A program made the position numbers and the translations under genes. The notes beneath the pieces were generated by a model. That model saw nothing but the letters and a program-made list of their open reading frames with translations. It was not told the DNA's origin and made no database searches. 64,000 nt of DNA from an uncultured Pseudothermotoga sp. (lineage in GTDB: Bacteria > Thermotogota > Thermotogae > Thermotogales > DSM-5069). Below, piece by piece: positions 1 to 64,000 of the stretch (position 1 is its first letter; each line of letters opens with the position of its first letter). The stretch covers positions 1 to 64,000 of the forward strand of contig CALKJI010000006.1 of assembly GCA_937995655.1 (NCBI GenBank), written 5' to 3'.

Positions 1-380
1 CACAAAAGGAAGTGGCAAAATACATGAATGCCATGGATATAATGATTTTACCAAGTAGGAACGAAGGATGGCCTTGTGTAGTTTTAGAGGCGCAAGCTTG
101 TGGGACGTGTGTTGTAGGCAGTAATAATGGAGGTATACCGGAAGCTATAGGTTTTTCTGAATATGTGGTAGAAGATGGTGTAGATTTTGAACAAAGAATA
201 GCTGAAAGGGTTATAGAGGTCCTGGAAAATGGGTATGATAAAGAAAAATTCATTAATCGTGCAAGGAATTATACATGGGAAAATACCGTGAGAAAAGAAA
301 TTGAGTTGTTTGAAGAAATAGTAAAACATTTGAGGGGGCAAAATAGTGAGAGAGAAAAATATTGGGTTAGTTCTTGCTAG
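1..380 (+). CDS. Glycosyltransferase, GT4-like C-terminal part (cut by window edge)
   Basis: The frame is open to the left edge (in-frame codons from base 3), so only the last ~125 residues are visible. They contain the C-terminal nucleotide-sugar binding half of a GT-B enzyme: a DIMILPS strand followed by NEGWPCVVLEAQACG, which holds the E-x7-E motif of GT4 retaining transferases, then a glycine-rich GGIPEAIG turn. The role is probably sugar addition to a surface polysaccharide at the cytoplasmic membrane face; donor and acceptor cannot be read. The gene overlaps the next transferase by 35 bases, so the two are co-transcribed and translationally coupled. Fold assignment is strong, specificity unknown. 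Confidence 0.8.
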   Translation, partial: QKEVAKYMNAMDIMILPSRNEGWPCVVLEAQACGTCVVGSNNGGIPEAIGFSEYVVEDGVDFEQRIAERVIEVLENGYDKEKFINRARNYTWENTVRKEIELFEEIVKHLRGQNSEREKYWVSSC

Positions 381-1644
381 TTTCCCTTTGTTGGAAAGAA
401 GGGGCGGACCTTCTACTTATCTTTTCAATTTAAAAAAAGGGTTTCAGCAAACAAATGTCGATGACATATTTGTGGAAAGTTTAAAGTCTTCCGAAGATTA
501 TTACAAGAAATTAAATGTTGCAAGTTCTTACTCGATTGCACACAGAGTTAAAAGATCTTTGAAACAGATGTTAAAAAAGCAATTATTTAAGCTTTTTCCA
601 AAACAGTATCTTAAAATCAGTCTTGGCTATTCATCGAAAAATTTTAAAATAAACGGTGAAAAATTTCTGAAGTTATTTGAGAAATTTGAGGAAAATTATA
701 AAGTCTCTTTCATGCACTTTCATAGCACAGTAGATCTCTACAGCTGGTTAACAAGCGCAAAAAATACTGTTCCTCTAATCCTAACTTCTCATTCACCGTA
801 TGCACTCCACATTGAATTTGCTGAATACACTAAGTATAGTCTTGAAAAATTTAGTTCCAAAAGCTCTGCAATTAACTTTGTTGTAGAAAATATAAAAAAT
901 TATTACGAAAAAATTGATGAAATTGCTTTTGAGAAAGCGGATTGTTTGGTATTTGCATGCGAAGACTCAATGGAATCTTACTCAAAGACGTGGAAAAGAT
1001 TTGATGAAATAGTTGCAAGAAAAAAAGTCATTTTCATACCTACAGGAACTATCCCGTTGTCGTATGGTATAGACAGGGACTCATTTAGGGAAAAATACAA
1101 TATACCAAAAGATGCATTCGTTGTTTCTTACGTTGGTCGACATATTGCAGTTAAAGGATATGACTTACTCTGTGAAGCAGCAGAACACGTTTGGAAAAAG
1201 AACAAAAATGTATATTTTCTAATAGCAGGTAAGCAGGAGCCTCTTAAAGGTTTAAAAGATAACAGATGGGTCGAGGTTGGTTGGACTAATGATCCTGGAA
1301 GCGTAATAAATGCATCCGATGTGTTTGCTTTGCCAGATAAAGCCACATTTTTTGATTTAGCTTTGTTAGAAGTTATGTCATTGGCCAAACCAGCCTTAGT
1401 TTCCTATACTGGTGGAAATAAGTTTGTGGCGAGACAAAGTGAAGGTGTTATACCGTTCATGGACCTTACAGCGAGAGCATTGGCAGAGAAGATCTTGGAG
1501 TTATCAACTTATGAAAGGGAAGTATTAGAAAGATTGGGAAAGGTAAACTACGATCTTTACAATTCTTTCTATACCGTTGATGCCTTTGCTAAGAGATACC
1601 GAGAAAAAATGGGAAAGATTTTTTTCGATGAGGACAAAATGTAA
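346..1644 (+). CDS. Glycosyltransferase (GT4-like, GT-B fold), polysaccharide biosynthesis
   Basis: This is a 432-residue protein. The GTG start lies 8 nt after a GAGGGGGC ribosome site inside the upstream gene. The N-terminus (GLVLASFPLLERRGGPSTY) looks like the acceptor-side Rossmann half with its glycine-rich loop. The second half starts near residue 255 with FVVSYVGRH, then YFLIAGKQE, VEVGWTNDPG and ASDVFALPDKATFFDLALLEVMS, the usual GT4 order. The first Glu of the E-x7-E motif appears replaced (TFFDLALLE), so catalysis may differ from the norm. It forms an operon with the preceding transferase at the end of a polysaccharide island. The substrate is unknown. Confidence 0.8.
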   Translation: MREKNIGLVLASFPLLERRGGPSTYLFNLKKGFQQTNVDDIFVESLKSSEDYYKKLNVASSYSIAHRVKRSLKQMLKKQLFKLFPKQYLKISLGYSSKNFKINGEKFLKLFEKFEENYKVSFMHFHSTVDLYSWLTSAKNTVPLILTSHSPYALHIEFAEYTKYSLEKFSSKSSAINFVVENIKNYYEKIDEIAFEKADCLVFACEDSMESYSKTWKRFDEIVARKKVIFIPTGTIPLSYGIDRDSFREKYNIPKDAFVVSYVGRHIAVKGYDLLCEAAEHVWKKNKNVYFLIAGKQEPLKGLKDNRWVEVGWTNDPGSVINASDVFALPDKATFFDLALLEVMSLAKPALVSYTGGNKFVARQSEGVIPFMDLTARALAEKILELSTYEREVLERLGKVNYDLYNSFYTVDAFAKRYREKMGKIFFDEDKM

Positions 1645-1727
1645 AAGATAAAAATATTACTTTCAAAGGATTTGTTTCTTCAATTAAAGACTAATTATTG
1701 TAATATACGTCAAAGCAATGTGCCGCG

Positions 1728-2605
1728 TCATAAAGCGATTATATTTCCCATGCCTTGTTGCCTTTTGAAGTTAAATATAGCAATGTCTACCTCTGAAAGA
1801 ATTAATGAGTATTCATCTGGTACAAGCAGTTGAGTCAGTGCCTTGAAGCGTTCGCCGTACAAGCTTTTACCATAGTTTATCACCCGAGAAGCGTACTCTT
1901 CGTTACCGTAGGAGAGTGGGCAAACTATTTCAAAGTTGTCCTTTATGTTCAATTTCTTTAAAGATCGAAGTATCTCGAAGTGATTGTTTGTTTCTGAAGC
2001 GGAATTGCCGGCAAGAATCTTTTTCACACGCTTTTCTTTTTCAGTTCTTGCCATTGCATTATCAAGATTTTCAAGAAAAACAACATTAGGGTAGAAGGCA
2101 TAAGAATATTTGGCTCTGGTTCGAAATTTCTCACGAACAAAGTGATAGTCTTCTTCTAACAATGCTATAACTGAATAAGCATTTCTGACAAATAGCTTTT
2201 TCCTTCGATTGTAAAGCCAGCTGACAGGACTATGCATTGACTTCAAGTAGTAATTATAAATTTCAGCACCCCACAGAATCCACGAAAAATTCCCATCACA
2301 TTTAAGTATTTTGAACATTATTTTAATCATGAGTAAAGTCTGTGGATTGTAGAATAGGCTGTGTATAAAGATATGATTTGAGCGCGGTGCATATTCTCTT
2401 AAATGTCTTACTAAATCTCTCAAGCTGTTGATTTTCAAAAAGATGAATGAGTTCTTTGAAAGATAATCAAAAGCTTTGAGTTTTTTATTTCTGTACATTA
2501 TAAGAAATACATAGGTCTCTTCAGAAAGACCTTCACCTATAAGTTTGATGTATTTATGGGTATAAGTATCTTCATTATGTGAAGAAATGTTGGTTTATTT
2601 TTCAT
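1728..2605 (-). pseudogene. Broken GT56-like (WecF-type) fucosaminyltransferase homolog
   Basis: The 256-codon ORF at 1728-2498 resembles the WecF/TDP-Fuc4NAc:lipid II transferase family (GT56): HIFIHSLFYNP, WILWGAEIYN, ILAGNSASETNNH, CPLSYGNEEYA, and a final FNFKRQQGMGNIIAL. Three things suggest decay. The frame ends directly after GNIIAL, where family members (~350 residues as I recall) continue for about 100 more. In-frame coding continues upstream of the nominal start (HNEDTYTHKYIKLIGEG). A plausible true start (ATG at 2605, MKNKPTFLHIM) is in another frame, implying a frameshift near 2570-2578. It lies opposite to the preceding transferases. It is probably a remnant of an O-antigen or EPS pathway. 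Confidence 0.6.
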
Positions 2606-3042
2606 CAAAGATGATTATGCATAACTCTTGAGTTTCAACATCTTGAGACTTTTGTTGGCTTTATTGACATGCCTTTAGAAAAGACTTGTGTCTTGAAAGT
2701 ATTTCTGTAGGTAGTTTTTTAATTCAAATCTAACGGCTGTTAAAACAAAACCTTCTGTTTTTTTAATATAAATATCCTCGCTACAATCTTATTTATTTGG
2801 TAGTATCCCATAGCCGTGGGAAATGTCTTTGATATCTTTAGATCCTCTTCCTTTCACCTGGGAGGTAAATGGCATTTGTTATTAACTAGATTGGTACAAA
2901 GGCGATAAAACAGCATGAATAAAGAAAAAGTGAGCATTTGAGTGTAATTAGTCTTGGCTAAGTTCCAAAAGTCTTTTTTAGAAAGCCTTTCTTTTAGAAA
3001 AGTAACTCTTTCTCTTTTCTAACCTAAGATAGAAGATTTCCA
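2606..3042. other. Gene-free, AT-rich stretch
   Basis: No ORF with a credible ribosome site or recognisable protein was found on either strand. The stretch is AT-rich like the polysaccharide island to its left. The only structure noticed is a short inverted repeat TCCCA/TGGGA near 2805-2820. It probably marks the boundary between the transferred island and the next operon. Confidence 0.5.
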
Positions 3043-3071
3043 TATACATATACATTCGTATACTATATAAT
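3043..3071 (+). promoter_or_regulatory. Promoter of the DUF1659/DUF2922 operon
   Basis: A consensus -10 TATAAT (3066-3071) lies 17 bp after a weak -35 TATACA (3043-3048). Transcription would start about 45 nt before the GTG at 3121. The short leader can form a GGGAG/CTCCC stem (about 3073-3094). Confidence 0.55.
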
Positions 3072-3120
3072 GGGGAGAAAAACCCGGGTGCTCCCAAAAG
3101 AAAACCAAGGAGGTGTTAGA

Positions 3121-3315
3121 GTGAAACAGCTCAGGATTGTTTATAACACTGGTGAATTGTCTGAGTCAGGTCGTCCCATCTTGCGCAGAAACAACATCGA
3201 TGTACAAGATTCGGTGGACTCTGCGAAAGGTCTACAGATTGCGCAGATCATCGATTCGCTGACAAACTACACAGTTCAAGAAGTTTATTTGATAGTCACC
3301 ACACAGATCATGTAA
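3121..3315 (+). CDS. DUF1659 family small protein
   Basis: The GTG at 3121 follows AAGGAGGTG at ideal spacing. The upstream ATG at 3070 overlaps the -10 box and was rejected. The 64-residue product (MKQLRIVYNTGELSESGRPIL...) looks like DUF1659, a family of about 70 residues known mainly from Firmicutes, where DUF1659 and DUF2922 genes sit side by side. There is no signal peptide, membrane segment or catalytic motif. Predicted strands flank a helix near residues 35-47 (SAKGLQIAQIIDSL). It is followed after 13 nt by the DUF2922 gene. Function is unknown for the family; a structural or partner role beside the downstream sigma-like protein is inference. Confidence 0.72.
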   Translation: MKQLRIVYNTGELSESGRPILRRNNIDVQDSVDSAKGLQIAQIIDSLTNYTVQEVYLIVTTQIM

Positions 3316-3328
3316 GGAGGTGTAAAGG

Positions 3329-3538
3329 ATGAAAAGATTGTTCTTAGACTTTGTAGATCAAACAGAAGGTAAAAGAAGAAGGATAACGATCCAAGCGCCC
3401 AAGGAAAACATTACAAGCCAGGAGGTTTCGCAGGCTATGGATATGTTCATAACCCTTGGAGTAGTACCCAACACATATGCAAAAGACCGAGCGGCAATAG
3501 TAGAAACAACTACAAATGAGTTTTTTAATTTGCTTTAG
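3329..3538 (+). CDS. DUF2922 family small protein
   Basis: This is a 69-residue protein; the ATG at 3329 has a GGAGGTG ribosome site. The N-terminus MKRLFLDFVDQTEGKRRRI, the central helix (SQEVSQAMDMFITLG) and the tail AAIVETTTNEFFNLL fit DUF2922. Its general plan (strand, basic strand, helix, terminal strand) resembles that of the DUF1659 partner, so the two could be ancient paralogs or form a heteromer (inference). It is cytosolic with no catalytic residues evident. The next gene begins 11 nt later. Confidence 0.72.
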   Translation: MKRLFLDFVDQTEGKRRRITIQAPKENITSQEVSQAMDMFITLGVVPNTYAKDRAAIVETTTNEFFNLL

Positions 3539-3549
3539 GAAGTGGTTGC

Positions 3550-3795
3550 ATGAACTTGTTTGAGACCTTTCATATAATCGGCAGGATCGTTTCTTTAGGA
3601 GTCTTTCTTGTAGAAAGACCAAAGGATGGAGCAAAGAAAAAGGAAGAAGTCAAGCAGATGGTTTTTGATTTTCTGAATGATTTCAACATAAGGCTGCCTA
3701 TACCAGATATCGTACTGTCCTATGTACTTGATTTTATGATAGACAACTTGGTTGATTTCCTCAACGAAACCTTATGGAAGAAAAAGGCAGCGTGA
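3550..3795 (+). CDS. Small helical protein of unknown function
   Basis: This is an 81-residue protein with ATG at 3550 after GGAAGTGG. It has a short hydrophobic N-terminal stretch (residues 8-20), a basic linker (RPKDGAKKKEEVK), then two amphipathic helices (QMVFDFLNDF and IPDIVLSYVLDFMIDNLVDFL). In related Firmicutes cassettes the third small gene codes for a YvrJ-type membrane peptide; this protein is not clearly YvrJ. The arrangement loosely recalls the C-terminal half of LLH-type phage holins, but the membrane segment is weak. I do not recognise the family. Position alone suggests that it works with its neighbours. Confidence 0.6.
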   Translation: MNLFETFHIIGRIVSLGVFLVERPKDGAKKKEEVKQMVFDFLNDFNIRLPIPDIVLSYVLDFMIDNLVDFLNETLWKKKAA

Positions 3796-4190
3796 AGAAA
3801 GAAGGGAGGGGTTCAACCCCCTCCTCTTTTGAAGAGTATTTTGAGAAATACCAGCCTTTGTTGAAAAAGATCTGTAAAGATTTTTGGGAAAGGTATTGTT
3901 ATAGGATCGACTCGTGGAACGATCTGTACCAAACGATACAGTATTTATTCATTTATGCATACAACATTTGGCAGCCAGAAAAAGGGTCTTTTGAAGCTCA
4001 TTTAGAGAGAGTTTTGAAATACAAATTGAAGTCTATGCTCAGCGGAGAATATGCACCTTGGAGTAGATGTAGTCCTTTCACATTTTTGAAGGATAGGAGG
4101 ATACAACTTTATCTTGTAGAAGAAGAGTTCATAGAACAAAGTCTTTATAACTGTCAAAACATGAAAGATCCAGAGTTGGTAGTGAATTAA
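3774..4190 (+). CDS. Sigma-70 region-2-like protein lacking region 4 (RsoA-like?)
   Basis: This is a 138-residue protein. Residues 18-85 read like sigma-70 region 2: FEEYFEKYQPLLKKI, then WNDLYQTIQYLFIYAY (compare DLYQEG...I..AI), then QPEKGSFEAHLERVL (compare DP.KG.F..YL). No region-4 helix-turn-helix follows; the last ~50 residues are unassigned. A protein with only sigma region 2 recalls RsoA (YvrHa) of Bacillus subtilis, which pairs with the separate promoter-binding protein SigO. The ATG at 3774 overlaps the previous gene by 22 nt and has no good ribosome site; a GTG at 3792 is an alternative. A terminator-like hairpin lies within codons 11-18. Confidence 0.6.
   Translation: MEEKGSVKKEGRGSTPSSFEEYFEKYQPLLKKICKDFWERYCYRIDSWNDLYQTIQYLFIYAYNIWQPEKGSFEAHLERVLKYKLKSMLSGEYAPWSRCSPFTFLKDRRIQLYLVEEEFIEQSLYNCQNMKDPELVVN
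3805..3830 (+). terminator. Terminator-like hairpin inside the sigma-like ORF
   Basis: GGAGGGG (3805-3811) pairs with CCCCTCC (3818-3824) across a 6-nt loop, and TCTTTT follows. It sits 9 nt after the stop codon of the small helical protein but within the first codons of the sigma-like ORF. It may act as a partial terminator that keeps the last gene low. Confidence 0.55.
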
Positions 4191-4215
4191 AGTTCATAGG
4201 TAAATGGAAAAACTC

Positions 4216-4242
4216 AAAAAGCCCCCAAGAGGGGCTTTTTTG
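4216..4242 (+). terminator. Rho-independent terminator of the DUF1659/DUF2922 operon
   Basis: A perfect 10-bp stem (AAAAAGCCCC / GGGGCTTTTT) with a 5-nt loop runs directly into a T tract, 25 nt after the stop at 4190. Confidence 0.9.
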
Positions 4243-4373
4243 TAATTATTTTCTTTAAGATTTTGACTGACCTATCCGTAAGTATTGGTGAAGTTTTTTA
4301 CATACATATCCCTTATGAAATCGCTAGATCTTTAAGGATCCAATCAGTAGATATGGCCAACCAAAATTTGTTC

Positions 4374-4400
4374 AAACAAAAAGCCAGACATAGCCTGGCT
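4374..4400 (-). terminator. Terminator of the LacI/ABC/GH130 operon
   Basis: On the minus strand AGCCAG and CTGGCT pair across a 7-nt loop and are followed by TTTTTG. It lies about 20 nt beyond the stop codon of the GH130 gene. Confidence 0.75.
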
Positions 4401-4420
4401 ATGGTTTTTTGAAGGCGATT

Positions 4421-5314
4421 TCAGATCTTTTTGCACCATTCCATAACTTCTTCAACATCTATCGTTGCCAAGGCAACGTGGTTGTCTGCGGCACCATAAT
4501 AGATATAAAATTGATCCTTGTACTCTACCATAGCATCGCTGAAAACAACCGTGGGCACGCCACCGAAGAGTTCCCAATCTTCTTCTGGTTCCAGTATGGG
4601 CTCTTCGCTTCTTTTAAGAACTTTCCTTGGATCGTTCAAATCGAGCAACATGAAGCCTAACCTGTATACAGGTCTGGGAGCTTCTTCAACACCGTGGTAC
4701 AAGAGTAACCACCCGTAAGGTGTCTTGATTGGAGGGGCACCGGCACCGATCTTCAGATTGTCCCAATAGCCTTGTCTTGGTTTTGCGATGGAAACAAAAT
4801 CAGTCCAATGCAGTAGATCGTCAGAGAAGGCAAGCCATATGTCTGGTGGTATCCTATGTAACATCACGTATTTACCATTGATCTTTTCGGGGAATAATGC
4901 GGCATCTTTGTTGTCTATATCTGGTATTACAACACCGTAGCGTTTCCACACAATGAAATCTTTCGTGGAAGCCATAGATATTCTCACACCAACGGGAGAG
5001 TAAGCGGTGTACAAGATGTAGTACTCACCATCGATCTTTGTTATTCTTGGGTCTTCAACACCGTAGAGTTCCAATCTACTCTGTGGTGTGAAGACAGGTT
5101 TATCAAACCTGAAAAAGTTCACACCATCAACGCTCACTGCATAACCCAGGCGTGAAACCATGTCCTGTCCCTGGGCTCTGTAAAGCATGTGGAATAACCC
5201 TTTGTCGTACAAGACACCACAATTAAATACAAATTTGTTCTCCCAAAGGTGCCATGGGATAGGACTTAAAATTGGATTTTTTGGATGACGCTTAAGTTTT
5301 AGTTCCATTCTCAT
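4421..5314 (-). CDS. GH130 family beta-mannoside phosphorylase/hydrolase
   Basis: This 297-residue cytosolic five-bladed beta-propeller matches GH130: HPKNPILSP near the N-terminus, FNCGVLYDKGLFHMLYRAQ, then the hallmark GVEDPR at residues 85-90, and YHGVEEAPRPVYRLGFMLLD. GH130 enzymes cleave beta-mannosides by phosphorolysis to mannose-1-phosphate, or hydrolyse them; 1,2- versus 1,4-linkage cannot be decided here. Length agrees with the family. It is the last gene of the LacI-regulated sugar uptake operon, 5 nt after the permease, so it probably processes the imported oligosaccharide inside the cell. Confidence 0.85.
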   Translation of the reverse strand: MRMELKLKRHPKNPILSPIPWHLWENKFVFNCGVLYDKGLFHMLYRAQGQDMVSRLGYAVSVDGVNFFRFDKPVFTPQSRLELYGVEDPRITKIDGEYYILYTAYSPVGVRISMASTKDFIVWKRYGVVIPDIDNKDAALFPEKINGKYVMLHRIPPDIWLAFSDDLLHWTDFVSIAKPRQGYWDNLKIGAGAPPIKTPYGWLLLYHGVEEAPRPVYRLGFMLLDLNDPRKVLKRSEEPILEPEEDWELFGGVPTVVFSDAMVEYKDQFYIYYGAADNHVALATIDVEEVMEWCKKI

Positions 5315-5319
5315 ACCTC

Positions 5320-6144
5320 CTATTTTAACGTGAATGCTATTCCTTTGATGAAGTAATCTCTCAGTATCCAGAATATTATAAGCATAGGAATCGTCTGAAG
5401 AACAGCACCGGCAAGAACAGGGCCAATGTATCCTGCGTACTGGTGGTTAAAGACCGCTAACAAGACTGCTAAAGGCATCCTGTTTGGATTTTTGATGACC
5501 ATAAGGGGCCAGAGAAAGTTGTCCCAGATACCTATGAAGGTGAATAGACCAACTATGGATGCAGTCGTGCGGGATAGAGGAAGAAGAACTCTGAAAATGA
5601 CCCAAAGTCTGTTTGCTCCATCAATCTTTGCTGCGTCGATATAATCTTGAGGTATTGTTTTGAAACTCTGTGAAAACATGAAAATACCCCAGGCGCTCAT
5701 GGCGCTTGGGAAGATCACAGCCATGTAAGAATCTAAGAGTCCAAGAGTTCTCATGAGAACAAAAAGAGGTATTAAAAACATGAAACCTGGAAAGAGCATT
5801 TGAAAGAGTATGAAACTTGAGGTGATCCGTGCACCTTTGAAATCTATCCTAGAAAGAGCATAGCCTATGAGGCAGGAGGTCAATATTACAAGAGTTGTGA
5901 CACTCACAGAAATGAAGACGCTGTTAAAGAGAGCTCTTACAAAGGGACGTTCCAATCTTTCAGAGGTCACGAAGATGAATTTATAGTGTTCAAAGGTAAT
6001 ACGAGTTGGCAAGAATCTGGTGAAGATCTCGTCCACGGGTTTAAAAGAAGATAAAAGTAGCCAAAGGTAAGGGTATATCCAGATGAAAGCGAGAACTATC
6101 ATGAGAAGATTTATTCCAAAGTCTATTATTTTCGCCTTTTTCAT
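5320..6144 (-). CDS. Sugar ABC transporter permease (MalG type)
   Basis: This is a 274-residue inner-membrane protein with about six membrane segments. The EAA loop is at residues 168-190 (DYIDAAKIDGANRLWVIFR), the contact site for the ATPase. The N-terminal IYPYLWLLLSSFKP is typical of MalG permeases of carbohydrate uptake family CUT1. The start overlaps the MalF-type gene by 4 nt (ATGA). It forms the channel with its partner for a sugar delivered by the binding protein encoded at 7039-8289. The operon has no ATPase gene, so a shared MsmX/MalK-type ATPase from elsewhere is implied. Confidence 0.92.
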   Translation of the reverse strand: MKKAKIIDFGINLLMIVLAFIWIYPYLWLLLSSFKPVDEIFTRFLPTRITFEHYKFIFVTSERLERPFVRALFNSVFISVSVTTLVILTSCLIGYALSRIDFKGARITSSFILFQMLFPGFMFLIPLFVLMRTLGLLDSYMAVIFPSAMSAWGIFMFSQSFKTIPQDYIDAAKIDGANRLWVIFRVLLPLSRTTASIVGLFTFIGIWDNFLWPLMVIKNPNRMPLAVLLAVFNHQYAGYIGPVLAGAVLQTIPMLIIFWILRDYFIKGIAFTLK

Positions 6145-7019
6145 TCAAAGCTCACTTCCTTTTCGAATAAACGTCTTATCAACATCACTAAACCAAAGCT
6201 TATCAAGGCAGTTACGAGGGCCACAACGGTGGCGTAAGATGGATTGATCCTTCTGAAAGCTGTGTCGTACATGTATATCAAGGGGGTCAAAGTTCTCTGC
6301 ATGGGTCCACCACCGGTTATCATATAAGGTTCTGTGAAGATTCCAAAGGTCAGCGTGGTAACCAAAATACTGACCGTGACCAACGAAGGATTCAATAGAG
6401 GAAGGACGATCCTTGTAAAGATTGTTTTGTTATCAGCACCCTCTATCTTAGCAGCCTCTATGACACTCTGTGGTATGGCTTGCAAACCTGCATAAATTAT
6501 TAACCCATAGTAGCCAACGAATTTCCAAGTTATCATTAGACATATGGAAAAGACTGCCAGCTGAGGATGGCTGAACCAAGGTATCGTTGTGCCAAAGAGT
6601 GCGTAGACAATTCTGTTGACGGGACCATTAGAGGCAAATAGATTCGAAAACATTATTGAATAGGCAACACCTGAAGAGACATTAGCGACCAAGAAACCAA
6701 AGACAACGAAGCTCCTCAGGTAGCGCACCTTCCCTAAGGCGAGGGCGTACAGTAGCGATGTCACCAATGTCATTGGGATCAAGTAAGCCAAAAAGTTCAG
6801 TGTGTTTAGAAAGATTCTCCAAAAGGTTGAGTCGAAGAAGATTCTTTGGAAATTTTCAAGCCCCACGAATCTTATCTTCCCAACAAAGTTCCATCGGGAA
6901 AAGGTTAAGACCAGCATCCAAAGGAATGGGTAGCCCCAGAAAATCGCTGTGTACCCAAGATAGATTCCTATCATTTCCAAACCGAATCTGAGTTCTTTAC
7001 GTTTCAAAGTTTTTGGCAA
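6141..7019 (-). CDS. Sugar ABC transporter permease (MalF type)
   Basis: This is a 292-residue membrane protein with about six membrane segments. The EAA loop is near residues 185-207 (SVIEAAKIEGADNKTIFTR). The MalF-type N-terminus (FLWMLVLTFSRWNF, then FVGLENFQRIF) identifies a CUT1 family subunit. It lies 19 nt after the binding-protein gene and overlaps the MalG-type gene by 4 nt. Together they import the substrate processed by the GH130 enzyme. Specificity, probably a manno-oligosaccharide, is inferred from context only. Confidence 0.92.
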   Translation of the reverse strand: MPKTLKRKELRFGLEMIGIYLGYTAIFWGYPFLWMLVLTFSRWNFVGKIRFVGLENFQRIFFDSTFWRIFLNTLNFLAYLIPMTLVTSLLYALALGKVRYLRSFVVFGFLVANVSSGVAYSIMFSNLFASNGPVNRIVYALFGTTIPWFSHPQLAVFSICLMITWKFVGYYGLIIYAGLQAIPQSVIEAAKIEGADNKTIFTRIVLPLLNPSLVTVSILVTTLTFGIFTEPYMITGGGPMQRTLTPLIYMYDTAFRRINPSYATVVALVTALISFGLVMLIRRLFEKEVSFE

Positions 7020-7038
7020 GGGCTACCCGCCTCCTGTC

Positions 7039-8289
7039 TTAGAAGAGTATTTTGTTCACTTCCCTTATGGATTTATCTATGGCACTTTTCACATCGCTTT
7101 TGAGATACATCAAGGGTTCGATCAGATGATTAGTCATGGTCATTTGTACATCGATCGTCTTGTCTATTGGTGCCGGTGGTACGGCATATCCAACGGCTTG
7201 GGCATAAGCTTTGAAAAACTTGTCTTTCATGTATTCTTCGAAAGCTGGGTTTGTGCCAAGATCCTCTCTGGCTGGTGGCATTCTGGTGATCTCGATCCAT
7301 TTCTTATCACTCTCGACCCTGGAGAAAACCCAAGAGATGAATTCAAAGACTGCCTTTTTGTTTTTAGAATGACTATATATCACAAGGCCTTTAGTATCGG
7401 CAAATGTGTAGATCGGTGCATCTTTAGGAAAGTCGTCCGGGACCGGTGGGGGTGAGACCCAAACATGTTCCATCACCTTTGGGAAGGTTTCAAGTGCCCA
7501 GTTTATTTCCCACGGTCCTGTAACCTTTCCAAGAATTTTACCCATGTAAAAGGGGTTACTACCAAGATCGACGGCAGTATAGTTGTTTTTGAACATCTCG
7601 TAGATAAAAGTGGCTACCTTGACACCGTGATCGTCGTTGTAAACAGCCCTTCTTCTTGCCGTGTCTATGTATTGTTTTCCATTGGAAGAAGCATAGTAGT
7701 ACATGATGAAATCAAACCATCTGTCCCACCAATTTCTGCCTGCTATGATCTGTGCACCGTAGCGTTCGTTGGGAATTGTGAATTTCTTGCTGATTCCATA
7801 GATCTCTGAATACGTGCGGGGAGGTCTATCGTATCCCAATTCTTTTAAAAGATCTCCACGCCACCAGAACAACATGGGGTTGGAATAGATTGGGAAGACA
7901 TAGTATTTGCCGTTGATTTTCCAGCTTTCAATGATTCTTTTCATATTTCTGGCTTCTATTAATTTCCAAAAGTCTTGACCGAATTCGTCAAAAGAGCTGA
8001 TTGCCCCAATGTCTGCAAGTTGTGCTGCAAAACCAATGAATATGTTCTCGCTGAAGTCTGGTGCTCGACCAGCTGCAAGAGCCGTCAAGATAGCCTCTTC
8101 GGAACTAGCAGCAGCCGGTATGACCTCAACGGCGATCTCCACATCTGGTCTCACATTCTTGTACTCTGCAACTATGGATTTCCAAAATGCTTCTTGCAAG
8201 GCATTTGGTGCAACCCAGAACAGCAGTTTTGTTGCAAAGGCTGAAAGCACAGTTGATATCAAAATGATATAAACGAACAACTTTCTCAT
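7039..8289 (-). CDS. Sugar ABC transporter extracellular binding protein (family 1)
   Basis: This is a 416-residue protein with a hydrophobic signal peptide (residues 1-19, MRKLFVYIILISTVLSAFA). The mature part resembles MalE-like family 1 binding proteins: TKLLFWVAPNALQEAFWKSIV, PDVEIAVEVIPAAASSEEAILTALAAGRAPD, and a late GLVIYSHSKNKKAVFEFISWVF. No lipobox cysteine is present. The ATG follows GGAGGTG. It lies between the LacI regulator gene (12 nt upstream) and the permease pair. Binding in the periplasm is expected; the ligand is probably a beta-manno-oligosaccharide judging from the GH130 gene. Confidence 0.9.
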   Translation of the reverse strand: MRKLFVYIILISTVLSAFATKLLFWVAPNALQEAFWKSIVAEYKNVRPDVEIAVEVIPAAASSEEAILTALAAGRAPDFSENIFIGFAAQLADIGAISSFDEFGQDFWKLIEARNMKRIIESWKINGKYYVFPIYSNPMLFWWRGDLLKELGYDRPPRTYSEIYGISKKFTIPNERYGAQIIAGRNWWDRWFDFIMYYYASSNGKQYIDTARRRAVYNDDHGVKVATFIYEMFKNNYTAVDLGSNPFYMGKILGKVTGPWEINWALETFPKVMEHVWVSPPPVPDDFPKDAPIYTFADTKGLVIYSHSKNKKAVFEFISWVFSRVESDKKWIEITRMPPAREDLGTNPAFEEYMKDKFFKAYAQAVGYAVPPAPIDKTIDVQMTMTNHLIEPLMYLKSDVKSAIDKSIREVNKILF

Positions 8290-8301
8290 ACAAACACCTC
8301 C

Positions 8302-9258
8302 CTATAATGATGAATTCCTTTTAACAAAATGAGCATGGAGTGCTATTCTTCTTGGATGAAGGTTGTGTCCTGTGAGCATGTCATAAAGTCGCCTTAGGGC
8401 AGTTAAGCCCAGCTCGTACTTATCAACATGAAAGGTTGAAAGACCTTTAACTTCGGCCTCGGGTATGTCGTCAAAACCAACAACACTGATTTTCTTTGGG
8501 ATCTTTCGCCCAGAGGATCTCAGATTCTCCAAGACTCTTAAGGCTATGACATCGTTGGAACAGAAAATTACATCGGGTTCAAAGTTTGACGTGATCTTTC
8601 TCAAGACAGGTTCTATTTCATCGTTTAGGTCATCGTATTCGAATGTTAGGGGTAACAAACCGTGTTTTTGCATGGCAGCAACGTAACCTTGATATCGGTC
8701 TGTGAAACCGTAGTACCTCAGCGGACCGTGCAAATGAACGATCTTATTTTTTCCCATACTTATGAACCTTTCTACCAAGAAAGTGGCAGAATCTCTTCCT
8801 GCGCTCACGACGCTGTCAACCATCAAGCCGTCAATGTGGTGATCTACAAGTACGACCTTTCCCAAACGTTTATAATTTTGAATATCTTGTTCTGTGGCAT
8901 CACTGCCTATGAGTAGGTAGCCGTCAAAATCGTACTGGCCTTTCAGATCGACAACAGTTGTGTTGAAATGGAAGGTATCGGCATTTTGTTGTATTGATTC
9001 GATTATTATTCTGTAAAAGGAGCCAATCTCGCTTTTCAAGAGTTCTTTGATTCTCTCACTGATGACAAGAGCAATGTGATGAATCTTTCTTGATGCCAGG
9101 ATGTGGGCAGTGTACTTTCTTCTGTAACCAAGTTCGTTGATCACCTTCGTGAGTCTTAACTTAGCGTTTTCAGATACATAGCCACTCCCGTTTAAAAAGC
9201 GCGAAACTGTTGCCAGAGAAACACCAGCTTTCTGTGCTACCTCGCGAATAGTGGCCAT
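8302..9258 (-). CDS. LacI family transcriptional regulator
   Basis: This is a 318-residue protein. I chose the ATG at 9258 (MATIREVAQ), which follows AGGAGG at good spacing; the longer reading from 9291 would run through the operator. The helix-turn-helix TIREVAQKAGVSLATVSRFL covers residues 3-22, then the hinge helix and a periplasmic-binding-type sensor domain (VSVVGFDDIPEAEV in the C-terminal half). It is first in the operon with the sugar ABC and GH130 genes. Near-identical 14-bp palindromes just downstream of both divergent promoters indicate autoregulation and control of the secreted-protein genes on the other strand. The inducer is probably the imported sugar. Confidence 0.92.
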   Translation of the reverse strand: MATIREVAQKAGVSLATVSRFLNGSGYVSENAKLRLTKVINELGYRRKYTAHILASRKIHHIALVISERIKELLKSEIGSFYRIIIESIQQNADTFHFNTTVVDLKGQYDFDGYLLIGSDATEQDIQNYKRLGKVVLVDHHIDGLMVDSVVSAGRDSATFLVERFISMGKNKIVHLHGPLRYYGFTDRYQGYVAAMQKHGLLPLTFEYDDLNDEIEPVLRKITSNFEPDVIFCSNDVIALRVLENLRSSGRKIPKKISVVGFDDIPEAEVKGLSTFHVDKYELGLTALRRLYDMLTGHNLHPRRIALHAHFVKRNSSL

Positions 9259-9274
9259 TGAAATCCTCCTATTA

Positions 9275-9288
9275 TGAAATCGCTTACA
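9275..9288 (-). promoter_or_regulatory. LacI-type operator, leftward operon
   Basis: On the minus strand it reads TGTAAGCGATTTCA. It differs at two positions from the operator at 9463-9476. It lies 3 nt downstream of the -10 box of the leftward promoter, where a bound repressor would block transcription. Confidence 0.75.
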
Positions 9289-9291
9289 CAT

Positions 9292-9320
9292 AGTATAGCA
9301 ACAGAATCTTGAAATAACAA
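9292..9320 (-). promoter_or_regulatory. Promoter of the LacI/ABC/GH130 operon
   Basis: On the minus strand, -35 TTGTTA (9320-9315), 17-bp spacer, -10 TATACT (9297-9292). The operator follows immediately. Confidence 0.6.
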
Positions 9321-9426
9321 AAAGCGAAAGAACAAGAAAATAAGAGATAAATGTAGAAAATAAAAGCTTGGAGGAATTTTAAGAGTAAATTGGAAGATAT
9401 TGCAGATACTCAAGGAAATATTAACC

Positions 9427-9455
9427 TTGATGTTCTGATCGTAAATTGATATTAT
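9427..9455 (+). promoter_or_regulatory. Promoter of the secreted-protein genes 9494-13008
   Basis: -35 TTGATG (9427-9432), 17-bp spacer, -10 TATTAT (9450-9455). The operator follows 7 nt later. Confidence 0.6.
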
Positions 9456-9462
9456 AAATATG

Positions 9463-9476
9463 TGTAAACGTTTTCA
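9463..9476 (+). promoter_or_regulatory. LacI-type operator, rightward genes
   Basis: TGTAAACGTTTTCA is a near-palindrome with the CG centre typical of LacI/GalR operators. It is nearly identical to the minus-strand copy at 9275-9288 and lies between the promoter and the GTG at 9494. Confidence 0.78.
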
Positions 9477-9493
9477 TATGGAGGTGAAGGGCA

Positions 9494-10816
9494 GTGAAAA
9501 GGTACATTTGGTTTGCAATTCTAATTCTTCCAGCTCTGCTAATGGGTAAAACCTTTGAAATCCCAGTGGTCGCTGGCAACGTTGAGGTACCTGTAGCTAT
9601 TCAAATCGGTAAGATTCTCGAATTACTTCCCAATGATTTTGATCCTGTCTGGGAAAGTTTGACCGTAAAGTTCGGTGCATCTGAAGTGGCATTCCAAATC
9701 GATGATGTAGATGGAAATGGAAGAATCTCCGCACCCGATCACCTAGTTTTCCTTGCAAAGGGAAAGGGCGCCATAGTTTTGTCTGAGGAAGCCCCGAAAG
9801 CTGTGAAGAAAGTACAACCTTTCTTCAAGATTGAGAAAGAGTCTGCAAAGTGGATCGTTACAACCACCGATGGCACGATGAAAGCTGAGATCAACGAAAA
9901 AGGTTTGATTGCTGTGACAAAATTTGGAAATGTCGAAGGAAAGATCGTTGACGAAGTAGGTATTGCGAGGGTCAGCGGATGGCCCGAGACGACATATTAC
10001 ATCGATGGTAAACTTGGCAATCACCATGAGGAAACCTCGGGAGCCTTTAGAACCGTTTCGCTCAAGGTCCTAGAACCAGGACCAGTTGCCGTTGGAGTAG
10101 TTGCTCATTTGAAATCTGAAAGATTCAGTGGGCTCAACCAGATTCTGGTAACCTACATCTTCAAAAACGGAGATATCCTGGTTGATAACACCTTCAAATT
10201 CGATACCTATACCGATCTGATGAAACTTCAGACGATGGTGACAAGACCGGTGGCTCCTGCCTTTGACGATGCTCAGCATATACTTCCAGTTTTCAGAAGA
10301 CTCGTGTGGGCAGACCAACTGAACATAACACCCCTGGAGTATTGGCTTGAAAGGAATGCCATCCAATATGTGGACAAACTGCCCTACATAGTCTTTCCGG
10401 CTTCGAGCAATATGAAACCTCTTTGGTGGGGGGCTACATACATCTTTGCCTCTATGGAAAGATTCAGAAGCAATTACTCACCTAAAGTAAAGGTTGGAAT
10501 AGCTGAAATACTTCCACAAATTCCTGTAATCGCCGCAGACTACCAAAAATGGCTCGATTCAGATACTTGGGTCTACGAAAGTTTAGAGTTCAGAGATGGT
10601 ATCTTCAAATGGATGCCTGGCGAATTCGACGCTTATGAATCAACGAAGAATGTTTACTCAATGAAAGTGGAAGATATGCCCAATCGTTACAAAGCCGGCG
10701 ATACCGTCAGACACCTCAGACTCTACCATGTCTACACTGCTTCGAACATTGAAAGCGCTATAAAGTGGCTCGAGGAAAAATCGGCTTCCTTCAGAACCTT
10801 GAAAGTAGGAGAATAA
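9494..10816 (+). CDS. Secreted protein of unknown function, sugar regulon
   Basis: This is a 440-residue protein; the GTG follows GGAGGTG. Residues 1-18 form a signal peptide (MKRYIWFAILILPALLMG). The N-terminal ~70 residues (FEIPVVAGNVEVPVAIQIG, then FQIDDVDGNGRISAPDHLVFL) recall the N-terminal barrel domain of PcRGLX/YetA-like and DUF4861 proteins seen with polysaccharide lyases, but I cannot place the whole protein. Many aromatic residues (WWGATYIF, WLERNAIQY) fit carbohydrate contact. It is first of two genes under the LacI-type operator and is separated from the next by a strong hairpin. Likely role (inference): extracellular breakdown or binding of the polysaccharide whose fragments the opposite operon imports. 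Confidence 0.6.
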   Translation: MKRYIWFAILILPALLMGKTFEIPVVAGNVEVPVAIQIGKILELLPNDFDPVWESLTVKFGASEVAFQIDDVDGNGRISAPDHLVFLAKGKGAIVLSEEAPKAVKKVQPFFKIEKESAKWIVTTTDGTMKAEINEKGLIAVTKFGNVEGKIVDEVGIARVSGWPETTYYIDGKLGNHHEETSGAFRTVSLKVLEPGPVAVGVVAHLKSERFSGLNQILVTYIFKNGDILVDNTFKFDTYTDLMKLQTMVTRPVAPAFDDAQHILPVFRRLVWADQLNITPLEYWLERNAIQYVDKLPYIVFPASSNMKPLWWGATYIFASMERFRSNYSPKVKVGIAEILPQIPVIAADYQKWLDSDTWVYESLEFRDGIFKWMPGEFDAYESTKNVYSMKVEDMPNRYKAGDTVRHLRLYHVYTASNIESAIKWLEEKSASFRTLKVGE

Positions 10817-10844
10817 ACAAAGGTGGGCAAAAGCCCACCTTTGT
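10817..10844 (+). terminator. Intergenic hairpin (weak terminator or mRNA stabiliser)
   Basis: A perfect 12-bp stem ACAAAGGTGGGC / GCCCACCTTTGT with an AAAA loop lies immediately after the stop at 10816. The following T tract is poor (TATCAC), so it probably protects or attenuates mRNA rather than ending it. Confidence 0.7.
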
Positions 10845-10866
10845 TATCACTTGGGAGTGAAGTTTT

Positions 10867-13008
10867 ATGAAAAAATCCTTTGTTTTGAGCGTGCTCATTT
10901 TGTTTTTTGGAGTGTTAGCAGTGTCTTTACAGATCAATATAAGCCACTTAGAAAATGTTCTTGCCCAGCAGTTTTATCTAAAGGGCGAACAGGTTAAGGG
11001 ATATTGGGTTTATGCTGAAAGAAAGGACGGGAAGTACTTTCCTCAAACGGCACTTTCTGAGGGTGATTTTTGTGTAGACGATGTGGCGAGAGTGGTTCTA
11101 CTGTACTCTGAAGCTTACGAGATTACAAAGGATGTAAATTATCTAAGACTCGCACTTGATGCAGCAAAGTTTGTGCTGAAGATGCAAGCAGAAGATGGAG
11201 AGTTTTATAACTTCGCCTGGGTAGATGGAATGATCAACCAACATGGTATAACAAGCAAAAAATCTACATCTTGGTGGGCCTTGAGAGCCTTCTGGGCACT
11301 TGGCAAACTTTACAATGTGAGCAAAGACACAGTAGTCCTTGAGGCCCTGCAAAAAGCTTACAGGGCTATTTCGAAGACGCCACCAATCTATAGAGATCAG
11401 ATGGCTCTTTACTTACTCGGTCTTTGCGAATACAACAAAATTTCTGATGTTAGTTCAACTATCGAATCCATCGCAGCTCAACTTGTACTTTCACTTAAAA
11501 GAGACGGACCCTTCCAAGGATTTTTCAGTTGGAATCCAGAAAGGTTTGCCTGGAACGGTTGGGGGAATCGTTACGCCGAAGCTTTGTTGGAGGCTTACAG
11601 GGAGACTGGTAATGAGAATTTTCTCAATACGGCCCTGGAATCTTTGAAAAGACAGATTACATTGCTACTTGGAACAGGTTTTCTTTATTCTATAGATAAA
11701 TCTGTCAAGCCATATCCTGAGCTTTCGTACGCCGTTGAGCCTTTGGTTGTGGCGGCTTGTAAGGCTTATCAAATAACTTTGAAAGATGAATTTGCCTATC
11801 TGTGTGCCTCGACGGTAGGATGGTATTTTGGGTTGAACAGGCTTGGCCAGATGATGGTTGGACCCAATGGCGAAGGCTACGATGGAATGGAGTACATGCA
11901 TATTAACCGTAATGCAGGTGCTGAATCGACCATATGTGCTCAAAGATCCATTCTCTATTTGTCCACTTTGCCTCAGTATTATCAACTTTTAGCTAGAAAC
12001 TCAAGAGTAATTGGTAGCGATGGCTTGATCATATTGGAAGCCGAAGGCGCCGATCCTGGTATTTCATACGTTTCTACGCTGGTAGGAGATTTCGGTGCCG
12101 GTGCCGCTCTGGCATTCAGCGGTAAGGCAAGACTCCGCTGGAGTTCTGTTGATCTTAGAGTCCCAGGTAGTGTTGCCATCAGTGGAAACTTCAAAAACAC
12201 GAAGGTGATGATCACGGCAGCTAACAGTGTAAGTGCTGAAATCTTTGGAGAAGGAATCTTTGAGCTTGGAAAGATTGAGCCAGCGACGACGGTGAGGATT
12301 ACTTTGGATGGTGAAGGTGTGATCGATCAGTTGATTTTTATTCCCCAATCTTTTGGCATCTGCGTTGATTTTGAAGGGACGCCGCTAAGCCTTTCTTATT
12401 CTGAAGATGAAAAATTGAAAATCCAAAGGCAAGCACTTTTCGTCAGAGAAGAAAGTCCGATCAAAGAACAGATCACGGCAAAGTACGAAAAAGATGGGAA
12501 TTACTTGCTTTTGAATTTAGAACAACTTTTTAACAATGATGGGATTGGTACGAGAGAAAATCGTGCAAATTTTGATAACCTTGGAGGAGTTTTGGGGTCA
12601 TATTATCCCGCAGAACTTTTCGAAGAAGGAGTCATAAGTGTTGGACAGGTACCTTTTAGGATCAAATTGGTTGGAAAGGATAATGTAAGGACGAATCTTC
12701 AGAAGATCGTTTTTGAGGAACCATTGAAGGTGAAAAAAATTCACATACTTTGTGCAGCAAACCACGGCGATTACGAAACAATCTTCTTGGTGAACAATGA
12801 GCCATTGAGATTTTTTGTTAAAGATTGGTGTATTGGGGAAAAATCAATACAGTTTGAATACAGATACCTTGCTTCGGGCGAGAAACAGTTCATCAAATGT
12901 GGGATAGATCACATAATTTTAGAAGTCAATGAGATGATACAGTCGATAGTCTTGCCTGATGCAATAAATGTTCACATCTTTGCTATAACTCTTGAGAGTG
13001 ATAAGTGA
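10867..13008 (+). CDS. Secreted alpha/alpha-toroid glycosidase-like protein with C-terminal binding modules
   Basis: This is a 713-residue protein with signal peptide at residues 1-20. Residues ~35-375 consist of repeated helical pairs typical of six-hairpin glycosidase-like folds (FCVDDVARVVLLYSEAYEIT, then LRLALDAAKFVLKMQAEDGEF). The DDVARVVL motif recalls DDxARAL proteins found near mannoside phosphorylase genes. From about residue 386 (LEAEGADPG) a carbohydrate-binding-like beta module follows, and the last ~190 residues (NFDNLGGVLGSYYPAELF, then AANHGDYET) look like a further jelly-roll. The enzyme class is not certain. It is co-regulated with the GH130 uptake operon through the shared operator. 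Confidence 0.6.
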   Translation: MKKSFVLSVLILFFGVLAVSLQINISHLENVLAQQFYLKGEQVKGYWVYAERKDGKYFPQTALSEGDFCVDDVARVVLLYSEAYEITKDVNYLRLALDAAKFVLKMQAEDGEFYNFAWVDGMINQHGITSKKSTSWWALRAFWALGKLYNVSKDTVVLEALQKAYRAISKTPPIYRDQMALYLLGLCEYNKISDVSSTIESIAAQLVLSLKRDGPFQGFFSWNPERFAWNGWGNRYAEALLEAYRETGNENFLNTALESLKRQITLLLGTGFLYSIDKSVKPYPELSYAVEPLVVAACKAYQITLKDEFAYLCASTVGWYFGLNRLGQMMVGPNGEGYDGMEYMHINRNAGAESTICAQRSILYLSTLPQYYQLLARNSRVIGSDGLIILEAEGADPGISYVSTLVGDFGAGAALAFSGKARLRWSSVDLRVPGSVAISGNFKNTKVMITAANSVSAEIFGEGIFELGKIEPATTVRITLDGEGVIDQLIFIPQSFGICVDFEGTPLSLSYSEDEKLKIQRQALFVREESPIKEQITAKYEKDGNYLLLNLEQLFNNDGIGTRENRANFDNLGGVLGSYYPAELFEEGVISVGQVPFRIKLVGKDNVRTNLQKIVFEEPLKVKKIHILCAANHGDYETIFLVNNEPLRFFVKDWCIGEKSIQFEYRYLASGEKQFIKCGIDHIILEVNEMIQSIVLPDAINVHIFAITLESDK

Positions 13009-13027
13009 ATCCTTTGCACAATTTGAT

Positions 13028-13054
13028 AAAAGCCTCGCGCGCGAGGCTTTTTTG
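13028..13054 (+). terminator. Rho-independent terminator after the secreted-protein genes
   Basis: AAGCCTCG pairs with CGAGGCTT around a CGCG loop and is followed by a TTTTTTG tract, 20 nt after the stop at 13008. Confidence 0.9.
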
Positions 13055-13152
13055 TTTTCAAGTGAACTTTTTATTTAGTTAGAGATCTTAATCTATATTT
13101 CGCAAAGTCCTCAACACAGATCGATATTCAAAAAAATTATTCAATACACTAG

Positions 13153-13180
13153 TTGACGATTTCGTATAGCATGATATAAT
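13153..13180 (+). promoter_or_regulatory. Promoter of the Fur/Znu operon
   Basis: -35 TTGACG (13153-13158), 16-bp spacer, consensus -10 TATAAT (13175-13180). The -10 box overlaps the Fur box. Confidence 0.8.
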
Positions 13181-13196
13181 AATGATAATCATTATC
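13178..13196 (+). promoter_or_regulatory. Fur box overlapping the -10 region
   Basis: The 19 bases match the classical Escherichia coli Fur consensus (GATAATGATAATCATTATC) at 18 of 19 positions; only the first base differs. Overlap with the -10 box predicts repression by the metal-loaded regulator encoded immediately downstream. Confidence 0.88.
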
Positions 13197-13218
13197 ACAA
13201 AAAGGGGCTTTATGAACT

Positions 13219-13599
13219 ATGAATTATAATCTATCGCATTTAACAAAGACAAGTGAAAAAATACTCCAAATTCTTGAAAATTCAGAGATTCCTTTAACGG
13301 TCTACCAAATTTCTGACAGGGCTAAACTACCTGTGCCAAGTGTTTATAGAAATGTTGCTTTCCTAGAGAAGCGAGAGCTTTTGAATTCTTTCCAAGTTGG
13401 AGGATTCAGGCACTATTACCCACGAAAGAAGCATTTACACTATTTCATCTGTGACGACTGTGGCGATATACGGCCTATCCGATCCTGTGAAATTTCTAAT
13501 TCTCAAGCTGAAAATTCCATAGGGTGCAAAGTAACCGAACATATCCTTATATTTCGAGGACTTTGTAAAAATTGTTTACAAAAGGAGGGTCAGAGATGA
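13219..13599 (+). CDS. Fur family metal-responsive repressor
   Basis: This is a 126-residue protein, slightly short for Fur/Zur/PerR (~140). The winged helix includes TVYQISDRAKLPVPSVYRNVAFL (residues 28-50) with the usual SVYRNV recognition helix. Metal sites are visible: H-rich KKHLHYF and two CxxC pairs, C78-C81 and C116-C119, that build the structural zinc site. The C-terminal His-rich tail of some members is missing. It is first in the metal-transport operon and shares an ATGA overlap with the znuA-like gene. Its own promoter carries a Fur box, so autoregulation is expected. Zn, Fe or Mn as co-repressor cannot be decided. Confidence 0.9.
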   Translation: MNYNLSHLTKTSEKILQILENSEIPLTVYQISDRAKLPVPSVYRNVAFLEKRELLNSFQVGGFRHYYPRKKHLHYFICDDCGDIRPIRSCEISNSQAENSIGCKVTEHILIFRGLCKNCLQKEGQR

Positions 13600-14465
13600 A
13601 GAGGACATTAGTACTTTTGCTGACTGTTTTTGTGCTAACAGTTTCCTTTGGTCTGAGCATAGTTGCGACAATAAACCCTTACTATTTGATCTTAAAAGAG
13701 TTGGTTGCAGGAACCAACAACGAGGTTTTTTTACTGATTAAACCTGGTATAAACCCCCACACCTTTTCACCAACGATTAGCGACGTTAAAAGACTTACAA
13801 CAGCCGATATTGTCTTTGCTAATGGGCTGGAGCTGGAACCATATTTGGAAGGTTACAGAGAGGTCATTTTTCTGAGTGATTTTCTTCCGAAGGAAATTCT
13901 TTTGAAAGATACCCATGAAAGCCATGAGAAAGACGAAGAAAACGATAAAGAACATGGAGAGTTTAATCCACATATCTGGGTATCACCAAAACTTGTTAGG
14001 GATTACGTAATACCGCAGATAGTGAAAGTTCTTTTGGAAAAGGACCCAAAGAACAGAGAGAATTTTGAAAAGAACGCTGAAAGGTTGATCAATTCATTGA
14101 ATGATGTTGTGAACCGTTTTGATCAACTTTTGAGCTCTTATAAAGATGCCGTTCTTGTGATAACTCATCCTTCGATCGTTTATCTAACGGTTCCATACGG
14201 AATTGAAACTTTGGCTCTGGAAGAGGGTCATGGTAAAGAACCGAGTGCCAAAATGCTGCGAGAAATTATCGAGAGGGCAAAGAGTGAAAAACTTTTAGGC
14301 GTATTTGCAGAAGTGCAGTTCAACGAGAAGCTTCTAATACCCATCGCTAAAGAATTGAAGAAAGAAATTGTCGTGCTGGATCCTCTTGGTGTAAATGTAA
14401 AGAACGCCGTGGACTATTATAAAAACTTACTCGAGGCATTTCAAAGGGCAACGGGTGTGAAATAG
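13596..14465 (+). CDS. znuA: Zinc/manganese ABC transporter substrate-binding protein (ZnuA-like)
   Basis: The ATG at 13596 overlaps the regulator's stop and follows AAAGGAGGG; the earlier in-frame start at 13572 was rejected. The 289-residue product has a signal peptide (residues 1-20). Cluster A-1 features are clear: NPHTF with H55, a His- and acid-rich loop (H107, H110, H120), NPHIW with H126, and a later THPS histidine. The His-rich loop is typical of zinc-binding ZnuA proteins, though shorter than in enterobacteria. It captures the metal outside the membrane and hands it to the permease encoded by the next genes. Confidence 0.88.
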   Translation: MKRTLVLLLTVFVLTVSFGLSIVATINPYYLILKELVAGTNNEVFLLIKPGINPHTFSPTISDVKRLTTADIVFANGLELEPYLEGYREVIFLSDFLPKEILLKDTHESHEKDEENDKEHGEFNPHIWVSPKLVRDYVIPQIVKVLLEKDPKNRENFEKNAERLINSLNDVVNRFDQLLSSYKDAVLVITHPSIVYLTVPYGIETLALEEGHGKEPSAKMLREIIERAKSEKLLGVFAEVQFNEKLLIPIAKELKKEIVVLDPLGVNVKNAVDYYKNLLEAFQRATGVK

Positions 14466-14470
14466 AATTT

Positions 14471-15202
14471 ATGATTAAGATACGCGTAGAAAACCTCTTT
14501 GTAAAGTTTGGTGAATATCAAGCTTTGAAAGGTGTTTCTTTTGAAGTCAAAGCTGGTGACTTTATTGGAATAATTGGACCAAATGGTGCTGGAAAGACAA
14601 CCCTTTTGAAAGTCATCATAGGAGAGATAAAGGATTACACTGGTAAAGTGGAAGTTTATGGTAAGATGGGCTATCAGCCACAGCTTAACACTGTGAACAG
14701 AGAGTTTCCCATGGATGTCTTCACTTACATTTTGCTTCCAGTTTATGTAAAGAACAGAAGGTTTACTAGGAAAGAGAGGGAAAGGGCTTTAGACATGTTA
14801 AAAAGAGTAGGTTTGGAAGATAAAGCATACAGCCTTGTGGGAGATCTTTCGGGCGGAGAACTTCAAAGAGCCTCCCTTGCGAGGGCTTTACTTTCTGATG
14901 CTGACATACTGCTTTTGGATGAACCTGATTCTGGTGTCGATGAAATGGGGAAAAATACATTCTACGAGCTTCTTTACGATGTGAAAAAGGAAAGGGATCT
15001 AACGATAGTGATGGTGAGCCACGATATTGGTTTGGTTTTCAAGGAATGCAGCACCATCATGTGTTTGAACAAGACCTTGCACTGCCATGCACCTACTGAA
15101 AAGATCAGTCCGGACAAATTGAAAGAGATGTTCGGACAGTTCGATCTTTGGATACGTGCTGATAAGCACTACGAGGTGGAACATAGGGAGCGATCGATTT
15201 GA
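14471..15202 (+). CDS. znuC: Metal ABC transporter ATPase (ZnuC-like)
   Basis: This 243-residue ATPase has Walker A GPNGAGKTT near residues 36-44, a Q-loop (GYQPQLN), signature LSGGELQR, Walker B ILLLDEPDSGVDE, and a switch histidine in VSHD. These features and the VFAEVQF-type neighbour place it in the Znu/Mnt family. The ATG at 14471 has only a weak ribosome site 5 nt after the binding-protein gene, so translation is probably coupled. It powers metal import through the membrane subunit, whose TTG start overlaps this stop codon. Confidence 0.92.
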   Translation: MIKIRVENLFVKFGEYQALKGVSFEVKAGDFIGIIGPNGAGKTTLLKVIIGEIKDYTGKVEVYGKMGYQPQLNTVNREFPMDVFTYILLPVYVKNRRFTRKERERALDMLKRVGLEDKAYSLVGDLSGGELQRASLARALLSDADILLLDEPDSGVDEMGKNTFYELLYDVKKERDLTIVMVSHDIGLVFKECSTIMCLNKTLHCHAPTEKISPDKLKEMFGQFDLWIRADKHYEVEHRERSI

Positions 15203-15999
15203 TAAGAGATCTTTTAAGCTACGAATTTTTGAGATTGGCACTCTTTGGAACTATTTTGGTTTCCTTCCTCGCAGCTTTTGTTTCTCCCATCGTCGTCTAC
15301 AGAAAGATGGAATTCATAGGTGATGGGGTTGCCCACGCGACCTTTGCTGGACTTGCCGTTGCCTCGATTCTCTCCAGCGATGCAATCTTTTTTGGAGTGC
15401 TCAGTAGCGTCATTTTCGCACTCTTTGTTTGGTATTTTTCAAGAAAGAACAAATTTTCAGAAAGCAGTACCATTGGTGTGCTCCTTCCAGTCTTTATGGC
15501 TTTTGGAGTATTACTCCTTTCAAAGAGTAGAAGCTACACCGTGGACCTGTCTAGTTATCTGTTTGGTAATGTTCTTTTGGTGAACAAAAGCGACATCTTC
15601 TTTGCCATTGGAGTGATTTTTTTCACAATTATTGTCTATCTCCTTTTCTGGAGGGATATAACATACTACATCGGTGACGAAAAAGCTGCGAAATTTTATG
15701 GAATAAAGGTAAATCTGATAAGTCTTTTCATAATGTTCTTTGTATCTTTTTCTGTGGTTGCCACTGTGAAGATATCTGGGATTATATTGATGGGGACTTA
15801 CATCGTCCTGCCTGGTGTTTTCGCCAAGATAACTTCAAAGAGTTTCAAAGGAATAATTCTCAAGTCACTTTTGTTCTCGTTGGTGAGTTCGTTGACTGGC
15901 TTCACCGTGGCTTATTACTTTGATCTACCACCAGGACCAACCATAGCTTTGACTGCCTTCGTTGCCTTGCTGATTACTACTACACTGAAGAGAAAATGA
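15199..15999 (+). CDS. znuB: Metal ABC transporter permease (ZnuB-like, ABC-3 family)
   Basis: This is a 266-residue integral membrane protein with about eight membrane segments. The start is a TTG that overlaps the ATPase stop by 4 nt. ABC-3 family signs are VVYRKMEFIGDGVAHATFAG near residue 32-51 and the C-terminal ALTAFVALLITTTLKRK. It forms the zinc or manganese channel. An IS element begins about 30 nt after its stop codon, so the original operon terminator is now probably the hairpin at 17338. Confidence 0.9.
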   Translation: MIRDLLSYEFLRLALFGTILVSFLAAFVSPIVVYRKMEFIGDGVAHATFAGLAVASILSSDAIFFGVLSSVIFALFVWYFSRKNKFSESSTIGVLLPVFMAFGVLLLSKSRSYTVDLSSYLFGNVLLVNKSDIFFAIGVIFFTIIVYLLFWRDITYYIGDEKAAKFYGIKVNLISLFIMFFVSFSVVATVKISGIILMGTYIVLPGVFAKITSKSFKGIILKSLLFSLVSSLTGFTVAYYFDLPPGPTIALTAFVALLITTTLKRK

Positions 16000-16009
16000 A
16001 AGTTGGCTT

Positions 16010-16062
16010 TTCAAAGTGGTCTTTGCTTTTGTCCTGAGTCTTTGAAAAAGTTATTTTGAAGG
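16010..16062. repeat. Left copy of a ~52-bp imperfect direct repeat at the IS ends
   Basis: It begins with TTCAAAGTGGT (16010-16020) and ends with AAAAGTTATTTTGAAGG (16046-16062). Both blocks recur in the same orientation at 17177-17187 and 17211-17227 with nearly the same spacing (36 versus 34 nt). They may be transposase-binding sites or traces of recombination. Confidence 0.6.
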
Positions 16063-17129
16063 TACTTGGTGAAGACATATTTACCATCCAAATTATTCAT
16101 AGAATAAAAGGCACCTACTTTTCTTAAGATACCTTCAAGGAGCAAAGTTGGGAACAAGAGCACATGGGATGAAACCATTAATTTGGACTCCTTGAATTTT
16201 TCATAAGGAGTTTTACCATTCATCCCTTTACCATTATGAGGTTTAAATAAATTCCAGGTATCCTGCCATTTTTGAGCTCTTGTAATGAATTGGTCCTTTG
16301 ATTTGCAGCGTTCAGCATGAATCATCAAAAAGTATTCATCATCTGCTCTATGTGAATTTTCTATTACTCCCATAAGATGTTTAGCTTTTGAGGGAATAGG
16401 AGAAAGAAGTACCCCAAAATGAGACAGCGTTTTGTTCCATTCTTCAAGTTTCTTCTGACTTCCGCCACAAAATTCTTGGCCATTATCAACTCTGATTTTT
16501 ATTGGATTTCTCACATTATGGGTTCTTAACCACAATGCAACCAAGACTATAAAGATGAAACCGAAGGCAGATGAAAGTTCATAAGAATAAGCTGTAAATC
16601 TGGCTCTTGTTCGTATATCTATGATATTCCACTCATAAAGCGGAAGGTTATATTTTTGCATATGTTCATAGACCTCCTTAGGAAGACTTTCTTTATCTAA
16701 GAGATCTTTAGTATCGAGTTGAAATTCACTGAAGGGCATTAATAACTTATAATCATACAAACTTCTTTCTCCTTTTTTTGTTTTTCTTTTATTTTTGCCA
16801 ACATTGTTTCTTTCGAGGATGGACTTTATTGTATTTTCGCTTATTCTTAAGCCATATTTTCTATAAAGATATAAAGATAGACGTCTGTATCTAAAACCGG
16901 TTCTTTTTGCTTCAGAGATAATAAGATTTTCTAATTTAGAAGAGATTTTTCTTGGAGAACTTTTAGGTCTACGTGATTTATCATGTAAGGGTCCGTTAAT
17001 AGCTCTACGCACAGTATTTTTTGAAATACCCAATATTTTTGCCGTTTTCGAGACATTTCGGTTGTTTTGCTCAAAAACGTTTCTGACAACCTCTCTTGCT
17101 TTTTCGGGAGATATTTTAGGGAGGCAGCC
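16011..17129 (-). pseudogene. IS481-like transposase, probably defective N-terminus
   Basis: The main frame (16011-17033, 340 codons from a TTG) contains a winged helix, then an rve-type DDE core: FQLDTKD (first Asp ~107), IRVDNGQEF (second Asp) and GVIENSHRADDEYF (Glu). Coding clearly continues upstream in the same frame to about 17129 (residues KISPEKAREVV..., the first helix-turn-helix) but without any ATG/GTG start. An adjacent frame carries EDKIKINIEENII up to an AAAAAG run, so a -1 frameshift near 17130-17145 has either broken the gene or is used in expression. The C-terminus runs about 20 nt past the likely left end of the element. Confidence 0.7.
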
Positions 17130-17235
17130 TCTCTTCTTTTTATAATGTTTTCTTCTATATTAATTTTTATTTTGTCTTCAAAGTGGTTAATATGTTTATA
17201 CCTATTCGAGAAAAGTTATTTTGAAGGACTTGACA
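16030..17235. mobile_element. IS481-like insertion sequence
   Basis: About 1.2 kb. Candidate ends are TGTCCTGAGTC (from 16030) and, read inward on the minus strand from 17235, TGTCAAGTCC; both start TGTC and continue AGTCnTTnAAAA, an imperfect inverted repeat preceded by TTTT on each side. I found no convincing target duplication. It lies between znuB and the Opp-type operon. Exact ends are uncertain by several bases. Confidence 0.6.
17177..17227. repeat. Right copy of the ~52-bp imperfect direct repeat
   Basis: TTCAAAGTGGT (17177-17187) and AAAAGTTATTTTGAAGG (17211-17227) repeat the blocks at the left end of the IS in the same orientation. Confidence 0.6.
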
Positions 17236-17258
17236 AAACAGATCTTTTGTGTTATCAT
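17230..17258 (+). promoter_or_regulatory. Outward hybrid promoter at the IS right end
   Basis: A consensus -35 TTGACA (17230-17235) made by the IS terminus is followed, after 17 bp of flanking DNA, by TATCAT (17253-17258). It would transcribe away from the element towards the terminator at 17338. Confidence 0.6.
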
Positions 17259-17302
17259 GCAAAAGATAGTACCTTGACTGGTGAGCAACACCAAAAAGAG
17301 TC

Positions 17303-17330
17303 TTGACAGATTTTATTTTTATGGTATAAT
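17303..17330 (+). promoter_or_regulatory. Consensus promoter abutting a terminator
   Basis: -35 TTGACA (17303-17308), 16-bp spacer, -10 TATAAT (17325-17330). The terminator hairpin begins 8 nt later, so any transcript would be only about 30 nt long. Confidence 0.7.
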
Positions 17331-17337
17331 ATACTTT

Positions 17338-17367
17338 GGCAGGGCAAAAGCCCTGCTTTTGTTTTTT
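17338..17367 (+). terminator. Rho-independent terminator, rightward
   Basis: GCAGGGC / GCCCTGC with an AAAA loop, then TTTTGTTTTTT. It is probably the original terminator of the Znu operon, now separated from it by the IS. Confidence 0.88.
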
Positions 17368-17389
17368 ATTTGCTTTGAATGTGAGAAAG

Positions 17390-17515
17390 CTATTGTGTCA
17401 CCTTTGATGAACTTTCACTCAACCTCTTGGCGTTATATTTAATGGGTTTGTCTTCCCATTTGTTGCCACCAATGGGTTTTGAAAGGTTCTGTTTCCTGAT
17501 ATCTTCTACATTCAC
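17390..17515 (-). CDS. Possible 41-residue ORF or gene fragment
   Basis: From a GTG at 17515 the frame reads MNVEDIRKQNLSKPIGGNKW and on to a stop at 17390; the hydrophilic, proline- and glycine-containing composition looks protein-like. No ribosome site precedes it, and it lies just beyond the terminator of the operon to its right. The frame stays open further upstream through that terminator. It may be a fragment of a lost gene. I do not recognise it. Confidence 0.25.
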   Translation of the reverse strand: MNVEDIRKQNLSKPIGGNKWEDKPIKYNAKRLSESSSKVTQ

Positions 17516-17524
17516 AACAAGCTT

Positions 17525-17548
17525 GAAAAAAAGGTGCTGACGCACCTA
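17525..17548 (-). terminator. Terminator of the Opp-type operon
   Basis: On the minus strand AGGTGC / GCACCT with a 4-nt loop is followed by TTTTTTTC. The stem overlaps the stop codon of the small membrane protein gene. Confidence 0.85.
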
Positions 17549-17779
17549 AAAGATTTTATCCTCACCATCACTGTCCTTTTTCTTTCTTCGTTGACGCTGA
17601 ATTGATACGTATTCAAAGATGCCAAGCATACCTATGAAGAGTCCCGATACAGATGTAGCATAAATGAGAAAGGACAAGACGAAAGACAGAGGTATTATCC
17701 TCAGAAACATTAAAACAACGATTATCCAGCTTCCTAAGAGCAGTGAAGCTCCTAAAAGGATTTTGAGCTTAAAATTCAT
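17546..17779 (-). CDS. Small two-segment membrane protein
   Basis: This 77-residue protein has two hydrophobic segments (about residues 7-27 and 31-56) and a strongly basic tail (QRQRRKKKDSDGE) that would lie in the cytoplasm. Its start overlaps the ATPase gene upstream by 4 nt, and the operon terminator overlaps its stop, so it is the final gene of the Opp-type transporter operon. No domain is recognised. An accessory or regulatory role for the transporter is possible but unsupported. Confidence 0.65.
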   Translation of the reverse strand: MNFKLKILLGASLLLGSWIIVVLMFLRIIPLSFVLSFLIYATSVSGLFIGMLGIFEYVSIQRQRRKKKDSDGEDKIF

Positions 17780-18786
17780 GTTTTAAACCTTTGTTTTTGT
17801 TCTTCTGGGAAACAGAGAACCCTGTGTTTTTCATTTACCCACAGATATTCAGGCCTTCCTCTATCACATAATCCATCTACTCTCGCGTCACATCTTGGAT
17901 AGAATCTGCATCCACTGGGTGGGTTGACAAGACTAGGTGGTTCGCCCGCCGGTACTTTCTTGAAGGTTTTCAAGTTCTCGGCATCGGGATCAGATATGGC
18001 TTCAAACAACGCTTTTGTGTAAGGGTGAAGTGGATTTTCTACTAACTCCTGTGCCGGTGCCTCTTCAACGATCCAACCTGCGTACATAACGATTATCCTT
18101 TCTGAGAAATAGCTCACCGTGGACAAATCATGTGTGATATATATGAGTGCGATACCGTGTTCTTTTTGTAATTGCCTGAGTAGCTGAAGTATCTCAACTC
18201 TAACAGACGCGTCTAACATTGAAACCGGTTCGTCCGCCACTATCAATTTTGGATTGAGTATGGTGGCCCTTGCTATGACAACCCGCTGCTGTTGCCCACC
18301 ACTGAGCATGTGAGGAAATTTCCCAAGAAAATCCTCAACTGGAGTCATCTTCAATTCTGTTAAGATCTTCGTTATCCTTGCCATTTGTTCATTCGGATCT
18401 TTTATTCCATGTATCAACATGGGTTCTTGCAAAATCCTTTTTACGGTCATAAAAGGTGGCAGAGCTCCATAGGGATCTTGCTGGACAAAACCCACCTGTG
18501 AGGAGTACCACAGTTTCATTCGACCATCTAAATCTGTGAGGTCTTTCCCGTCGAATATAACCTTTCCTGAGAAAGGTTTGACCAACCCCAATATAGTCTT
18601 TGCCAAAGTTGTTTTGCCGCACCCACTTTCTCCAACTATCGAGAGAGCCTCTCCTTTTTTCAATGACAAAGTCACATCGTCAACTGCTCTCACATAACCA
18701 GCGTGCACAAATCCAAATCTTCTGAGTTCGTAATAGACCTTCAGGTTCTCTATATTTAAAAGAACACTATCTTGCATCCTGTTCAC
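17776..18786 (-). CDS. Oligopeptide/oligosaccharide ABC ATPase (OppF/DppF type)
   Basis: This is a 336-residue ATPase with Walker A GESGCGKTT near residue 53, a Q-loop (QVGFVQQDPYGALPP), signature LSGGQQQRV, Walker B LIVADEPVSMLD and H-loop ITHD. The C-terminal oligo_HPY region carries a cysteine cluster (CRFYPRCDARVDGLCDRG) that in this family can hold an Fe-S cluster. The start overlaps the OppD-type gene by 20 nt. Thermotogales use this transporter type for both peptides and plant-polysaccharide oligomers, so the substrate is open. Confidence 0.9.
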   Translation of the reverse strand: MNRMQDSVLLNIENLKVYYELRRFGFVHAGYVRAVDDVTLSLKKGEALSIVGESGCGKTTLAKTILGLVKPFSGKVIFDGKDLTDLDGRMKLWYSSQVGFVQQDPYGALPPFMTVKRILQEPMLIHGIKDPNEQMARITKILTELKMTPVEDFLGKFPHMLSGGQQQRVVIARATILNPKLIVADEPVSMLDASVRVEILQLLRQLQKEHGIALIYITHDLSTVSYFSERIIVMYAGWIVEEAPAQELVENPLHPYTKALFEAISDPDAENLKTFKKVPAGEPPSLVNPPSGCRFYPRCDARVDGLCDRGRPEYLWVNEKHRVLCFPEEQKQRFKT

Positions 18787-19753
18787 CTCTCTCGTAAAGC
18801 CAACATTTCACAAACCTTCCTTGGATTTCATAGGTGGGAGGTTCTTGATCACATTTGGAAAATCTCTTGTGACATCTTTCAGCAAACCTACATCCCTTTG
18901 GTGGATTGATCAAACTCGGCGGTTGTCCTGGTATATATCCCAGAACATCTTTTCTGCGCCTCAACCTTGGTATGCTTTCCAATAACTTTTCCGAATAGGG
19001 ATGCAAAGGATTGTTGAAAAATCTTTCAGCATCAGAATATTCTACAATCTGTCCTGCGTACATCACAGCAACATTTTCAGATATCTCACTGGCTGTACCC
19101 ACATCGTGGGTTATGAGTACGTAGGTGAGACCATATTCTTTCTTTATGGTTTTCAATTCGTTCATTATGTTTGCCTGTGTTAGCAAATCGAGCGCTGAGG
19201 TCGGTTCATCAAGAATTACCAGGTCGGGTTTTGCAGACAGTGCCATGGCTATAATTGCTCTTTGTCTCATACCTCCACTCAGCTCAAAGGGGTAACGCTT
19301 CATGAATTGCAAGGGGAATCCAACTAAACGGAGTGCTTCTTTGACCTTTTCCAATGCTTCTTCTTTTGTATTCACCAATCCTCCCACAATCAATGGTTCA
19401 GATATTTGATCTTCTATCTTCACAACGGGATTTAAAGCATTCATAGCTGCCTGGGGAATGAAAGCCATCTTTTTCCAACGAATCTCTTTTCTGAACCTTT
19501 CGTCATCGTATTCCATTATGTTGACACCGTCAAAGTAGACTTCCCCAGCGTACTCTGCAACATTCTTTGGAAGCAGCCTCAAAATGGCTTTACTCAAAGA
19601 AGTCTTTCCACAGCCTGACTCTCCTATGAAAACAAGGGAACTGTTGTGTTCAAGTGCGAAGGTTACACCATCAACAGCTTGAACAGGTCCTCTCATTGTC
19701 TGATAGTAGAGTTTTAAATTCTTTATATCCAATAGCACATTGTTTTTCACCAT
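18767..19753 (-). CDS. Oligopeptide/oligosaccharide ABC ATPase (OppD/DppD type)
   Basis: This is a 328-residue ATPase with Walker A GESGCGKTS, a Q-loop (AFIPQAAMNALNP, the characteristic OppD string), signature LSGGMRQRA, Walker B LVILDEPTSALD and H-loop ITHD. The oligo_HPY tail has PPSLINPPKGCRFAERCHKR with conserved cysteines. It lies 4 nt after the OppC-type permease gene. With the OppF-type partner it forms the heterodimeric motor of the transporter. Confidence 0.92.
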   Translation of the reverse strand: MVKNNVLLDIKNLKLYYQTMRGPVQAVDGVTFALEHNSSLVFIGESGCGKTSLSKAILRLLPKNVAEYAGEVYFDGVNIMEYDDERFRKEIRWKKMAFIPQAAMNALNPVVKIEDQISEPLIVGGLVNTKEEALEKVKEALRLVGFPLQFMKRYPFELSGGMRQRAIIAMALSAKPDLVILDEPTSALDLLTQANIMNELKTIKKEYGLTYVLITHDVGTASEISENVAVMYAGQIVEYSDAERFFNNPLHPYSEKLLESIPRLRRRKDVLGYIPGQPPSLINPPKGCRFAERCHKRFSKCDQEPPTYEIQGRFVKCWLYERGEQDAR

Positions 19754-19757
19754 ATTC

Positions 19758-21101
19758 TCACATCCGTCTCAATCTTGGATTGAAGATCCTATCCAAGGCA
19801 AAACCGAGCATTGAAAATCCTAAACCTGTTATGATCAAAAAAGTAGATGGTATTACAACCCAGTAATACTGCCCCATGTACAAAGCCCCTCTGCTCTGAG
19901 CGTCATATAGTATCTTTCCCCAGGTTGGTATAACTGGATCGGAGATGCCTAAGAAAGCCAAGGTTGCTTCCAAAAAGACAAAGGCGGGCACCTCTATAAC
20001 AAAGGTTGGAATAAGCATTGGAATGATTCTTGGTGCCATGTATCTAAAGATTATTCTTGAACCGCTTGAGCCGTATGCTTGGGCAGCCTCTATGTAAGGC
20101 ATTTCACGAACTTGTAGAAACATTGCCCTGTAGATTTTAATACCTGATCCAAAGACTCCCAGTAATATGACCGTACCGAGGATCACCCATATGCTTCGAG
20201 AATAGAACATTCCAATCATGATAAGTATTATCAGAGTAGGAAGGATCATTCTGATTTCAGTTATCCTTTGAATCATACCATCAACTACTCCTCTATACCA
20301 TGCTCCTGTTGCGGCTATAAGCATTGTCAATACAGCGGTACCCACAGCAGCCAGCAAACCAAAAATCAAGGCAATGGGGGCTCCCCAGAATAAGGCTACC
20401 CTTAGGTCTCTTCTCAAGTGGTCCGTACCGGCTATACCATGGACCGTTCCATAGACGACCAGCCGGGCATCAAGGTCATCATCAGGTTTAAAAGACAGGG
20501 CTTCGATTATGAGTTTATACTTTCCTTTCAACGGCGCACCATCATCCTGATTCGATGGTTTAGAAAAAAGTCCTATGTGTGCATCTTTACCTGTTAATCG
20601 CCTTCTTAATGCTGTGTCTTGAGACATTTCATAAGAATCTCTTGCTTTTATAGATCCTCTTTTCAAGGAGATCTTTCTCCCGTCGGGAGTTTCCCAGTAA
20701 AAGGTACCATACATGTTACTGTCTGGAAGTTTTGTATTCATGAAGAGATTTATTTCCGTTGGGAATTCGTCGTAGGGAAATTCGAACTCAAGAATTATTC
20801 TGATTTCTACATCCTTTTCATGCCTTTCAACGATCTTAGCAGCTGGGTTATTTTTGGAATCAACGATTATGGTTCTTGCAAGTTTTTTTGGTGTGAACCA
20901 ATCAAAGAAAACGGGCCGAGCAAATCTTGGGTTTTCAATCCAAATTTGATCTGCACCACGCCAAAGCTTGGTTGCCTGCGAGTAGGGTATTGCAATCACG
21001 GTGTAAATAGATAGTACCAACAAAAAACCAATTATGGAAAGACCAAAGATCGCAGATGGATAATTCTTGAGTTCTTTTAGTCTTCGCACTATTGCGCTCA
21101 T
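19758..21101 (-). CDS. ABC permease (OppC/DppC type) with large extracytoplasmic insert
   Basis: This is a 447-residue protein, long for OppC (~300). After the first membrane segment (residues ~16-40) comes a soluble insert of about 170 residues (IIVDSKNNPAAKIVERHEKD, then EINLFMNTKLPDSNMYG, then KGKYKLIIEALSFKPDDDL), expected outside the membrane and resembling a beta-sandwich. The transport domain follows from ~GTDHLRRDLRVALFWG with the EAA-type motif YIEAAQAYGSSGSRIIFR. The start overlaps the OppB-type gene by 4 nt. The insert could contact the large binding protein (inference). Confidence 0.88.
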   Translation of the reverse strand: MSAIVRRLKELKNYPSAIFGLSIIGFLLVLSIYTVIAIPYSQATKLWRGADQIWIENPRFARPVFFDWFTPKKLARTIIVDSKNNPAAKIVERHEKDVEIRIILEFEFPYDEFPTEINLFMNTKLPDSNMYGTFYWETPDGRKISLKRGSIKARDSYEMSQDTALRRRLTGKDAHIGLFSKPSNQDDGAPLKGKYKLIIEALSFKPDDDLDARLVVYGTVHGIAGTDHLRRDLRVALFWGAPIALIFGLLAAVGTAVLTMLIAATGAWYRGVVDGMIQRITEIRMILPTLIILIMIGMFYSRSIWVILGTVILLGVFGSGIKIYRAMFLQVREMPYIEAAQAYGSSGSRIIFRYMAPRIIPMLIPTFVIEVPAFVFLEATLAFLGISDPVIPTWGKILYDAQSRGALYMGQYYWVVIPSTFLIITGLGFSMLGFALDRIFNPRLRRM

Positions 21102-22201
21102 TGTCTTACACCTCCAGCTCCAACCTTTACTCTTGGATCGAGTATTGCATAGATTACATCCAGTACAAGGACTGTTATTGCAAGTAGATAGGCATAGATT
21201 ACATTGGCACCTATTATCACAGGAGAGTCAAAGTTGTTTATGGCTTCATAGATTCTTCTTCCAAGCCCGGGCCAATTGAAGACCGTTTCAAGGGTTATGC
21301 TACCCATCCACTGCGCAATCAAAGAGAGCGCAAAAGAAGTGACTATGGCAGGCATTGTAGGCCTTAGGACATATCTTCTTTCAATCATCGCCGAGCTGAG
21401 GCCCTTTGCCTTTGCCATCTCAACATAGTCTTCACTGGAATAGATTAAAAAGTAGGTTCTCCAGTTATATGTAGAGATAAAGATTGAACTCAAAAGAACA
21501 GAAGAGACAGGGAGAACAAGATGTCTTAGGAGACTCAAAAAGTACTCAAGATTGTTATCGGGAGGCGGAACTCGAACCATTCCACCAAAGGGAAGAAGTT
21601 TTAAAACCGCAGCAAAAAGGAGTATGAGAAATATACCGTAAAACCAAGCAGGAGCTGCTGAAAGCGGTGCCAAGGCAATTATCATTTTGTCAAAGAAACT
21701 GCCATACCGCCGGGACAAAAAGAGAGCAAAGGTTAGAGCAACAAAGAAAAGAATTAAGAAAGCCGTCATCATCAGGACCAAGGTTGGAGCTAGCCTTTCC
21801 AAAATGATTAATCTGACCTGTCTCGAGCCCGTGTCGCTGGTCAACCGTTCAGCATTTCCCAGATTTAAGGTCAAGGCTTGTTTGAGGTAAAGGAAACTTC
21901 TTATCGCAAAAGGTTGGTCAAGTCCAAGTCTTTTGAATTCTACTTCTTCTAACATCTTCACATATTCACGTTTCTCTTCTGGTTTCATCATCCTGTAAAC
22001 TTCGTCCCCCAAAAGACTTGTCCCTATGGCTTCTCTGATCTGAGACTTTCTTATGTTGTCAACGGCACCTCCCATGTTCGCAACCAATATCACCACGTAC
22101 ACACCTATAACCAGGGTTATCGCCATGATGATGATTCTTATGAGAAAATATCTTAGTATCCTTTTCAGATTCGATCTTTGAATCTTTTCGTTATCATTCA
22201 T
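21098..22201 (-). CDS. ABC permease (OppB/DppB type)
   Basis: This 367-residue membrane protein is slightly long for the family because of an extra stretch after the first membrane segment (residues ~50-130, including MKPEEKREYVKMLEEVEFK). The transport domain has an EAA-type motif YVEMAKAKGLSSAMIERRYVLR and the usual GSITLETVFNWPGLGRR box before the last segment. It is located after the binding protein gene, from which it is separated by a strong hairpin, and overlaps the OppC-type gene by 4 nt. Confidence 0.9.
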   Translation of the reverse strand: MNDNEKIQRSNLKRILRYFLIRIIIMAITLVIGVYVVILVANMGGAVDNIRKSQIREAIGTSLLGDEVYRMMKPEEKREYVKMLEEVEFKRLGLDQPFAIRSFLYLKQALTLNLGNAERLTSDTGSRQVRLIILERLAPTLVLMMTAFLILFFVALTFALFLSRRYGSFFDKMIIALAPLSAAPAWFYGIFLILLFAAVLKLLPFGGMVRVPPPDNNLEYFLSLLRHLVLPVSSVLLSSIFISTYNWRTYFLIYSSEDYVEMAKAKGLSSAMIERRYVLRPTMPAIVTSFALSLIAQWMGSITLETVFNWPGLGRRIYEAINNFDSPVIIGANVIYAYLLAITVLVLDVIYAILDPRVKVGAGGVRQ

Positions 22202-22231
22202 CGATTGCTGAATCCTCCCTTCATTTCAACA

Positions 22232-22254
22232 AATGGGGGGACGTGCCCCCCATT
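22232..22254 (-). terminator. Hairpin between binding-protein and permease genes
   Basis: A perfect 9-bp stem AATGGGGGG / CCCCCCATT with a 5-nt loop. There is no T tract, so it probably slows 3' decay of the binding-protein message and lowers permease expression rather than terminating. Confidence 0.7.
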
Positions 22255-22280
22255 CGATTGTCTTGGCATTTTGTGCAGAT

Positions 22281-24746
22281 TTATCTTCCTCTCACTATAA
22301 CGTCTACTGCGCCCATGCCAGGTAGAGCGGTCTTGATGGATGTCACAGCGACTTCAAGCTTGTATACACCTGGACTTAGAGCTTTTGTTGAATCTGCGGG
22401 TATTTCGAAAGCAAACCAACCGTCGGTGAGAGGTTCAGCATTGCCTTTCAATACCAATGTTCCATCGGGAGCGAAGAGTAGATATACAGCACCGCTTATA
22501 TCACTTGCTGGATATGGTTGACCTTCAAATTCGATGAATAAATCAAAGGCAGCGGTTTCACCAATTCTAATTGCCGAAGGCCCTTCAATCATCACTTGAG
22601 GAACTGGCGCCGCTTGGAAGCCTGCCCATCTCTCAACTGGGAATGGATATTGCTCAAATCTTTTCAGTTGAACAACTTTTTCTATTGGGAATGCCTTTTC
22701 TAGATATAATGGGCCCCAGGCTACCCAGAAGTGTCCCTTCTGGTTGTACCAGTTCAGCAAGTTTTGATATTTGGCCAGCAGTTTTTCCTTAGGTACATAT
22801 TTCGTCAAAACCTTTTCATAGGGTATCCATCCTTTTGCAATCATCTCGTCTATGGATGCTTTGAGAACTGGAATCGTTGGCCCTGCAACGTAGTTGAGCC
22901 ATTCAACATTCAGTTTTTTAGCCTTTGCGCTTGAGAAAGCTGCCTTGCCTTGCATTTCTGCGTAGAACCCTACTGCCAACACATGCCATGGAGCAGGGCC
23001 TTGGTCGTAGTATGGCCAAAAGACATTTGCGCCGGTTCCAGCGTTCCATTCAGCGTCTGGATACCACAGGTCTGTGTAGTATTCTGCAATGAATGGATCG
23101 GTGCTGACTATCCTGAAACCTTTGAAAACTTTCAAAAAGCTTGTAAAGGCAGGTACGGCTGATTCATCAAAGAATGGACTGTCTTTGTTTGCCCTGTCAA
23201 AGGTAAGAATCATCTTAAAGATCAGGTCTGCAGCATCAAAGGTGCTCCCATCGTGCATCTTTCTGTTGTAGAGATTCTTTGGATATTGAACGGTGACCTT
23301 TCTCAAGGCAGTAAGCTTTTGATCACCATGTTTTTCGGCGACGGTTATGAACCTTTGTTCTTTAGCATCCCAATCGATGAAGGCATCGGATGGAACTGTT
23401 ATTTCAGGTTCGAACTTCAACTCGACCCAGTCCAAAGTTTTCCTTACCGGTAAACCTGCTTTGATGGTGACTTCAGCCTTTTCGAAAGAGTATGGATAGT
23501 ACAAGCCTGTGTAAGGATCGGGTATGTAAGCCATGGCACCTGTGGAACGTACCAACATCATGTCGTAGATCCAGTTGGAACCAGCTATTGCGTTCCAAGG
23601 ATCTGTCAACCCCGATGGTAAACCTATTCTCATCGTTCCGCCTACTTTGTTTTCAAACCTGATCGTGTAAGGCCAGAGCCAAGAGCCAGATATACCGCCA
23701 TACAAGTCTGCTGTAACAAGAACATTCTTTAACTTTGGTACGAATGACATGTTGTCGTTGGTCCATATTCTTACCGAATCTTTCAGAGAAAGCTCAAGAC
23801 CCTTGGCGAAGAGCTCTCTTCTCTCTTGTGTAGATGTGAACTCTTTGTTAGCCAGTATCTCACAGACTCTATCAAATTCATCAGAAGGCTTGTATGCTTG
23901 CCACAGTGGATTTGGGCGACCTCTCGGAGTGTAGAAGTAGTCTAAGTTTCCAGTCAGGTCTCTTGGAACAGCCGTTGTGATCCATCCACCAGTGTAGACG
24001 TGGAACTTACCATCGGCCGGGTTTCCAGAGAGCCAGATAGGTGAAGCTTCAGCGGCACGCTTGTAATCACGTATGACTTTGAAACCAATCTTTTCGAGCT
24101 GGTCGGCTACGTAGTCTCCTATTTGTCTCCTTTCGTCTTCAATTCTTATCAGGAGAATTATTTCTACCGGTTGACCCTTGTAAGTCCATATGTTGTTAAC
24201 TTTTTGTGCGCCAAGTTTCAACATCTGTTCTGTTATAACTTTCTCGGCTCTTTCAAAATTGTACTGGTATTTGTTTTCCAAGGCTCTGACAACGTCTATC
24301 AATTCGACATAATCTGCAGAAACTGTGTTGATGGGGAGGTACCTTGGGATAGCCAAGCCACCCATTATTTCTTTGACAATGTAGTTCCTGTCGACGAGCC
24401 AGTTCATGGCTTCACGGATCTCAGGGACCGAGAACGGGTTCAGTCTCCCGTCTGGGAAGGTGGGCCCAACTGGGTTGAAGGTGAGTTCGTTGTAAGAACC
24501 GTAAGAAGATTCATATCCGAGCACTGGGCTTCCCCTAACCCGTTTGAAAAGTTCTGGTGAAGACAGTGTCATAGCATAAACATCGAATTCTCCTGCTTCC
24601 ATTCTTCGAATAGCCGCTTCTGATGTTGGTTCCATCACTACAATAACTTCGTCTACGAAAGTCCCTACCCTCTGTTGAGCAAAAACTACGAGCGCAAGGA
24701 TTGATAGGATAACCGTCAAAAATGTTTTTAACCTCAGCACATGCAC
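22281..24746 (-). CDS. ABC transporter substrate-binding protein, family 5, extra large
   Basis: This 821-residue secreted protein has a signal peptide at residues 1-23 (LTVILSILALVVFAQ). It has family 5 features: FDVYAMTLSSPELF, IREAMNWLVDRNYIV, LNKLGAQKV-type repeats, then a second lobe with DGSTFDAADLIFKMILTFDRA. Family 5 proteins usually have 500-620 residues; the excess lies in an enlarged middle and in a C-terminal Ig-like module of ~105 residues (QVMIEGPSAIRIGETAAFDL to the end). The ATG follows AAGGAGGGG. It is first gene of the transporter operon. The ligand, peptide or oligosaccharide, is not determined. Confidence 0.85.
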   Translation of the reverse strand: MHVLRLKTFLTVILSILALVVFAQQRVGTFVDEVIVVMEPTSEAAIRRMEAGEFDVYAMTLSSPELFKRVRGSPVLGYESSYGSYNELTFNPVGPTFPDGRLNPFSVPEIREAMNWLVDRNYIVKEIMGGLAIPRYLPINTVSADYVELIDVVRALENKYQYNFERAEKVITEQMLKLGAQKVNNIWTYKGQPVEIILLIRIEDERRQIGDYVADQLEKIGFKVIRDYKRAAEASPIWLSGNPADGKFHVYTGGWITTAVPRDLTGNLDYFYTPRGRPNPLWQAYKPSDEFDRVCEILANKEFTSTQERRELFAKGLELSLKDSVRIWTNDNMSFVPKLKNVLVTADLYGGISGSWLWPYTIRFENKVGGTMRIGLPSGLTDPWNAIAGSNWIYDMMLVRSTGAMAYIPDPYTGLYYPYSFEKAEVTIKAGLPVRKTLDWVELKFEPEITVPSDAFIDWDAKEQRFITVAEKHGDQKLTALRKVTVQYPKNLYNRKMHDGSTFDAADLIFKMILTFDRANKDSPFFDESAVPAFTSFLKVFKGFRIVSTDPFIAEYYTDLWYPDAEWNAGTGANVFWPYYDQGPAPWHVLAVGFYAEMQGKAAFSSAKAKKLNVEWLNYVAGPTIPVLKASIDEMIAKGWIPYEKVLTKYVPKEKLLAKYQNLLNWYNQKGHFWVAWGPLYLEKAFPIEKVVQLKRFEQYPFPVERWAGFQAAPVPQVMIEGPSAIRIGETAAFDLFIEFEGQPYPASDISGAVYLLFAPDGTLVLKGNAEPLTDGWFAFEIPADSTKALSPGVYKLEVAVTSIKTALPGMGAVDVIVRGR

Positions 24747-24775
24747 CCCTCCTTAAAGTGGATGGTTCCTTTTAG

Positions 24776-24805
24776 ATTATATCATGTGTGTTCCGCTATT
24801 GTAAA
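24776..24805 (-). promoter_or_regulatory. Promoter of the Opp-type operon
   Basis: On the minus strand, -35 TTTACA (24805-24800), 18-bp spacer, consensus -10 TATAAT (24781-24776), about 30 nt before the ATG of the binding protein. Confidence 0.7.
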
Positions 24806-25172
24806 TATAAAAACAATTCGATTACACTTCTAATAATTGTTAGAGAAAGTAGATGATTCAATCTATAGGTAATACAAATGTTAGTTTAACGAACCAATTT
24901 AAGAGGTCCCTTTTGTAAACAAATCACAAAGATGTGAAATGCAAGTAAGTAAAAGTGCTTTTTGAAAAGCATTACTAAATGTATTTTTTGAATGAACATT
25001 TCTCCTTCATTGATAAAGATGTGTAAATCGCCATGGTCTAGGAACATGTTATCAGTTAGATATGATCCTAAAGTCGGATTCGCTGACTTATATTTTCAAA
25101 TTTTTCTAAGAGTTACCGTTAAAACTGGAGGGCTCAAATGTCCATCACTTCTATTATGAAAAATTGGGATTT
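24806..25172. other. Gene-free stretch between the Opp-type operon and aglB
   Basis: There is no credible ORF here. A run near 24950-24972 can fold as an AT-rich hairpin around GCTTTTTGAAAAGC and might end the leftward aglB transcript, but the evidence is weak. Nothing else was seen. Confidence 0.45.
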
Positions 25173-26594
25173 TCAATAAATTCTTCTGTACTGATCGTAG
25201 CCTTGATTTGTGTAGTTCCTCATTTTCAAAATAGCAAAACTTTTCGCCTTCACCTTCAGCCTCAAGGTCCCGGATACCAAAGGGAATTCTTCCTTGGTAA
25301 AAAGATCCACAAAGTGACCACCCCAGAGTTTACTATCTGTAAGGGAAAGTGTGATCTTTTTTTCTATAGAATCTTTGTTTATGGCAATTAGCATGTTGTG
25401 CAAAGGGTAAGGTGCTCTTCTGAAATAGACCAGAGGATCTTCACTAAGGACTTTGAAACTACCGAACCTCAAAGCTGGTTCTTGCCTCCTAATTGTGATG
25501 AGTTTTCTGTAAAAGTTCAGAAGATCTAAGTCCCACTTTTGTTCTTCCCAAATCATTGGTGCGCGACATTCAGGGTCTTTGCCACCTTTCATACCGATCT
25601 CACTGCCATAGTAAATGACAGGAACACCAGGATATGTGAACTGCATCACTATAGCCAATTTTCTAAGGTCCTTGTTTTCGATAACCGTTGCCAATCTTTC
25701 TGTGTCATGGCTGTCCAGCATGTTCCAACAGCCATAGATATTTTCCGTCTCAAGATAGGTTGTTTCAAGAGCTAAACCAACGTTCTTCATTTCACCTTTC
25801 AAATAGGCATATATACAGTTTGCAAAGTGATAATTCATTATTCCATCGACCATGTTCCAACCTGCGGGATAACTCCATATCTCACTCACAATGTAACTCT
25901 CTGAAGATACTTCCTTTGCCTTGGCGGTTATCACACTGTTGTTGACAGGTCCCAAGTCATGGCCACAATCCAGTCTCCAGCCGTCGACACCTATTGTCAA
26001 ATAGTGTTCTATGACGCGAAGTACATAATCTCGTACGAAAGTATTCTCCAGATTGATCTGGGGCATGGACTTTGAAGCGTACCAGCCGACATAGCCATCC
26101 TTGAAAAAGGTGAAAAGACTGATGGCTTCCTTCTTTCCATTGATGGCATCGATAAACCATGGATGTTGTGAGCTAACATGATTGAAGACACCATCCAAGA
26201 TCAGTCTTATCTTGTTTCTCTTACATTCCTTTAGCAATTTTTTAAAAGTTGCCTTTGTACCAAACTGTGGATCGATTTTGAAATGATCCACTGTGTCGTA
26301 TTTGTGGTTCGAAGGGGAAAGAAAGATGGGGGTAAGATAGATACAGTTCACACCCAAAGTTTTTATGTAGTTAAGTTTCTCAATGATGCCCCATAGATCT
26401 CCACCGTAGAAAACTTTGCAATGACTGTTGTCCTCAGTAGCTTTGGGTGGAATTTCCCAACTTTCTATCTGTCCACCTCTTTGCTCGTAAAGTTCCCTTT
26501 TGTTTTCCACCTTCAAACCTTTGCCTATGTGGAACCTATCTGGAAAGATCTGGTAGATCACCGTGTCGTAGACCCATGATGGGAGTGGGTACAA
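25173..26594 (-). CDS. aglB: Cyclomaltodextrinase / alpha-glucosidase, GH13 (AglB-like)
   Basis: This is a ~473-residue cytosolic GH13 enzyme. I chose the TTG at 26594 (MYPLPSWVYD) because GAGGTG lies 6 nt upstream; the GTG at 26603 would overlap that site. Conserved regions: ILDGVFNHV (I, ~133-140), GWRLD with nucleophile D209 (II), VSEIW with acid/base E238 (III) and DSHDTER with D297 (IV). Length and organisation match the Thermotoga AglB cyclomaltodextrinase. It hydrolyses cyclodextrins and maltodextrins after import. No signal peptide. It stands alone with its own regulatory region; an inverted repeat lies 76 nt upstream. Confidence 0.88.
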   Translation of the reverse strand: MYPLPSWVYDTVIYQIFPDRFHIGKGLKVENKRELYEQRGGQIESWEIPPKATEDNSHCKVFYGGDLWGIIEKLNYIKTLGVNCIYLTPIFLSPSNHKYDTVDHFKIDPQFGTKATFKKLLKECKRNKIRLILDGVFNHVSSQHPWFIDAINGKKEAISLFTFFKDGYVGWYASKSMPQINLENTFVRDYVLRVIEHYLTIGVDGWRLDCGHDLGPVNNSVITAKAKEVSSESYIVSEIWSYPAGWNMVDGIMNYHFANCIYAYLKGEMKNVGLALETTYLETENIYGCWNMLDSHDTERLATVIENKDLRKLAIVMQFTYPGVPVIYYGSEIGMKGGKDPECRAPMIWEEQKWDLDLLNFYRKLITIRRQEPALRFGSFKVLSEDPLVYFRRAPYPLHNMLIAINKDSIEKKITLSLTDSKLWGGHFVDLFTKEEFPLVSGTLRLKVKAKSFAILKMRNYTNQGYDQYRRIY

Positions 26595-26669
26595 ACTTTT
26601 CACCTCTTTAAAATTGGGTTTTCTAAATGATTGTAACCTAAATCGTTCGTCAAAATTCTATTTTTGAGT

Positions 26670-26688
26670 ACGCTTTCACAGTGAGCGT
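26670..26688 (-). promoter_or_regulatory. Candidate operator upstream of aglB
   Basis: Inverted repeat ACGCT-N9-AGCGT with a TCACAGTGA palindrome at its centre. It resembles a LacI-family or similar dimer site. No matching copy was noticed elsewhere in the window. Confidence 0.4.
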
Positions 26689-26737
26689 TGCTTAGGAAGA
26701 TAAACCTTTAAATCTGAGAAATTAGGAGATAAAAAGA

Positions 26738-27460
26738 CTATATCTTTTTGAATTTCCAGGTCCCATCGAAGATCATTATGTATTTGTAGCCTATGTTTTT
26801 GAGTATCTCTATTGCCTCTTTTATTCCCATTCCAATGTTATTAGTATCGTGGGCGTCAGATCCTAGGGTAAGCATTTCACCGCCACAACTTTTGTATAAA
26901 TTTAAGATCTCGATATCTGGGTTCGGTTCACCGTAGATACTGATTGTACGGGTGTTGAGCTCCAAGAACTTGCCCTTTTGAACCAAATACTTAAAAATTT
27001 CGCGCAACAGGTCGTAGGTATCCTTGGAAAAGGCTTCCTTCTCTTTATGGTATCTTCTTGGAAAATCCAGATGGGCAAGACTGTGGAAAACATCGATTTT
27101 TCGGATTAAATTGTTCAACCTTTCAAGGTATTTTACGTAGCTCTGTTGGTCCAGTGGTTCATCCAAATCATGATGGGAAAGTAGGACAAAATCAAATTGG
27201 GTCAGGTCAAGGTTTATGGGAGTAACACCATCCCAGCCCAGTTCTACGCCAACCAAGAGAGAGTTCTTCTTCATCTCTTTCGTATAGTCTTGCACATCGA
27301 AAACCCAGTCTTTCCAAATATCTTTGCAAGAAACTTCATAGTGGTCGGTGACCACAAAGCTGGTTATTCCCTTCTCTCTGCAAGTGGCCAAGATATGGGG
27401 AATCGAAGACTCAGAATCGTGTGAAAAGTGACTGTGTATATGATAATCCACAAGCACCAT
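26738..27460 (-). CDS. PHP-domain phosphoesterase (HisK-type)
   Basis: This is a 240-residue PHP protein. Motif I is DYHIHSHFSHD (residues 5-15), motif II VVTDHYE, a HHDLD stretch follows, then SLAHLDFPRR, and motif IV GSDAHD near the C-terminus: the histidine and aspartate set that binds a trinuclear metal centre. The closest characterised relatives are histidinol-phosphate phosphatases of the HisK type, but no histidine genes are nearby, so the substrate is open. It is a monocistronic cytosolic enzyme. Confidence 0.82.
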   Translation of the reverse strand: MVLVDYHIHSHFSHDSESSIPHILATCREKGITSFVVTDHYEVSCKDIWKDWVFDVQDYTKEMKKNSLLVGVELGWDGVTPINLDLTQFDFVLLSHHDLDEPLDQQSYVKYLERLNNLIRKIDVFHSLAHLDFPRRYHKEKEAFSKDTYDLLREIFKYLVQKGKFLELNTRTISIYGEPNPDIEILNLYKSCGGEMLTLGSDAHDTNNIGMGIKEAIEILKNIGYKYIMIFDGTWKFKKI

Positions 27461-27572
27461 AGCACACCCTTGTTTTTTGTCCTTTTAGCACAATAGTACG
27501 ACAAACTTTTGAATTTTGATACCATTCTCTTGTAACAATCCACTCATGCTGTTGTTCTTGCGATGAATGTTA

Positions 27573-27596
27573 CAAAAATGGGCGGTTCAGCCACCC
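27573..27596 (-). terminator. Terminator of the M3 peptidase gene
   Basis: On the minus strand GGGTGG / CCGCCC (one G-T pair) with a 5-nt loop is followed by ATTTTTG, 25 nt after the stop at 27622. Confidence 0.75.
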
Positions 27597-27621
27597 TTCA
27601 ACGAGTTGCGCAATGGAATCA

Positions 27622-29376
27622 TCAAATCAGTGTTTTGAAAAGTTCTAAGCTTTCTGCTATTTTATCCAGCGAGTTTTTCCAAAATTCTTCCTTTCTCACA
27701 TCTATTCCAACAGAGATTGCCACATCCTCTGTGCTCCCTTTTCCCGTAGAAGCAAGAAGCTTTTTATAATCGTTGTAGAAATTGTTGTTTTGCTTTGCTA
27801 TCTGGAAAACCCCCAAACCAAAGAGATAACCAAAGGTGTATGGGAAGTTGTAAAAGTGTAGTGAAGGAAAATAATAGTGCGGCTTTACAATCCAAGCATA
27901 GGGATGTAAGTAGTTGTGATCTAATCCATCCCCATAAGCTTGTTTCTGAGCTTCAGTCATGAGTGATGAGATCTCTTTTGCACTGAGTGTTCCTTCCTTT
28001 CTCCTTTCAAAAACACTTTTTTCAAATAAATACCTACTGTAGATATCGATTATTAACTGTACCGCGTCGGAAAGTTCTTTGTCTATCAGAGACAGCCTTT
28101 CTTCGCACGTCAAATTTTCAGATTTTAGGTATTCCATCATCAGAGTTTCGTTGAAAATCGATGCTGTTTCTGCCATAACCATAGGTACTGTGGAGTTCAA
28201 AGGTGTTTCGTCTTTCAAAGATTCGTTATGAAAGGCATGACCAAGTTCGTGCGCCAAAGTCAAAACGTTGTCCAAATGCCCCTCGAAGGTCATAAGTATT
28301 CTTGATTCTTTGATGGCTTTTATGGATGAACAAAAAGCTCCTCCCCTTTTACCTTTTCGAGGCTCTGCATCTATCCAGTTCTTTTCAAAGGCAAAGTCAG
28401 TGAATTCGCCAAGTTCTTCTGAAAAACTGGAAAGCTTTTCCACGATCAATTTTCTTGCCTCATCGAAGCTCCACCTTTTGGTGAAACTCCCTATGGGTGC
28501 GAATAGATCGTACCAAGGTAATCCTTTTTCATATCCCAGAAGCTTTGCCTTCAACTTCAGGTATTCTCTCAAAATTGGCAAAAAGGTTTCAACACTCTTC
28601 ATCATTACTTCGAAGGTTTCAAAGGATATTCTGTTTTCAAGAAGCATAGGATCTATAGGTGATCTAAAACCACGAAGCTTTATCTCCGACAGGTACTCTC
28701 CTTTTATGCTGTTGAGCGAAAAGGCTACAACTTCTGCTATTGTTTCACAAGCCTTTAACTCTGCCTCGTACGCCGCCTTTCTGACTTCCTTCCTCGGATC
28801 GTAAGCCAGATTTCGAACAACCGTCAAAGGTAAAATCTTCTTTTCCCCTTCAATTTGCACTTCGCACATCAAATTGGCTGTTATCTTGGAAGCCAATTGA
28901 TTCCAAGCCTCTCCACCGGTGATTCGAAGCATGTTCAAGATCCTCTCCTCACCGACAGGCAAAAGATACCTTGCTCTCTCCTTCGCTTCATCCAATACGA
29001 ATTTGTGCGCGACCACAGTTGGATGTGTGAATGAATCCAATGGAAGATCTTTCAGGTATCTGACAAAAATAACTCTTGCGAAGGAAAGATCGACGAATTT
29101 TTCTCTGATTATGTTCAGGTACTTCAAGGCTTCTGAATTGTTGGTGTCTTCACTGAGTTTCAAATTGGCATAGCTCATCAACCGGGTAGCAAGCAGGGAT
29201 ATTTCGTTGAATTTTTCTATACAGTATACAAGCTTTTGCTCGGCATCTTCAACGCTGTTGAGGTTTGCTCTTTGCCAATCTAGCAATTCCTGGGTGCTCC
29301 TCTCCAAATACCGCAGAGCACCAAGAAAACTTTCATCGGAGAAAGACGGAAAGATGTTGTTCAAATCCCACCTCAT
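27622..29376 (-). CDS. pepF: Oligoendopeptidase F family (M3B) metallopeptidase
   Basis: This is a 584-residue cytosolic peptidase of M3 family length. The zinc motif HELGH is at residues 376-380, followed about 25 residues later by the third ligand region (MVMAETASIFNE). The C-terminal HNYLHPYAWIVKPHYYFPSLHFYNFPYTFGYLFG string is typical of PepF. The ATG at 29376 follows AGGAGTGAG. It degrades short peptides after import or proteolysis. A second, more distant M3 enzyme lies at 50754-52436. Confidence 0.92.
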   Translation of the reverse strand: MRWDLNNIFPSFSDESFLGALRYLERSTQELLDWQRANLNSVEDAEQKLVYCIEKFNEISLLATRLMSYANLKLSEDTNNSEALKYLNIIREKFVDLSFARVIFVRYLKDLPLDSFTHPTVVAHKFVLDEAKERARYLLPVGEERILNMLRITGGEAWNQLASKITANLMCEVQIEGEKKILPLTVVRNLAYDPRKEVRKAAYEAELKACETIAEVVAFSLNSIKGEYLSEIKLRGFRSPIDPMLLENRISFETFEVMMKSVETFLPILREYLKLKAKLLGYEKGLPWYDLFAPIGSFTKRWSFDEARKLIVEKLSSFSEELGEFTDFAFEKNWIDAEPRKGKRGGAFCSSIKAIKESRILMTFEGHLDNVLTLAHELGHAFHNESLKDETPLNSTVPMVMAETASIFNETLMMEYLKSENLTCEERLSLIDKELSDAVQLIIDIYSRYLFEKSVFERRKEGTLSAKEISSLMTEAQKQAYGDGLDHNYLHPYAWIVKPHYYFPSLHFYNFPYTFGYLFGLGVFQIAKQNNNFYNDYKKLLASTGKGSTEDVAISVGIDVRKEEFWKNSLDKIAESLELFKTLI

Positions 29377-29449
29377 CTTCTCACTCCTATACTTCGGTCT
29401 GCTAAGTAATTATACCAAGATTGCCCGGCACAAATCACTTAAAGTAATA

Positions 29450-29477
29450 GATAAAAGCCGGCTTTTGTGCCGGCTTT
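29450..29477 (-). terminator. Terminator of the secreted helical protein gene
   Basis: A perfect 9-bp stem AAAGCCGGC / GCCGGCTTT with a 6-nt loop, then a short T run on the minus strand, 25 nt after the stop at 29503. Confidence 0.85.
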
Positions 29478-29502
29478 GAATGATAAATAAAAAATCACAG
29501 AT

Positions 29503-30087
29503 TCATTCTGCGTACTCCTCAAGTGCTTCTAAAACTGCACCGTCAAAGAAATTCAGATTCAAATGCAATCTCGTTCTTAGTCTTTCTCTATAGAGCTGTC
29601 TCCAAGCCGTATTGATTTGGTCAACTGTTATTATATCTCCTATCTTTTGCCTCGTTTCCTGGATAATCTGGGCCCTCTTTTGGTTTAACTGCTGAATAGC
29701 TGCTCGATATTCATTGAGTGTCATGGTCCCAGCCTTTTCTTTCAATTCTTTGTACTGGTTCTGTAGGGCATTAAGCTTTTCTTTTGCTTCGTTGACTATC
29801 TGTAGAATCTGCCTAGCTTGTTCCTTTGTCATATTCATTGCCTGGAACATTTCTTTAGAAAGCTCCTTGGCTTGTTCTTTGAGCCTCTCTCTGATTTGTT
29901 CTTTGTCATGTAGCATGATTCTTTCTTTGATCTTTTCTCTGTATGGTTCCACAAATCTTGGTGCGGCGGGTGCCATGGGTCCTGGCTTTGCCGCCGGTCC
30001 GAAGGTTCTTTCTCGAGTTATCGGGGCTGCCAAAATAAGAGTTGAAAGGACTGTCAAAATCAGTAAAATAGTTACAAGCCTGTTCAT
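29503..30087 (-). CDS. Secreted, strongly helical protein (Spy/CpxP-like in outline)
   Basis: This 194-residue protein has a signal peptide (residues 1-20, LLILTVLSTLILAAP), a proline/alanine-rich linker (GPAAKPGPMAPAAPRF), and then a nearly all-helical, highly charged region with glutamine-rich heptads (REKIKERIMLHDKEQIRERL, EQARQILQIVNEAKEKL). Such outline resembles periplasmic chaperones of the Spy/CpxP (LTXXQ) group, but the LTxxQ motifs are not evident apart from MTKEQARQ. It is monocistronic, with its own GGAGGTG site and terminator. The function is inferred only. Confidence 0.55.
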   Translation of the reverse strand: MNRLVTILLILTVLSTLILAAPITRERTFGPAAKPGPMAPAAPRFVEPYREKIKERIMLHDKEQIRERLKEQAKELSKEMFQAMNMTKEQARQILQIVNEAKEKLNALQNQYKELKEKAGTMTLNEYRAAIQQLNQKRAQIIQETRQKIGDIITVDQINTAWRQLYRERLRTRLHLNLNFFDGAVLEALEEYAE

Positions 30088-30397
30088 AAAATCACCTCCA
30101 CATAGTTTTTGTTACCCACTTATATTGTCTTGGCTCGGGTAAGATTTGGTTTCACCTTCTAATGAAACTCTAATTTATGGCAGAGGAATCTGAATTTGGG
30201 GTCGATCTTTCTGCATCGGAAGGTACTGAGAAGGCATTTTTGCAGTAGTTTTGCTCGAAATTCACGTTGACCTTGGAAAGTCCAGACTCAAAAATCCTTG
30301 GTCATTAAAATTCACAGGGGATGGGAAGGTATCTCCATTTAGTTGAAGGTCTACCTTGGGAAACCAAAGACTTTGGAGTTTTGTGAACTACAACTGA
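30088..30397. other. Gene-free stretch between the secreted protein and tatD
   Basis: It holds the upstream region of the leftward gene at 29503-30087 (a TATAAG-like -10 near 30118-30123 on the minus strand) and nothing else recognised. No credible ORF or repeat was found. Confidence 0.45.
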
Positions 30398-30422
30398 GAT
30401 TACAAAGAGCTAAAGAAAGCTC
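30398..30422 (-). terminator. Possible weak terminator after tatD
   Basis: On the minus strand AGAGCT / AGCTCT with a 6-nt loop is followed by TTTG, 18 nt after the tatD stop. Confidence 0.4.
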
Positions 30423-30439
30423 TCGACTTAATCTTCCTA

Positions 30440-31210
30440 TCAATCTATAGCGAACAGTTCTTTCGCATTCTGTAAAAGTTTTGATGAAATACCTTGGGTA
30501 TTTTCATTGAGTATTTTTGATATCTCTTGTACCACGAATCGTACGTAGGCAGGTTCATTCCTCTTTCCCCTGAACTGTTGTGGCGGTAAATATGGGCAAT
30601 CAGTCTCTGTGATAATGTTTTCAACACCAATCGCTCTGACAACATTTTTGAGCTCGATGTTTTTTGGATATGTCAAAGGGCCTCCAATTCCTATGAAACA
30701 GCCAAGTTCTATGAATTTGAGAGCCCAAGTAACGTCGGCAGAAAAGGCATGAACTACTCCACCGGCGATTGGAAGGCCTATTTCAGAAAGTATTTGGTAG
30801 GCATCTTCATAAGCTTCTCTTATGTGAACAATCACTGGAAGGTCGAGTTCTTTAGCAAGTAAGAGTTGTTCGCGAAAAACTCTTTTTTGGTCTTCTTTAG
30901 ACGATAAGTTTCTGTAATAATCCAGTCCTGTTTCTCCAATTGCCACAACCTTTGGGTCTTTTGTTAGCTCTCTCAGTTTGTGGATATAATCTTTTTCAAC
31001 TTTACTCGCTTCATGGGGATGAACTCCAACAGAGCAAAAGATTTGGTTGAATTTCTGTGCAAGTTCAAGTGATTGAATTGAGTCGGAAACATCTATTCCA
31101 ACGTTGATCACAAAATCTATACCATCGGATGAGAACCTGTTTATCAAAGTTTGTAGATCACTTTTAAATTGCGGAAAGTGTAGATGAGCGTGTGTGTCAA
31201 CTATCTTCAT
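30440..31210 (-). CDS. tatD: TatD family metal-dependent DNase/hydrolase
   Basis: This is a 256-residue TIM-barrel hydrolase. Metal ligands are visible in order: VDTHAHLHF (HxH near residues 6-8), VGVHPHEA, GETGLDYY with its metal-bridging Glu, VIVHIREA, GGVVHAFS and TDCPYLPP. The family includes 3'-5' deoxyribonucleases and D-aminoacyl-tRNA deacylases. It is monocistronic, divergent from the exporter gene at 31298 across an 87-bp gap. Confidence 0.93.
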   Translation of the reverse strand: MKIVDTHAHLHFPQFKSDLQTLINRFSSDGIDFVINVGIDVSDSIQSLELAQKFNQIFCSVGVHPHEASKVEKDYIHKLRELTKDPKVVAIGETGLDYYRNLSSKEDQKRVFREQLLLAKELDLPVIVHIREAYEDAYQILSEIGLPIAGGVVHAFSADVTWALKFIELGCFIGIGGPLTYPKNIELKNVVRAIGVENIITETDCPYLPPQQFRGKRNEPAYVRFVVQEISKILNENTQGISSKLLQNAKELFAID

Positions 31211-31297
31211 AGTTTTCCCCTCTCAAAAATGGTATATTTTTTTTGAAGATATCACAGTCTCATTTTAGCATAATATGAAGCTGGGGGCGGGTAATTC

Positions 31298-33313
31298 TTG
31301 GGCTGGATCAGAAAAAGGTGGCTTGCAGTTGTGTTGATGATTGTTCTTGGCTCTCTATCTCTCTGGCAAATGAAGGGTTTAAAGGTAGGGGGGTATTTTA
31401 AGTCTCAGGTCTCAAGACAATCGTGTTATATTCAAACTGAGAGAGATATATCGAAGTCTTTCGCAATAAAGGATCTTTTGCTGATAGCTACACCCTATGA
31501 AGATAAAAACAAAGTCAGCGAGGTTGCAACGGTTGTAAGGAGTGTAAGGGGTGTGTCCCTTGTAATAAATCCCTTTGAATTTCCATTCACCGTTGGGGGT
31601 AAAGCAGCATTTGCACAACAGCTTGGACTTGTTGGTAAGTACAAAGGTAAAGATTATGCGATTTTGATAGCCATCATATCTTCTCAACCAGAAAAGACTT
31701 CTTCTGAGATTTCACAGATCACTAAAAAATATGATACTGCGCTCTTTGGTAATTCCTTTGTTGCGGCGAAGGCTCTTGAATATATAGGTTTTATTTTAAA
31801 GTATATTTCGCCCATAGCGATCTGTGTCATATTTTTGATATTCTATATAAGTTTGAGAAACTTTTGGGCAGCTCTTCTTTCTTTCCTTCCCAGTTTATTG
31901 GCAACCGTTTATATGCTTGGAATATATGGTGCTTTTGGCAAGATTATAACCCTTGAAAATGTTTTAATGCCGTTCATCACACTCGTTATGGGAAGTGCGG
32001 CTGGTCTCCATTATATGTCGCATTATTTGTCGATAAAGGATCCAAACTGTTTTGAAAGATCCTTCAGAGCAATCAAAGAGACATTTATGCCACTTTTGAT
32101 GACCACTTCAACTACGGTCGTTGGCTTTCTTTCTTTGTGTTTCGCATCTTCTCCAGTGATGACGGAATTAGGTTTGTCTGGTGCATACGGTGTTGGAATG
32201 GCGGGTTTTGCTACTTTTGTCTTTCTTCCACCTATTGCAAGTTTTCTAAGATATGAAAGGAGGAAATTGTGGAGAGATGGAATAACAGATTATTTCATAA
32301 GGAATAGAAAGAAAAATCTGATGATTCTTCTTGGTACTTCAATTTTTTTATTCCTATTTGTTTTTCATGTCAAACAAGAGTTTCATGTGTTGATGTTCTT
32401 TAGGAAATCTTCCAAAGTCATGGAAGGTTCAAGGATTGTTGAAAGTATATCCCAAGTTAGTATTCCAGCCATGGTTAAGATCAACATGAATGTGGATCCG
32501 CTGTCAAAACAAGGTATTGAAATCATGGAACAAGTCAGGCAAAGTGCTATGAGGTATGCTCGACGTACACTTTCGGTTTTAGACATAAATGAGATGATTC
32601 CTCCATTGTTTAGAAATGTTGTTTCTCTTATCTTACCAGAAGGGACCTTCGTCAATCGTACAGATAGGAGTGCTTTGATGTTGGTTTTTTTGAAGGATCT
32701 TTCAAAGAAAACTCATTATGGCCTTGAAAATGCTTTGTATTCTCTCTCGATCGAAGGACTTAGACAGGTTTCTGTCACCGGTGAGAATTACAAATACCTG
32801 CAGATGAACGATGAAGTCCTTTCAAATCAAAGAGTGAGCATCTTCCTTGCCATTTTGTTGATCGCGTTGATGATGATTGTAATGTTAAAGGATCTAAAGC
32901 TTGGTTTGATGAGTATGGTACCTGTTGTCCTGACTATCTTTAATATTTATGGTTTTCTGGGATTGTTCAACATACCGCTTAATGTCATCAGTGCCTACAT
33001 CATGAACATAGCCCTTGGTGCGGGTATAGATTATGCTATTCATTTCACATATACTTATAAGGTGATGAAAAACAGAAGAGTAACTTCACCGCTTGTTCAT
33101 ACTATTAACATAACAGCAAGGCCTATAATAGCCAATGCCTTTGGTGTGGCAACAGGGTTTTGTGTTCTTCTACTATCACCAATGAGAGTTCACTTGCACA
33201 TAGCACTTTTGATGCTCATAGCCATGTTTCTAGCTTCTTCTTATACATTGTTCTGGTTGTGCGGAATTATAAAATGTGATGAGACTAAAAGACCTTTAGA
33301 TTATTATAAGTGA
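31298..33313 (+). CDS. RND/MMPL-family membrane exporter
   Basis: This is a 671-residue protein starting at a TTG after GGGGCGGG. It has about 12 membrane segments in two repeats: one segment at residues 5-25, an extracytoplasmic loop of ~130 residues, five to six segments (e.g. LKYISPIAICVIFLIFYISL), then the same plan again from ~345. Motifs of the HAE3/MMPL group are GSAAGLHYMSHY (first half) and ALGAGIDYAIHFTY (second half), containing the membrane aspartate of the proton pathway in the second. It probably exports hydrophobic compounds. Upstream are 87 bp shared with tatD; hflK follows 81 nt later with its own promoter. Confidence 0.85.
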   Translation: MGWIRKRWLAVVLMIVLGSLSLWQMKGLKVGGYFKSQVSRQSCYIQTERDISKSFAIKDLLLIATPYEDKNKVSEVATVVRSVRGVSLVINPFEFPFTVGGKAAFAQQLGLVGKYKGKDYAILIAIISSQPEKTSSEISQITKKYDTALFGNSFVAAKALEYIGFILKYISPIAICVIFLIFYISLRNFWAALLSFLPSLLATVYMLGIYGAFGKIITLENVLMPFITLVMGSAAGLHYMSHYLSIKDPNCFERSFRAIKETFMPLLMTTSTTVVGFLSLCFASSPVMTELGLSGAYGVGMAGFATFVFLPPIASFLRYERRKLWRDGITDYFIRNRKKNLMILLGTSIFLFLFVFHVKQEFHVLMFFRKSSKVMEGSRIVESISQVSIPAMVKINMNVDPLSKQGIEIMEQVRQSAMRYARRTLSVLDINEMIPPLFRNVVSLILPEGTFVNRTDRSALMLVFLKDLSKKTHYGLENALYSLSIEGLRQVSVTGENYKYLQMNDEVLSNQRVSIFLAILLIALMMIVMLKDLKLGLMSMVPVVLTIFNIYGFLGLFNIPLNVISAYIMNIALGAGIDYAIHFTYTYKVMKNRRVTSPLVHTINITARPIIANAFGVATGFCVLLLSPMRVHLHIALLMLIAMFLASSYTLFWLCGIIKCDETKRPLDYYK

Positions 33314-33340
33314 ATACAAGTTTGCATTTTTGACACTTGG

Positions 33341-33369
33341 TTGTAGATTTGTTCATCATCTGTTATATT
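33341..33369 (+). promoter_or_regulatory. Promoter of hflK-hflC
   Basis: -35 TTGTAG (33341-33346), 17-bp spacer, -10 TATATT (33364-33369), 25 nt before the ATG. Confidence 0.55.
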
Positions 33370-33394
33370 CATAAGAGAAAGGGGGAAATCGAGA

Positions 33395-34315
33395 ATGAAG
33401 ACGAAATTCATAATAATATTGGTACTCATTGTAGTTTTGATCGCATACTTGCTCACTGGTATTTACCAAGTTGATCCTTCACAAGTTGCACTGATTAAGA
33501 CATTCGGTAAATATAGTCATACAGTTGGTCCCGGCATACATATCCATGCGCCTTATCCTTTTCAGACACACGTTATAGTGGATGTACAAACCATTAGAAA
33601 ACAAGAGATAGGCTTTAGGACAGTGAGACCCGGTCAATATGTTCAAAAGAGAGAGGAGGCTTTGATATTAACGGGCGATGGGAACATAGTCTCCGTTGAA
33701 GCAGTTGTTCAGTTTCGTGTGAATGACCCTGTGAAGTTTGTCTTTAGAATTGAGAATCCTGAAGGACTTGTAAAGTTCACTACAGAGTCTGCTTTGAGAG
33801 AGATGATAGCAAAGAGAAATGTGGATGAAATTCTGACGGCAGAGAGAGATAAAGTTTCATACGAGGTTCACCAGATAACACAACAGCTGCTTGATCAGTA
33901 CGATGTGGGTGTGACAGTGATAAATGTGCTGCTTCAGGAGGTTGTACCACCACAGTCTGTAATTGCCGCGTTTGATGATGTGAACAACGCAAAACAGGAC
34001 AAAGAAAGGTACATAAATGAAGCGCTCAAATATGCAAATAATTTGATTCCTTCCGTTGAAGGGGAGGCAAGAAAGATAGTCTTAGAAGCCGAGGCTTACG
34101 CCCAGCAAAAGGTTTTGCAAGCAACCGGTGAAGTACAACGTTTTCTGAGTATTTTGAAAGAATACAAGATCGCGCCAAAGATTACAGAAACCCGTTTAAA
34201 GATTGAAACACTCGAAGAGGTTTTGCCTAGAGCAAAGAGAATAATATTACTCGATAATTCGCAAAAAATTACCTTGCTCAGTCTGGACAGATTGATTGGT
34301 GGTGATGGGAAATGA
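33395..34315 (+). CDS. hflK: HflK-type SPFH membrane protease modulator
   Basis: This is a 306-residue protein with one N-terminal membrane segment (residues 5-22), then an SPFH/band-7 domain (VDPSQVALIKTFGKYSHTVGPGIHIHAPYP) and a coiled-coil C-terminus rich in Ala/Glu (EAEAYAQQKVLQATGEVQ). HflK and HflC form a large membrane cage around the FtsH protease and restrain it. The N-terminal Gly/Gln-rich region of proteobacterial HflK is absent. The stop overlaps the hflC start (ATGA). Confidence 0.9.
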   Translation: MKTKFIIILVLIVVLIAYLLTGIYQVDPSQVALIKTFGKYSHTVGPGIHIHAPYPFQTHVIVDVQTIRKQEIGFRTVRPGQYVQKREEALILTGDGNIVSVEAVVQFRVNDPVKFVFRIENPEGLVKFTTESALREMIAKRNVDEILTAERDKVSYEVHQITQQLLDQYDVGVTVINVLLQEVVPPQSVIAAFDDVNNAKQDKERYINEALKYANNLIPSVEGEARKIVLEAEAYAQQKVLQATGEVQRFLSILKEYKIAPKITETRLKIETLEEVLPRAKRIILLDNSQKITLLSLDRLIGGDGK

Positions 34316-35157
34316 AGATGATGATTTTGGTAGGTGTAATTGTCATTATAGCTATAGTTGCGATTTTTGTGGGATTGTCTTTTTTCGTGGTTGATCAAAC
34401 CCAGTATGCAGTGGTTCTTCGATTTGGTGAGATAAGAAGAGTAATCTCTGAGCCCGGTTTGTACATGCGAACTCCCTTTGTTGATAACGTCGTTCGCATC
34501 AGCAAACGCTTTTATATATACGACATACCAGTGGAAAAGATCATCACGCTGGATAAGAAAACAATGCTAGTTGATTCATACGCGGTCTGGAGAATATCTG
34601 ATCCAAAGAGGTTTATTGAATCGGTTAGAACTGTATCTTTAGCGCTTTCAAGGATAGATGATGTTGTCTATTCTGGTTTGAGAAATACCCTTGCAAAATT
34701 AGATTTTGATGACATAGTGACTGGTGAGAGACAGTATCTTGCTGATATCACCGAATTCTCGAAAAGGAACCTTCTTGATTTTGGTATAGAAATAAGGGAT
34801 GTAAGAATCAAACACACTGATTTGCCAAGTGAAAACCAACAAGCAGTCTTTGAAAGGATGAAATCCGAAAGGCAAAGTATAGCAGCTCTTATCAGAGCCG
34901 AGGGTCAAAAAGAAGCACAGAAGATTCGTTCAGAGGCAGACAAGAAAGCGACTGTCTTGAGGGCACAAGCACTCAGCGAAGCCGAAAGAATAAAAGGTAC
35001 TGGAGAGGCGAGCGCAACACGTATATATGCAGAAGCTTTCTCAAGGGAACCAGATTTCTATAGATTTTTGAGAACCCTAGACAGTTATAGATCGATCATC
35101 CCTAATAGCATAGTACTTATTGGAGAAGATATGAGTATACTCAATCAATTCAAGTAA
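34312..35157 (+). CDS. hflC: HflC-type SPFH membrane protease modulator
   Basis: This 281-residue protein has an N-terminal membrane segment (residues 3-25), then the SPFH domain beginning VVDQTQYAVVLRFGEIRRVI, and a coiled coil (EGQKEAQKIRSEADKKATVL). The C-terminus DFYRFLRTLDSYRSII is typical of HflC. It is translationally coupled to hflK. After its stop there is no clear terminator; the 176 bp before the peroxiredoxin gene include a -10 TATAAT at 35324-35329. Confidence 0.92.
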   Translation: MKMMILVGVIVIIAIVAIFVGLSFFVVDQTQYAVVLRFGEIRRVISEPGLYMRTPFVDNVVRISKRFYIYDIPVEKIITLDKKTMLVDSYAVWRISDPKRFIESVRTVSLALSRIDDVVYSGLRNTLAKLDFDDIVTGERQYLADITEFSKRNLLDFGIEIRDVRIKHTDLPSENQQAVFERMKSERQSIAALIRAEGQKEAQKIRSEADKKATVLRAQALSEAERIKGTGEASATRIYAEAFSREPDFYRFLRTLDSYRSIIPNSIVLIGEDMSILNQFK

Positions 35158-35348
35158 AGAAAAGGCAGGCACACGGTGCACCAGATGGCCGATGTACTGG
35201 GGCATACCCTGTAAAGTAAAGAGCCATTGTGCTAATCCTTGTTGTGCTCAGATCGCAGATGAATTTTATATCATATCAAAGTAAATTGATGTAATAAATA
35301 CAGATTGAGAGTTTTGTTTGCGATATAATTTACTTGGAGGTGAATTGC

Positions 35349-35981
35349 ATGGGTATACCACTTTTGGGAGAAAAATTTCCAGAGGTAGAGGTGATGACAA
35401 CACATGGTAAGATGAAACTTCCAGATGATTACAAAGGAAAATGGTTTGTTTTGTTCAGTCATCCTGCGGATTTTACACCAGTGTGCACAACAGAATTTGT
35501 CGCTTTCCAAAAGAGATATGATCAATTCAGAGAGCTTGGGGTAGAACTCATAGGTCTGAGTGTAGATCAAGTGTTTTCGCACATCAAATGGGTCGAGTGG
35601 ATCAAAGAAAAAATTGGTGTTCAGATTGAATTCCCGATCATAGCCGATACTGGAAAGGTCGCAGAGATGCTTGGTATGATTCACCCAGCAAAGGGCAGTA
35701 ACACGGTAAGGGCAGTATTCATTGTCGATCCCAATGGGAATATAAGAACTATTCTCTACTATCCTCAAGAGGTTGGAAGGAACATAGATGAAGTTGTGAG
35801 AATTGTCAAAGCCTTCAAGGTGGCCGATGCAAACAAGGTTGCCATACCTGCAAACTGGCCTGACAATGAGTTGTTCAAAGATGATGTAATAATACCACCA
35901 CCGACGAATATCGAAGATGCAATGAAGAGAAAGGAACAATATGACTGTCTTGATTGGTGGTTGTGCCATAAGAAAGTTTGA
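35349..35981 (+). CDS. Peroxiredoxin (1-Cys/Prx6-type, AhpC/TSA)
   Basis: This is a 210-residue thioredoxin-fold peroxidase. I chose the ATG at 35349 after TTGGAGGTG; the listed TTG at 35334 lies in the ribosome site. The active site is [13 protein letters not shown] with the peroxidatic Cys near residue 46. The long C-terminal arm ([20 protein letters not shown]) is typical of Prx6-type archaeal/thermophilic enzymes; extra cysteines near the end ([12 protein letters not shown]) could serve as resolving residues. It reduces H2O2 and organic peroxides in an anaerobe. It heads an oxidative-stress cluster with ferritin and a ferritin-like protein. Confidence 0.92.
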
Positions 35982-36006
35982 TCAGCATTTCCTAAAAAGG
36001 GATAAT
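35978..36006 (+). promoter_or_regulatory. Promoter of the ferritin gene
   Basis: -35 TTGATC (35978-35983, overlapping the end of the peroxiredoxin gene), 17-bp spacer, -10 GATAAT (36001-36006), 22 nt before the ATG. Confidence 0.5.
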
Positions 36007-36027
36007 ATATTAGGGAGGGTGAATATC

Positions 36028-36519
36028 ATGATAAGTGAAAACATTCAAAGGGCATTCAATGAACAAATCAAGAAAGAGCTTGATTCTGCATATTTGTATC
36101 TTTCCATGGCAACATATTTTGATTCACAAAACCTTGAAGGAATGGCTCATTGGATGAAGGTGCAGGCAAAAGAAGAATATAAACACGCCATGAAGTTCTA
36201 TGAACATATAAACGAACGTGGTGGCAGGGTGGAACTTTTTGCCCTAGAAAAACCTGTTAAAGAATGGGCAGGGCCGTTTGAAGTTTTCAAGCACGTTTAT
36301 GAACACGAACAAAGGGTTACAGCAAGTATATACAGTCTTGTTGAATTAGCAAAGAAAGAGAACGATCACGCCGCATATAGCTTTTTACAATGGTTTGTAA
36401 ACGAGCAGGTTGAGGAAGAGTCGAGTGCATTGAAAATTTTACAAACGCTTGAGAAAATTAAAGATAGTCCTGTTGGTATAATAATGATTGACAGAGAACT
36501 TGCCAAGAGGGAGGGATAG
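36028..36519 (+). CDS. Ferritin (FtnA-type iron storage protein)
   Basis: The ATG at 36028 follows AGGGAGGGTG; the earlier start inside the peroxiredoxin gene was rejected. The 163-residue protein matches bacterial non-heme ferritin: Glu in KKELDSAYLYLSMA (helix A), EEYKHAMKFYEHI with the E-x2-H pair (helix B), and helix C EHEQRVTASIYSL plus helix D NEQVEEESSAL. These residues build the diiron ferroxidase centre. It oxidises and stores iron and limits Fenton chemistry together with the neighbouring peroxiredoxin. Confidence 0.94.
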   Translation: MISENIQRAFNEQIKKELDSAYLYLSMATYFDSQNLEGMAHWMKVQAKEEYKHAMKFYEHINERGGRVELFALEKPVKEWAGPFEVFKHVYEHEQRVTASIYSLVELAKKENDHAAYSFLQWFVNEQVEEESSALKILQTLEKIKDSPVGIIMIDRELAKREG

Positions 36520-36520
36520 A

Positions 36521-37003
36521 ATGTTCAACATCGATGAAGTTTTTGAGATCGCAGAGCAGATAGAAAGGAATGGCTCCACTTTCTACACAAAGGCGGCTGA
36601 GAAGTTCCCTGAATATTCCAAGAAAGCGATCTTTATGAAATTAGCAGAGATGGAAAAAGAACACGAAAAGAGATTTCACAATATGAGAATGGAGGTTGCA
36701 AAGAGGGAAAGAGAGATTTCTCAATTTCTCGACCCTACTGGCGAGGCAGCTAAGTACTTACAGGCGATCGCAAACAGTAAAGTTTTCGACCTGAGAACCG
36801 ATCCAACAATTAAGTTTAAGGATATTCGTTCAGTATCAGAACTTTTGAGGGTTGCTATAGACGTGGAAAAGGATTCGATCATATTTTATTTGGGAATAAA
36901 AGAGTCAATACCTGAAGGTTTAGGCAAGGACAAGATCGATTTGATAGTCAAAGAAGAGATGGGACATGTACAGATACTCACTGATCTGATCGAAAACTTT
37001 TGA
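36521..37003 (+). CDS. Ferritin-like/rubrerythrin-type diiron protein
   Basis: This 160-residue protein begins at the ATG 1 nt after the ferritin stop, after GAGGGATAG. Two E-x2-H motifs mark a ferritin-like four-helix bundle: MEKEHEKRFHNM (residues ~44-55) and EEMGHVQILTDL at the C-terminus, with partner glutamates in EIAEQIERNGSTFY and VAIDVEKDSIIFY. It lacks the rubredoxin-like C-x2-C domain of full rubrerythrin, so electrons would have to come from a partner. Probably a peroxide-reducing enzyme. Confidence 0.88.
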   Translation: MFNIDEVFEIAEQIERNGSTFYTKAAEKFPEYSKKAIFMKLAEMEKEHEKRFHNMRMEVAKREREISQFLDPTGEAAKYLQAIANSKVFDLRTDPTIKFKDIRSVSELLRVAIDVEKDSIIFYLGIKESIPEGLGKDKIDLIVKEEMGHVQILTDLIENF

Positions 37004-37015
37004 AAGGAGACGTTC

Positions 37016-37315
37016 ATGATAACGAAGGATGAGGTCTTGAAGGTCTTGGGTAATGTCATAGATTTTGAACTGGGGCTGGATATCGTGAGCTTGGGACTCG
37101 TTTATGACATAGATATAGATGAACAAAACAACGTGACAGTCACGATGACCATGACAACGCCTGCTTGTCCACTGGCTGGAATGATTCTCCAGGATGCCGA
37201 GGACAAGATCCGTGAGATACCAGGAGTCAAGGACGTAAAGATCAATCTAACCTTCGATCCACCTTGGACTCCAGATAGGATGAATGAGGAGTTGCGAAAA
37301 AGATTTGGTGTATGA
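37016..37315 (+). CDS. DUF59/MIP18 family Fe-S assembly protein
   Basis: This 99-residue protein matches MIP18/PaaD-like DUF59: VLGNVIDFELGLDIVSLGLVYDI, then VTVTMTMTTPACPLAGMI with the conserved cysteine, and VKINLTFDPPWTPDRM. Members help Fe-S cluster insertion or sulfur mobilisation. It overlaps prmC by 4 nt (ATGA), a pairing also known in Thermotoga. It lies directly after the diiron proteins, consistent with a metal-centre role. Confidence 0.9.
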   Translation: MITKDEVLKVLGNVIDFELGLDIVSLGLVYDIDIDEQNNVTVTMTMTTPACPLAGMILQDAEDKIREIPGVKDVKINLTFDPPWTPDRMNEELRKRFGV

Positions 37316-38124
37316 CTTTTAGAGAAATTTACAAGTCTTTAAGAGATCTGTTGAGAAGTGCCTCTGAATCGGCAGGTACAGAGGCACTTTTGCTTTTGTC
37401 ACACGTTACTGGCATGACAAAGGAAAGAATATTGCTTTGCTTTGAAGATCAAATTGATGATATATCTTCAGAACGAATACTTGAGCTTGCGCGGCTTAGA
37501 CTATCAGGTTTTCCTTTGCAATATATAACAAAAAAGTGTTATTTTTATGGGTTAGAGCTTGATATAGAAGATGGTGTTTTCATACCAAGGGTTGAAACGG
37601 AAGTTTTGGTCGATTTGGCTTTGGACCTGATTGAACGCGAGGATCTCAAGACGGTCCTCGATGTGGGAACGGGTTCTGGGGCGATAGCCATCGCAATAGC
37701 GCTCAACAGTCATTGCAAGGTCTATGGAACTGATATCCATGAAAAGGCTATATACATAGCTCAAAGGAATGCTAAAAAATACAATGCAGAAATCACTTTT
37801 CTGAAAGGACCCTTCTTGGAGCCTGTGAAAGGCTTTCTGAAAGAAATTGATTTGGTTGTTTCGAATCCTCCCTACGTTTCTACTAGCGCCAATCTTTCAA
37901 AAGAGGTTTTAAAAGAGCCTTCAAATGCACTATTTGCAGGGAAAGAAGGTATAGATTTTTATAGAAAATTTTTCGCAGACAGATCGTTGCTCAAGGGCAA
38001 AGATGTTATAATGGAGTTTTCGCCAGAGCAAGTGGATCATTTGAGAGAAATATGTTTTTTTGGAAAAATTTCATTTTTTCATGATCAGTTCGGAAAAATC
38101 AGGTTTTTTCATGTAAAGGTTTAG
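37312..38124 (+). CDS. prmC: Release factor glutamine methyltransferase PrmC (HemK)
   Basis: This 270-residue SAM-dependent enzyme methylates the GGQ glutamine of release factors RF1/RF2. An N-terminal helical domain (residues 1-75) is followed by the Rossmann domain with LDVGTGSGAIAIAIA (SAM site, ~residues 118-132) and the catalytic NPPY in VVSNPPYVS (~residue 183). Length is normal. The start overlaps the DUF59 gene. Confidence 0.94.
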   Translation: MTFREIYKSLRDLLRSASESAGTEALLLLSHVTGMTKERILLCFEDQIDDISSERILELARLRLSGFPLQYITKKCYFYGLELDIEDGVFIPRVETEVLVDLALDLIEREDLKTVLDVGTGSGAIAIAIALNSHCKVYGTDIHEKAIYIAQRNAKKYNAEITFLKGPFLEPVKGFLKEIDLVVSNPPYVSTSANLSKEVLKEPSNALFAGKEGIDFYRKFFADRSLLKGKDVIMEFSPEQVDHLREICFFGKISFFHDQFGKIRFFHVKV

Positions 38125-38169
38125 TAGTAAAATAATTCGTGAGACTAACAACACTGGGGTGGGAGAACT

Positions 38170-39897
38170 TTGAAGAGGCTTTTAGGTTATGCGAAACCTT
38201 ATTTTTGGTTCTTTGTTCTTGCAATACTCATAGTTCTTGTGGCTGCAGTCGTTGATCTTTTACCACCACAGATTGTGAGAAAGGCAATCGATGGATACAT
38301 GAACAACGCCGCATTGAGCACCGAACAGCGTGTGAGTGGGGTATCACTCATGGCATTTCTGCTTTTAGGTGTTGTAGGTCTTCAGTTTCTTTTGGGCTAT
38401 GTAAGTACCTACTTGACATCGTTCCTTGGAAATAAGATAGTCTATGATGTGAGAAGTGAGCTATACAAAAAGGTTCTTGATCTGCCAATGTCATTTTTCG
38501 ACAAAAACCCCTCTGGAAGAATAAACACAAGAATAGTCAATGACACGCAAAACATTCAGGAATTTTTTTCCAGCGTTATAACCTCTATGGTGAAAGATGT
38601 GTTCCTACTGGCTGGGGTCATATATTTCATGTTGAGGATAAGTACCAGGCTTTTTGCAAATGTGAGTTTCATATTTCCCATAATTGTTGTTGCGATGGTT
38701 CTGTTCAGGTACTTTGACTTGAGGGTTTATAGACAGGTGAGGACAAATCTTGCACGCGTCAATGCATACCTTGCGGAGCATATAAGCGGAATAAATGTTA
38801 TCAAGTTGTTTTTGTCTGAAAACTACAAAGCGAAAGAATTTGATTCAGTGAATAGAGACCTCTACAAATCTTTGATGAACCAGCTTTATGTTTTTGGAAT
38901 TTTCAGGCCCTTTATAGATTTAATTCATTACTTTGCCTTGAGTGCAATAATTTGGTTCGGATCAAAGTACATAATAGGAGGAACAATTCAGTTTGGCGAA
39001 CTCTATGCCTTCGTTGCATACGTCGATACATTTATGAGACCCCTGGGTGATATATCGGAAAAGTACGATATAATTCAAAATACGGTGGCTTCCTGTGAAA
39101 AGATCTTCACACTCATGGATGAAAAACCAGAGATATTAGGTAATTCAGAGAATGACGAAAAGATAATCAACGGAGAGCTGGTTTTTGAAAATGTTTGGTT
39201 CAGTTATGATTCAGATAGATGGGTTCTCAAGAACATAAATGTTGCGTTCAAACGAGGAGAATTGACGGCGATTGTTGGAGAAACAGGAGCAGGAAAGACC
39301 TCGTTGATGAATCTTGTCAATGGAATGTATGTTCCACAAAAAGGAAAGATTCTTATAGATGGAAGAAACATCTTTGATTATGATCTGAGAAAGATTAGAA
39401 AACAAATAGCTGTTGTTCCACAAGATGTGATACTCTTTTCTGGAACAATTCTTGACAACATCAGGTTATTCTATGAGGAATACAGTGAGCAACAGGTTGT
39501 TGAGGCACTCAAGAAAGTTTATGCCTACGATATCATAGAAAGATTAAGTGACGGGATCTATACAAAGATAATCGAGCGTGGATCAACATTATCGGCTGGT
39601 GAAAGACAACTCATAGCTTTGGCACGGGCGGTTCTATTTGATGCAAAAATACTGATTCTAGATGAAGCAACCAGCAATATAGATGTTGATACCGAGTCTA
39701 GGATTGAAACAGCTGTTAGGGAGCTCTCTAAGGACAAGACCGTTATCATGATTGCACACAGACTTTCAACGGTCAAAAGTGCAGACAGGATACTGGTCAT
39801 CCACGATGGCTCAGTTGCAGAGGAAGGAAGGCATGTAGAGTTACTCACTAGAAGAGGTGTCTATTACAAGCTTTATCAAATACAGTTTGCCTCATGA
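38170..39897 (+). CDS. ABC exporter, MsbA/LmrA-type half transporter
   Basis: This 575-residue protein has six membrane helices (residues 1-300, beginning KRLLGYAKPYFWFFVLAIL) fused to an ATPase. Key motifs: Walker A GETGAGKTS (~residue 373), signature LSAGERQ, Walker B ILILDEATSNID and H-loop AHRLSTV. The start is a TTG after GGGAGAAC. Type IV exporters work as dimers; Thermotogales often have heterodimeric pairs in adjacent genes, but no second half is adjacent here, so a homodimer is likely. Cargo is unknown. Confidence 0.92.
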   Translation: MKRLLGYAKPYFWFFVLAILIVLVAAVVDLLPPQIVRKAIDGYMNNAALSTEQRVSGVSLMAFLLLGVVGLQFLLGYVSTYLTSFLGNKIVYDVRSELYKKVLDLPMSFFDKNPSGRINTRIVNDTQNIQEFFSSVITSMVKDVFLLAGVIYFMLRISTRLFANVSFIFPIIVVAMVLFRYFDLRVYRQVRTNLARVNAYLAEHISGINVIKLFLSENYKAKEFDSVNRDLYKSLMNQLYVFGIFRPFIDLIHYFALSAIIWFGSKYIIGGTIQFGELYAFVAYVDTFMRPLGDISEKYDIIQNTVASCEKIFTLMDEKPEILGNSENDEKIINGELVFENVWFSYDSDRWVLKNINVAFKRGELTAIVGETGAGKTSLMNLVNGMYVPQKGKILIDGRNIFDYDLRKIRKQIAVVPQDVILFSGTILDNIRLFYEEYSEQQVVEALKKVYAYDIIERLSDGIYTKIIERGSTLSAGERQLIALARAVLFDAKILILDEATSNIDVDTESRIETAVRELSKDKTVIMIAHRLSTVKSADRILVIHDGSVAEEGRHVELLTRRGVYYKLYQIQFAS

Positions 39898-40042
39898 TTT
39901 AAACTGAACTTTGTTTGCCACTTTCACATCAGAGGGAGAAACTGTCTATTTAGTTGTTCTTGTAAGGCGAGATCACCCCTTTTAGCTTTTGCTTTGATGG
40001 ATATTGTCTAATTCTGGTATTGTATCTTATGAGGTGATCGAT

Positions 40043-40828
40043 TTGGTACTCGAAAGAATCGAGCTCTTTTTATTGGACATGGATGGTACTTTCTATCTGG
40101 GAGACAGTCTTCTTCCTGGTGCACTGGACTTTGTAGAGACGGTGAGGAATCAAAAAAAGAGATTTCTTTTTTTGACAAACAATTCGTCCAAAGACAACAA
40201 ACAGTACGTTGCTAAGTTGAGAAGATTAGGTGTGAATGTTGAGTTAGATGATGTCTTCACGTCTGGTGAAGCTACTGCAATCTTCACGAAGCAAAGGTAT
40301 GGCAGTGCGAGAGTTTTTATAATAGGTACGCAGTCACTGGTCCAAACCTTTGAAGATCATGGCCATACAGTGACCAAGACAGATCCACAGGTTGTCATTC
40401 TTGGCTATGATACACAGATCAATTACGAAAAATTATCCTTAGGATGTCTCTTCATTAGAAAAGGGCTAGATTATATAGCAACACATCCAGACATAAACTG
40501 CCCTTCGCCCGAAGGCCCATTACCCGACGCCGGTTCATTCATTGCATTGATAGAAAAATCGACGGGAAGAAAACCTGATTTTGTTGTTGGTAAGCCAAAT
40601 CCCTTAATGTTGCAGATGATTGTGCAAAAAACTGGTGTGAGGCCAGAACATATAGCAATGGTTGGCGATAGACTTTATACAGATATGGAGTTTGCTAACA
40701 GATCTGGTATTCTCTCAATACTGGTTTTGTCAGGCGAGACCGATTCACAGGATCTTGAAAAGGTCGAAAGGAAACCGGACATAGTCTTACAGAACATAGG
40801 AGAGCTTGCTTTGCTGCTCAAAAGGTAG
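40043..40828 (+). CDS. HAD phosphatase, NagD/PGP type
   Basis: I chose the TTG at 40043 (MVLERIELFLLDMDGTFYLG) because GAGGTGAT lies 5 nt upstream; the TTG at 40004 has no ribosome site. The 261-residue enzyme has HAD motif I DMDGT, motif II LTNNSS, motif III lysine in VGKPNP and motif IV GDRLYTD, with the C2 cap typical of NagD-like p-nitrophenylphosphatases. It hydrolyses small phosphate esters; the true substrate is unknown. The sigma factor gene starts 9 nt after its stop. Confidence 0.9.
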   Translation: MVLERIELFLLDMDGTFYLGDSLLPGALDFVETVRNQKKRFLFLTNNSSKDNKQYVAKLRRLGVNVELDDVFTSGEATAIFTKQRYGSARVFIIGTQSLVQTFEDHGHTVTKTDPQVVILGYDTQINYEKLSLGCLFIRKGLDYIATHPDINCPSPEGPLPDAGSFIALIEKSTGRKPDFVVGKPNPLMLQMIVQKTGVRPEHIAMVGDRLYTDMEFANRSGILSILVLSGETDSQDLEKVERKPDIVLQNIGELALLLKR

Positions 40829-40837
40829 GTTTCAGGT

Positions 40838-41461
40838 TTGAATATAAAGTATCGTTTGAGGACTAAGAGAGTTGAGGAACTTGTGAATCTTGCGCAAGCG
40901 GGGCTCAAAGAAGCTCTTGATCTTCTGGTTGAAAAATATTATCCCATGGTCATAAAGATATCTTCAAGGTATTATGCACCATGGGCTGAGTTTCAAGACT
41001 TGGTGCAGAATGGATTGGTCGGTCTGATCAAGGCTGTTTATTATTATCAACCAGACAAAAGTGGTTTTTCTTCATTCGCTTGGAGAAGTATTGAATCTGA
41101 GTTGAAGTCCTTTTTGACATTTTTGAATCGAAAGAAAAACAGAATGCTTACAGATGCAGTGAGTGTAGATCTGCTCACTAGTGAAGATTCTGAAGAGACG
41201 GGCTATTCCCTCGAAGATCTTTCATTCTCTACGGCACGTCAAGCAATAGCAAGTTTGATCATGGAAAGGATTAACGATCATTTGTCAGATTTGGAGGTTC
41301 AGATAATCCAAATGTGGATCGATGGAACAAGTTATGAGCAAATAGAACAGCAGCTGGGTGTCAATTTCAAGAAGGTGGATAATACTGTACAGAAACTTAA
41401 AAGGACGTTGAAGGAGAGGGTAGATCCGCTACTTTTGAGAATGTTCTTTGATGAACTCTAA
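40838..41461 (+). CDS. Sigma-70 family factor, SigH-like
   Basis: This 207-residue protein starts at a TTG. Region 2 is clear: EALDLLVEKYYPMVIKIS, then FQDLVQNGLVGLIKAVYYYQPDKSGFSSFAWRS. Region 4 is reduced but present: LSDLEVQIIQMWIDGTSYEQIEQQLGV with the helix-turn-helix and NTVQKLKRTL. The outline fits the stationary-phase SigH/Spo0H group. It is co-transcribed with the HAD phosphatase; no anti-sigma gene is adjacent. It overlaps the opposing TPR gene by 4 nt at the 3' end. Confidence 0.88.
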   Translation: MNIKYRLRTKRVEELVNLAQAGLKEALDLLVEKYYPMVIKISSRYYAPWAEFQDLVQNGLVGLIKAVYYYQPDKSGFSSFAWRSIESELKSFLTFLNRKKNRMLTDAVSVDLLTSEDSEETGYSLEDLSFSTARQAIASLIMERINDHLSDLEVQIIQMWIDGTSYEQIEQQLGVNFKKVDNTVQKLKRTLKERVDPLLLRMFFDEL

Positions 41462-41937
41462 GGTTTTTTCCACTCTTTTCTGAGATTTTCAAGTTTCTCA
41501 AGAACTCCGTACTCGCTGAGTTCTTCGAGCAATGCCATATCATTTATATTTGAGACATACAGATCAACGGCCTTAAAGAATTCTTCTAAAGCAAGGTGGC
41601 AAATGATAAGCATAGCTGTGATTCTGTGGTCTTTCATACCAATTTCTATAGCCCTGAGGAGCAAGAGTTTGGCATTGTCATACCTTTCCAGGTTCAAAAG
41701 TGTGGATGCTAAGTTTACATAAGCCGGTGCGTAATCTTTGTCGAGTTCGATTGCCCTTTGGTAGCATTCGATTGCCTTTGCAGTCTTTTCCATCCTTCTG
41801 TACACATTGCCTAGATTGTTCCAAACTTCTGGACTCTGATGTAGGTTCAGACACTGTTTATAGAGTTCTTCAGCCTCGTTTAGTTCACCCTTTTCAGCCG
41901 CTTTGTAAGCCTTTTTGAACAATTCTTCAAAATTCAT
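41458..41937 (-). CDS. TPR protein
   Basis: This 159-residue protein consists of tetratricopeptide repeats: AYKAAEKGELNEAEELYKQCL, then PEVWNNLGNVYRRMEKTAKAI, APAYVNLASTLLNLERYDNA, and a fourth degenerate one. No signal peptide. It is the final gene of the long aspS operon, overlapping the preceding gene by 4 nt and the sigma factor gene on the other strand by 4 nt. It probably is a scaffold for protein contacts; the partner may be the secreted propeller-type protein encoded upstream (inference). Confidence 0.85.
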   Translation of the reverse strand: MNFEELFKKAYKAAEKGELNEAEELYKQCLNLHQSPEVWNNLGNVYRRMEKTAKAIECYQRAIELDKDYAPAYVNLASTLLNLERYDNAKLLLLRAIEIGMKDHRITAMLIICHLALEEFFKAVDLYVSNINDMALLEELSEYGVLEKLENLRKEWKKP

Positions 41938-43541
41938 TTGATCAATCTCCTTGTGTAGTAAATGGTGTCTGAATACAGTTCGTTACCAAACCTGATCTGT
42001 ACCGTGACCGGTGTTATGTCAGATGGAAGTGGCCTTGTACGTCTAAAGGTGACCTTCCATATGGGCTGCCACAGATCAACGGGTGAGGCGATCGAACCAG
42101 TACCACCACTGAGGAGGACAAATTCGGTGGCTGGTGAGTTTGTGAAGATTTTTACGTTCTTTCCACGCAAGGTCACGATATCCGTTTTTCTCCAAGTATT
42201 TGGTAAATCTTGGAAGAAAACGCCATATACCTGTCCTCTTTTTATGAAAGGAAGGATCTTCTCAAAGAAGTTTTGGTCGGCTTTCAACCATTGCAGCTTC
42301 TCGTATTGCGTCGAGATATTGAAGAAGACAGGTCCGCCACCTTCTCGTACCTCTAAAAAATCTTTCACATAAGGTACCAGATCCCCAAAGATATTTTCTA
42401 CTCTGACAAGTAAGTTGATATTGTCATTCTCAAAACTGAGAGTATCGATTTTAACTATGAGTGGCTCTTGAGACTTCATGGGTTGTATTGTAACCATGAC
42501 CTTTTTCCAGTTTATCAAGATCAGGTATGGATAGAGATATTCAAAAAGCATTGTACCGTCTTGTGTTTTATAGAACTCGTACAATCCGTTATCCCGAAGG
42601 AGTGCTAATTTTCCATCCGTCGTCAATATGATGGGGTCTGTATGAATACTCACTTCAAAACACCAGGCACCGTAAGAGGGATAGGATTTGATCTTTCTGA
42701 AGGAAAAGTCATAGTACACCAGCTGGTTTTTCATCACATCGAGAATCCAAAAACCATATGGTGTCAGTTCTATGTCGTTGATGATATAGAAATCGTCCAG
42801 GAAAATAAAAGTTACGGATTTTCCATCATATATGAAAATTCTGTCTACATCGCTACCCCAAAGTCTTCCAGCTCTGTCAAAACCTGCAAGTATGGGGTTT
42901 ACAAAGTCGTCAAAGATGATCTTTTCCGATTGATTTTCTATGTCGTACTCAACCAATTTTTTGTCTCCACTGACATAGAGTTTTCCAGAACGAGAAACCG
43001 CCAAACTATTTGGTGATATAGTGGTTTTGAAGATTAAATAACTTCCTTCTTGGGTCAGTATCAATCTTTTATTCACTTTATCAGCAACGATCAAGGAATT
43101 GTTCAAGAAAGCAGCGGCATTGACCGTGTAGAAGTATTCTGTACCTTTCTGAAAACCTGAAAATACTATGGATTCGTCAAAGACGGTTGGGGTAGAAAAC
43201 TCAACTGGTTTTTGAAGTGCTTCGATCTCTTTCAACAACGAGATAACTTCAGATCTGCCAGGGCTAATAACAAGGACAGTTCTTAGATCTTCTTGTGCCT
43301 TTTCCACTGCGCGCATGTCTATGTCTACCTTGGAGGTGAAAAACCAAAACTCAGGTATGTCGGAAACATAAATCAAACCTGACAGTGCATCGTCCATGAG
43401 AGACCTTGCCTTTGCTACATCTCCCTCGTACCAGAAGGAAAGTGCTTGAGAAAAAATCTCTCGAGCTTGCTCTTCGTTGATGATTGAAAAAGCCATGATA
43501 GATATGATGAGTGCAGAGAAGATCAGAATGGTTTTTTTCAT
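41934..43541 (-). CDS. Secreted TPR/beta-propeller-like protein of unknown function
   Basis: This 535-residue protein has a signal peptide (residues 1-17, ILIFSALIISIMAF). Residues ~20-105 resemble TPR helices (EQAREIFSQALSFWYEGDVAKAR). Residues ~120-330 contain repeated beta-strand units of NHL or propeller type (LIVADKVNKRLILTQEG, LYVSGDKKLVEYDIENQ, LWGSDVDRIFIYDG, FWILDVMKNQLVYYD). The C-terminal ~180 residues (LLVRVENIFGDLVPYVKDF...) may be a degenerate vWA or beta domain. It lies between plsY and the TPR gene, overlapping both by 4 nt. I do not know the function. Confidence 0.65.
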   Translation of the reverse strand: MKKTILIFSALIISIMAFSIINEEQAREIFSQALSFWYEGDVAKARSLMDDALSGLIYVSDIPEFWFFTSKVDIDMRAVEKAQEDLRTVLVISPGRSEVISLLKEIEALQKPVEFSTPTVFDESIVFSGFQKGTEYFYTVNAAAFLNNSLIVADKVNKRLILTQEGSYLIFKTTISPNSLAVSRSGKLYVSGDKKLVEYDIENQSEKIIFDDFVNPILAGFDRAGRLWGSDVDRIFIYDGKSVTFIFLDDFYIINDIELTPYGFWILDVMKNQLVYYDFSFRKIKSYPSYGAWCFEVSIHTDPIILTTDGKLALLRDNGLYEFYKTQDGTMLFEYLYPYLILINWKKVMVTIQPMKSQEPLIVKIDTLSFENDNINLLVRVENIFGDLVPYVKDFLEVREGGGPVFFNISTQYEKLQWLKADQNFFEKILPFIKRGQVYGVFFQDLPNTWRKTDIVTLRGKNVKIFTNSPATEFVLLSGGTGSIASPVDLWQPIWKVTFRRTRPLPSDITPVTVQIRFGNELYSDTIYYTRRLIK

Positions 43542-44146
43542 GATGGACGCCTCTTTTTGAAGATGGCTATCAAATCTGTTTTTCTCTCAGAATGATTTAT
43601 CAATCTCTCTATGTTGTCGGCATGTCTCAATGTGGATAGTGTCGCCAGTAACAAGAACAGTACAGCAAAATCTTTGTTGAAGAAATAGGCTATAAAAGCC
43701 GCAGCATACATACCTACTATCGAGCCGAGAGATACGTATTTTGTCCACAAAATGATGGATAACCAGCTCGTAAGAAATACAAAGCCAGAGATGGGAACCA
43801 AGGCAAAGAATGCACCAGTGGTGCTAGCCACACCTTTTCCACCTTTGAACTTCAAGAAAATGGGAAAGTCATGTCCCAATACCACAAATATCGTTGCAAT
43901 TCCGATATAATATAAGTTCTGATCGAATATTCTTGAGATTATGAGTATTGGAACAAAGGATTTGAGGGCGTCGAAGATCATTGACATTACACCGATCACT
44001 GGTCCAGCCGCTCTCAAAGCGTTCGTACCGCCCACATTGCCACTGCCTACGTTTCTGACATCTACCTTTTTCAACTTTGGAAGCAAGTAACTAAAAGGTA
44101 TTGAACCACAAAGATAACAGACCAGACCGACTATGAAATAATTCAT
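43538..44146 (-). CDS. plsY: Glycerol-3-phosphate acyltransferase PlsY
   Basis: This 202-residue membrane protein transfers acyl groups from acyl-phosphate to glycerol-3-phosphate, the first step of phospholipid synthesis. All three family motifs are visible: GSIPFSYLL, VGSGNVGGTNALRAAG (residues ~33-48) and FLKFKGGKGVASTTG (residues ~100-113). About five membrane segments. It overlaps der (upstream) and the propeller-like gene (downstream) by 4 nt each. Confidence 0.95.
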   Translation of the reverse strand: MNYFIVGLVCYLCGSIPFSYLLPKLKKVDVRNVGSGNVGGTNALRAAGPVIGVMSMIFDALKSFVPILIISRIFDQNLYYIGIATIFVVLGHDFPIFLKFKGGKGVASTTGAFFALVPISGFVFLTSWLSIILWTKYVSLGSIVGMYAAAFIAYFFNKDFAVLFLLLATLSTLRHADNIERLINHSERKTDLIAIFKKRRPS

Positions 44147-45459
44147 CTTTTTTCCCTACCTTTGAAATCAATCTTCAAAGGTGCACCTGTAAAGGGGTCT
44201 ATGCTCTCTCTGATCAATCTCTGCAAGGTCCTTTTGATATTATCGTCTGTGAGTTCTTTTTTGTTAACTTGAACGAGAAATTCTGGCGGTTTTGTTTTCA
44301 CTTGTCTTATGGAATATATTCTGAGATCTCCTCTTGAAAAGTTTGGTGAGAGCAGTGGAAGCTGTGATACGAGCTTACCAAGCTCTTCTTGGTTGATCTT
44401 TCTTGTATAGGACTCGTAGGCCTCTAAAATAGCATCGGTTAGTTGCTTCAGTCCAATCTTTTTTGTTGCGCTGGTAAAGATAAGACGGCAAAAACTTGCA
44501 AAGGGCATCTGATTTAGAAATATTTCTTCGTACTCTTTCTTAGAAACATTACTCAGGTCGAATTTGTTCATCACACAAACCATGGCTTTGCCATTGCTCA
44601 AGATGAAATCTGCAATCTTTTTATCTTGTTGTGTTATACCTTCTGCTGCATCCATGAGTAGCAGAACTATATCAGCTAACTCTATTGCTTTGATCGTTCT
44701 ATTGATGCTAAAGTATTCAATTGTTTTTCTTTGGATTCTGCTCTTGCGCCTCATTCCAGCGGTGTCGACGAAAGTGAATTCCTTACCTGAAAGAGTTATT
44801 GTTTCATCGATGGCATCTCTAGTTGTACCTGGAATGGGAGTAACGTTCGAACGTTCCTGACCGATCAGTGCATTGAACAGAGAAGATTTTCCAACATTGG
44901 GTTTACCAACTATGGCGATAGTAGGTGCTGGCTCTTTTTGAGTTTTTTCCAAGACAACCTTTTCATCTTTGAGAATCTTTAAGATCTTTTCAACAAGTTC
45001 ATCTGTGTTCTTTCCATGTTGCGCTGAAACGATTATATAGTCATCAAAACCAAGTCTGAGTATATCAGACATATTCTTTTCAACAGCAGAAATATTCTCT
45101 GCTTTGTTTATCACCAGCAAGATCTTCTTACCAAGTTTTCTGAGTTGGGTTGCCACGTACTCATCATCGGAGGTGATGCCGTTTCTCCCATCGACGACGA
45201 AGAGTATCAGATCTGCTTGCTGGAAAGTCTCGAAGGCTTTGTTTTTCATGGCTGAAAGAATCACATCGTCGGTTTTTTCAAAGACACCACAGGTATCATA
45301 CAAAGTAAAGGCGGTCTCGTCATAAACGACGAGACCTTTTATAGAATCACGTGTGACGCCTTCTACCTTTTCTGTTATTGCTTTGCGTTTGCCTATCAGC
45401 CTGTTGAAGAGAGTAGATTTTCCAACGTTGGTCCTACCTGCAATGACAACGACTGCCAT
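44143..45459 (-). CDS. der: Ribosome-assembly GTPase Der (EngA)
   Basis: This 438-residue protein has tandem GTPase domains and a C-terminal KH-like domain, the unique Der layout. G1 motifs are GRTNVGKST (residue ~8) and GKPNVGKSS (~185); DTCG and DTAG are the two G3 motifs; NKAE and NKFD the two G4 motifs. It acts in maturation of the 50S subunit. The start abuts rpsA and the stop overlaps plsY by 4 nt. Confidence 0.96.
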   Translation of the reverse strand: MAVVVIAGRTNVGKSTLFNRLIGKRKAITEKVEGVTRDSIKGLVVYDETAFTLYDTCGVFEKTDDVILSAMKNKAFETFQQADLILFVVDGRNGITSDDEYVATQLRKLGKKILLVINKAENISAVEKNMSDILRLGFDDYIIVSAQHGKNTDELVEKILKILKDEKVVLEKTQKEPAPTIAIVGKPNVGKSSLFNALIGQERSNVTPIPGTTRDAIDETITLSGKEFTFVDTAGMRRKSRIQRKTIEYFSINRTIKAIELADIVLLLMDAAEGITQQDKKIADFILSNGKAMVCVMNKFDLSNVSKKEYEEIFLNQMPFASFCRLIFTSATKKIGLKQLTDAILEAYESYTRKINQEELGKLVSQLPLLSPNFSRGDLRIYSIRQVKTKPPEFLVQVNKKELTDDNIKRTLQRLIRESIDPFTGAPLKIDFKGREKR

Positions 45460-47078
45460 CAGCCTTTCATCCTGTCACCAAGTGTTTTCTGACTCGATTT
45501 TTCACTTATCTTGCTTTTGTATTCTTCGTATGCCCTTTTCTCTTCAAGTTTCTTTTGACTGACCAATACCTTTCTCCGCTCGGGAATCAATCTGAGAACA
45601 AGAACCTCTAATTCATCTCCCTCTTTGAGGTTCTCTGAAGCATGTCCTGAAGGCATGAGACCTTCGACTGAGAAATCTTTTAAGATCACTATGAACCCAG
45701 AGTTCACCTTTGATTTGACTGTTGCTTTTACGACTGAATTCTCAGTCAATTTTGTCAGAACCTCTTCCCAGGGATCAGGTAACAGTTGTTTCACACTCAA
45801 TCTCATTCGCCTTTGTTGTGAATCAATGGATAAGATCTTGACTTGAATCTTTTGCTTTTCTTTGAAAAGCTCAGATGGATCTTTTATTTTGTTCCAAGAC
45901 AATTCTGATTTTGGTACAAACCCGCTGACTCCGTCTTCTATTTCAACTATGACTCCTGTTGATAGAACTCTTTGTACAGTGCCATTCACAACACTGCCTT
46001 CGGAGTATTTCTGGTTTATATCTTCCCACGGATCTCCTTTTGCTTTTTTGTAACTCAGTGCTATCCTGCGTTTCTGATCATCCAATTCCACAACTTCAGC
46101 TTGGATAACTTGCCCAACTTTGAAATATTTGTGAAGATCAGCCTTCTTACTTCCCCAGAATATTTCCGAGATGTGTATCAAACCATCCAGACCTGGTTCG
46201 AGGTTTACAAATATTCCAAATGGCAGGATGCTCTTTACAGTACCTTGAACTGTCGTACCAACGGGATATTTTTCCATCACCTTCGACCAGGGATCTGGTT
46301 CCAATGCTTTCAAACTGACGGTAACTGAAGATCTCGCTTGGTCCATCTCGATTATCTTGACCTTTATCTTCTCTCCTCTCTTGAGTACATCCCTTGCCGA
46401 AAGAGAGGGATCATGAGATATTTCAGAGTTTGGCAAAAATCCTTTGACGGGTCCAAAATTGATTATTGCATGTGTATCAGTAATTTGTTCTACGGTACCT
46501 TCGACCTGATCTTGTACCTTGTGTGTTCTGAAGAACTCTTCTTTCAGCTGATCTATTAGAACTCTTCTTGAAACCACTATTCTTTGACGTTTGCGATCTA
46601 AGAAATATTCTGTGATCAGAAAGTCCATCTCTGTTTCTGGGATCGGCTGGTCCCTCTTCAGCATTGATTGAGAACCAGGCAGGAAAGCATCGAAAATCCC
46701 ATAGATTGTTACTTGGTAACCCCCAGGGACTGCTTGTGTTATCTTACCTTTGATTGGCGTCTTAGACTCGTATGCCTTTTTCAACAAGTTTCTCATTTCT
46801 CTTGTATAGGGCTTTCTCTCTGAGAGAAGTGCGTATCCTTCTTCGTCGTTTATCTTGAGAATCTGGGCTTTGATCTTTTGACCGATTGAATATTCGGTGG
46901 CTGGGCGGACCAACTCTGTCTGAGGTATCAATCCTTCCCCTTTGCCACCGAAGTCTACGGAGATACCTTCAGCAGGATTTATTCTTGTTACAGTCGCCTC
47001 GACAACTTGACCCGGTGTGTTCTCAATGAAGTCTAAATACTCTTGAAAATTTTCCATCTTTTCGTTTTTCTCACTCAT
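45459..47078 (-). CDS. rpsA: Ribosomal protein S1-like protein with six S1 repeats
   Basis: This 539-residue protein has six recognisable S1 RNA-binding repeats: VVEATVTRINPAEGISVDFG, PIKGKITQAVPGGYQVTIYG, QVEGTVEQITDTHAIINFG, TVQGTVKSILPFGIFVNLEP, VVNGTVQRVLSTGVIVEIED and VVKATVKSKVNSGFIVILKD. It binds mRNA on the 30S subunit. It overlaps ispH by 4 nt and der by 1 nt. The ispH-rpsA neighbourhood is widespread; in some clostridia the two are fused. Confidence 0.93.
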   Translation of the reverse strand: MSEKNEKMENFQEYLDFIENTPGQVVEATVTRINPAEGISVDFGGKGEGLIPQTELVRPATEYSIGQKIKAQILKINDEEGYALLSERKPYTREMRNLLKKAYESKTPIKGKITQAVPGGYQVTIYGIFDAFLPGSQSMLKRDQPIPETEMDFLITEYFLDRKRQRIVVSRRVLIDQLKEEFFRTHKVQDQVEGTVEQITDTHAIINFGPVKGFLPNSEISHDPSLSARDVLKRGEKIKVKIIEMDQARSSVTVSLKALEPDPWSKVMEKYPVGTTVQGTVKSILPFGIFVNLEPGLDGLIHISEIFWGSKKADLHKYFKVGQVIQAEVVELDDQKRRIALSYKKAKGDPWEDINQKYSEGSVVNGTVQRVLSTGVIVEIEDGVSGFVPKSELSWNKIKDPSELFKEKQKIQVKILSIDSQQRRMRLSVKQLLPDPWEEVLTKLTENSVVKATVKSKVNSGFIVILKDFSVEGLMPSGHASENLKEGDELEVLVLRLIPERRKVLVSQKKLEEKRAYEEYKSKISEKSSQKTLGDRMKG

Positions 47079-47908
47079 TCCTTTTCCCTCCTAATAAGAA
47101 TTTTTTCGGTGAGTATTTTCACATCTTCTTGGGGTGTTGAAGTGCCAGTAACTATACCTACAGTTTTTATATCACTTAAATCAAATTCATCGATTTCAGA
47201 TGGTTCTTCTATGTGGACCGTTCTTGTTATCTGTGAAGCTATTTTAGCAAGTTTTGATGTATTAGAACTGTTTTTGCCTCCAAGGACAATCACAAGATCG
47301 CTCTGATGTGCTATCTCCTCTACCTGTGATTCTCTTTTTGCCGTCACATGACATATGGTATTCATAATTTTAAGCTCCTTAAAACTGGAAATTTCAATTG
47401 ATTTTTCAACAAATTTACGGAATTCCTTTACCGACATTGTCGTTTGTGATAAGATGCAAGTCTTTGTACTCAGGACTACTGGATCGGTTGTTATCGTGGC
47501 ATCTTGTACATAACCTGATAGAGCCTGCATCTCTGGATGGTTCTTTTTGCCGAATACTATGATTTTGTAGCCTTGTCTGTGCATTCTTTCTGCAGTAATG
47601 AACAATTTCATTACGATCGGACAAGTCGTATCTACTACTATTTTGAAGACCTTTCTTAACTCTTCCAATTGATTTTTTGGCACTCCATGCGCACGAATCA
47701 CCAGGACAGAACTCTTTGCATCATGTGGGATCTGGTCTTGTATCACCCTAACGCCTTTTTGCTCAAGTGACTTGATGACTGATTTGTTGTGGACGACTTC
47801 ACCAAGCGTGTAAATTCTTTCGTGGCTTTCGACCTTCGAATTGACCATCTGTAGAGCCCGCTGAACACCAAAACAGAATCCTATATCTTCAGCAACGATT
47901 ACTCTCAC
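47075..47908 (-). CDS. ispH: 4-hydroxy-3-methylbut-2-enyl diphosphate reductase IspH
   Basis: This 277-residue Fe-S enzyme is the last step of the MEP isoprenoid pathway. The three cluster cysteines are visible: C12 (GFCFGVQRAL), C96 (TTCPIV) and C186 (NTICHVTAKRE). H-x-G features IRAHGV and KKNHPEM give the substrate histidines. It overlaps cmk by 20 nt and rpsA by 4 nt, so it is co-expressed with translation genes. Confidence 0.95.
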   Translation of the reverse strand: MRVIVAEDIGFCFGVQRALQMVNSKVESHERIYTLGEVVHNKSVIKSLEQKGVRVIQDQIPHDAKSSVLVIRAHGVPKNQLEELRKVFKIVVDTTCPIVMKLFITAERMHRQGYKIIVFGKKNHPEMQALSGYVQDATITTDPVVLSTKTCILSQTTMSVKEFRKFVEKSIEISSFKELKIMNTICHVTAKRESQVEEIAHQSDLVIVLGGKNSSNTSKLAKIASQITRTVHIEEPSEIDEFDLSDIKTVGIVTGTSTPQEDVKILTEKILIRREKE

Positions 47909-48560
47909 AATCCATCCTCCTTGAGACGATCTGACAAATCTCTTCTACAACTTGTTCGATGCTCTTGCCTGTTGTGTCAATGATTATGGCATCTTCAGCT
48001 GGCTTCATTGGAGCAAAAGATCTTTTTGAATCCTGTTCATCTCGAAGTCTGATCAGGTTTGCCACTTCTTCAAATGTCAAATTCACTCCTTTTTCCTGCA
48101 ATTCTTTAAGCCTTCTTTTGACCCTTTCCTCAAAAGATGCGGTCAAAAAAATCTTGACCTGCGCATGTGGTAGAACAACCGTCCCTATGTCTCTTCCTTC
48201 AACAACAAATTGACCGTTTCTGCATATCTTTCTCTGAAGATCGGTGAGTCTTGAACGGACAGATGGATTGACAGCAAAATCTGAAGCAAGTTTCCCAGCT
48301 TGGGCTGACCTTATTTGGTCGGTTACCTTCGTACCATTCAGGTACAAGTCACCATCTTCATAGCGAAATTCTACATTATCCAGTGCATTAGATAGATCAT
48401 CTGAAGGTGAAAGATTCTTTGAATCCAAATAGAGTGCTACCGCTCTGTACATAGCTCCCGTGTCAAGATAGTTTATTTTGAGCCTGGCTGCCACAAGCTT
48501 CGCAACCGTGGATTTTCCAGCACCAGCAGGTCCATCTATGGCGATCAAAAACTCTTTCAA
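47889..48560 (-). CDS. cmk: Cytidylate kinase
   Basis: This is a 223-residue kinase that makes CDP and dCDP from the monophosphates with ATP. I chose the TTG at 48560 (MKEFLIAIDG) because GGAGGAGG lies 7-14 nt upstream; the listed ATG at 48584 lies before that site. P-loop DGPAGAGKST (residues 9-18), YLDTGAMYRA, and VEGRDIGTVV are typical Cmk elements. It follows the STAS gene directly and overlaps ispH by 20 nt. Confidence 0.94.
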   Translation of the reverse strand: MKEFLIAIDGPAGAGKSTVAKLVAARLKINYLDTGAMYRAVALYLDSKNLSPSDDLSNALDNVEFRYEDGDLYLNGTKVTDQIRSAQAGKLASDFAVNPSVRSRLTDLQRKICRNGQFVVEGRDIGTVVLPHAQVKIFLTASFEERVKRRLKELQEKGVNLTFEEVANLIRLRDEQDSKRSFAPMKPAEDAIIIDTTGKSIEQVVEEICQIVSRRMDCESNRC

Positions 48561-48561
48561 T

Positions 48562-48897
48562 TCATGCCTCCTCCGGCACGTCAACGATTTTGAAAACTTT
48601 ATCCAACCTGGTCATTTCAAAGATTCGCTTTACATTCTGTCTCAGTGAAGCTAGTATGAGCTCCTTTTCAAGGTTTCTTGCGTCTTTCAAAAGTGACACC
48701 ATTGTACCAAGTCCTGCACTATCGATGTATGGAACATTGGACATATCCAAGACTATCTTGGTATCTTTTGATTTTTCCAGTTGCTCTTTGATCGTCTTTT
48801 TGATTTCCGCAGAATGATAGGCATCGAAGTCTCCATCGATTTTACAGATCAACTTAGATTTTGCCTGTTCAAACTTCACAGTCACATCGTTCATCAT
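48562..48897 (-). CDS. STAS-domain anti-sigma-factor antagonist
   Basis: This 111-residue single STAS protein resembles SpoIIAA/RsbV. The motif LDMSNVPYIDSAGLGTMVSL (residues ~50-69) includes the serine that the partner kinase would phosphorylate (DSAGL). The start ATG at 48897 shares its A with the aspS stop (TGATG). No anti-sigma kinase is in the window; the SigH-like factor at 40838 could be a distant member of the same circuit (inference). Confidence 0.92.
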   Translation of the reverse strand: MMNDVTVKFEQAKSKLICKIDGDFDAYHSAEIKKTIKEQLEKSKDTKIVLDMSNVPYIDSAGLGTMVSLLKDARNLEKELILASLRQNVKRIFEMTRLDKVFKIVDVPEEA

Positions 48898-50642
48898 CAA
48901 TCGCCTCCAAGTTTTATTTTGAGTTCTTTCAATTGCCTTTCAGTAACAATGTCTGGCGCTCCAGTGAGCGGACAGACCCCGCTTGAAGTCTTTGGAAAGG
49001 CTATCACGTCTCTGATTGAAGAGACGTCGCAGATTATTGCGACCAACCTGTCCAACCCAAGAGCTATACCACCATGGGGCGGTGCACCGTATTGAAAGGC
49101 TTCCAGCAGAAAGCCGAATTTGATTTTGATTTCTTCCTCGGACAACTGCATAAGTTTGAAAACTTCCTTTTGGAGTTCTGCATTGTGAATTCTAACACTT
49201 CCTGAGCCAACCTCAAAACCGTTTATCACGATGTCATAAGATTGTGCCCTAATCTTTGAGAGGTCAGTATCTTTGTATTTTTCAAAGTCTTCCAAGTTTG
49301 GCATGGTGAAAGGATGATGTTGTGCTACAAATCTATTTTCTTCTTCACTGTATTCAAACATTGGAAAGTCTATCACCCAGAAGACATCGAAACCCGTTTT
49401 TAGATGAGAAAAGAATCTTTCACCAAGAATCTTTCTGATCTCTCCAAGCACGCTATTTACATTATTACTCTTGCCAACAGCGATGATGCAGACATCCTTT
49501 TGTTTCATTTGCAGGTTCTCTATGACTTCTCTGTAATTTTTCTCAAGATGCTTCAAAGCCGAACCGCGCAATGAATTGTCATGGAATGCAAACCAGAGAA
49601 TTCCACCAAGACCAAGAGATTTTGCAATTTCATCCAGTTCATCTACCAGTTTTCTGGTCATCTTCTCTGAAAAATCTTCCACTTTAAAGCCCTTAATGAC
49701 GTCCTTTTGTGCTAAAGCATTTGATATCAACTGATATTGTGAATCTTTGAAACAATGACTCAAGTCTTTGAACTCCATACCGATTCTTCGATCGGGTTTA
49801 TCTGAACCATAGGTATTCATGCAGTAGTCATAGGTGAGATAATCTAATTTCTCGGGGAGTTCCACTTCAAGTACCTGTTTGAAGACATATTTGAGCATAT
49901 TCTCGGTAGCATGTAGTACATCTTCTCTGGTGTTGAAAGACATCTCTATATCGATCTGTGTGAATTCTGGTTGTCTATCGGCTCTGAGGTCCTCATCGCG
50001 AAAGCATCTCACAATTTGGAAATATCTATCTAAACCACTTATCATCAGAAGTTGTTTGAAAAGTTGTGGGGACTGAGGCAAGGCATAAAATGTACCAGGT
50101 TTCAACCTTGACGGTACCAAGAAGTCTCTTGCACCTTCTGGAGTACTCTTTGTTAAGAAAGGCGTTTCAACTTCCACAAAACCCTGTGAGCTAAGGTAAG
50201 TTCTCACAGCTTGAGTAACCTTGTGCCTCATTATTATTCTGTCCATTGCCTCCTTCCTTCTCAGATCGATGTAACGATACTTTAACCTAACGTCTTCTGA
50301 AGGAAGTTTTGATTCTCCAGGATAGAATGGAAGGTCTTTCAGCGGAGATGAAAAAACAGTAATTTTTTCAGCTAGTACTTCAATTTCCCCTGTTGCCAGT
50401 TCCCTGTTCACAGTCTCTTTTGGCCTTTCTCTGACGGTTCCTTCAACTTGAACGACAGATTCTCTTCTAAGGTCGATTTGATTTTCAAAGGATAAAACAA
50501 CCTGGGTCAGGCCGTACCTATCGCGGAGCATAATGAACTTTACACCACCAAGATCTCTGATTCTGTCAATCCAACCTGCTAAAATGACCTTTTTACCAAC
50601 ATCCTGGACTCTAAGTTCACCACATGTGTGGGTCCTAAGCAT
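48897..50642 (-). CDS. aspS: Aspartyl-tRNA synthetase
   Basis: This 581-residue bacterial-type AspRS has an N-terminal OB-fold anticodon domain ([22 protein letters not shown]), then class II motif 2 ([18 protein letters not shown]) and motif 3 ([12 protein letters not shown]). The ~120-residue GAD-type insert between motifs 2 and 3 marks the bacterial form. Without gatCAB in view, discriminating status is unknown. It is first gene of the long leftward operon; start at ATG 50642 after AGGAGG. Confidence 0.96.
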
Positions 50643-50685
50643 TTTTCATCCTCCTATTTTCACCTTGAATACTATATCATTGTTC

Positions 50686-50714
50686 TTGAGAATAATATAT
50701 CACGCATGTATAAA
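50686..50714 (+). promoter_or_regulatory. Promoter of the second M3 peptidase gene
   Basis: -35 TTGAGA (50686-50691), 17-bp spacer, -10 TATAAA (50709-50714), about 40 nt before the GTG at 50754. Confidence 0.6.
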
Positions 50715-50753
50715 CTTAGAGATATACAATTAAAGAAACCAGGGGGTGTTTGT

Positions 50754-52436
50754 GTGAAGTTTTCACAATTTGTTTACAAAAGACCGAATCTCAATGAAAT
50801 CCAAAATGAACTCAAAGAGAAGATCGAAGAGCTCAAAAAGGCAAAGAATCTTCAAACGGCAAGAGAATCTGTGAGAAAGATCAACAGAATCAGGGATAGT
50901 TTCTCCACCGCATCATCTATCTGTATGATCCGTTTTTGTATGAACACAAAAGATGAGTTTTACAAGAAAGAAAAAGACTACTTTGACAGTGCAAGCCCTG
51001 TGATGAGTGGGCTTGTGAATGACTACTACGAGGCACTTTTGAACTCACAGTTCAGAGATGATCTAGAAAAAGACTATGGGAAACAACTTTTAAACATTGC
51101 ACACCTTGCAATCAAAACCTTCAAATCAGAGGTTTTAGAAGATTTGATTCAAGAAAATAAACTTGCAACCCAGTATGCCGAATTGATTTCATCTGCTCAA
51201 ATTGAGTTCAACGGAAAAAGACTGACCATACCCCAGTTGCGGGCTTTCATGCTTTCATCAGATCGGAATGTTCGAAAACAAGCAGCCGAGGCACTGTATT
51301 CATTCTTTTCGTCAAACCAAGAGAGGTCAGATGAAATATATGATCAGCTTGTCAAACTTAGAACTAAGATTGCACACAAACTGGGTTATGATTCCTTTAC
51401 ACAGCTTGGTTATGATAGATTGTCTCGCTCAGACTACGATTCAAAGATGGTGAAAACTCTGAGAGAAGCTATAAAGAAGCACATAATTCCTGCAGTGGCA
51501 AAACTTCGTGAAAGACAGGCAATTCAATTGGGTTTGGAGAAGTTGAAATACTATGATTTATCAGTTCTCTTAAAGGAAGGTAATCCTAAACCTACTGGTG
51601 ATGAAGATGAAATAGTATCAAAGACAAAGCAGATGTACGGAGAGATGTCGAGCGAAACGGCAGAGTTTTTCATTTTCATGCTTGAGAACGAGTTACTCGA
51701 TTTGAAGAGCAGGGATGGCAAATACCCAGGAGGATTTTGTGATTTTATACCTGACTATAAATCTCCCTTCATCTTTGCAAACTTCAATGGAACAGAACAC
51801 GATGTGGAGGTATTAACTCATGAGGCAGGACATGCCTTTCAGGTTTACAGAAGCAGGAATTACGAGGTTCCCGAGTATCATTGGCCCACGCTCGAAGCAT
51901 GTGAGATACATTCCATGAGTATGGAGTTTTTTGCATGGCCCTGGATGGAGTATTTCTATGGAGATCAAGCAGAAAAAGCAAAAGTTGTTCATCTGTGGGC
52001 AGCTTTGAATTTTATTCCTTATGGGACCTGTGTAGATGAATTCCAACATTGTGTGTATGAAAAACCCAGTATGACACCAAAAGAAAGAAGGAGACTTTGG
52101 CGTGAGATAGAAAAAACCTACATGCCAGAGATCGATTACGATGGCAACAAGTTCTTAGAAGACGGAGGACGATGGCACCAGCAAGGGCACATCTTTGAAA
52201 ATCCATTCTATTACATTGATTATGTCCTTGCACAGATCTGTGCCTTTCAATTTTGGATAAGGTCTTTCAAAGACAGAGAAGGTGCTTTTAGAGATTATGT
52301 GAATCTTTGCGATTTGGGTGGAAGCCTACCATTCACACAGCTTTTAACAATGGCAAAACTGTCTTCTGTATTCGAAGAGGAAACGATAAAATCGGTATCG
52401 GAACATGTTTTGAATTGGATCAGCTCAAAGACATAA
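50754..52436 (+). CDS. M3 family oligoendopeptidase (second, divergent type)
   Basis: This 560-residue protease starts at GTG 50754 behind AGGGGGTG; the longer reading from 50628 runs through the promoter and was rejected. The zinc motif HEAGH is at residues 356-360, with the third ligand region TLEACEIHSMSMEF about 25 residues later. It belongs to the M3 subgroup with a C-terminal DYVLAQICAFQFWIRS helix rather than the PepF HPYAWIVKPHYY string. It is cytosolic, transcribed alone, and divergent from aspS. It overlaps the HAD gene on the opposite strand by 12 nt. Confidence 0.9.
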   Translation: MKFSQFVYKRPNLNEIQNELKEKIEELKKAKNLQTARESVRKINRIRDSFSTASSICMIRFCMNTKDEFYKKEKDYFDSASPVMSGLVNDYYEALLNSQFRDDLEKDYGKQLLNIAHLAIKTFKSEVLEDLIQENKLATQYAELISSAQIEFNGKRLTIPQLRAFMLSSDRNVRKQAAEALYSFFSSNQERSDEIYDQLVKLRTKIAHKLGYDSFTQLGYDRLSRSDYDSKMVKTLREAIKKHIIPAVAKLRERQAIQLGLEKLKYYDLSVLLKEGNPKPTGDEDEIVSKTKQMYGEMSSETAEFFIFMLENELLDLKSRDGKYPGGFCDFIPDYKSPFIFANFNGTEHDVEVLTHEAGHAFQVYRSRNYEVPEYHWPTLEACEIHSMSMEFFAWPWMEYFYGDQAEKAKVVHLWAALNFIPYGTCVDEFQHCVYEKPSMTPKERRRLWREIEKTYMPEIDYDGNKFLEDGGRWHQQGHIFENPFYYIDYVLAQICAFQFWIRSFKDREGAFRDYVNLCDLGGSLPFTQLLTMAKLSSVFEEETIKSVSEHVLNWISSKT

Positions 52437-53105
52437 AGCTGCGTAGAGTTCGTCGAAGTCCTTTACAACAGGGAATTGGTTACTGAAATTTGCGCCGGAT
52501 GGATCAAAGATTATGAAATCCACTCCGGCGTTTCTGCTTGCTTGATAGTCTATGACAGGATCGTCACCAACGTACACCGAACGGTCTAACCTTACACCAC
52601 TCAGTTGTGCTGCCAATGAAAACATGGCAGGATCTGGTTTTGGCTTTTGCACTTGCTCAGAGGTGATTATGAATTCTACGTAGTTTTGAAGCCCCAGTAT
52701 CTTTGCCCTAGCTTCCTGGACCTTTCTTACTCCGTTTGTAAGTATTGCCATTCTTTGGTTTCTGAGTTTCATCTTTTCAAGAAACTGTCTGGCCCCCGGG
52801 ACGAAATAAGCAGTCTGTGAAAGTTTATCAAGATACTCCGTTGATATCTTTTCTACAGGTATATTTGTCGCACCTATTTTCTCCAAGAACTCTTTAAATC
52901 TTGCTATTACTATGTGATCTTTACTGTACAAACCTTTTGAAAAGTCCTGCCACCATTTTTTATTTATCTGGGTATAAAGTTCAACCTCTTCATTGTTCAG
53001 TTCGAGGCCATATCTGGAAAATACATAACGCAAAGACTCTTTCTCAGAACGAGAAAAATCCAGTAACGTGTTATCTAAATCAAAATAGACCATTTCATAT
53101 CTCAT
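52425..53105 (-). CDS. HAD hydrolase, YjjG/dUMP-phosphatase-like
   Basis: The ATG at 53105 overlaps the stop of the gene upstream (ATGA); the longer reading was rejected. The 226-residue protein has HAD motif I DLDNTLLDF (residues ~8-16), motif II LTNGV, motif III lysine in QKPKPD and motif IV YVGDDPVID, with a C1 helical cap. Closest in outline to YjjG-type nucleotidases. It is last in the ribokinase operon, where it might remove phosphate from a sugar or nucleotide. Confidence 0.88.
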   Translation of the reverse strand: MRYEMVYFDLDNTLLDFSRSEKESLRYVFSRYGLELNNEEVELYTQINKKWWQDFSKGLYSKDHIVIARFKEFLEKIGATNIPVEKISTEYLDKLSQTAYFVPGARQFLEKMKLRNQRMAILTNGVRKVQEARAKILGLQNYVEFIITSEQVQKPKPDPAMFSLAAQLSGVRLDRSVYVGDDPVIDYQASRNAGVDFIIFDPSGANFSNQFPVVKDFDELYAALCL

Positions 53106-54091
53106 CGTGAACTCTCCACAATTTTCAAGATAATTTCCCACGTCCTTTTTGGATTGTCTGGAGAAATACTGCTTATGTGTTCACAAGCGTAAACACCCCA
53201 AAAGAATACCTTCTCTATTTGATGGTCTTTCATAGTCTTGAAACCTTCTATTAACTCTTGTTCCCTATCGTGTGGAACTTTGAACCCTTGGAGCCACATA
53301 TGGTTTGTTTTGTTGTATTCTTGGGAAAGTTTTTTTATGGTTTTTGATGCATTTTCGACGAAGGGATTCATCGGTAGGCCAAAGGCAAACCAATAGGGAT
53401 CTGTACCGATATCATCTACAGATGAGAGTTTCGCGATGCTCTCAAAATCTCTGATGCCAAAAAGATCTGTTTCGAAGGGAAGAAAACATACAATGTTCTT
53501 TAAACCCTTTTGTTTTGCATATTCAGTCATTTGCTTGAAAAATTCTATTGCCGAATCATTTCTAAAATCTGAGATATCATCGTTGTATTCAACTGGCATT
53601 TCATAACCATATCTTTCTTTGAAAGAGGACCTGCACCTTTCACACCGACATGTCCATTTTTCTGGAAAATCGGTGACTGGTGTTGGTATATGAAAATGTG
53701 GTTCGTCCCAGAATATTGCATCGAATCGAGCTTCTTTTACGCTGTCGATCCATTGTTTCATATATTCTTTGAATCTCTCAGATCTCAAACAAACTGAACC
53801 TTTTTGTCTTCCGTCGTTTCCTATTTGAGCCTCACTCATGTTATTTTGTAGAAAACCGCTGAAGGCTTCGCCACCAAAGATTCCACCCCAACCCCATGGA
53901 TCTGCCCATGTTTCAAAACCCATCTCTTTGCTCATTTGTGCAATTTTCTTCATAGTTTTCTCGTAGAACTTGAAGTCGTTTTCACTGTAGGTGTGTACGA
54001 TGATCTCAAAACCAACCTTCTTAAGCATCTCAAGGTCTTTTTGAACATACCACGGCATCCTGTTACCAAAATAACTCACACCAAATTTCAT
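53102..54091 (-). CDS. Uncharacterised TIM-barrel-like protein (glycosidase-like)
   Basis: This 329-residue cytosolic protein has alternating strands and helices typical of a (beta/alpha)8 barrel: FGVSYFGNRMPWYVQKDLEM at the start, FEIIVHTYSEND, FDAIFWDEPHFH with acidic residues at a strand end (~residue 128), and KVFFWGVYACEHI near the C-terminus. A CRCERCRSSF four-cysteine knuckle (~residues 150-158) may bind zinc, as in some DUF-type GH-like barrels. No defined family can be named. It is between the ribokinase and HAD genes with 4-nt overlaps on both sides, which points to one pathway, possibly nucleoside or ribose-glycoside turnover (inference). Confidence 0.6.
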   Translation of the reverse strand: MKFGVSYFGNRMPWYVQKDLEMLKKVGFEIIVHTYSENDFKFYEKTMKKIAQMSKEMGFETWADPWGWGGIFGGEAFSGFLQNNMSEAQIGNDGRQKGSVCLRSERFKEYMKQWIDSVKEARFDAIFWDEPHFHIPTPVTDFPEKWTCRCERCRSSFKERYGYEMPVEYNDDISDFRNDSAIEFFKQMTEYAKQKGLKNIVCFLPFETDLFGIRDFESIAKLSSVDDIGTDPYWFAFGLPMNPFVENASKTIKKLSQEYNKTNHMWLQGFKVPHDREQELIEGFKTMKDHQIEKVFFWGVYACEHISSISPDNPKRTWEIILKIVESSR

Positions 54092-54990
54092 ATCCCTTGT
54101 CCCCTTTCTTTGACAAAGTGTATTACTTCATCGTAACTTGGTATAGAACTCTGCGCACCCTTTCTGGTAACACTGATTGCGGCAGCGGCGCTTGCAAATG
54201 TCAATGCCTTATTAATATCTTTTGTCCTCTCAAACTCTACAGCAAAAGCTGCGTTGAAGACATCTCCAGCAGCGGTTGTATCTACCGTCTTCACTTTGAA
54301 GGCATCTATCTTACTTTGCCCAAGCCCTCCTTTGAAGAGGGAGCCTTTTTCGCCCATTTTCAAAAGTACGTTCTTACAGCCAGCTTTGAGCAGCTCATCG
54401 ACAGCCGTATGAACTTGTTCAAGCCCGGTCAAGGCAAAGATTTCAGATTCATTTGGTGTGATTATGTCTACATACCTGAAAATTTCCTGATCTACATTTT
54501 GGGCTGGTGCTGGGTCAAAGATCACCAGTTTATCATGTTCTTTAAAGAGTTTTGCCGCTTCCAAGGTACTTTCAAAAGGTATCTCATTTTGGAGCAGTAC
54601 CATACTTGCCTTTAGCAAATCCTTTGCCTTTGTTCGGATGAGATCTTTTGTAATCAAATTGTTCGAACCAGGGTAAATTATTATTCTGTTTTCTCCATTC
54701 TTTGTGATCTCTATCAGGGCGAAGCCATTTGGAAGGTTCGTCTTTGTCACCAGTTTTTGGATGCCTACCTCAGAAAGTTTTTCATAGGAGAACTGACCAT
54801 TTGAGTCGTTTCCAACACAGGTGAGAAAAACTACTTCTGCTCCAAGTTTCTTACAGGCAACGGCTTGATTTGCACCCTTTCCACCGGCAAATCTTTCAAA
54901 GTCAAGGCATCTTTGCGTCTCACCCGGTCTTGTGAAGTGATCCACTGTTACAACAAGATCGACGTTGTTGCTTCCGACAACCGCGATCAT
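54088..54990 (-). CDS. rbsK: Ribokinase (PfkB family)
   Basis: This 300-residue sugar kinase phosphorylates ribose to ribose-5-phosphate. PfkB signature 1 is FAGGKGANQAVACKKLG (residues ~34-50); signature 2 is DTTAAGDVFNAAF with the catalytic Asp in the AAGD turn (~residue 240). The N-terminal GSNNVDLV is the usual ribokinase opening. It is first gene of a three-gene leftward operon and has a TAGGAGGGAATG leader. No ribose ABC transporter is adjacent. Confidence 0.9.
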   Translation of the reverse strand: MIAVVGSNNVDLVVTVDHFTRPGETQRCLDFERFAGGKGANQAVACKKLGAEVVFLTCVGNDSNGQFSYEKLSEVGIQKLVTKTNLPNGFALIEITKNGENRIIIYPGSNNLITKDLIRTKAKDLLKASMVLLQNEIPFESTLEAAKLFKEHDKLVIFDPAPAQNVDQEIFRYVDIITPNESEIFALTGLEQVHTAVDELLKAGCKNVLLKMGEKGSLFKGGLGQSKIDAFKVKTVDTTAAGDVFNAAFAVEFERTKDINKALTFASAAAAISVTRKGAQSSIPSYDEVIHFVKERGQGI

Positions 54991-55006
54991 TACATTCCCT
55001 CCTAAA

Positions 55007-55055
55007 AATCGAGTTTAACATAGATTTTGCATTAAATAGGCTTAATCGTGTTTAA
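55007..55055. promoter_or_regulatory. Possible operator pair between rbsK and the Wzz/BY-kinase gene
   Basis: The motif AATCG(A/T)GTTTAA occurs at 55007-55018 and 55044-55055, in the same orientation, 37 bp apart in the shared divergent promoter region. It may bind a regulator; AT-rich chance similarity cannot be excluded. Confidence 0.3.
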
Positions 55056-55093
55056 ATATTCATTGGTATCGGTTTTCTTAGGAGGTGTAAAAG

Positions 55094-57133
55094 TTGAATG
55101 ACCAGGTCGTTGAACTGAGTCTATCGGACATTTTTAAGATCTTCAAAAGACGTTTCTGGTGGTTTTTGGGGATCTTTCTTGTGGTATCTTTTGGAACTTT
55201 GGTCTACCTTTTGTTTTTCACAAAGCCCATCTATGAAGCAAGTGCCCAACTTCTTGTCATAAGTAGCGGGCAAACGGCCAACATTCCAAGTGCTATAACT
55301 CAGCTGGTAGGTGTCATTAGCTTACCTAGTGTGGGTGTGGGGATTGGAACTGAGATGGAGTTGATAAAGAGCAGACAGAACATAGAAAAGTTGATCGACC
55401 AACTCAATTTGATGGAATTGTTCAAGGGTAACAAAGAAATCCTGGTCCAAGACATAGTGAGAACGATTAGCGAAAGGTTGAAGATAGAGAATGTCAAAAA
55501 TACATCGATAATAAAGATATCAGTGGAATTTGAAGATCCAGAGATTGCGGCAAAGATCGTCAATTCTTTGATCGATATCTACTTAGATATGAGAAGTCGA
55601 TTGACCGTTAACGAATACAGTGCACGTGTAGATTTCATAGAAAGACAACTTCCTCGTCTTGAACAAGAACTGAAAGATGTGGAAGACAAGCTAAGAAGGT
55701 TCAAAGAGCAAAATCAAATCTACTCACTGAGCGATCAAGCAGCAAAGCTTGTCGAAGGTATAGCAAGGTTCGATGCGATGGCTTATGAGACAAAGGTGTC
55801 TATAGAACAAGTTAAAACTGCAATAAAGGCTGCGGAAGACATGCTGAAAAAGGTCGATCAAAAGATCATATCATCGGAGACGATCAGCACAAATCCTGTG
55901 GTTCAACAGCTCAGGTCAAAACTCGTAGAGCTTCAGGTGGAACTTTCCGCTTTGCTTCAGACATATTCCGAGACAGACAGAAGGGTTGTCTCGTTGAAGA
56001 AACAGATTCAAGAAACCCAGGATCTTTTACAAAAAGAGATCAGCAAGGTCATTAGTGCAGAGATTCAAACAATAAATCCTGCTTATTCTGAACTCTACAC
56101 AACCTGGATTTTGAAGCAGACAGAACTTCAAGTACAGCAAGCGACCTTAACAGCTGTCGAGAAGATCAGAGATGAATACCTTAAGAAAGTCGCGGTCATC
56201 CCATCGATTGAGCAGAAACTCTTTGAGTTAGAGAGAGATAGACAGGCAAAGCAAGCCGCGTATTTGGCTCTGTTGAGCCAGTACGAACAAGCAAAGATAG
56301 GTGCCGCTGGCACCGTCAGCAATGTTCGTGTGATAAACAATGCTGTGGTACCAAGTATACCTTCAAAGCCAAATAAGAAACTTTTATTGGCTATAGGTGG
56401 CGTGCTTGGGATCTTTTTAGGCCTGGTCATGGTGTTTGTGAGGGATTTGACAGACAGAAAGTTCCGAGCACTGGACGAGTTACAAAGACTCTTTCCAAGG
56501 ATACCGATCTTAGGCAAGATATCTAACATTAGAGTAGCCAGGAATGAAGATCTTTTAGTTACATTTGAATGTGAAGGTAAAGAAGTTTGTGATGAATTTA
56601 AGTATCTAGCTGCAAAGATGCTAGATGAACCTGTAAAGGTTCTTGGTTTAACAAGCTCTGATAAGAAAGAAGGGAAGACCTTTGTCGCATCCAATCTTGC
56701 CTATGTGTTTTCAAAGATGGCACAGAAGACTTTGCTGATCGATATGAATGTCCGATCACCCATGGTTTCAAAGGTTTTCTCAATCGAAGCTGATCGTGAC
56801 ATAGTTGATCTAACTAAAGGAACGGTACCAGAAAACTGTATAGTGAGATTTTCTGAAAATTTGCATATCTTGACTCTCAACGGGAAAGATAGTTGGTTTC
56901 TCAGTGACCCAAAGCTTTTTGAATTCATGAAAGAATTTGCACAATCCTACGACAGGATCATCGTAGATATGCCACCACTCAGCTGTGCAGAAGGCATTCT
57001 TGCAAGTAAGGTCGTAGGTAAATACGCCTTGGTAATCTGTTTTGGCAAGAGCGAGAAAAATCTTGTTAATTCTTTGGTGCACTCAACTTTTGCAAGTAAG
57101 TTAATTGGTATCATAGCAAATAAAACTGTGTGA
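55094..57133 (+). CDS. Wzz/BY-kinase-like polysaccharide co-polymerase without tyrosine tail
   Basis: This 679-residue membrane protein starts at a TTG behind GGAGGTGT. N-terminal Wzz part: membrane segment ~residues 22-42, then a long coiled coil (residues ~170-400; EQELKDVEDKLRRFKEQNQ), and second membrane segment LLLAIGGVLGIFLGLVMVFV (~430-450). The cytosolic BY-kinase domain has Walker A SSDKKEGKTFVASN, Walker A' LLIDMNVRSP (the usual second Asp is Asn) and Walker B IIVDMPP. The tyrosine cluster normally found at the C-terminus is absent, ending at ANKTV. It probably controls surface polysaccharide chain length; kinase activity is doubtful. Confidence 0.85.
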   Translation: MNDQVVELSLSDIFKIFKRRFWWFLGIFLVVSFGTLVYLLFFTKPIYEASAQLLVISSGQTANIPSAITQLVGVISLPSVGVGIGTEMELIKSRQNIEKLIDQLNLMELFKGNKEILVQDIVRTISERLKIENVKNTSIIKISVEFEDPEIAAKIVNSLIDIYLDMRSRLTVNEYSARVDFIERQLPRLEQELKDVEDKLRRFKEQNQIYSLSDQAAKLVEGIARFDAMAYETKVSIEQVKTAIKAAEDMLKKVDQKIISSETISTNPVVQQLRSKLVELQVELSALLQTYSETDRRVVSLKKQIQETQDLLQKEISKVISAEIQTINPAYSELYTTWILKQTELQVQQATLTAVEKIRDEYLKKVAVIPSIEQKLFELERDRQAKQAAYLALLSQYEQAKIGAAGTVSNVRVINNAVVPSIPSKPNKKLLLAIGGVLGIFLGLVMVFVRDLTDRKFRALDELQRLFPRIPILGKISNIRVARNEDLLVTFECEGKEVCDEFKYLAAKMLDEPVKVLGLTSSDKKEGKTFVASNLAYVFSKMAQKTLLIDMNVRSPMVSKVFSIEADRDIVDLTKGTVPENCIVRFSENLHILTLNGKDSWFLSDPKLFEFMKEFAQSYDRIIVDMPPLSCAEGILASKVVGKYALVICFGKSEKNLVNSLVHSTFASKLIGIIANKTV

Positions 57134-57861
57134 TGATCAGAGAAATAACGGCAAAAACAATCATCACTCGTACTAAGATTGCTGTTGCAAAGTATGTGAT
57201 CAATCCGTACGTGGGTTGTACCTTTGGATGCTTATATTGTTACGCTCGCTTCATAGGGCCTTTCAAATACACCAATTGCGAGTGGGGAGAAGATGTCTGG
57301 GTCAAAACTAATGCTGTGCAATTGCTTGAAAAAGAGTTGGCAAGAAAGAGAGGCGATTTTTTTCTTTCGAGCATTTGTGATCCATATCAGCATATTGAAA
57401 AAAAGTATGGGTTAACAAGAAAAATTATTGAGGTTCTGCGTTCTCACTTTAGAAGAGTTCATGTTATGACTAAGTCCAATTTGGTTCTCAGAGATGTTGA
57501 TCTGTTGAGAGATCTTTCTGTAACACTCACGATTACAACCGATCGTGAAGACGTTAGGAAAATCCTTGAACCAGGTGCTCCTTCTGTTGAAGAAAGATTT
57601 GACACACTCAAAAAGCTCAAAGAGGCCGGAGTCAATGTTTCTGTTTTTGTTGGGCCGGTTCTTGTTATGAACCCGGAAAATCTTGCTCATAGACTTTCAA
57701 GGTATGTAGATACACTGACACTCGATGCACTCAACTATCCCAAGATGGTACAAGAGGTGTATGTAAAACACGGTTGGCAAGGGTGGCTGACCAAAGAAAA
57801 GTTCATTGAAGTTATTGAAAGGTTCGAAAGAGTTTTCAAAAAAGGTTCTGTTAAATATTGA
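57130..57861 (+). CDS. Radical SAM protein, SPL-type
   Basis: This 243-residue enzyme overlaps the Wzz/BY-kinase-like gene by 4 nt. The Fe-S motif C-x3-C-x2-C lies in NPYVGCTFGCLYCYARF (residues ~23-39). The PYVGCTFGCLYCYAR box and SICDPYQHIEKKYGLTR are typical of spore photoproduct lyase-like radical SAM proteins of the broader group (not true SplB, which is longer). The substrate is unknown. Coupling to a polysaccharide gene may be chance or may mean that it modifies a polymer component. Its 3' end overlaps the ROK gene on the other strand by 11 nt. Confidence 0.82.
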   Translation: MMIREITAKTIITRTKIAVAKYVINPYVGCTFGCLYCYARFIGPFKYTNCEWGEDVWVKTNAVQLLEKELARKRGDFFLSSICDPYQHIEKKYGLTRKIIEVLRSHFRRVHVMTKSNLVLRDVDLLRDLSVTLTITTDREDVRKILEPGAPSVEERFDTLKKLKEAGVNVSVFVGPVLVMNPENLAHRLSRYVDTLTLDALNYPKMVQEVYVKHGWQGWLTKEKFIEVIERFERVFKKGSVKY

Positions 57862-58912
57862 ATATACTGTTTTCTATAAGGTACTCTGCTGCACCTGTTA
57901 GGATGGCGTCGGGATTGTTGATGGACTTTCTAATGAAGACTTCAAAGCCATAGAATCTTTCTCTGGCTAACCTTTCGACCTCCAAAAGATATTTTTCGTC
58001 AAAGATAGCATACCTTCCACCAACGACAAAATGACAGATATCAGTTACCGATAAAACGTTTTGCACCACGCTGAAAAGTAGATTGACTAACAGCTTGGAT
58101 GGAATTTCTCCTTCGATTAAATATTCTTTTAATATCTTTGAATAAACATCCCCAACTGTTATGAAGGGTTCGCAACTATATATCATTCTACCAATTTCGC
58201 CAGCATAGCCGCGATCACCTTTGAAGATAGATTTGTCAAGAATCATTCCACCTCCCAGTCCATCGCCCAGGTGTATGTAGAACATATTTTTAATGTCCTC
58301 TTCAAGGTTCATGAACTCACCTAAGGCTGAAAGGTTTGCGTCATTTTCCACCAAGACAGGTAGATTCAAGTACTTTTGCAAGAACTCAACGATACGGATA
58401 TTTTCCAAACCTTTTATCAAACTGCTACTGATTCTCCCTGTATGTGGGTCAAGGACGCCTGAAACGGCTATGCAAAGGCCAAGGATTCGATGACCATTGA
58501 CGATTGAAAGCATCTCTTTGATCTTTTGAATGAGTTGTTCAAGCCCCTCATAAATCTGGGGCTTGAGATTAAATTCTTGTAGGGAGTTTATTTTTAGTGT
58601 GCTATCGATTAATGCTACTCTTACTGAATAGCCAGATAGATCAACTACCATGCTGAATGCAGCCGCTGGATTTATTGTCAAAAGTTGCGGTGGCCTACCA
58701 CCGGAAGATGGTCCGTGGGAAGATTCTACGATGATCTTTCTATCAATGAAGGGTTTCAACAGTTGTGAGACAGTGGAAGAGTTAACATTCAGTTTCCTTG
58801 CCACTTGTGACTTTGAAACCGGTTGATGTTTGAGTATTTCCTTCAAAATGACCCTAAGGTTATTTTTTCTCAGATAAGAGCTGTTTCTTATTTTGCTCAA
58901 GTTTATCACCAT
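57851..58912 (-). CDS. ROK family transcriptional regulator (XylR/NagC type)
   Basis: This 353-residue protein starts, in my reading, at ATG 58912 (MVINLSKIRNSSYLRKNN). The N-terminal winged helix (VSKSQVARKLNVNSSTVSQLLKPF, ~residues 32-55) is followed by the ROK sugar-kinase-like sensor (VVVDLSGYSVRVALID, then LPVLVENDANLSALGEF, HLGDGLGGGMI). The zinc-site cysteine cluster CxCGxxGCxE of many ROK proteins is absent (only SCEPF). A good promoter lies so close that the transcript would start at or within the start codon. It is divergent from a sugar ABC operon that it probably controls. Confidence 0.85.
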   Translation of the reverse strand: MVINLSKIRNSSYLRKNNLRVILKEILKHQPVSKSQVARKLNVNSSTVSQLLKPFIDRKIIVESSHGPSSGGRPPQLLTINPAAAFSMVVDLSGYSVRVALIDSTLKINSLQEFNLKPQIYEGLEQLIQKIKEMLSIVNGHRILGLCIAVSGVLDPHTGRISSSLIKGLENIRIVEFLQKYLNLPVLVENDANLSALGEFMNLEEDIKNMFYIHLGDGLGGGMILDKSIFKGDRGYAGEIGRMIYSCEPFITVGDVYSKILKEYLIEGEIPSKLLVNLLFSVVQNVLSVTDICHFVVGGRYAIFDEKYLLEVERLARERFYGFEVFIRKSINNPDAILTGAAEYLIENSIFNI

Positions 58913-58916
58913 AGAG

Positions 58917-58944
58917 AATATACCACAAAAAGATAATTTGTTAA
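58917..58944 (-). promoter_or_regulatory. Promoter of the ROK gene (leaderless)
   Basis: On the minus strand, -35 TTAACA (58944-58939), 16-bp spacer, -10 TATATT (58922-58917). The A of the start ATG is 5 nt past the -10 box, which leaves no room for a ribosome site. Confidence 0.6.
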
Positions 58945-58959
58945 GACTTTTTACAAGAC

Positions 58960-58987
58960 TTGACATAAGTATTAAAAATATGATATT
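58960..58987 (+). promoter_or_regulatory. Promoter of the sugar ABC/amidohydrolase operon
   Basis: A consensus -35 TTGACA (58960-58965), 16-bp spacer, and a fair -10 GATATT (58982-58987), about 40 nt before the ATG at 59027. It partly overlaps the upstream region of the ROK promoter. Confidence 0.5.
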
Positions 58988-59026
58988 GTGTTGATGGAGA
59001 ACACATTCACAGGAGGAGGTGTCACT

Positions 59027-60271
59027 ATGAAAAGGTTGCTTATGGTTTTACTTGTCCTGGCAACTATTTCTATTGTATTTTCCGCAACAAAGATTCGCTT
59101 TTCTTTCTGGGGAGATCCGAGCGAATTGCCACCATACCAAGAGATCGTGAAACAATTCCAAGCTGAAAATCCTGATATTCAAGTTGAGACCATCAACTAT
59201 CCTTGGTCTACATACTTTGATAAAATTCAAGCAATGATGGCTGCCGAGGATGCCCCAGATGTTATGTTTCTTCACACAATACCAAGCTGGGCGGCGAAGG
59301 GTGTACTTGAAGATCTTACACCATACATTGAAAAAACCAAGTTCCCTGTAGAGGCTTACAACAAAGAACTACTGAGTACCTTCATGTACAAGGGGAGGAT
59401 TTATGGATTTCCAAGAGACAATGACACGACGGTTCTTTTCTATAACAAGACTCTCTTTGATGAGGCAGGTATACCTTATCCAGATTATTCATGGGATTGG
59501 CAAAGGTTTTTAGATGCTGCAAGAAAGTTGACCAAGGTCGACTCCCGAGGCAGGGTTACACAATGGGGAGCAGTTTTAGAGAGAAACAAGTGGCATCTGT
59601 GGATCCACATGAACGGTGGAAGGATCGTGGACAATTACGATATGCCAACAAGATGTACTCTCAACGAAAGGGCAGCTGTGGAGGCTATTCAGTTCATTGC
59701 AGATATGATCCTTTCTTACAAAGTGACTCCTTCTATCGCTGAACTTGCACAACTTGGTTCAGCGGCAGAACTGTTCACAACAGGAAGGGTTGCTATGGTC
59801 TTGAGCAATGCAGCTCAGATATCCTCGTTCTTGACAAATAAGAATCTTAAGTTTGGTGTTGCACCACTTCCATACAAGATTACTCGCACTAATACCTTGG
59901 GAGGAGCCGGCTTCGTCATGTACTCAAAGTCCAAGAATAAAGATGCAGCATGGAAATTTATGCAATTTTTGTGTGGTCCAAAAGGTCAATCTATCTTTGC
60001 CAAGAGTGGGGATGCCGTACCGGCTATGAGGACTCCAGAAACAGTCAAGGCATTCACCTCAAATCCACCAAGTGAACAGGAGAGATTGATTTTCTTCACA
60101 GAGACAAGTTTTGGTATTAAGTTCCCCAGTATTCCTGGTTGGTGGGAAATTTTTGAATATGTTACCAGAGAGCTTGATTATGTTTGGACAGGACAAAAAT
60201 CGGCAGTTGAGGTGCTGGAGTATGTAACCCAGGAAGTTACCAAGATGATCAAGCAATACGGGACTTGGTAA
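59027..60271 (+). CDS. Sugar ABC transporter binding protein (family 1)
   Basis: I chose ATG 59027 after AGGAGGAGGTG; the earlier start was rejected. The 414-residue protein has signal peptide residues 1-19 (LLMVLLVLATISIVFSA). Family 1 features: KIRFSFWGDPSELPPYQEIV, MMAAEDAPDVMFLHTIPSW, GFPRDNDTTVLFYNKTLF, and a later GGAGFVMYSKSKNKDAAWKFMQFL. It is periplasmic; the ligand is unknown. It is the first gene of an operon that ends with two permeases and includes an amidohydrolase. Confidence 0.92.
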   Translation: MKRLLMVLLVLATISIVFSATKIRFSFWGDPSELPPYQEIVKQFQAENPDIQVETINYPWSTYFDKIQAMMAAEDAPDVMFLHTIPSWAAKGVLEDLTPYIEKTKFPVEAYNKELLSTFMYKGRIYGFPRDNDTTVLFYNKTLFDEAGIPYPDYSWDWQRFLDAARKLTKVDSRGRVTQWGAVLERNKWHLWIHMNGGRIVDNYDMPTRCTLNERAAVEAIQFIADMILSYKVTPSIAELAQLGSAAELFTTGRVAMVLSNAAQISSFLTNKNLKFGVAPLPYKITRTNTLGGAGFVMYSKSKNKDAAWKFMQFLCGPKGQSIFAKSGDAVPAMRTPETVKAFTSNPPSEQERLIFFTETSFGIKFPSIPGWWEIFEYVTRELDYVWTGQKSAVEVLEYVTQEVTKMIKQYGTW

Positions 60272-60275
60272 GATC

Positions 60276-60296
60276 GTGCGGCGCGGGGCGCCGCAC
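60276..60296 (+). terminator. GC-rich hairpin between binding-protein and amidohydrolase genes
   Basis: An 8-bp stem GTGCGGCG / CGCCGCAC with a 5-nt loop starts 4 nt after the stop of the binding protein. There is no T tract; it probably stabilises the upstream message. Confidence 0.7.
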
Positions 60297-60314
60297 ATTC
60301 AAAGGAGGCTTGTG

Positions 60315-61136
60315 ATGAAACAGAGAGTCTTTGATGCTCACATACATTTTGTGTCAGAAGAAAGAGATTATGCTGACTATGTAAAAAAGCTGCTTGCTTA
60401 CGCCGAAGAGAACAATGTTGAGAAGATGGTATTGCTTGGTTCTGCAGGTGCAAATGATCTAGTAAAAAGGGCGATCGATGAGTTTCCTGGTAAGTTTCTT
60501 GGACTTGCACGTATCGATCTTGACAAAGATAAAGTTTCTGACGTAGATATTTACAAGAGACAGGGCTTTGTAGGCTTAAAAATTATTCTCACCGAAAGGG
60601 ATTACGACGATCCAGCATATTTTCCCTTTTACGAAAGGGCAGAAGAGAATAACATGGTCATCTTGTTTCACACAGGTGTAATCGGCGGACCTGTGGATTA
60701 TCTTCTTGAGGAAGAAAGCTCAATGGCAAGAAAGATAGATGAAAATTATTGGATTAGATTCAAAGGCAAATCTTCGGCTCGTATGAGGTCAATATATTTG
60801 GATACCATTGCCAACACCTTTCCCAAGTTGAAAATCATCGGTGCGCACTTAGGCTGGCCCGAGTACATGGTTTCCTGTGCGGTGGCAAGGTGGAGAAAGA
60901 ACGTATATTTCGATATATCCGGTGGAGAAGTTGTTAGAAGGCACATAATTGAAGGGGGATATATAGGCAAGGAAATTTCTGTGAACAAGGTCCTTTTCGG
61001 AACCGATAGTGCCCTTGAAAAAATGCCAAGAGAAATCATTGGTTGGTACGATTCCTTGAGGTCCATGGGCCTTTCACATGAAGAAATTGATAAAATTTTT
61101 TATGTGAATGCAGCAAGAATCTTTGGAGTGGTTTGA
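60315..61136 (+). CDS. Amidohydrolase_2 family metal-dependent hydrolase
   Basis: This 273-residue TIM-barrel hydrolase starts at ATG 60315 behind AAAGGAGGC. Metal motifs: FDAHIHF (HxH, residues 6-12), VILFHTGV, IIGAHLGWPEY and VLFGTDSAL with the catalytic Asp. It belongs to the amidohydrolase_2 group, which includes decarboxylases and sugar-lactone hydrolases. It lies between the binding protein and permease genes with 0-nt spacing to the latter; it could open a lactone or deacetylate the transported sugar (inference). Confidence 0.85.
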   Translation: MKQRVFDAHIHFVSEERDYADYVKKLLAYAEENNVEKMVLLGSAGANDLVKRAIDEFPGKFLGLARIDLDKDKVSDVDIYKRQGFVGLKIILTERDYDDPAYFPFYERAEENNMVILFHTGVIGGPVDYLLEEESSMARKIDENYWIRFKGKSSARMRSIYLDTIANTFPKLKIIGAHLGWPEYMVSCAVARWRKNVYFDISGGEVVRRHIIEGGYIGKEISVNKVLFGTDSALEKMPREIIGWYDSLRSMGLSHEEIDKIFYVNAARIFGVV

Positions 61137-62018
61137 ATGACCCTAAAGACCAGGGAAGGTGTAGCAGCGTGGTTTTTTCTTTTGCCAGGTTTTGCTGGTT
61201 TTTTAATTTTTGTCTTTGGTGCTGTTGCTGTTTCATTCTTTTTAAGTTTTTTACAATGGGATATGCTCACACCAGCCAAGTTCGTAGGTTTAGAGAATTA
61301 TGTCAGGCTTATTGCATATGATAAAACATTTCATCTTGTTCTTAAGAACACCATTACTTTTGTCCTTGGTACCGTTCCCACGAGAGTAATCCTGGGCTTG
61401 CTCTTTGCTTTGGCTCTTGTGAGGAATATACCGGCACGTACCTTTTTCAGGGCTGCGATCTTTCTTCCTGTTATCATTCCAACGGTGGCTGCGGCAATGG
61501 TCTTTAGATGGATTTTCAACGCAGATTTTGGTTTGATGAACGAGTTTCTTTACAGTATAGGTTTTTCAAATCTTCCAAGGTGGTTCTCAGACCCAAAGTG
61601 GGCAATGAGTGCGGTGATTATACTCAGTATATGGAAAGATGTTGGCTTCTCTACGGTTCTTTTCATGGCCGGTCTTCAGGGTATACCTTCTTCACTTTAT
61701 GAGGCAGCATGGCTTGATGGTGCTAACAAGTGGAAGAGCTTTGTCTACATAACACTTCCTTTGTTGTCACCTACAACTTTTTTTGTTATCGTCATAAACA
61801 TCATCAGTTCCTTTCAAGTCTTTGACCAGGCTTACGTTCTCACAGGCGGAGGCCCTGGGAACGCAACCAACACGATTGTTTACTACATATACAACAACGC
61901 CTTTCAGTGGTTCAGGATGGGGTATGCTTCGGCCGTTGCTTGGTTGTTGTTTGGAATAATCTTTGCAGCTACTTTTGTTCAGTTCAGGTATCAAAAAAAG
62001 TGGGTGTATTACGAATGA
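61137..62018 (+). CDS. Sugar ABC transporter permease (MalF type)
   Basis: This 293-residue protein has about six membrane segments. The EAA loop is at SSLYEAAWLDGANKWKSFVY (residues ~187-206). The N-terminal AAWFFLLPGFAGFLIFVFG is typical CUT1. The ATG at 61137 follows the stop of the amidohydrolase with no gap, and the last codons overlap the next permease start by 4 nt. Confidence 0.92.
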   Translation: MTLKTREGVAAWFFLLPGFAGFLIFVFGAVAVSFFLSFLQWDMLTPAKFVGLENYVRLIAYDKTFHLVLKNTITFVLGTVPTRVILGLLFALALVRNIPARTFFRAAIFLPVIIPTVAAAMVFRWIFNADFGLMNEFLYSIGFSNLPRWFSDPKWAMSAVIILSIWKDVGFSTVLFMAGLQGIPSSLYEAAWLDGANKWKSFVYITLPLLSPTTFFVIVINIISSFQVFDQAYVLTGGGPGNATNTIVYYIYNNAFQWFRMGYASAVAWLLFGIIFAATFVQFRYQKKWVYYE

Positions 62019-62848
62019 AGAAGACCACAAAAGAGAAAATCATCAACTGGGTCTTATTTGGCGTCATGATGATAGTTGCCTTTTTCATGCTGATACCATT
62101 TTTTTGGATGTTTTCTACATCTCTAAAGGCTATTGGTGAAGTTTTCGAATACCCTCCCAAATGGATACCATCGACCTTTCACTGGGAAAATTACAAGAAG
62201 GTTTGGACTGTAGTGCCCTTTGGAAGGTATCTTTTGAACAGTTTGGTGGTATCGGGTTCCATAACTGTGCTTCATTTGATCGTTGCTTCCATGAGTGCTT
62301 ATGCTTTTGCTCGGCTCAACTTTCCTGGGAGGGATAAATTATTTCTGCTTTATTTAGCTACGCTGATGGTTCCCGGCCAGGTGACCATGATACCAAATTT
62401 CATTTTGGTTAGGATCTTTGGTTGGACTGATACATACACAGGTCTAATAATTCCAAATGTTTTCACTGCCTTTGGTGTTTTTTTGCTCAGACAGTTCTTT
62501 ATGACGATTCCAAAAGATTATGAAGATGCAGCAAGAATAGACGGTGCATCGAGATTTTATGTATTTTCAAGAATCATAGTCCCACTTTCTCTACCTGCTG
62601 TTTCGACATTAGCAGTCTTTACCTTCGTATTTCAGTGGAATAATTTACTGTGGCCCCTGATTGTCGTAAGTAGGGACTACATGAAAACGGTGACGATAGG
62701 TTTGGCAAGTTTCCAAGGTATGTATGGAACAAGCTGGAACTTACTGATGGCAGCAGCTGTTATGGGAGTTCTACCTTCTGTTGTAGCCTTCCTTGTGGGG
62801 CAGAGATATTTGATAAAAGGTATAACACTGACTGGGCTCAAAGGTTGA
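62015..62848 (+). CDS. Sugar ABC transporter permease (MalG type)
   Basis: I chose the ATG at 62015, which overlaps the previous stop (ATGA); the longer reading lies inside the MalF-type gene. The 277-residue protein has about six membrane segments and an EAA loop DYEDAARIDGASRFYVFSR (~residues 168-186). No ATPase is found in this operon, as in the GH130 operon. Its 3' end overlaps purD on the other strand by 11 nt. Confidence 0.92.
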   Translation: MKKTTKEKIINWVLFGVMMIVAFFMLIPFFWMFSTSLKAIGEVFEYPPKWIPSTFHWENYKKVWTVVPFGRYLLNSLVVSGSITVLHLIVASMSAYAFARLNFPGRDKLFLLYLATLMVPGQVTMIPNFILVRIFGWTDTYTGLIIPNVFTAFGVFLLRQFFMTIPKDYEDAARIDGASRFYVFSRIIVPLSLPAVSTLAVFTFVFQWNNLLWPLIVVSRDYMKTVTIGLASFQGMYGTSWNLLMAAAVMGVLPSVVAFLVGQRYLIKGITLTGLKG

Positions 62849-64000
62849 GCGCGATATCTTTCCGATAATAGATGTTCTCAAAGTGAATATGCTTTATGGT
62901 ATCGTAGACAATCTTTCTTGCTTGCTCATAGCTTTGCGATCTTGCACAAACATTCAAGACTCTTCCACCGTTCGTAAAGATCCTTCCATTGATTTTTTTC
63001 GTACCTGCATGGAAAATAACGGTGTTTTTCCTGGCTTTTTCTAAACCAGAGATTTCAAAACCTGTCTTGTAGGCATCAGGGTAGCCACCGCTCACAAGTA
63101 CTACACAGACGGCCTTTTCATCTAACCAACCTATCGAGCAAGAATTCAGCATTCCTTCAACGGTAGCTTGCATGATTTCCAAAAGATCATTTTTCAACAA
63201 CATCAATATAACCTGTGTTTCTGGATCTCCAAATCTGCAATTGAATTCCAGTACCTTGGGACCTACCTTTGTGAGCATCAATCCAGCATACAAAACCCCT
63301 TTGTATTTGATCCCTTCATTCTCAAGCGCCTCTATAGTCTTGGCAAGGATATTGTCATAGACATATTTTGCCGTTTCCTCTGAGTAAAATGGGCACGGTG
63401 CAACAGAGCCCATTCCACCTGTGTTTGGTCCAAGATCGTTATCGTAAGCCTTTTTGTAATCCATGCTACTGACCATTGGAATAATAGTTTTTCCATCGCA
63501 GAAGGCCAAGATGGAGACTTCCTCCCCCTGGAGAAACTCTTCGATAACTACTCTCTTTCCAGCTTCACCAAAGATCCTTCTATTCATTATATCGTCTATT
63601 GCTTTGTGAGCGCTTTCTTTTGATCTTGCCACAACGGCCCCTTTTCCTGCAGCAAGACCATCGGCTTTCACGACTATTGGGCCCTCTACCTTAGAAACAT
63701 ATCTATGAGCAAGGTTTGGATCATCGAAGATTTCGAATTTTGCCGTTGGTATACCGTACTTTGCCATTAGAAGTTTTGCAAAGACTTTGCTGCTCTCTAT
63801 CATGGCAGCCATTTTATTCGGTCCAAAGATCTTTAGACCATGTTTTTCAAATTCATCGACAATACCGTCTGCAAGGTAGACCTCTGGTCCAACGATTGTT
63901 AAATGGATTTTTTCTTTCAAGGCGAAATCGATCAAATCTTCAATTTTTTTGAATTCAACACACTGTGCCAAGTCATTGATTCCACCATTTCCCGGCGCAC
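62838..64000 (-). CDS. purD: Phosphoribosylamine-glycine ligase PurD (N-terminus cut)
   Basis: The frame remains open to the right window edge (APGNGGINDLAQCVEF is readable beyond the nominal start at 63971), so the first ~20 residues are missing. ATP-grasp features: GPIVVKADGLAAGKGAVVA, a VVIEEFLQGEEVSILAF segment, NTGGMGSVAP, and VLEFNCRFGDPETQVI with the metal-binding Glu/Asn. It joins glycine to phosphoribosylamine in purine synthesis. It converges with the sugar permease gene (11-nt overlap). Confidence 0.94.
   Translation of the reverse strand, partial: APGNGGINDLAQCVEFKKIEDLIDFALKEKIHLTIVGPEVYLADGIVDEFEKHGLKIFGPNKMAAMIESSKVFAKLLMAKYGIPTAKFEIFDDPNLAHRYVSKVEGPIVVKADGLAAGKGAVVARSKESAHKAIDDIMNRRIFGEAGKRVVIEEFLQGEEVSILAFCDGKTIIPMVSSMDYKKAYDNDLGPNTGGMGSVAPCPFYSEETAKYVYDNILAKTIEALENEGIKYKGVLYAGLMLTKVGPKVLEFNCRFGDPETQVILMLLKNDLLEIMQATVEGMLNSCSIGWLDEKAVCVVLVSGGYPDAYKTGFEISGLEKARKNTVIFHAGTKKINGRIFTNGGRVLNVCARSQSYEQARKIVYDTIKHIHFENIYYRKDIALNL

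What the first reader, a model, noticed from the sequence alone, without database searches (positions are those of the whole stretch)
3043..4242. Compact DUF1659-DUF2922-unknown-sigma-fragment operon
Four small genes under one promoter and terminator end with a protein that looks like sigma-70 region 2 and has no region 4. In Bacillus subtilis a similar split (RsoA with region-2-like sequence, SigO with the DNA-binding part) is a two-subunit sigma factor, and DUF1659/DUF2922 genes pair in Firmicutes without known function. This may be an undescribed split-sigma or regulatory system in a Thermotogales genome, with the small DUF proteins as partners or products.
Basis: partly seen in the sequence, partly recalled or inferred. 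Interest (0 to 1): 0.7.

Follow-up and report, generated by a model that had tools for sequence, protein, structure and literature searches.

The report
Conserved DUF1659-DUF2922 operon with sigma fragment
This four-gene bacterial operon belongs to an unstudied gene module shared by several phyla, in which two tiny related proteins travel with holin-like membrane proteins, wall-cutting enzymes and a sigma-factor-like regulator, so it looks more like a regulated release or lysis cassette than a split sigma factor.

Summary
The operon is real: promoter at 3043, terminator at 4216-4240. It encodes DUF1659 (GTG at 3121), DUF2922, an 81-aa protein (ORF3) and a 138-aa protein (ORF4). ORF4 is a genuine sigma-70 region 2 domain without region 4: 41 of 46 homologues match Sigma70_r2, and its profile and predicted fold both find sigma factors. 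The same cassette occurs across Thermotogota. DUF2922 is in 82 of 103 genomes; all four genes are in 38 of 63 genomes examined. ORF4 is the most dispensable gene. In Bacillota and Atribacterota, DUF1659-DUF2922 is followed by YvrJ, which matches phage holins, and often by a peptidoglycan hydrolase. A sigma-like or ComK-like gene is nearby in some loci. DUF1659 and DUF2922 look like diverged duplicates. In Thermotogota the cassette lies beside surface-polysaccharide clusters (27/40 loci versus 1/40 controls). No SigO-like region-4 partner was found, and similarity to RsoA is weak. The split-sigma reading is possible but unsupported. A regulated holin/hydrolase-type release module, as in UviA-UviB-endolysin, fits better, but ORF3's holin nature and the DUF functions are inferred, and this genome's operon has no linked hydrolase. 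No paper in the searched library describes the module.

The parts
3043..3071 (+). Promoter-like TATACA-N17-TATAAT
   Evidence: 10 of 12 consensus matches; such matches are also expected by chance, but the position is conserved in relatives
3052..3073 (+). Conserved promoter block ACATTCGTATACTATATAATGG
   Evidence: Near-identical upstream of the operon in many genomes of families f1, f3 and f11; the only site in this whole genome at up to 3 mismatches
3073..3095 (+). Leader inverted repeat GGGAG...CCCGGG...CTCCC; relatives have a perfect palindrome of different sequence at this place
   Evidence: palindromes of 10 nt or more in 43 of 69 upstream regions, 11.6 expected from shuffles
3121..3315 (+). 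DUF1659 protein, 64 aa (GTG start)
   Evidence: PF07872 E 8.8e-9; RBS 3107-3113 read directly
3329..3538 (+). DUF2922 protein, 69 aa, predicted beta-beta-alpha-beta
   Evidence: PF11148 E 1.2e-15; AlphaFold2 pLDDT 88
3550..3795 (+). ORF3, 81 aa, conserved ERPGDGxxKKEEV motif, possibly holin-like
   Evidence: 57-row alignment A2; 15 of 57 rows weakly match Phage_holin_6_1, best E 0.0078
3774..4190 (+). ORF4, 138 aa (or 132 aa from GTG 3792), sigma-70 region 2 without region 4
4216..4240 (+). Intrinsic terminator, readable on both strands
   Evidence: fold -14.8 kcal/mol, z -2.6

Best explanation
The operon is the Thermotogota form of a cross-phylum module of two small related proteins (DUF1659, DUF2922), a short holin-like or membrane-associated protein, and in many loci a peptidoglycan hydrolase and a dedicated regulator. 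Shown by computation: the module and its gene order, ORF4 as a sigma region 2 domain, and the polysaccharide-locus association in Thermotogota. Inferred: DUF1659 and DUF2922 form a hetero-oligomer that is exported by, or works with, the membrane protein. ORF4 binds core RNA polymerase through region 2 and tunes the operon's own conserved promoter. The output is controlled passage or release of something through the envelope, tied in Thermotogota to the surface-polysaccharide machinery. It would work like the sigma-holin-endolysin-cargo clusters of clostridia (UviA-UviB-amidase-Bcn5).
For: DUF2922 in 82/103 Thermotogota genomes; order DUF1659-DUF2922-ORF3-ORF4 conserved. Bacillota/Atribacterota: of 61 DUF2922 loci, 54 have DUF1659, 46 YvrJ, 17 a peptidoglycan hydrolase, 9 a sigma gene within 2 kb. 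YvrJ matches a PHROGs holin family (E 5e-8) and the Atribacterota LLH-like protein another (E 6e-8). A YvrJ homologue in Bacillus phage KonjoTrouble is annotated holin and sits directly before an endolysin. Geobacillus/Peribacillus plasmids carry ComK-like regulator-DUF1659-DUF2922-YvrJ-M15 peptidase or amidase. In seven Thermotoga-type genomes a glucosaminidase lies just downstream. DUF1659 and DUF2922 profiles align at probability 94.7, P 6e-8; unrelated-profile controls at most 0.3. Polysaccharide genes in 27/40 operon loci versus 1/40 control regions, p 3e-10. Precedent: PMC9527704.
Against: ORF3 is not shown to be a holin: matches are weak, it is marginal against the Atribacterota LLH-like protein (P 0.004), and it shows no long transmembrane stretch by eye. 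The window's operon has no linked hydrolase. Most of the 61 non-Thermotogota loci show no hydrolase or sigma gene nearby. The DUF1659-DUF2922 similarity is weaker with Bacillota profiles (probability 22 for Bacillota against Bacillota, 4 and 69 in mixed comparisons). Polysaccharide genes were not detected next to the Bacillota loci, so that link is lineage-specific and could reflect a shared hypervariable region. ORF4 binding to RNA polymerase is untested.
Confidence: 0.38

Rival explanations
1. Two-subunit sigma factor: ORF4 supplies region 2 and an unlinked protein supplies region 4, as RsoA and SigO do in Bacillus subtilis.
For: ORF4 is region 2 only; Bacillaceae sigO-yvrJ-rsoA loci share the YvrJ family with this module; the operon promoter block is conserved.
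Against: No SigO-like protein in the genome by Pfam region-4 profiles; weak similarity to RsoA; ORF4 absent from many operons.
Confidence: 0.15
2. ORF4 is a degenerate sigma that only occupies RNA polymerase, acting as competitor or anti-initiation factor for the operon or for the neighbouring polysaccharide genes.
For: Region 2 kept, region 4 absent in most Thermotogota; the HTH tail occurs only in one subclade, families f8 and f11.
Against: No direct evidence; the tree cannot say whether the tail was lost or gained.
Confidence: 0.15
3. The cassette is a selfish or phage-derived passenger that accumulates in hypervariable polysaccharide loci without a shared pathway.
For: Holin and hydrolase relatives; plasmid copies beside integrases; decayed, truncated or split copies.
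Against: Broad conservation in the phylum, with conserved order and promoter.
Confidence: 0.15
4. DUF1659 and DUF2922 act directly in surface-polysaccharide synthesis or export, and ORF4 regulates that locus.
For: 27/40 loci versus 1/40 controls next to sugar transferase, flippase, GT4 or Wzz genes, median distance 2.3 kb; window neighbours are glycosyltransferases.
Against: No such neighbours detected at the Bacillota/Atribacterota loci.
Confidence: 0.12

Closest known systems
[quoted passage not shown]
   Same: A region-2-only sigma protein encoded with a small accessory protein; YvrJ occurs in both settings; SigO-RsoA also drives yvrJ (PMC8103513)
   Different: No region-4 partner found; ORF4 is longer and only weakly similar to RsoA; B. 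subtilis has no DUF2922 match (control)
UviA-UviB-endolysin-Bcn5 cluster (clostridial sigma plus holin modules)
   Same: Sigma-like regulator, small holin-like protein, peptidoglycan hydrolase in many relatives, small proteins without an obvious signal peptide (PMC9527704)
   Different: The DUF proteins are not bacteriocins of known type; ORF3 is not shown to be a holin; no linked hydrolase in the window
DUF1659-DUF2922-YvrJ triad of Bacillota
   Same: Same two DUF families in the same order, third gene a short protein with a hydrophobic N-terminal segment
   Different: Third gene is ORF3 instead of YvrJ (no significant profile similarity); region-2-only sigma as fourth gene

Membership tests
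Sigma-70 family | Region 2 domain | tested here: met
   41/46 homologues match Sigma70_r2; profile hits FliA at 5.8e-8; top Foldseek hits are nearly all sigma factors, best probability 1.00 though E 0.06
Sigma-70 family | Region 4 DNA-binding domain | tested here: not met
   Absent in the window protein; present as an HTH tail only in families f8 and f11
SigO-RsoA two-subunit sigma | Homology of ORF4 to RsoA | tested here: inconclusive
   hhalign probability 5.8%, P 0.0065, aligned over the start of region 2; RsoA set of only four sequences
SigO-RsoA two-subunit sigma | Separate region-4 partner in the genome | tested here: not met
SigO-RsoA two-subunit sigma | Joint transcription activation | not testable with these tools
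   Needs biochemistry
DUF1659 / DUF2922 families | Match above the Pfam gathering score | tested here: met
   35.6 bits against 24.1 and 57.5 against 25.5
Holin (ORF3) | Match above threshold to a holin family | tested here: not met
   Phage_holin_6_1 best E 0.0078 among 57 homologues; no PHROGs match for the two homologues tried
Holin (ORF3) | Membrane pore formation | not testable with these tools
   Needs an assay
Sigma-holin-endolysin release clusters (UviA type) | Linked peptidoglycan hydrolase | tested here: not met
   None in the window operon; present in 17/61 Bacillota/Atribacterota loci and 7 Thermotoga-type genomes

The most novel reading that the evidence does not exclude
A widespread undescribed envelope-passage system of duplicated DUF1659/DUF2922 proteins plus a holin-like component, controlled in Thermotogota by a stand-alone sigma region 2 protein that initiates from its own conserved promoter without region 4 or with a non-canonical partner, and coupled to surface-polysaccharide loci.
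Probability: 0.2. Interest if true: 0.8.

Novelty: new variant of a known kind. Interest (0 to 1): 0.52.

Why it matters
Two Pfam families of unknown function, present in most Thermotogota and many Bacillota, would gain a first testable context: a holin, hydrolase and regulator neighbourhood, a likely shared origin, and a link to polysaccharide loci. If ORF4 initiates transcription without region 4, it would test how little of a sigma factor is needed.

Tried and rejected
No PDB sequence relative of the window's DUF1659 or DUF2922 proteins, and no convincing fold match for the DUF2922 model. No DUF2922 homologue in the phage collection by tblastn, although two DUF2922 proteins match PHROGs family phrog_21372. 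BhlA holins could not be compared: none found in the 12 Bacillaceae genomes tried. ORF3-YvrJ homology was tested and not supported (hhalign 0.7%). Rfam found nothing for the multi-copy promoter elements. The automatic region-4 labels in the tree run were wrong for f8 and f11 and were not used; the rooting does not tell loss from gain. My DUF2922 probe for one search was a consensus written from memory; it served only to fetch loci, which were then confirmed by profiles.

Full report
Observation. The four ORFs, the promoter-like site and the terminator are present as described. The DUF1659 gene starts at GTG 3121, not at ATG 3070, which lies in the -10 element. ORF4 overlaps ORF3 by 22 nt, or by a GTGA start/stop overlap if it starts at 3792.

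ORF4. Alone it is sub-threshold for Sigma70_r2 (E 1.1e-3). Its homologues settle the matter: 41 of 46 match Sigma70_r2, best 6.8e-9. A profile of the family finds sigma factors in the PDB, FliA at 5.8e-8. AlphaFold2 gives three confident helices over residues 19-89, and Foldseek returns almost only sigma factors, although its E-values are weak. Region 4 is absent. Members from families f8 and f11 carry a C-terminal HTH tail. The Thermotogota ORF4 proteins form one clade (support 99/98), with the tailed members in one subclade; the direction of change is unresolved.

Distribution. DUF2922 occurs in 82 of 103 Thermotogota genomes. Among 63 genomes examined, 62 have DUF2922, 55 DUF1659, 55 ORF3, 42 ORF4 and 38 all four. 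These counts come from fetched loci and are not a full census. ORF4 is therefore the most dispensable gene. Some operons are split between DUF2922 and ORF3 by inserted genes.

Other phyla. In 61 loci from Bacillota, Atribacterota and a few others, DUF1659 is near DUF2922 in 54, YvrJ in 46, a peptidoglycan hydrolase in 17, and a sigma-like gene within 2 kb in 9. Flanks are short in some loci, so these are lower bounds. YvrJ and an LLH-like protein match PHROGs holin families. A YvrJ homologue in Bacillus phage KonjoTrouble is annotated holin and sits directly before an endolysin. Plasmids of Parageobacillus, Peribacillus and Geobacillus carry a ComK-like regulator, DUF1659, DUF2922, YvrJ and an M15 peptidase or amidase. 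In Thermotoga-type genomes a glucosaminidase follows the operon.

DUF1659 and DUF2922. Their Thermotogota profiles align at probability 94.7 and P 6e-8. Comparisons that involve Bacillota profiles are weaker (4 to 69), and unrelated controls give at most 0.3. Shared origin is likely, not proven. The DUF2922 model is beta-beta-alpha-beta with no convincing PDB match.

ORF3. It has a conserved ERPGDGxxKKEEV motif and only weak similarity to Phage_holin_6_1 and to the Atribacterota LLH-like protein (P 0.004). It is not related to YvrJ by profile. Its holin-like role rests mainly on position and is inference.

Polysaccharide loci. Sugar transferase, GT4, Wzx or Wzz genes lie within about 10 kb in 27 of 40 operon loci versus 1 of 40 control regions of 20 kb drawn from the same genomes (Fisher p 3e-10; positions; family checks). 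Loci are not phylogenetically independent, so the p-value is optimistic. In the window, glycosyltransferase genes lie just upstream and a Wzz-type gene at 55094. Such genes were not detected in the other phyla.

Promoter. A block resembling ACATTCGTATACTATATA-TGG precedes the operon in many genomes of families f1, f3 and f11, followed by a palindrome whose sequence changes between genomes. It also precedes separated ORF3-ORF4 units. This genome has one such site at up to 3 mismatches. Related genomes G064 and G065 carry extra copies in multi-copy intergenic elements. G065 has no DUF2922 or ORF4 match, so the block does not strictly depend on ORF4, unless that incomplete assembly misses it. Whether ORF4 recognises the block is unknown.

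Split sigma. Region-4 profile matches in this genome fall in SigA-, FliA- and ECF-type sigma factors, the sigma gene at window 40838, or unrelated HTH proteins. RsoA-like proteins from Bacillaceae sigO-yvrJ-rsoA loci align with ORF4 only weakly. The hypothesis stays open but unsupported.

Mechanism. The best-supported reading is a regulated envelope-passage or release module resembling sigma-holin-endolysin-cargo clusters such as UviA-UviB-amidase-Bcn5 (PMC9527704). The steps that are shown are anatomy, homology of ORF4, conservation and neighbourhood. The steps that are inferred are RNA polymerase binding, membrane action, DUF oligomerisation and cargo. The only paper in the searched library that names DUF1659 or DUF2922 is a phenotype-prediction study, judged from its title and abstract.

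Noticed in passing
L298, L300-L308 (G064), L287, L297, L299 (G065); ends also at L312, L316 (G000): Multi-copy intergenic elements share the operon's promoter block, carry variable palindromes and end in a motif like ATTGSCATAGGTCTAATC; no Rfam match.
   Followed up: partly
L085, L080, L068, L072: Two operon copies, some decayed, lie at the ends of or near polysaccharide clusters, 10-16 kb apart.
   Followed up: partly
L330, L331, L332: Plasmid DUF1659-DUF2922-YvrJ-hydrolase modules have a ComK-like gene upstream and a site-specific integrase downstream.
   Followed up: no
L065, L071, L072: In genus g32 the third and fourth genes are replaced by a short helical protein and a 67-aa protein, neither with a convincing family.
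   Followed up: no
window 40838-41461: A second, full sigma-70 family gene in the same window.
   Followed up: no
L025, L135: DUF2922 proteins match PHROGs family phrog_21372 of unknown function, so phage members exist.
   Followed up: partly
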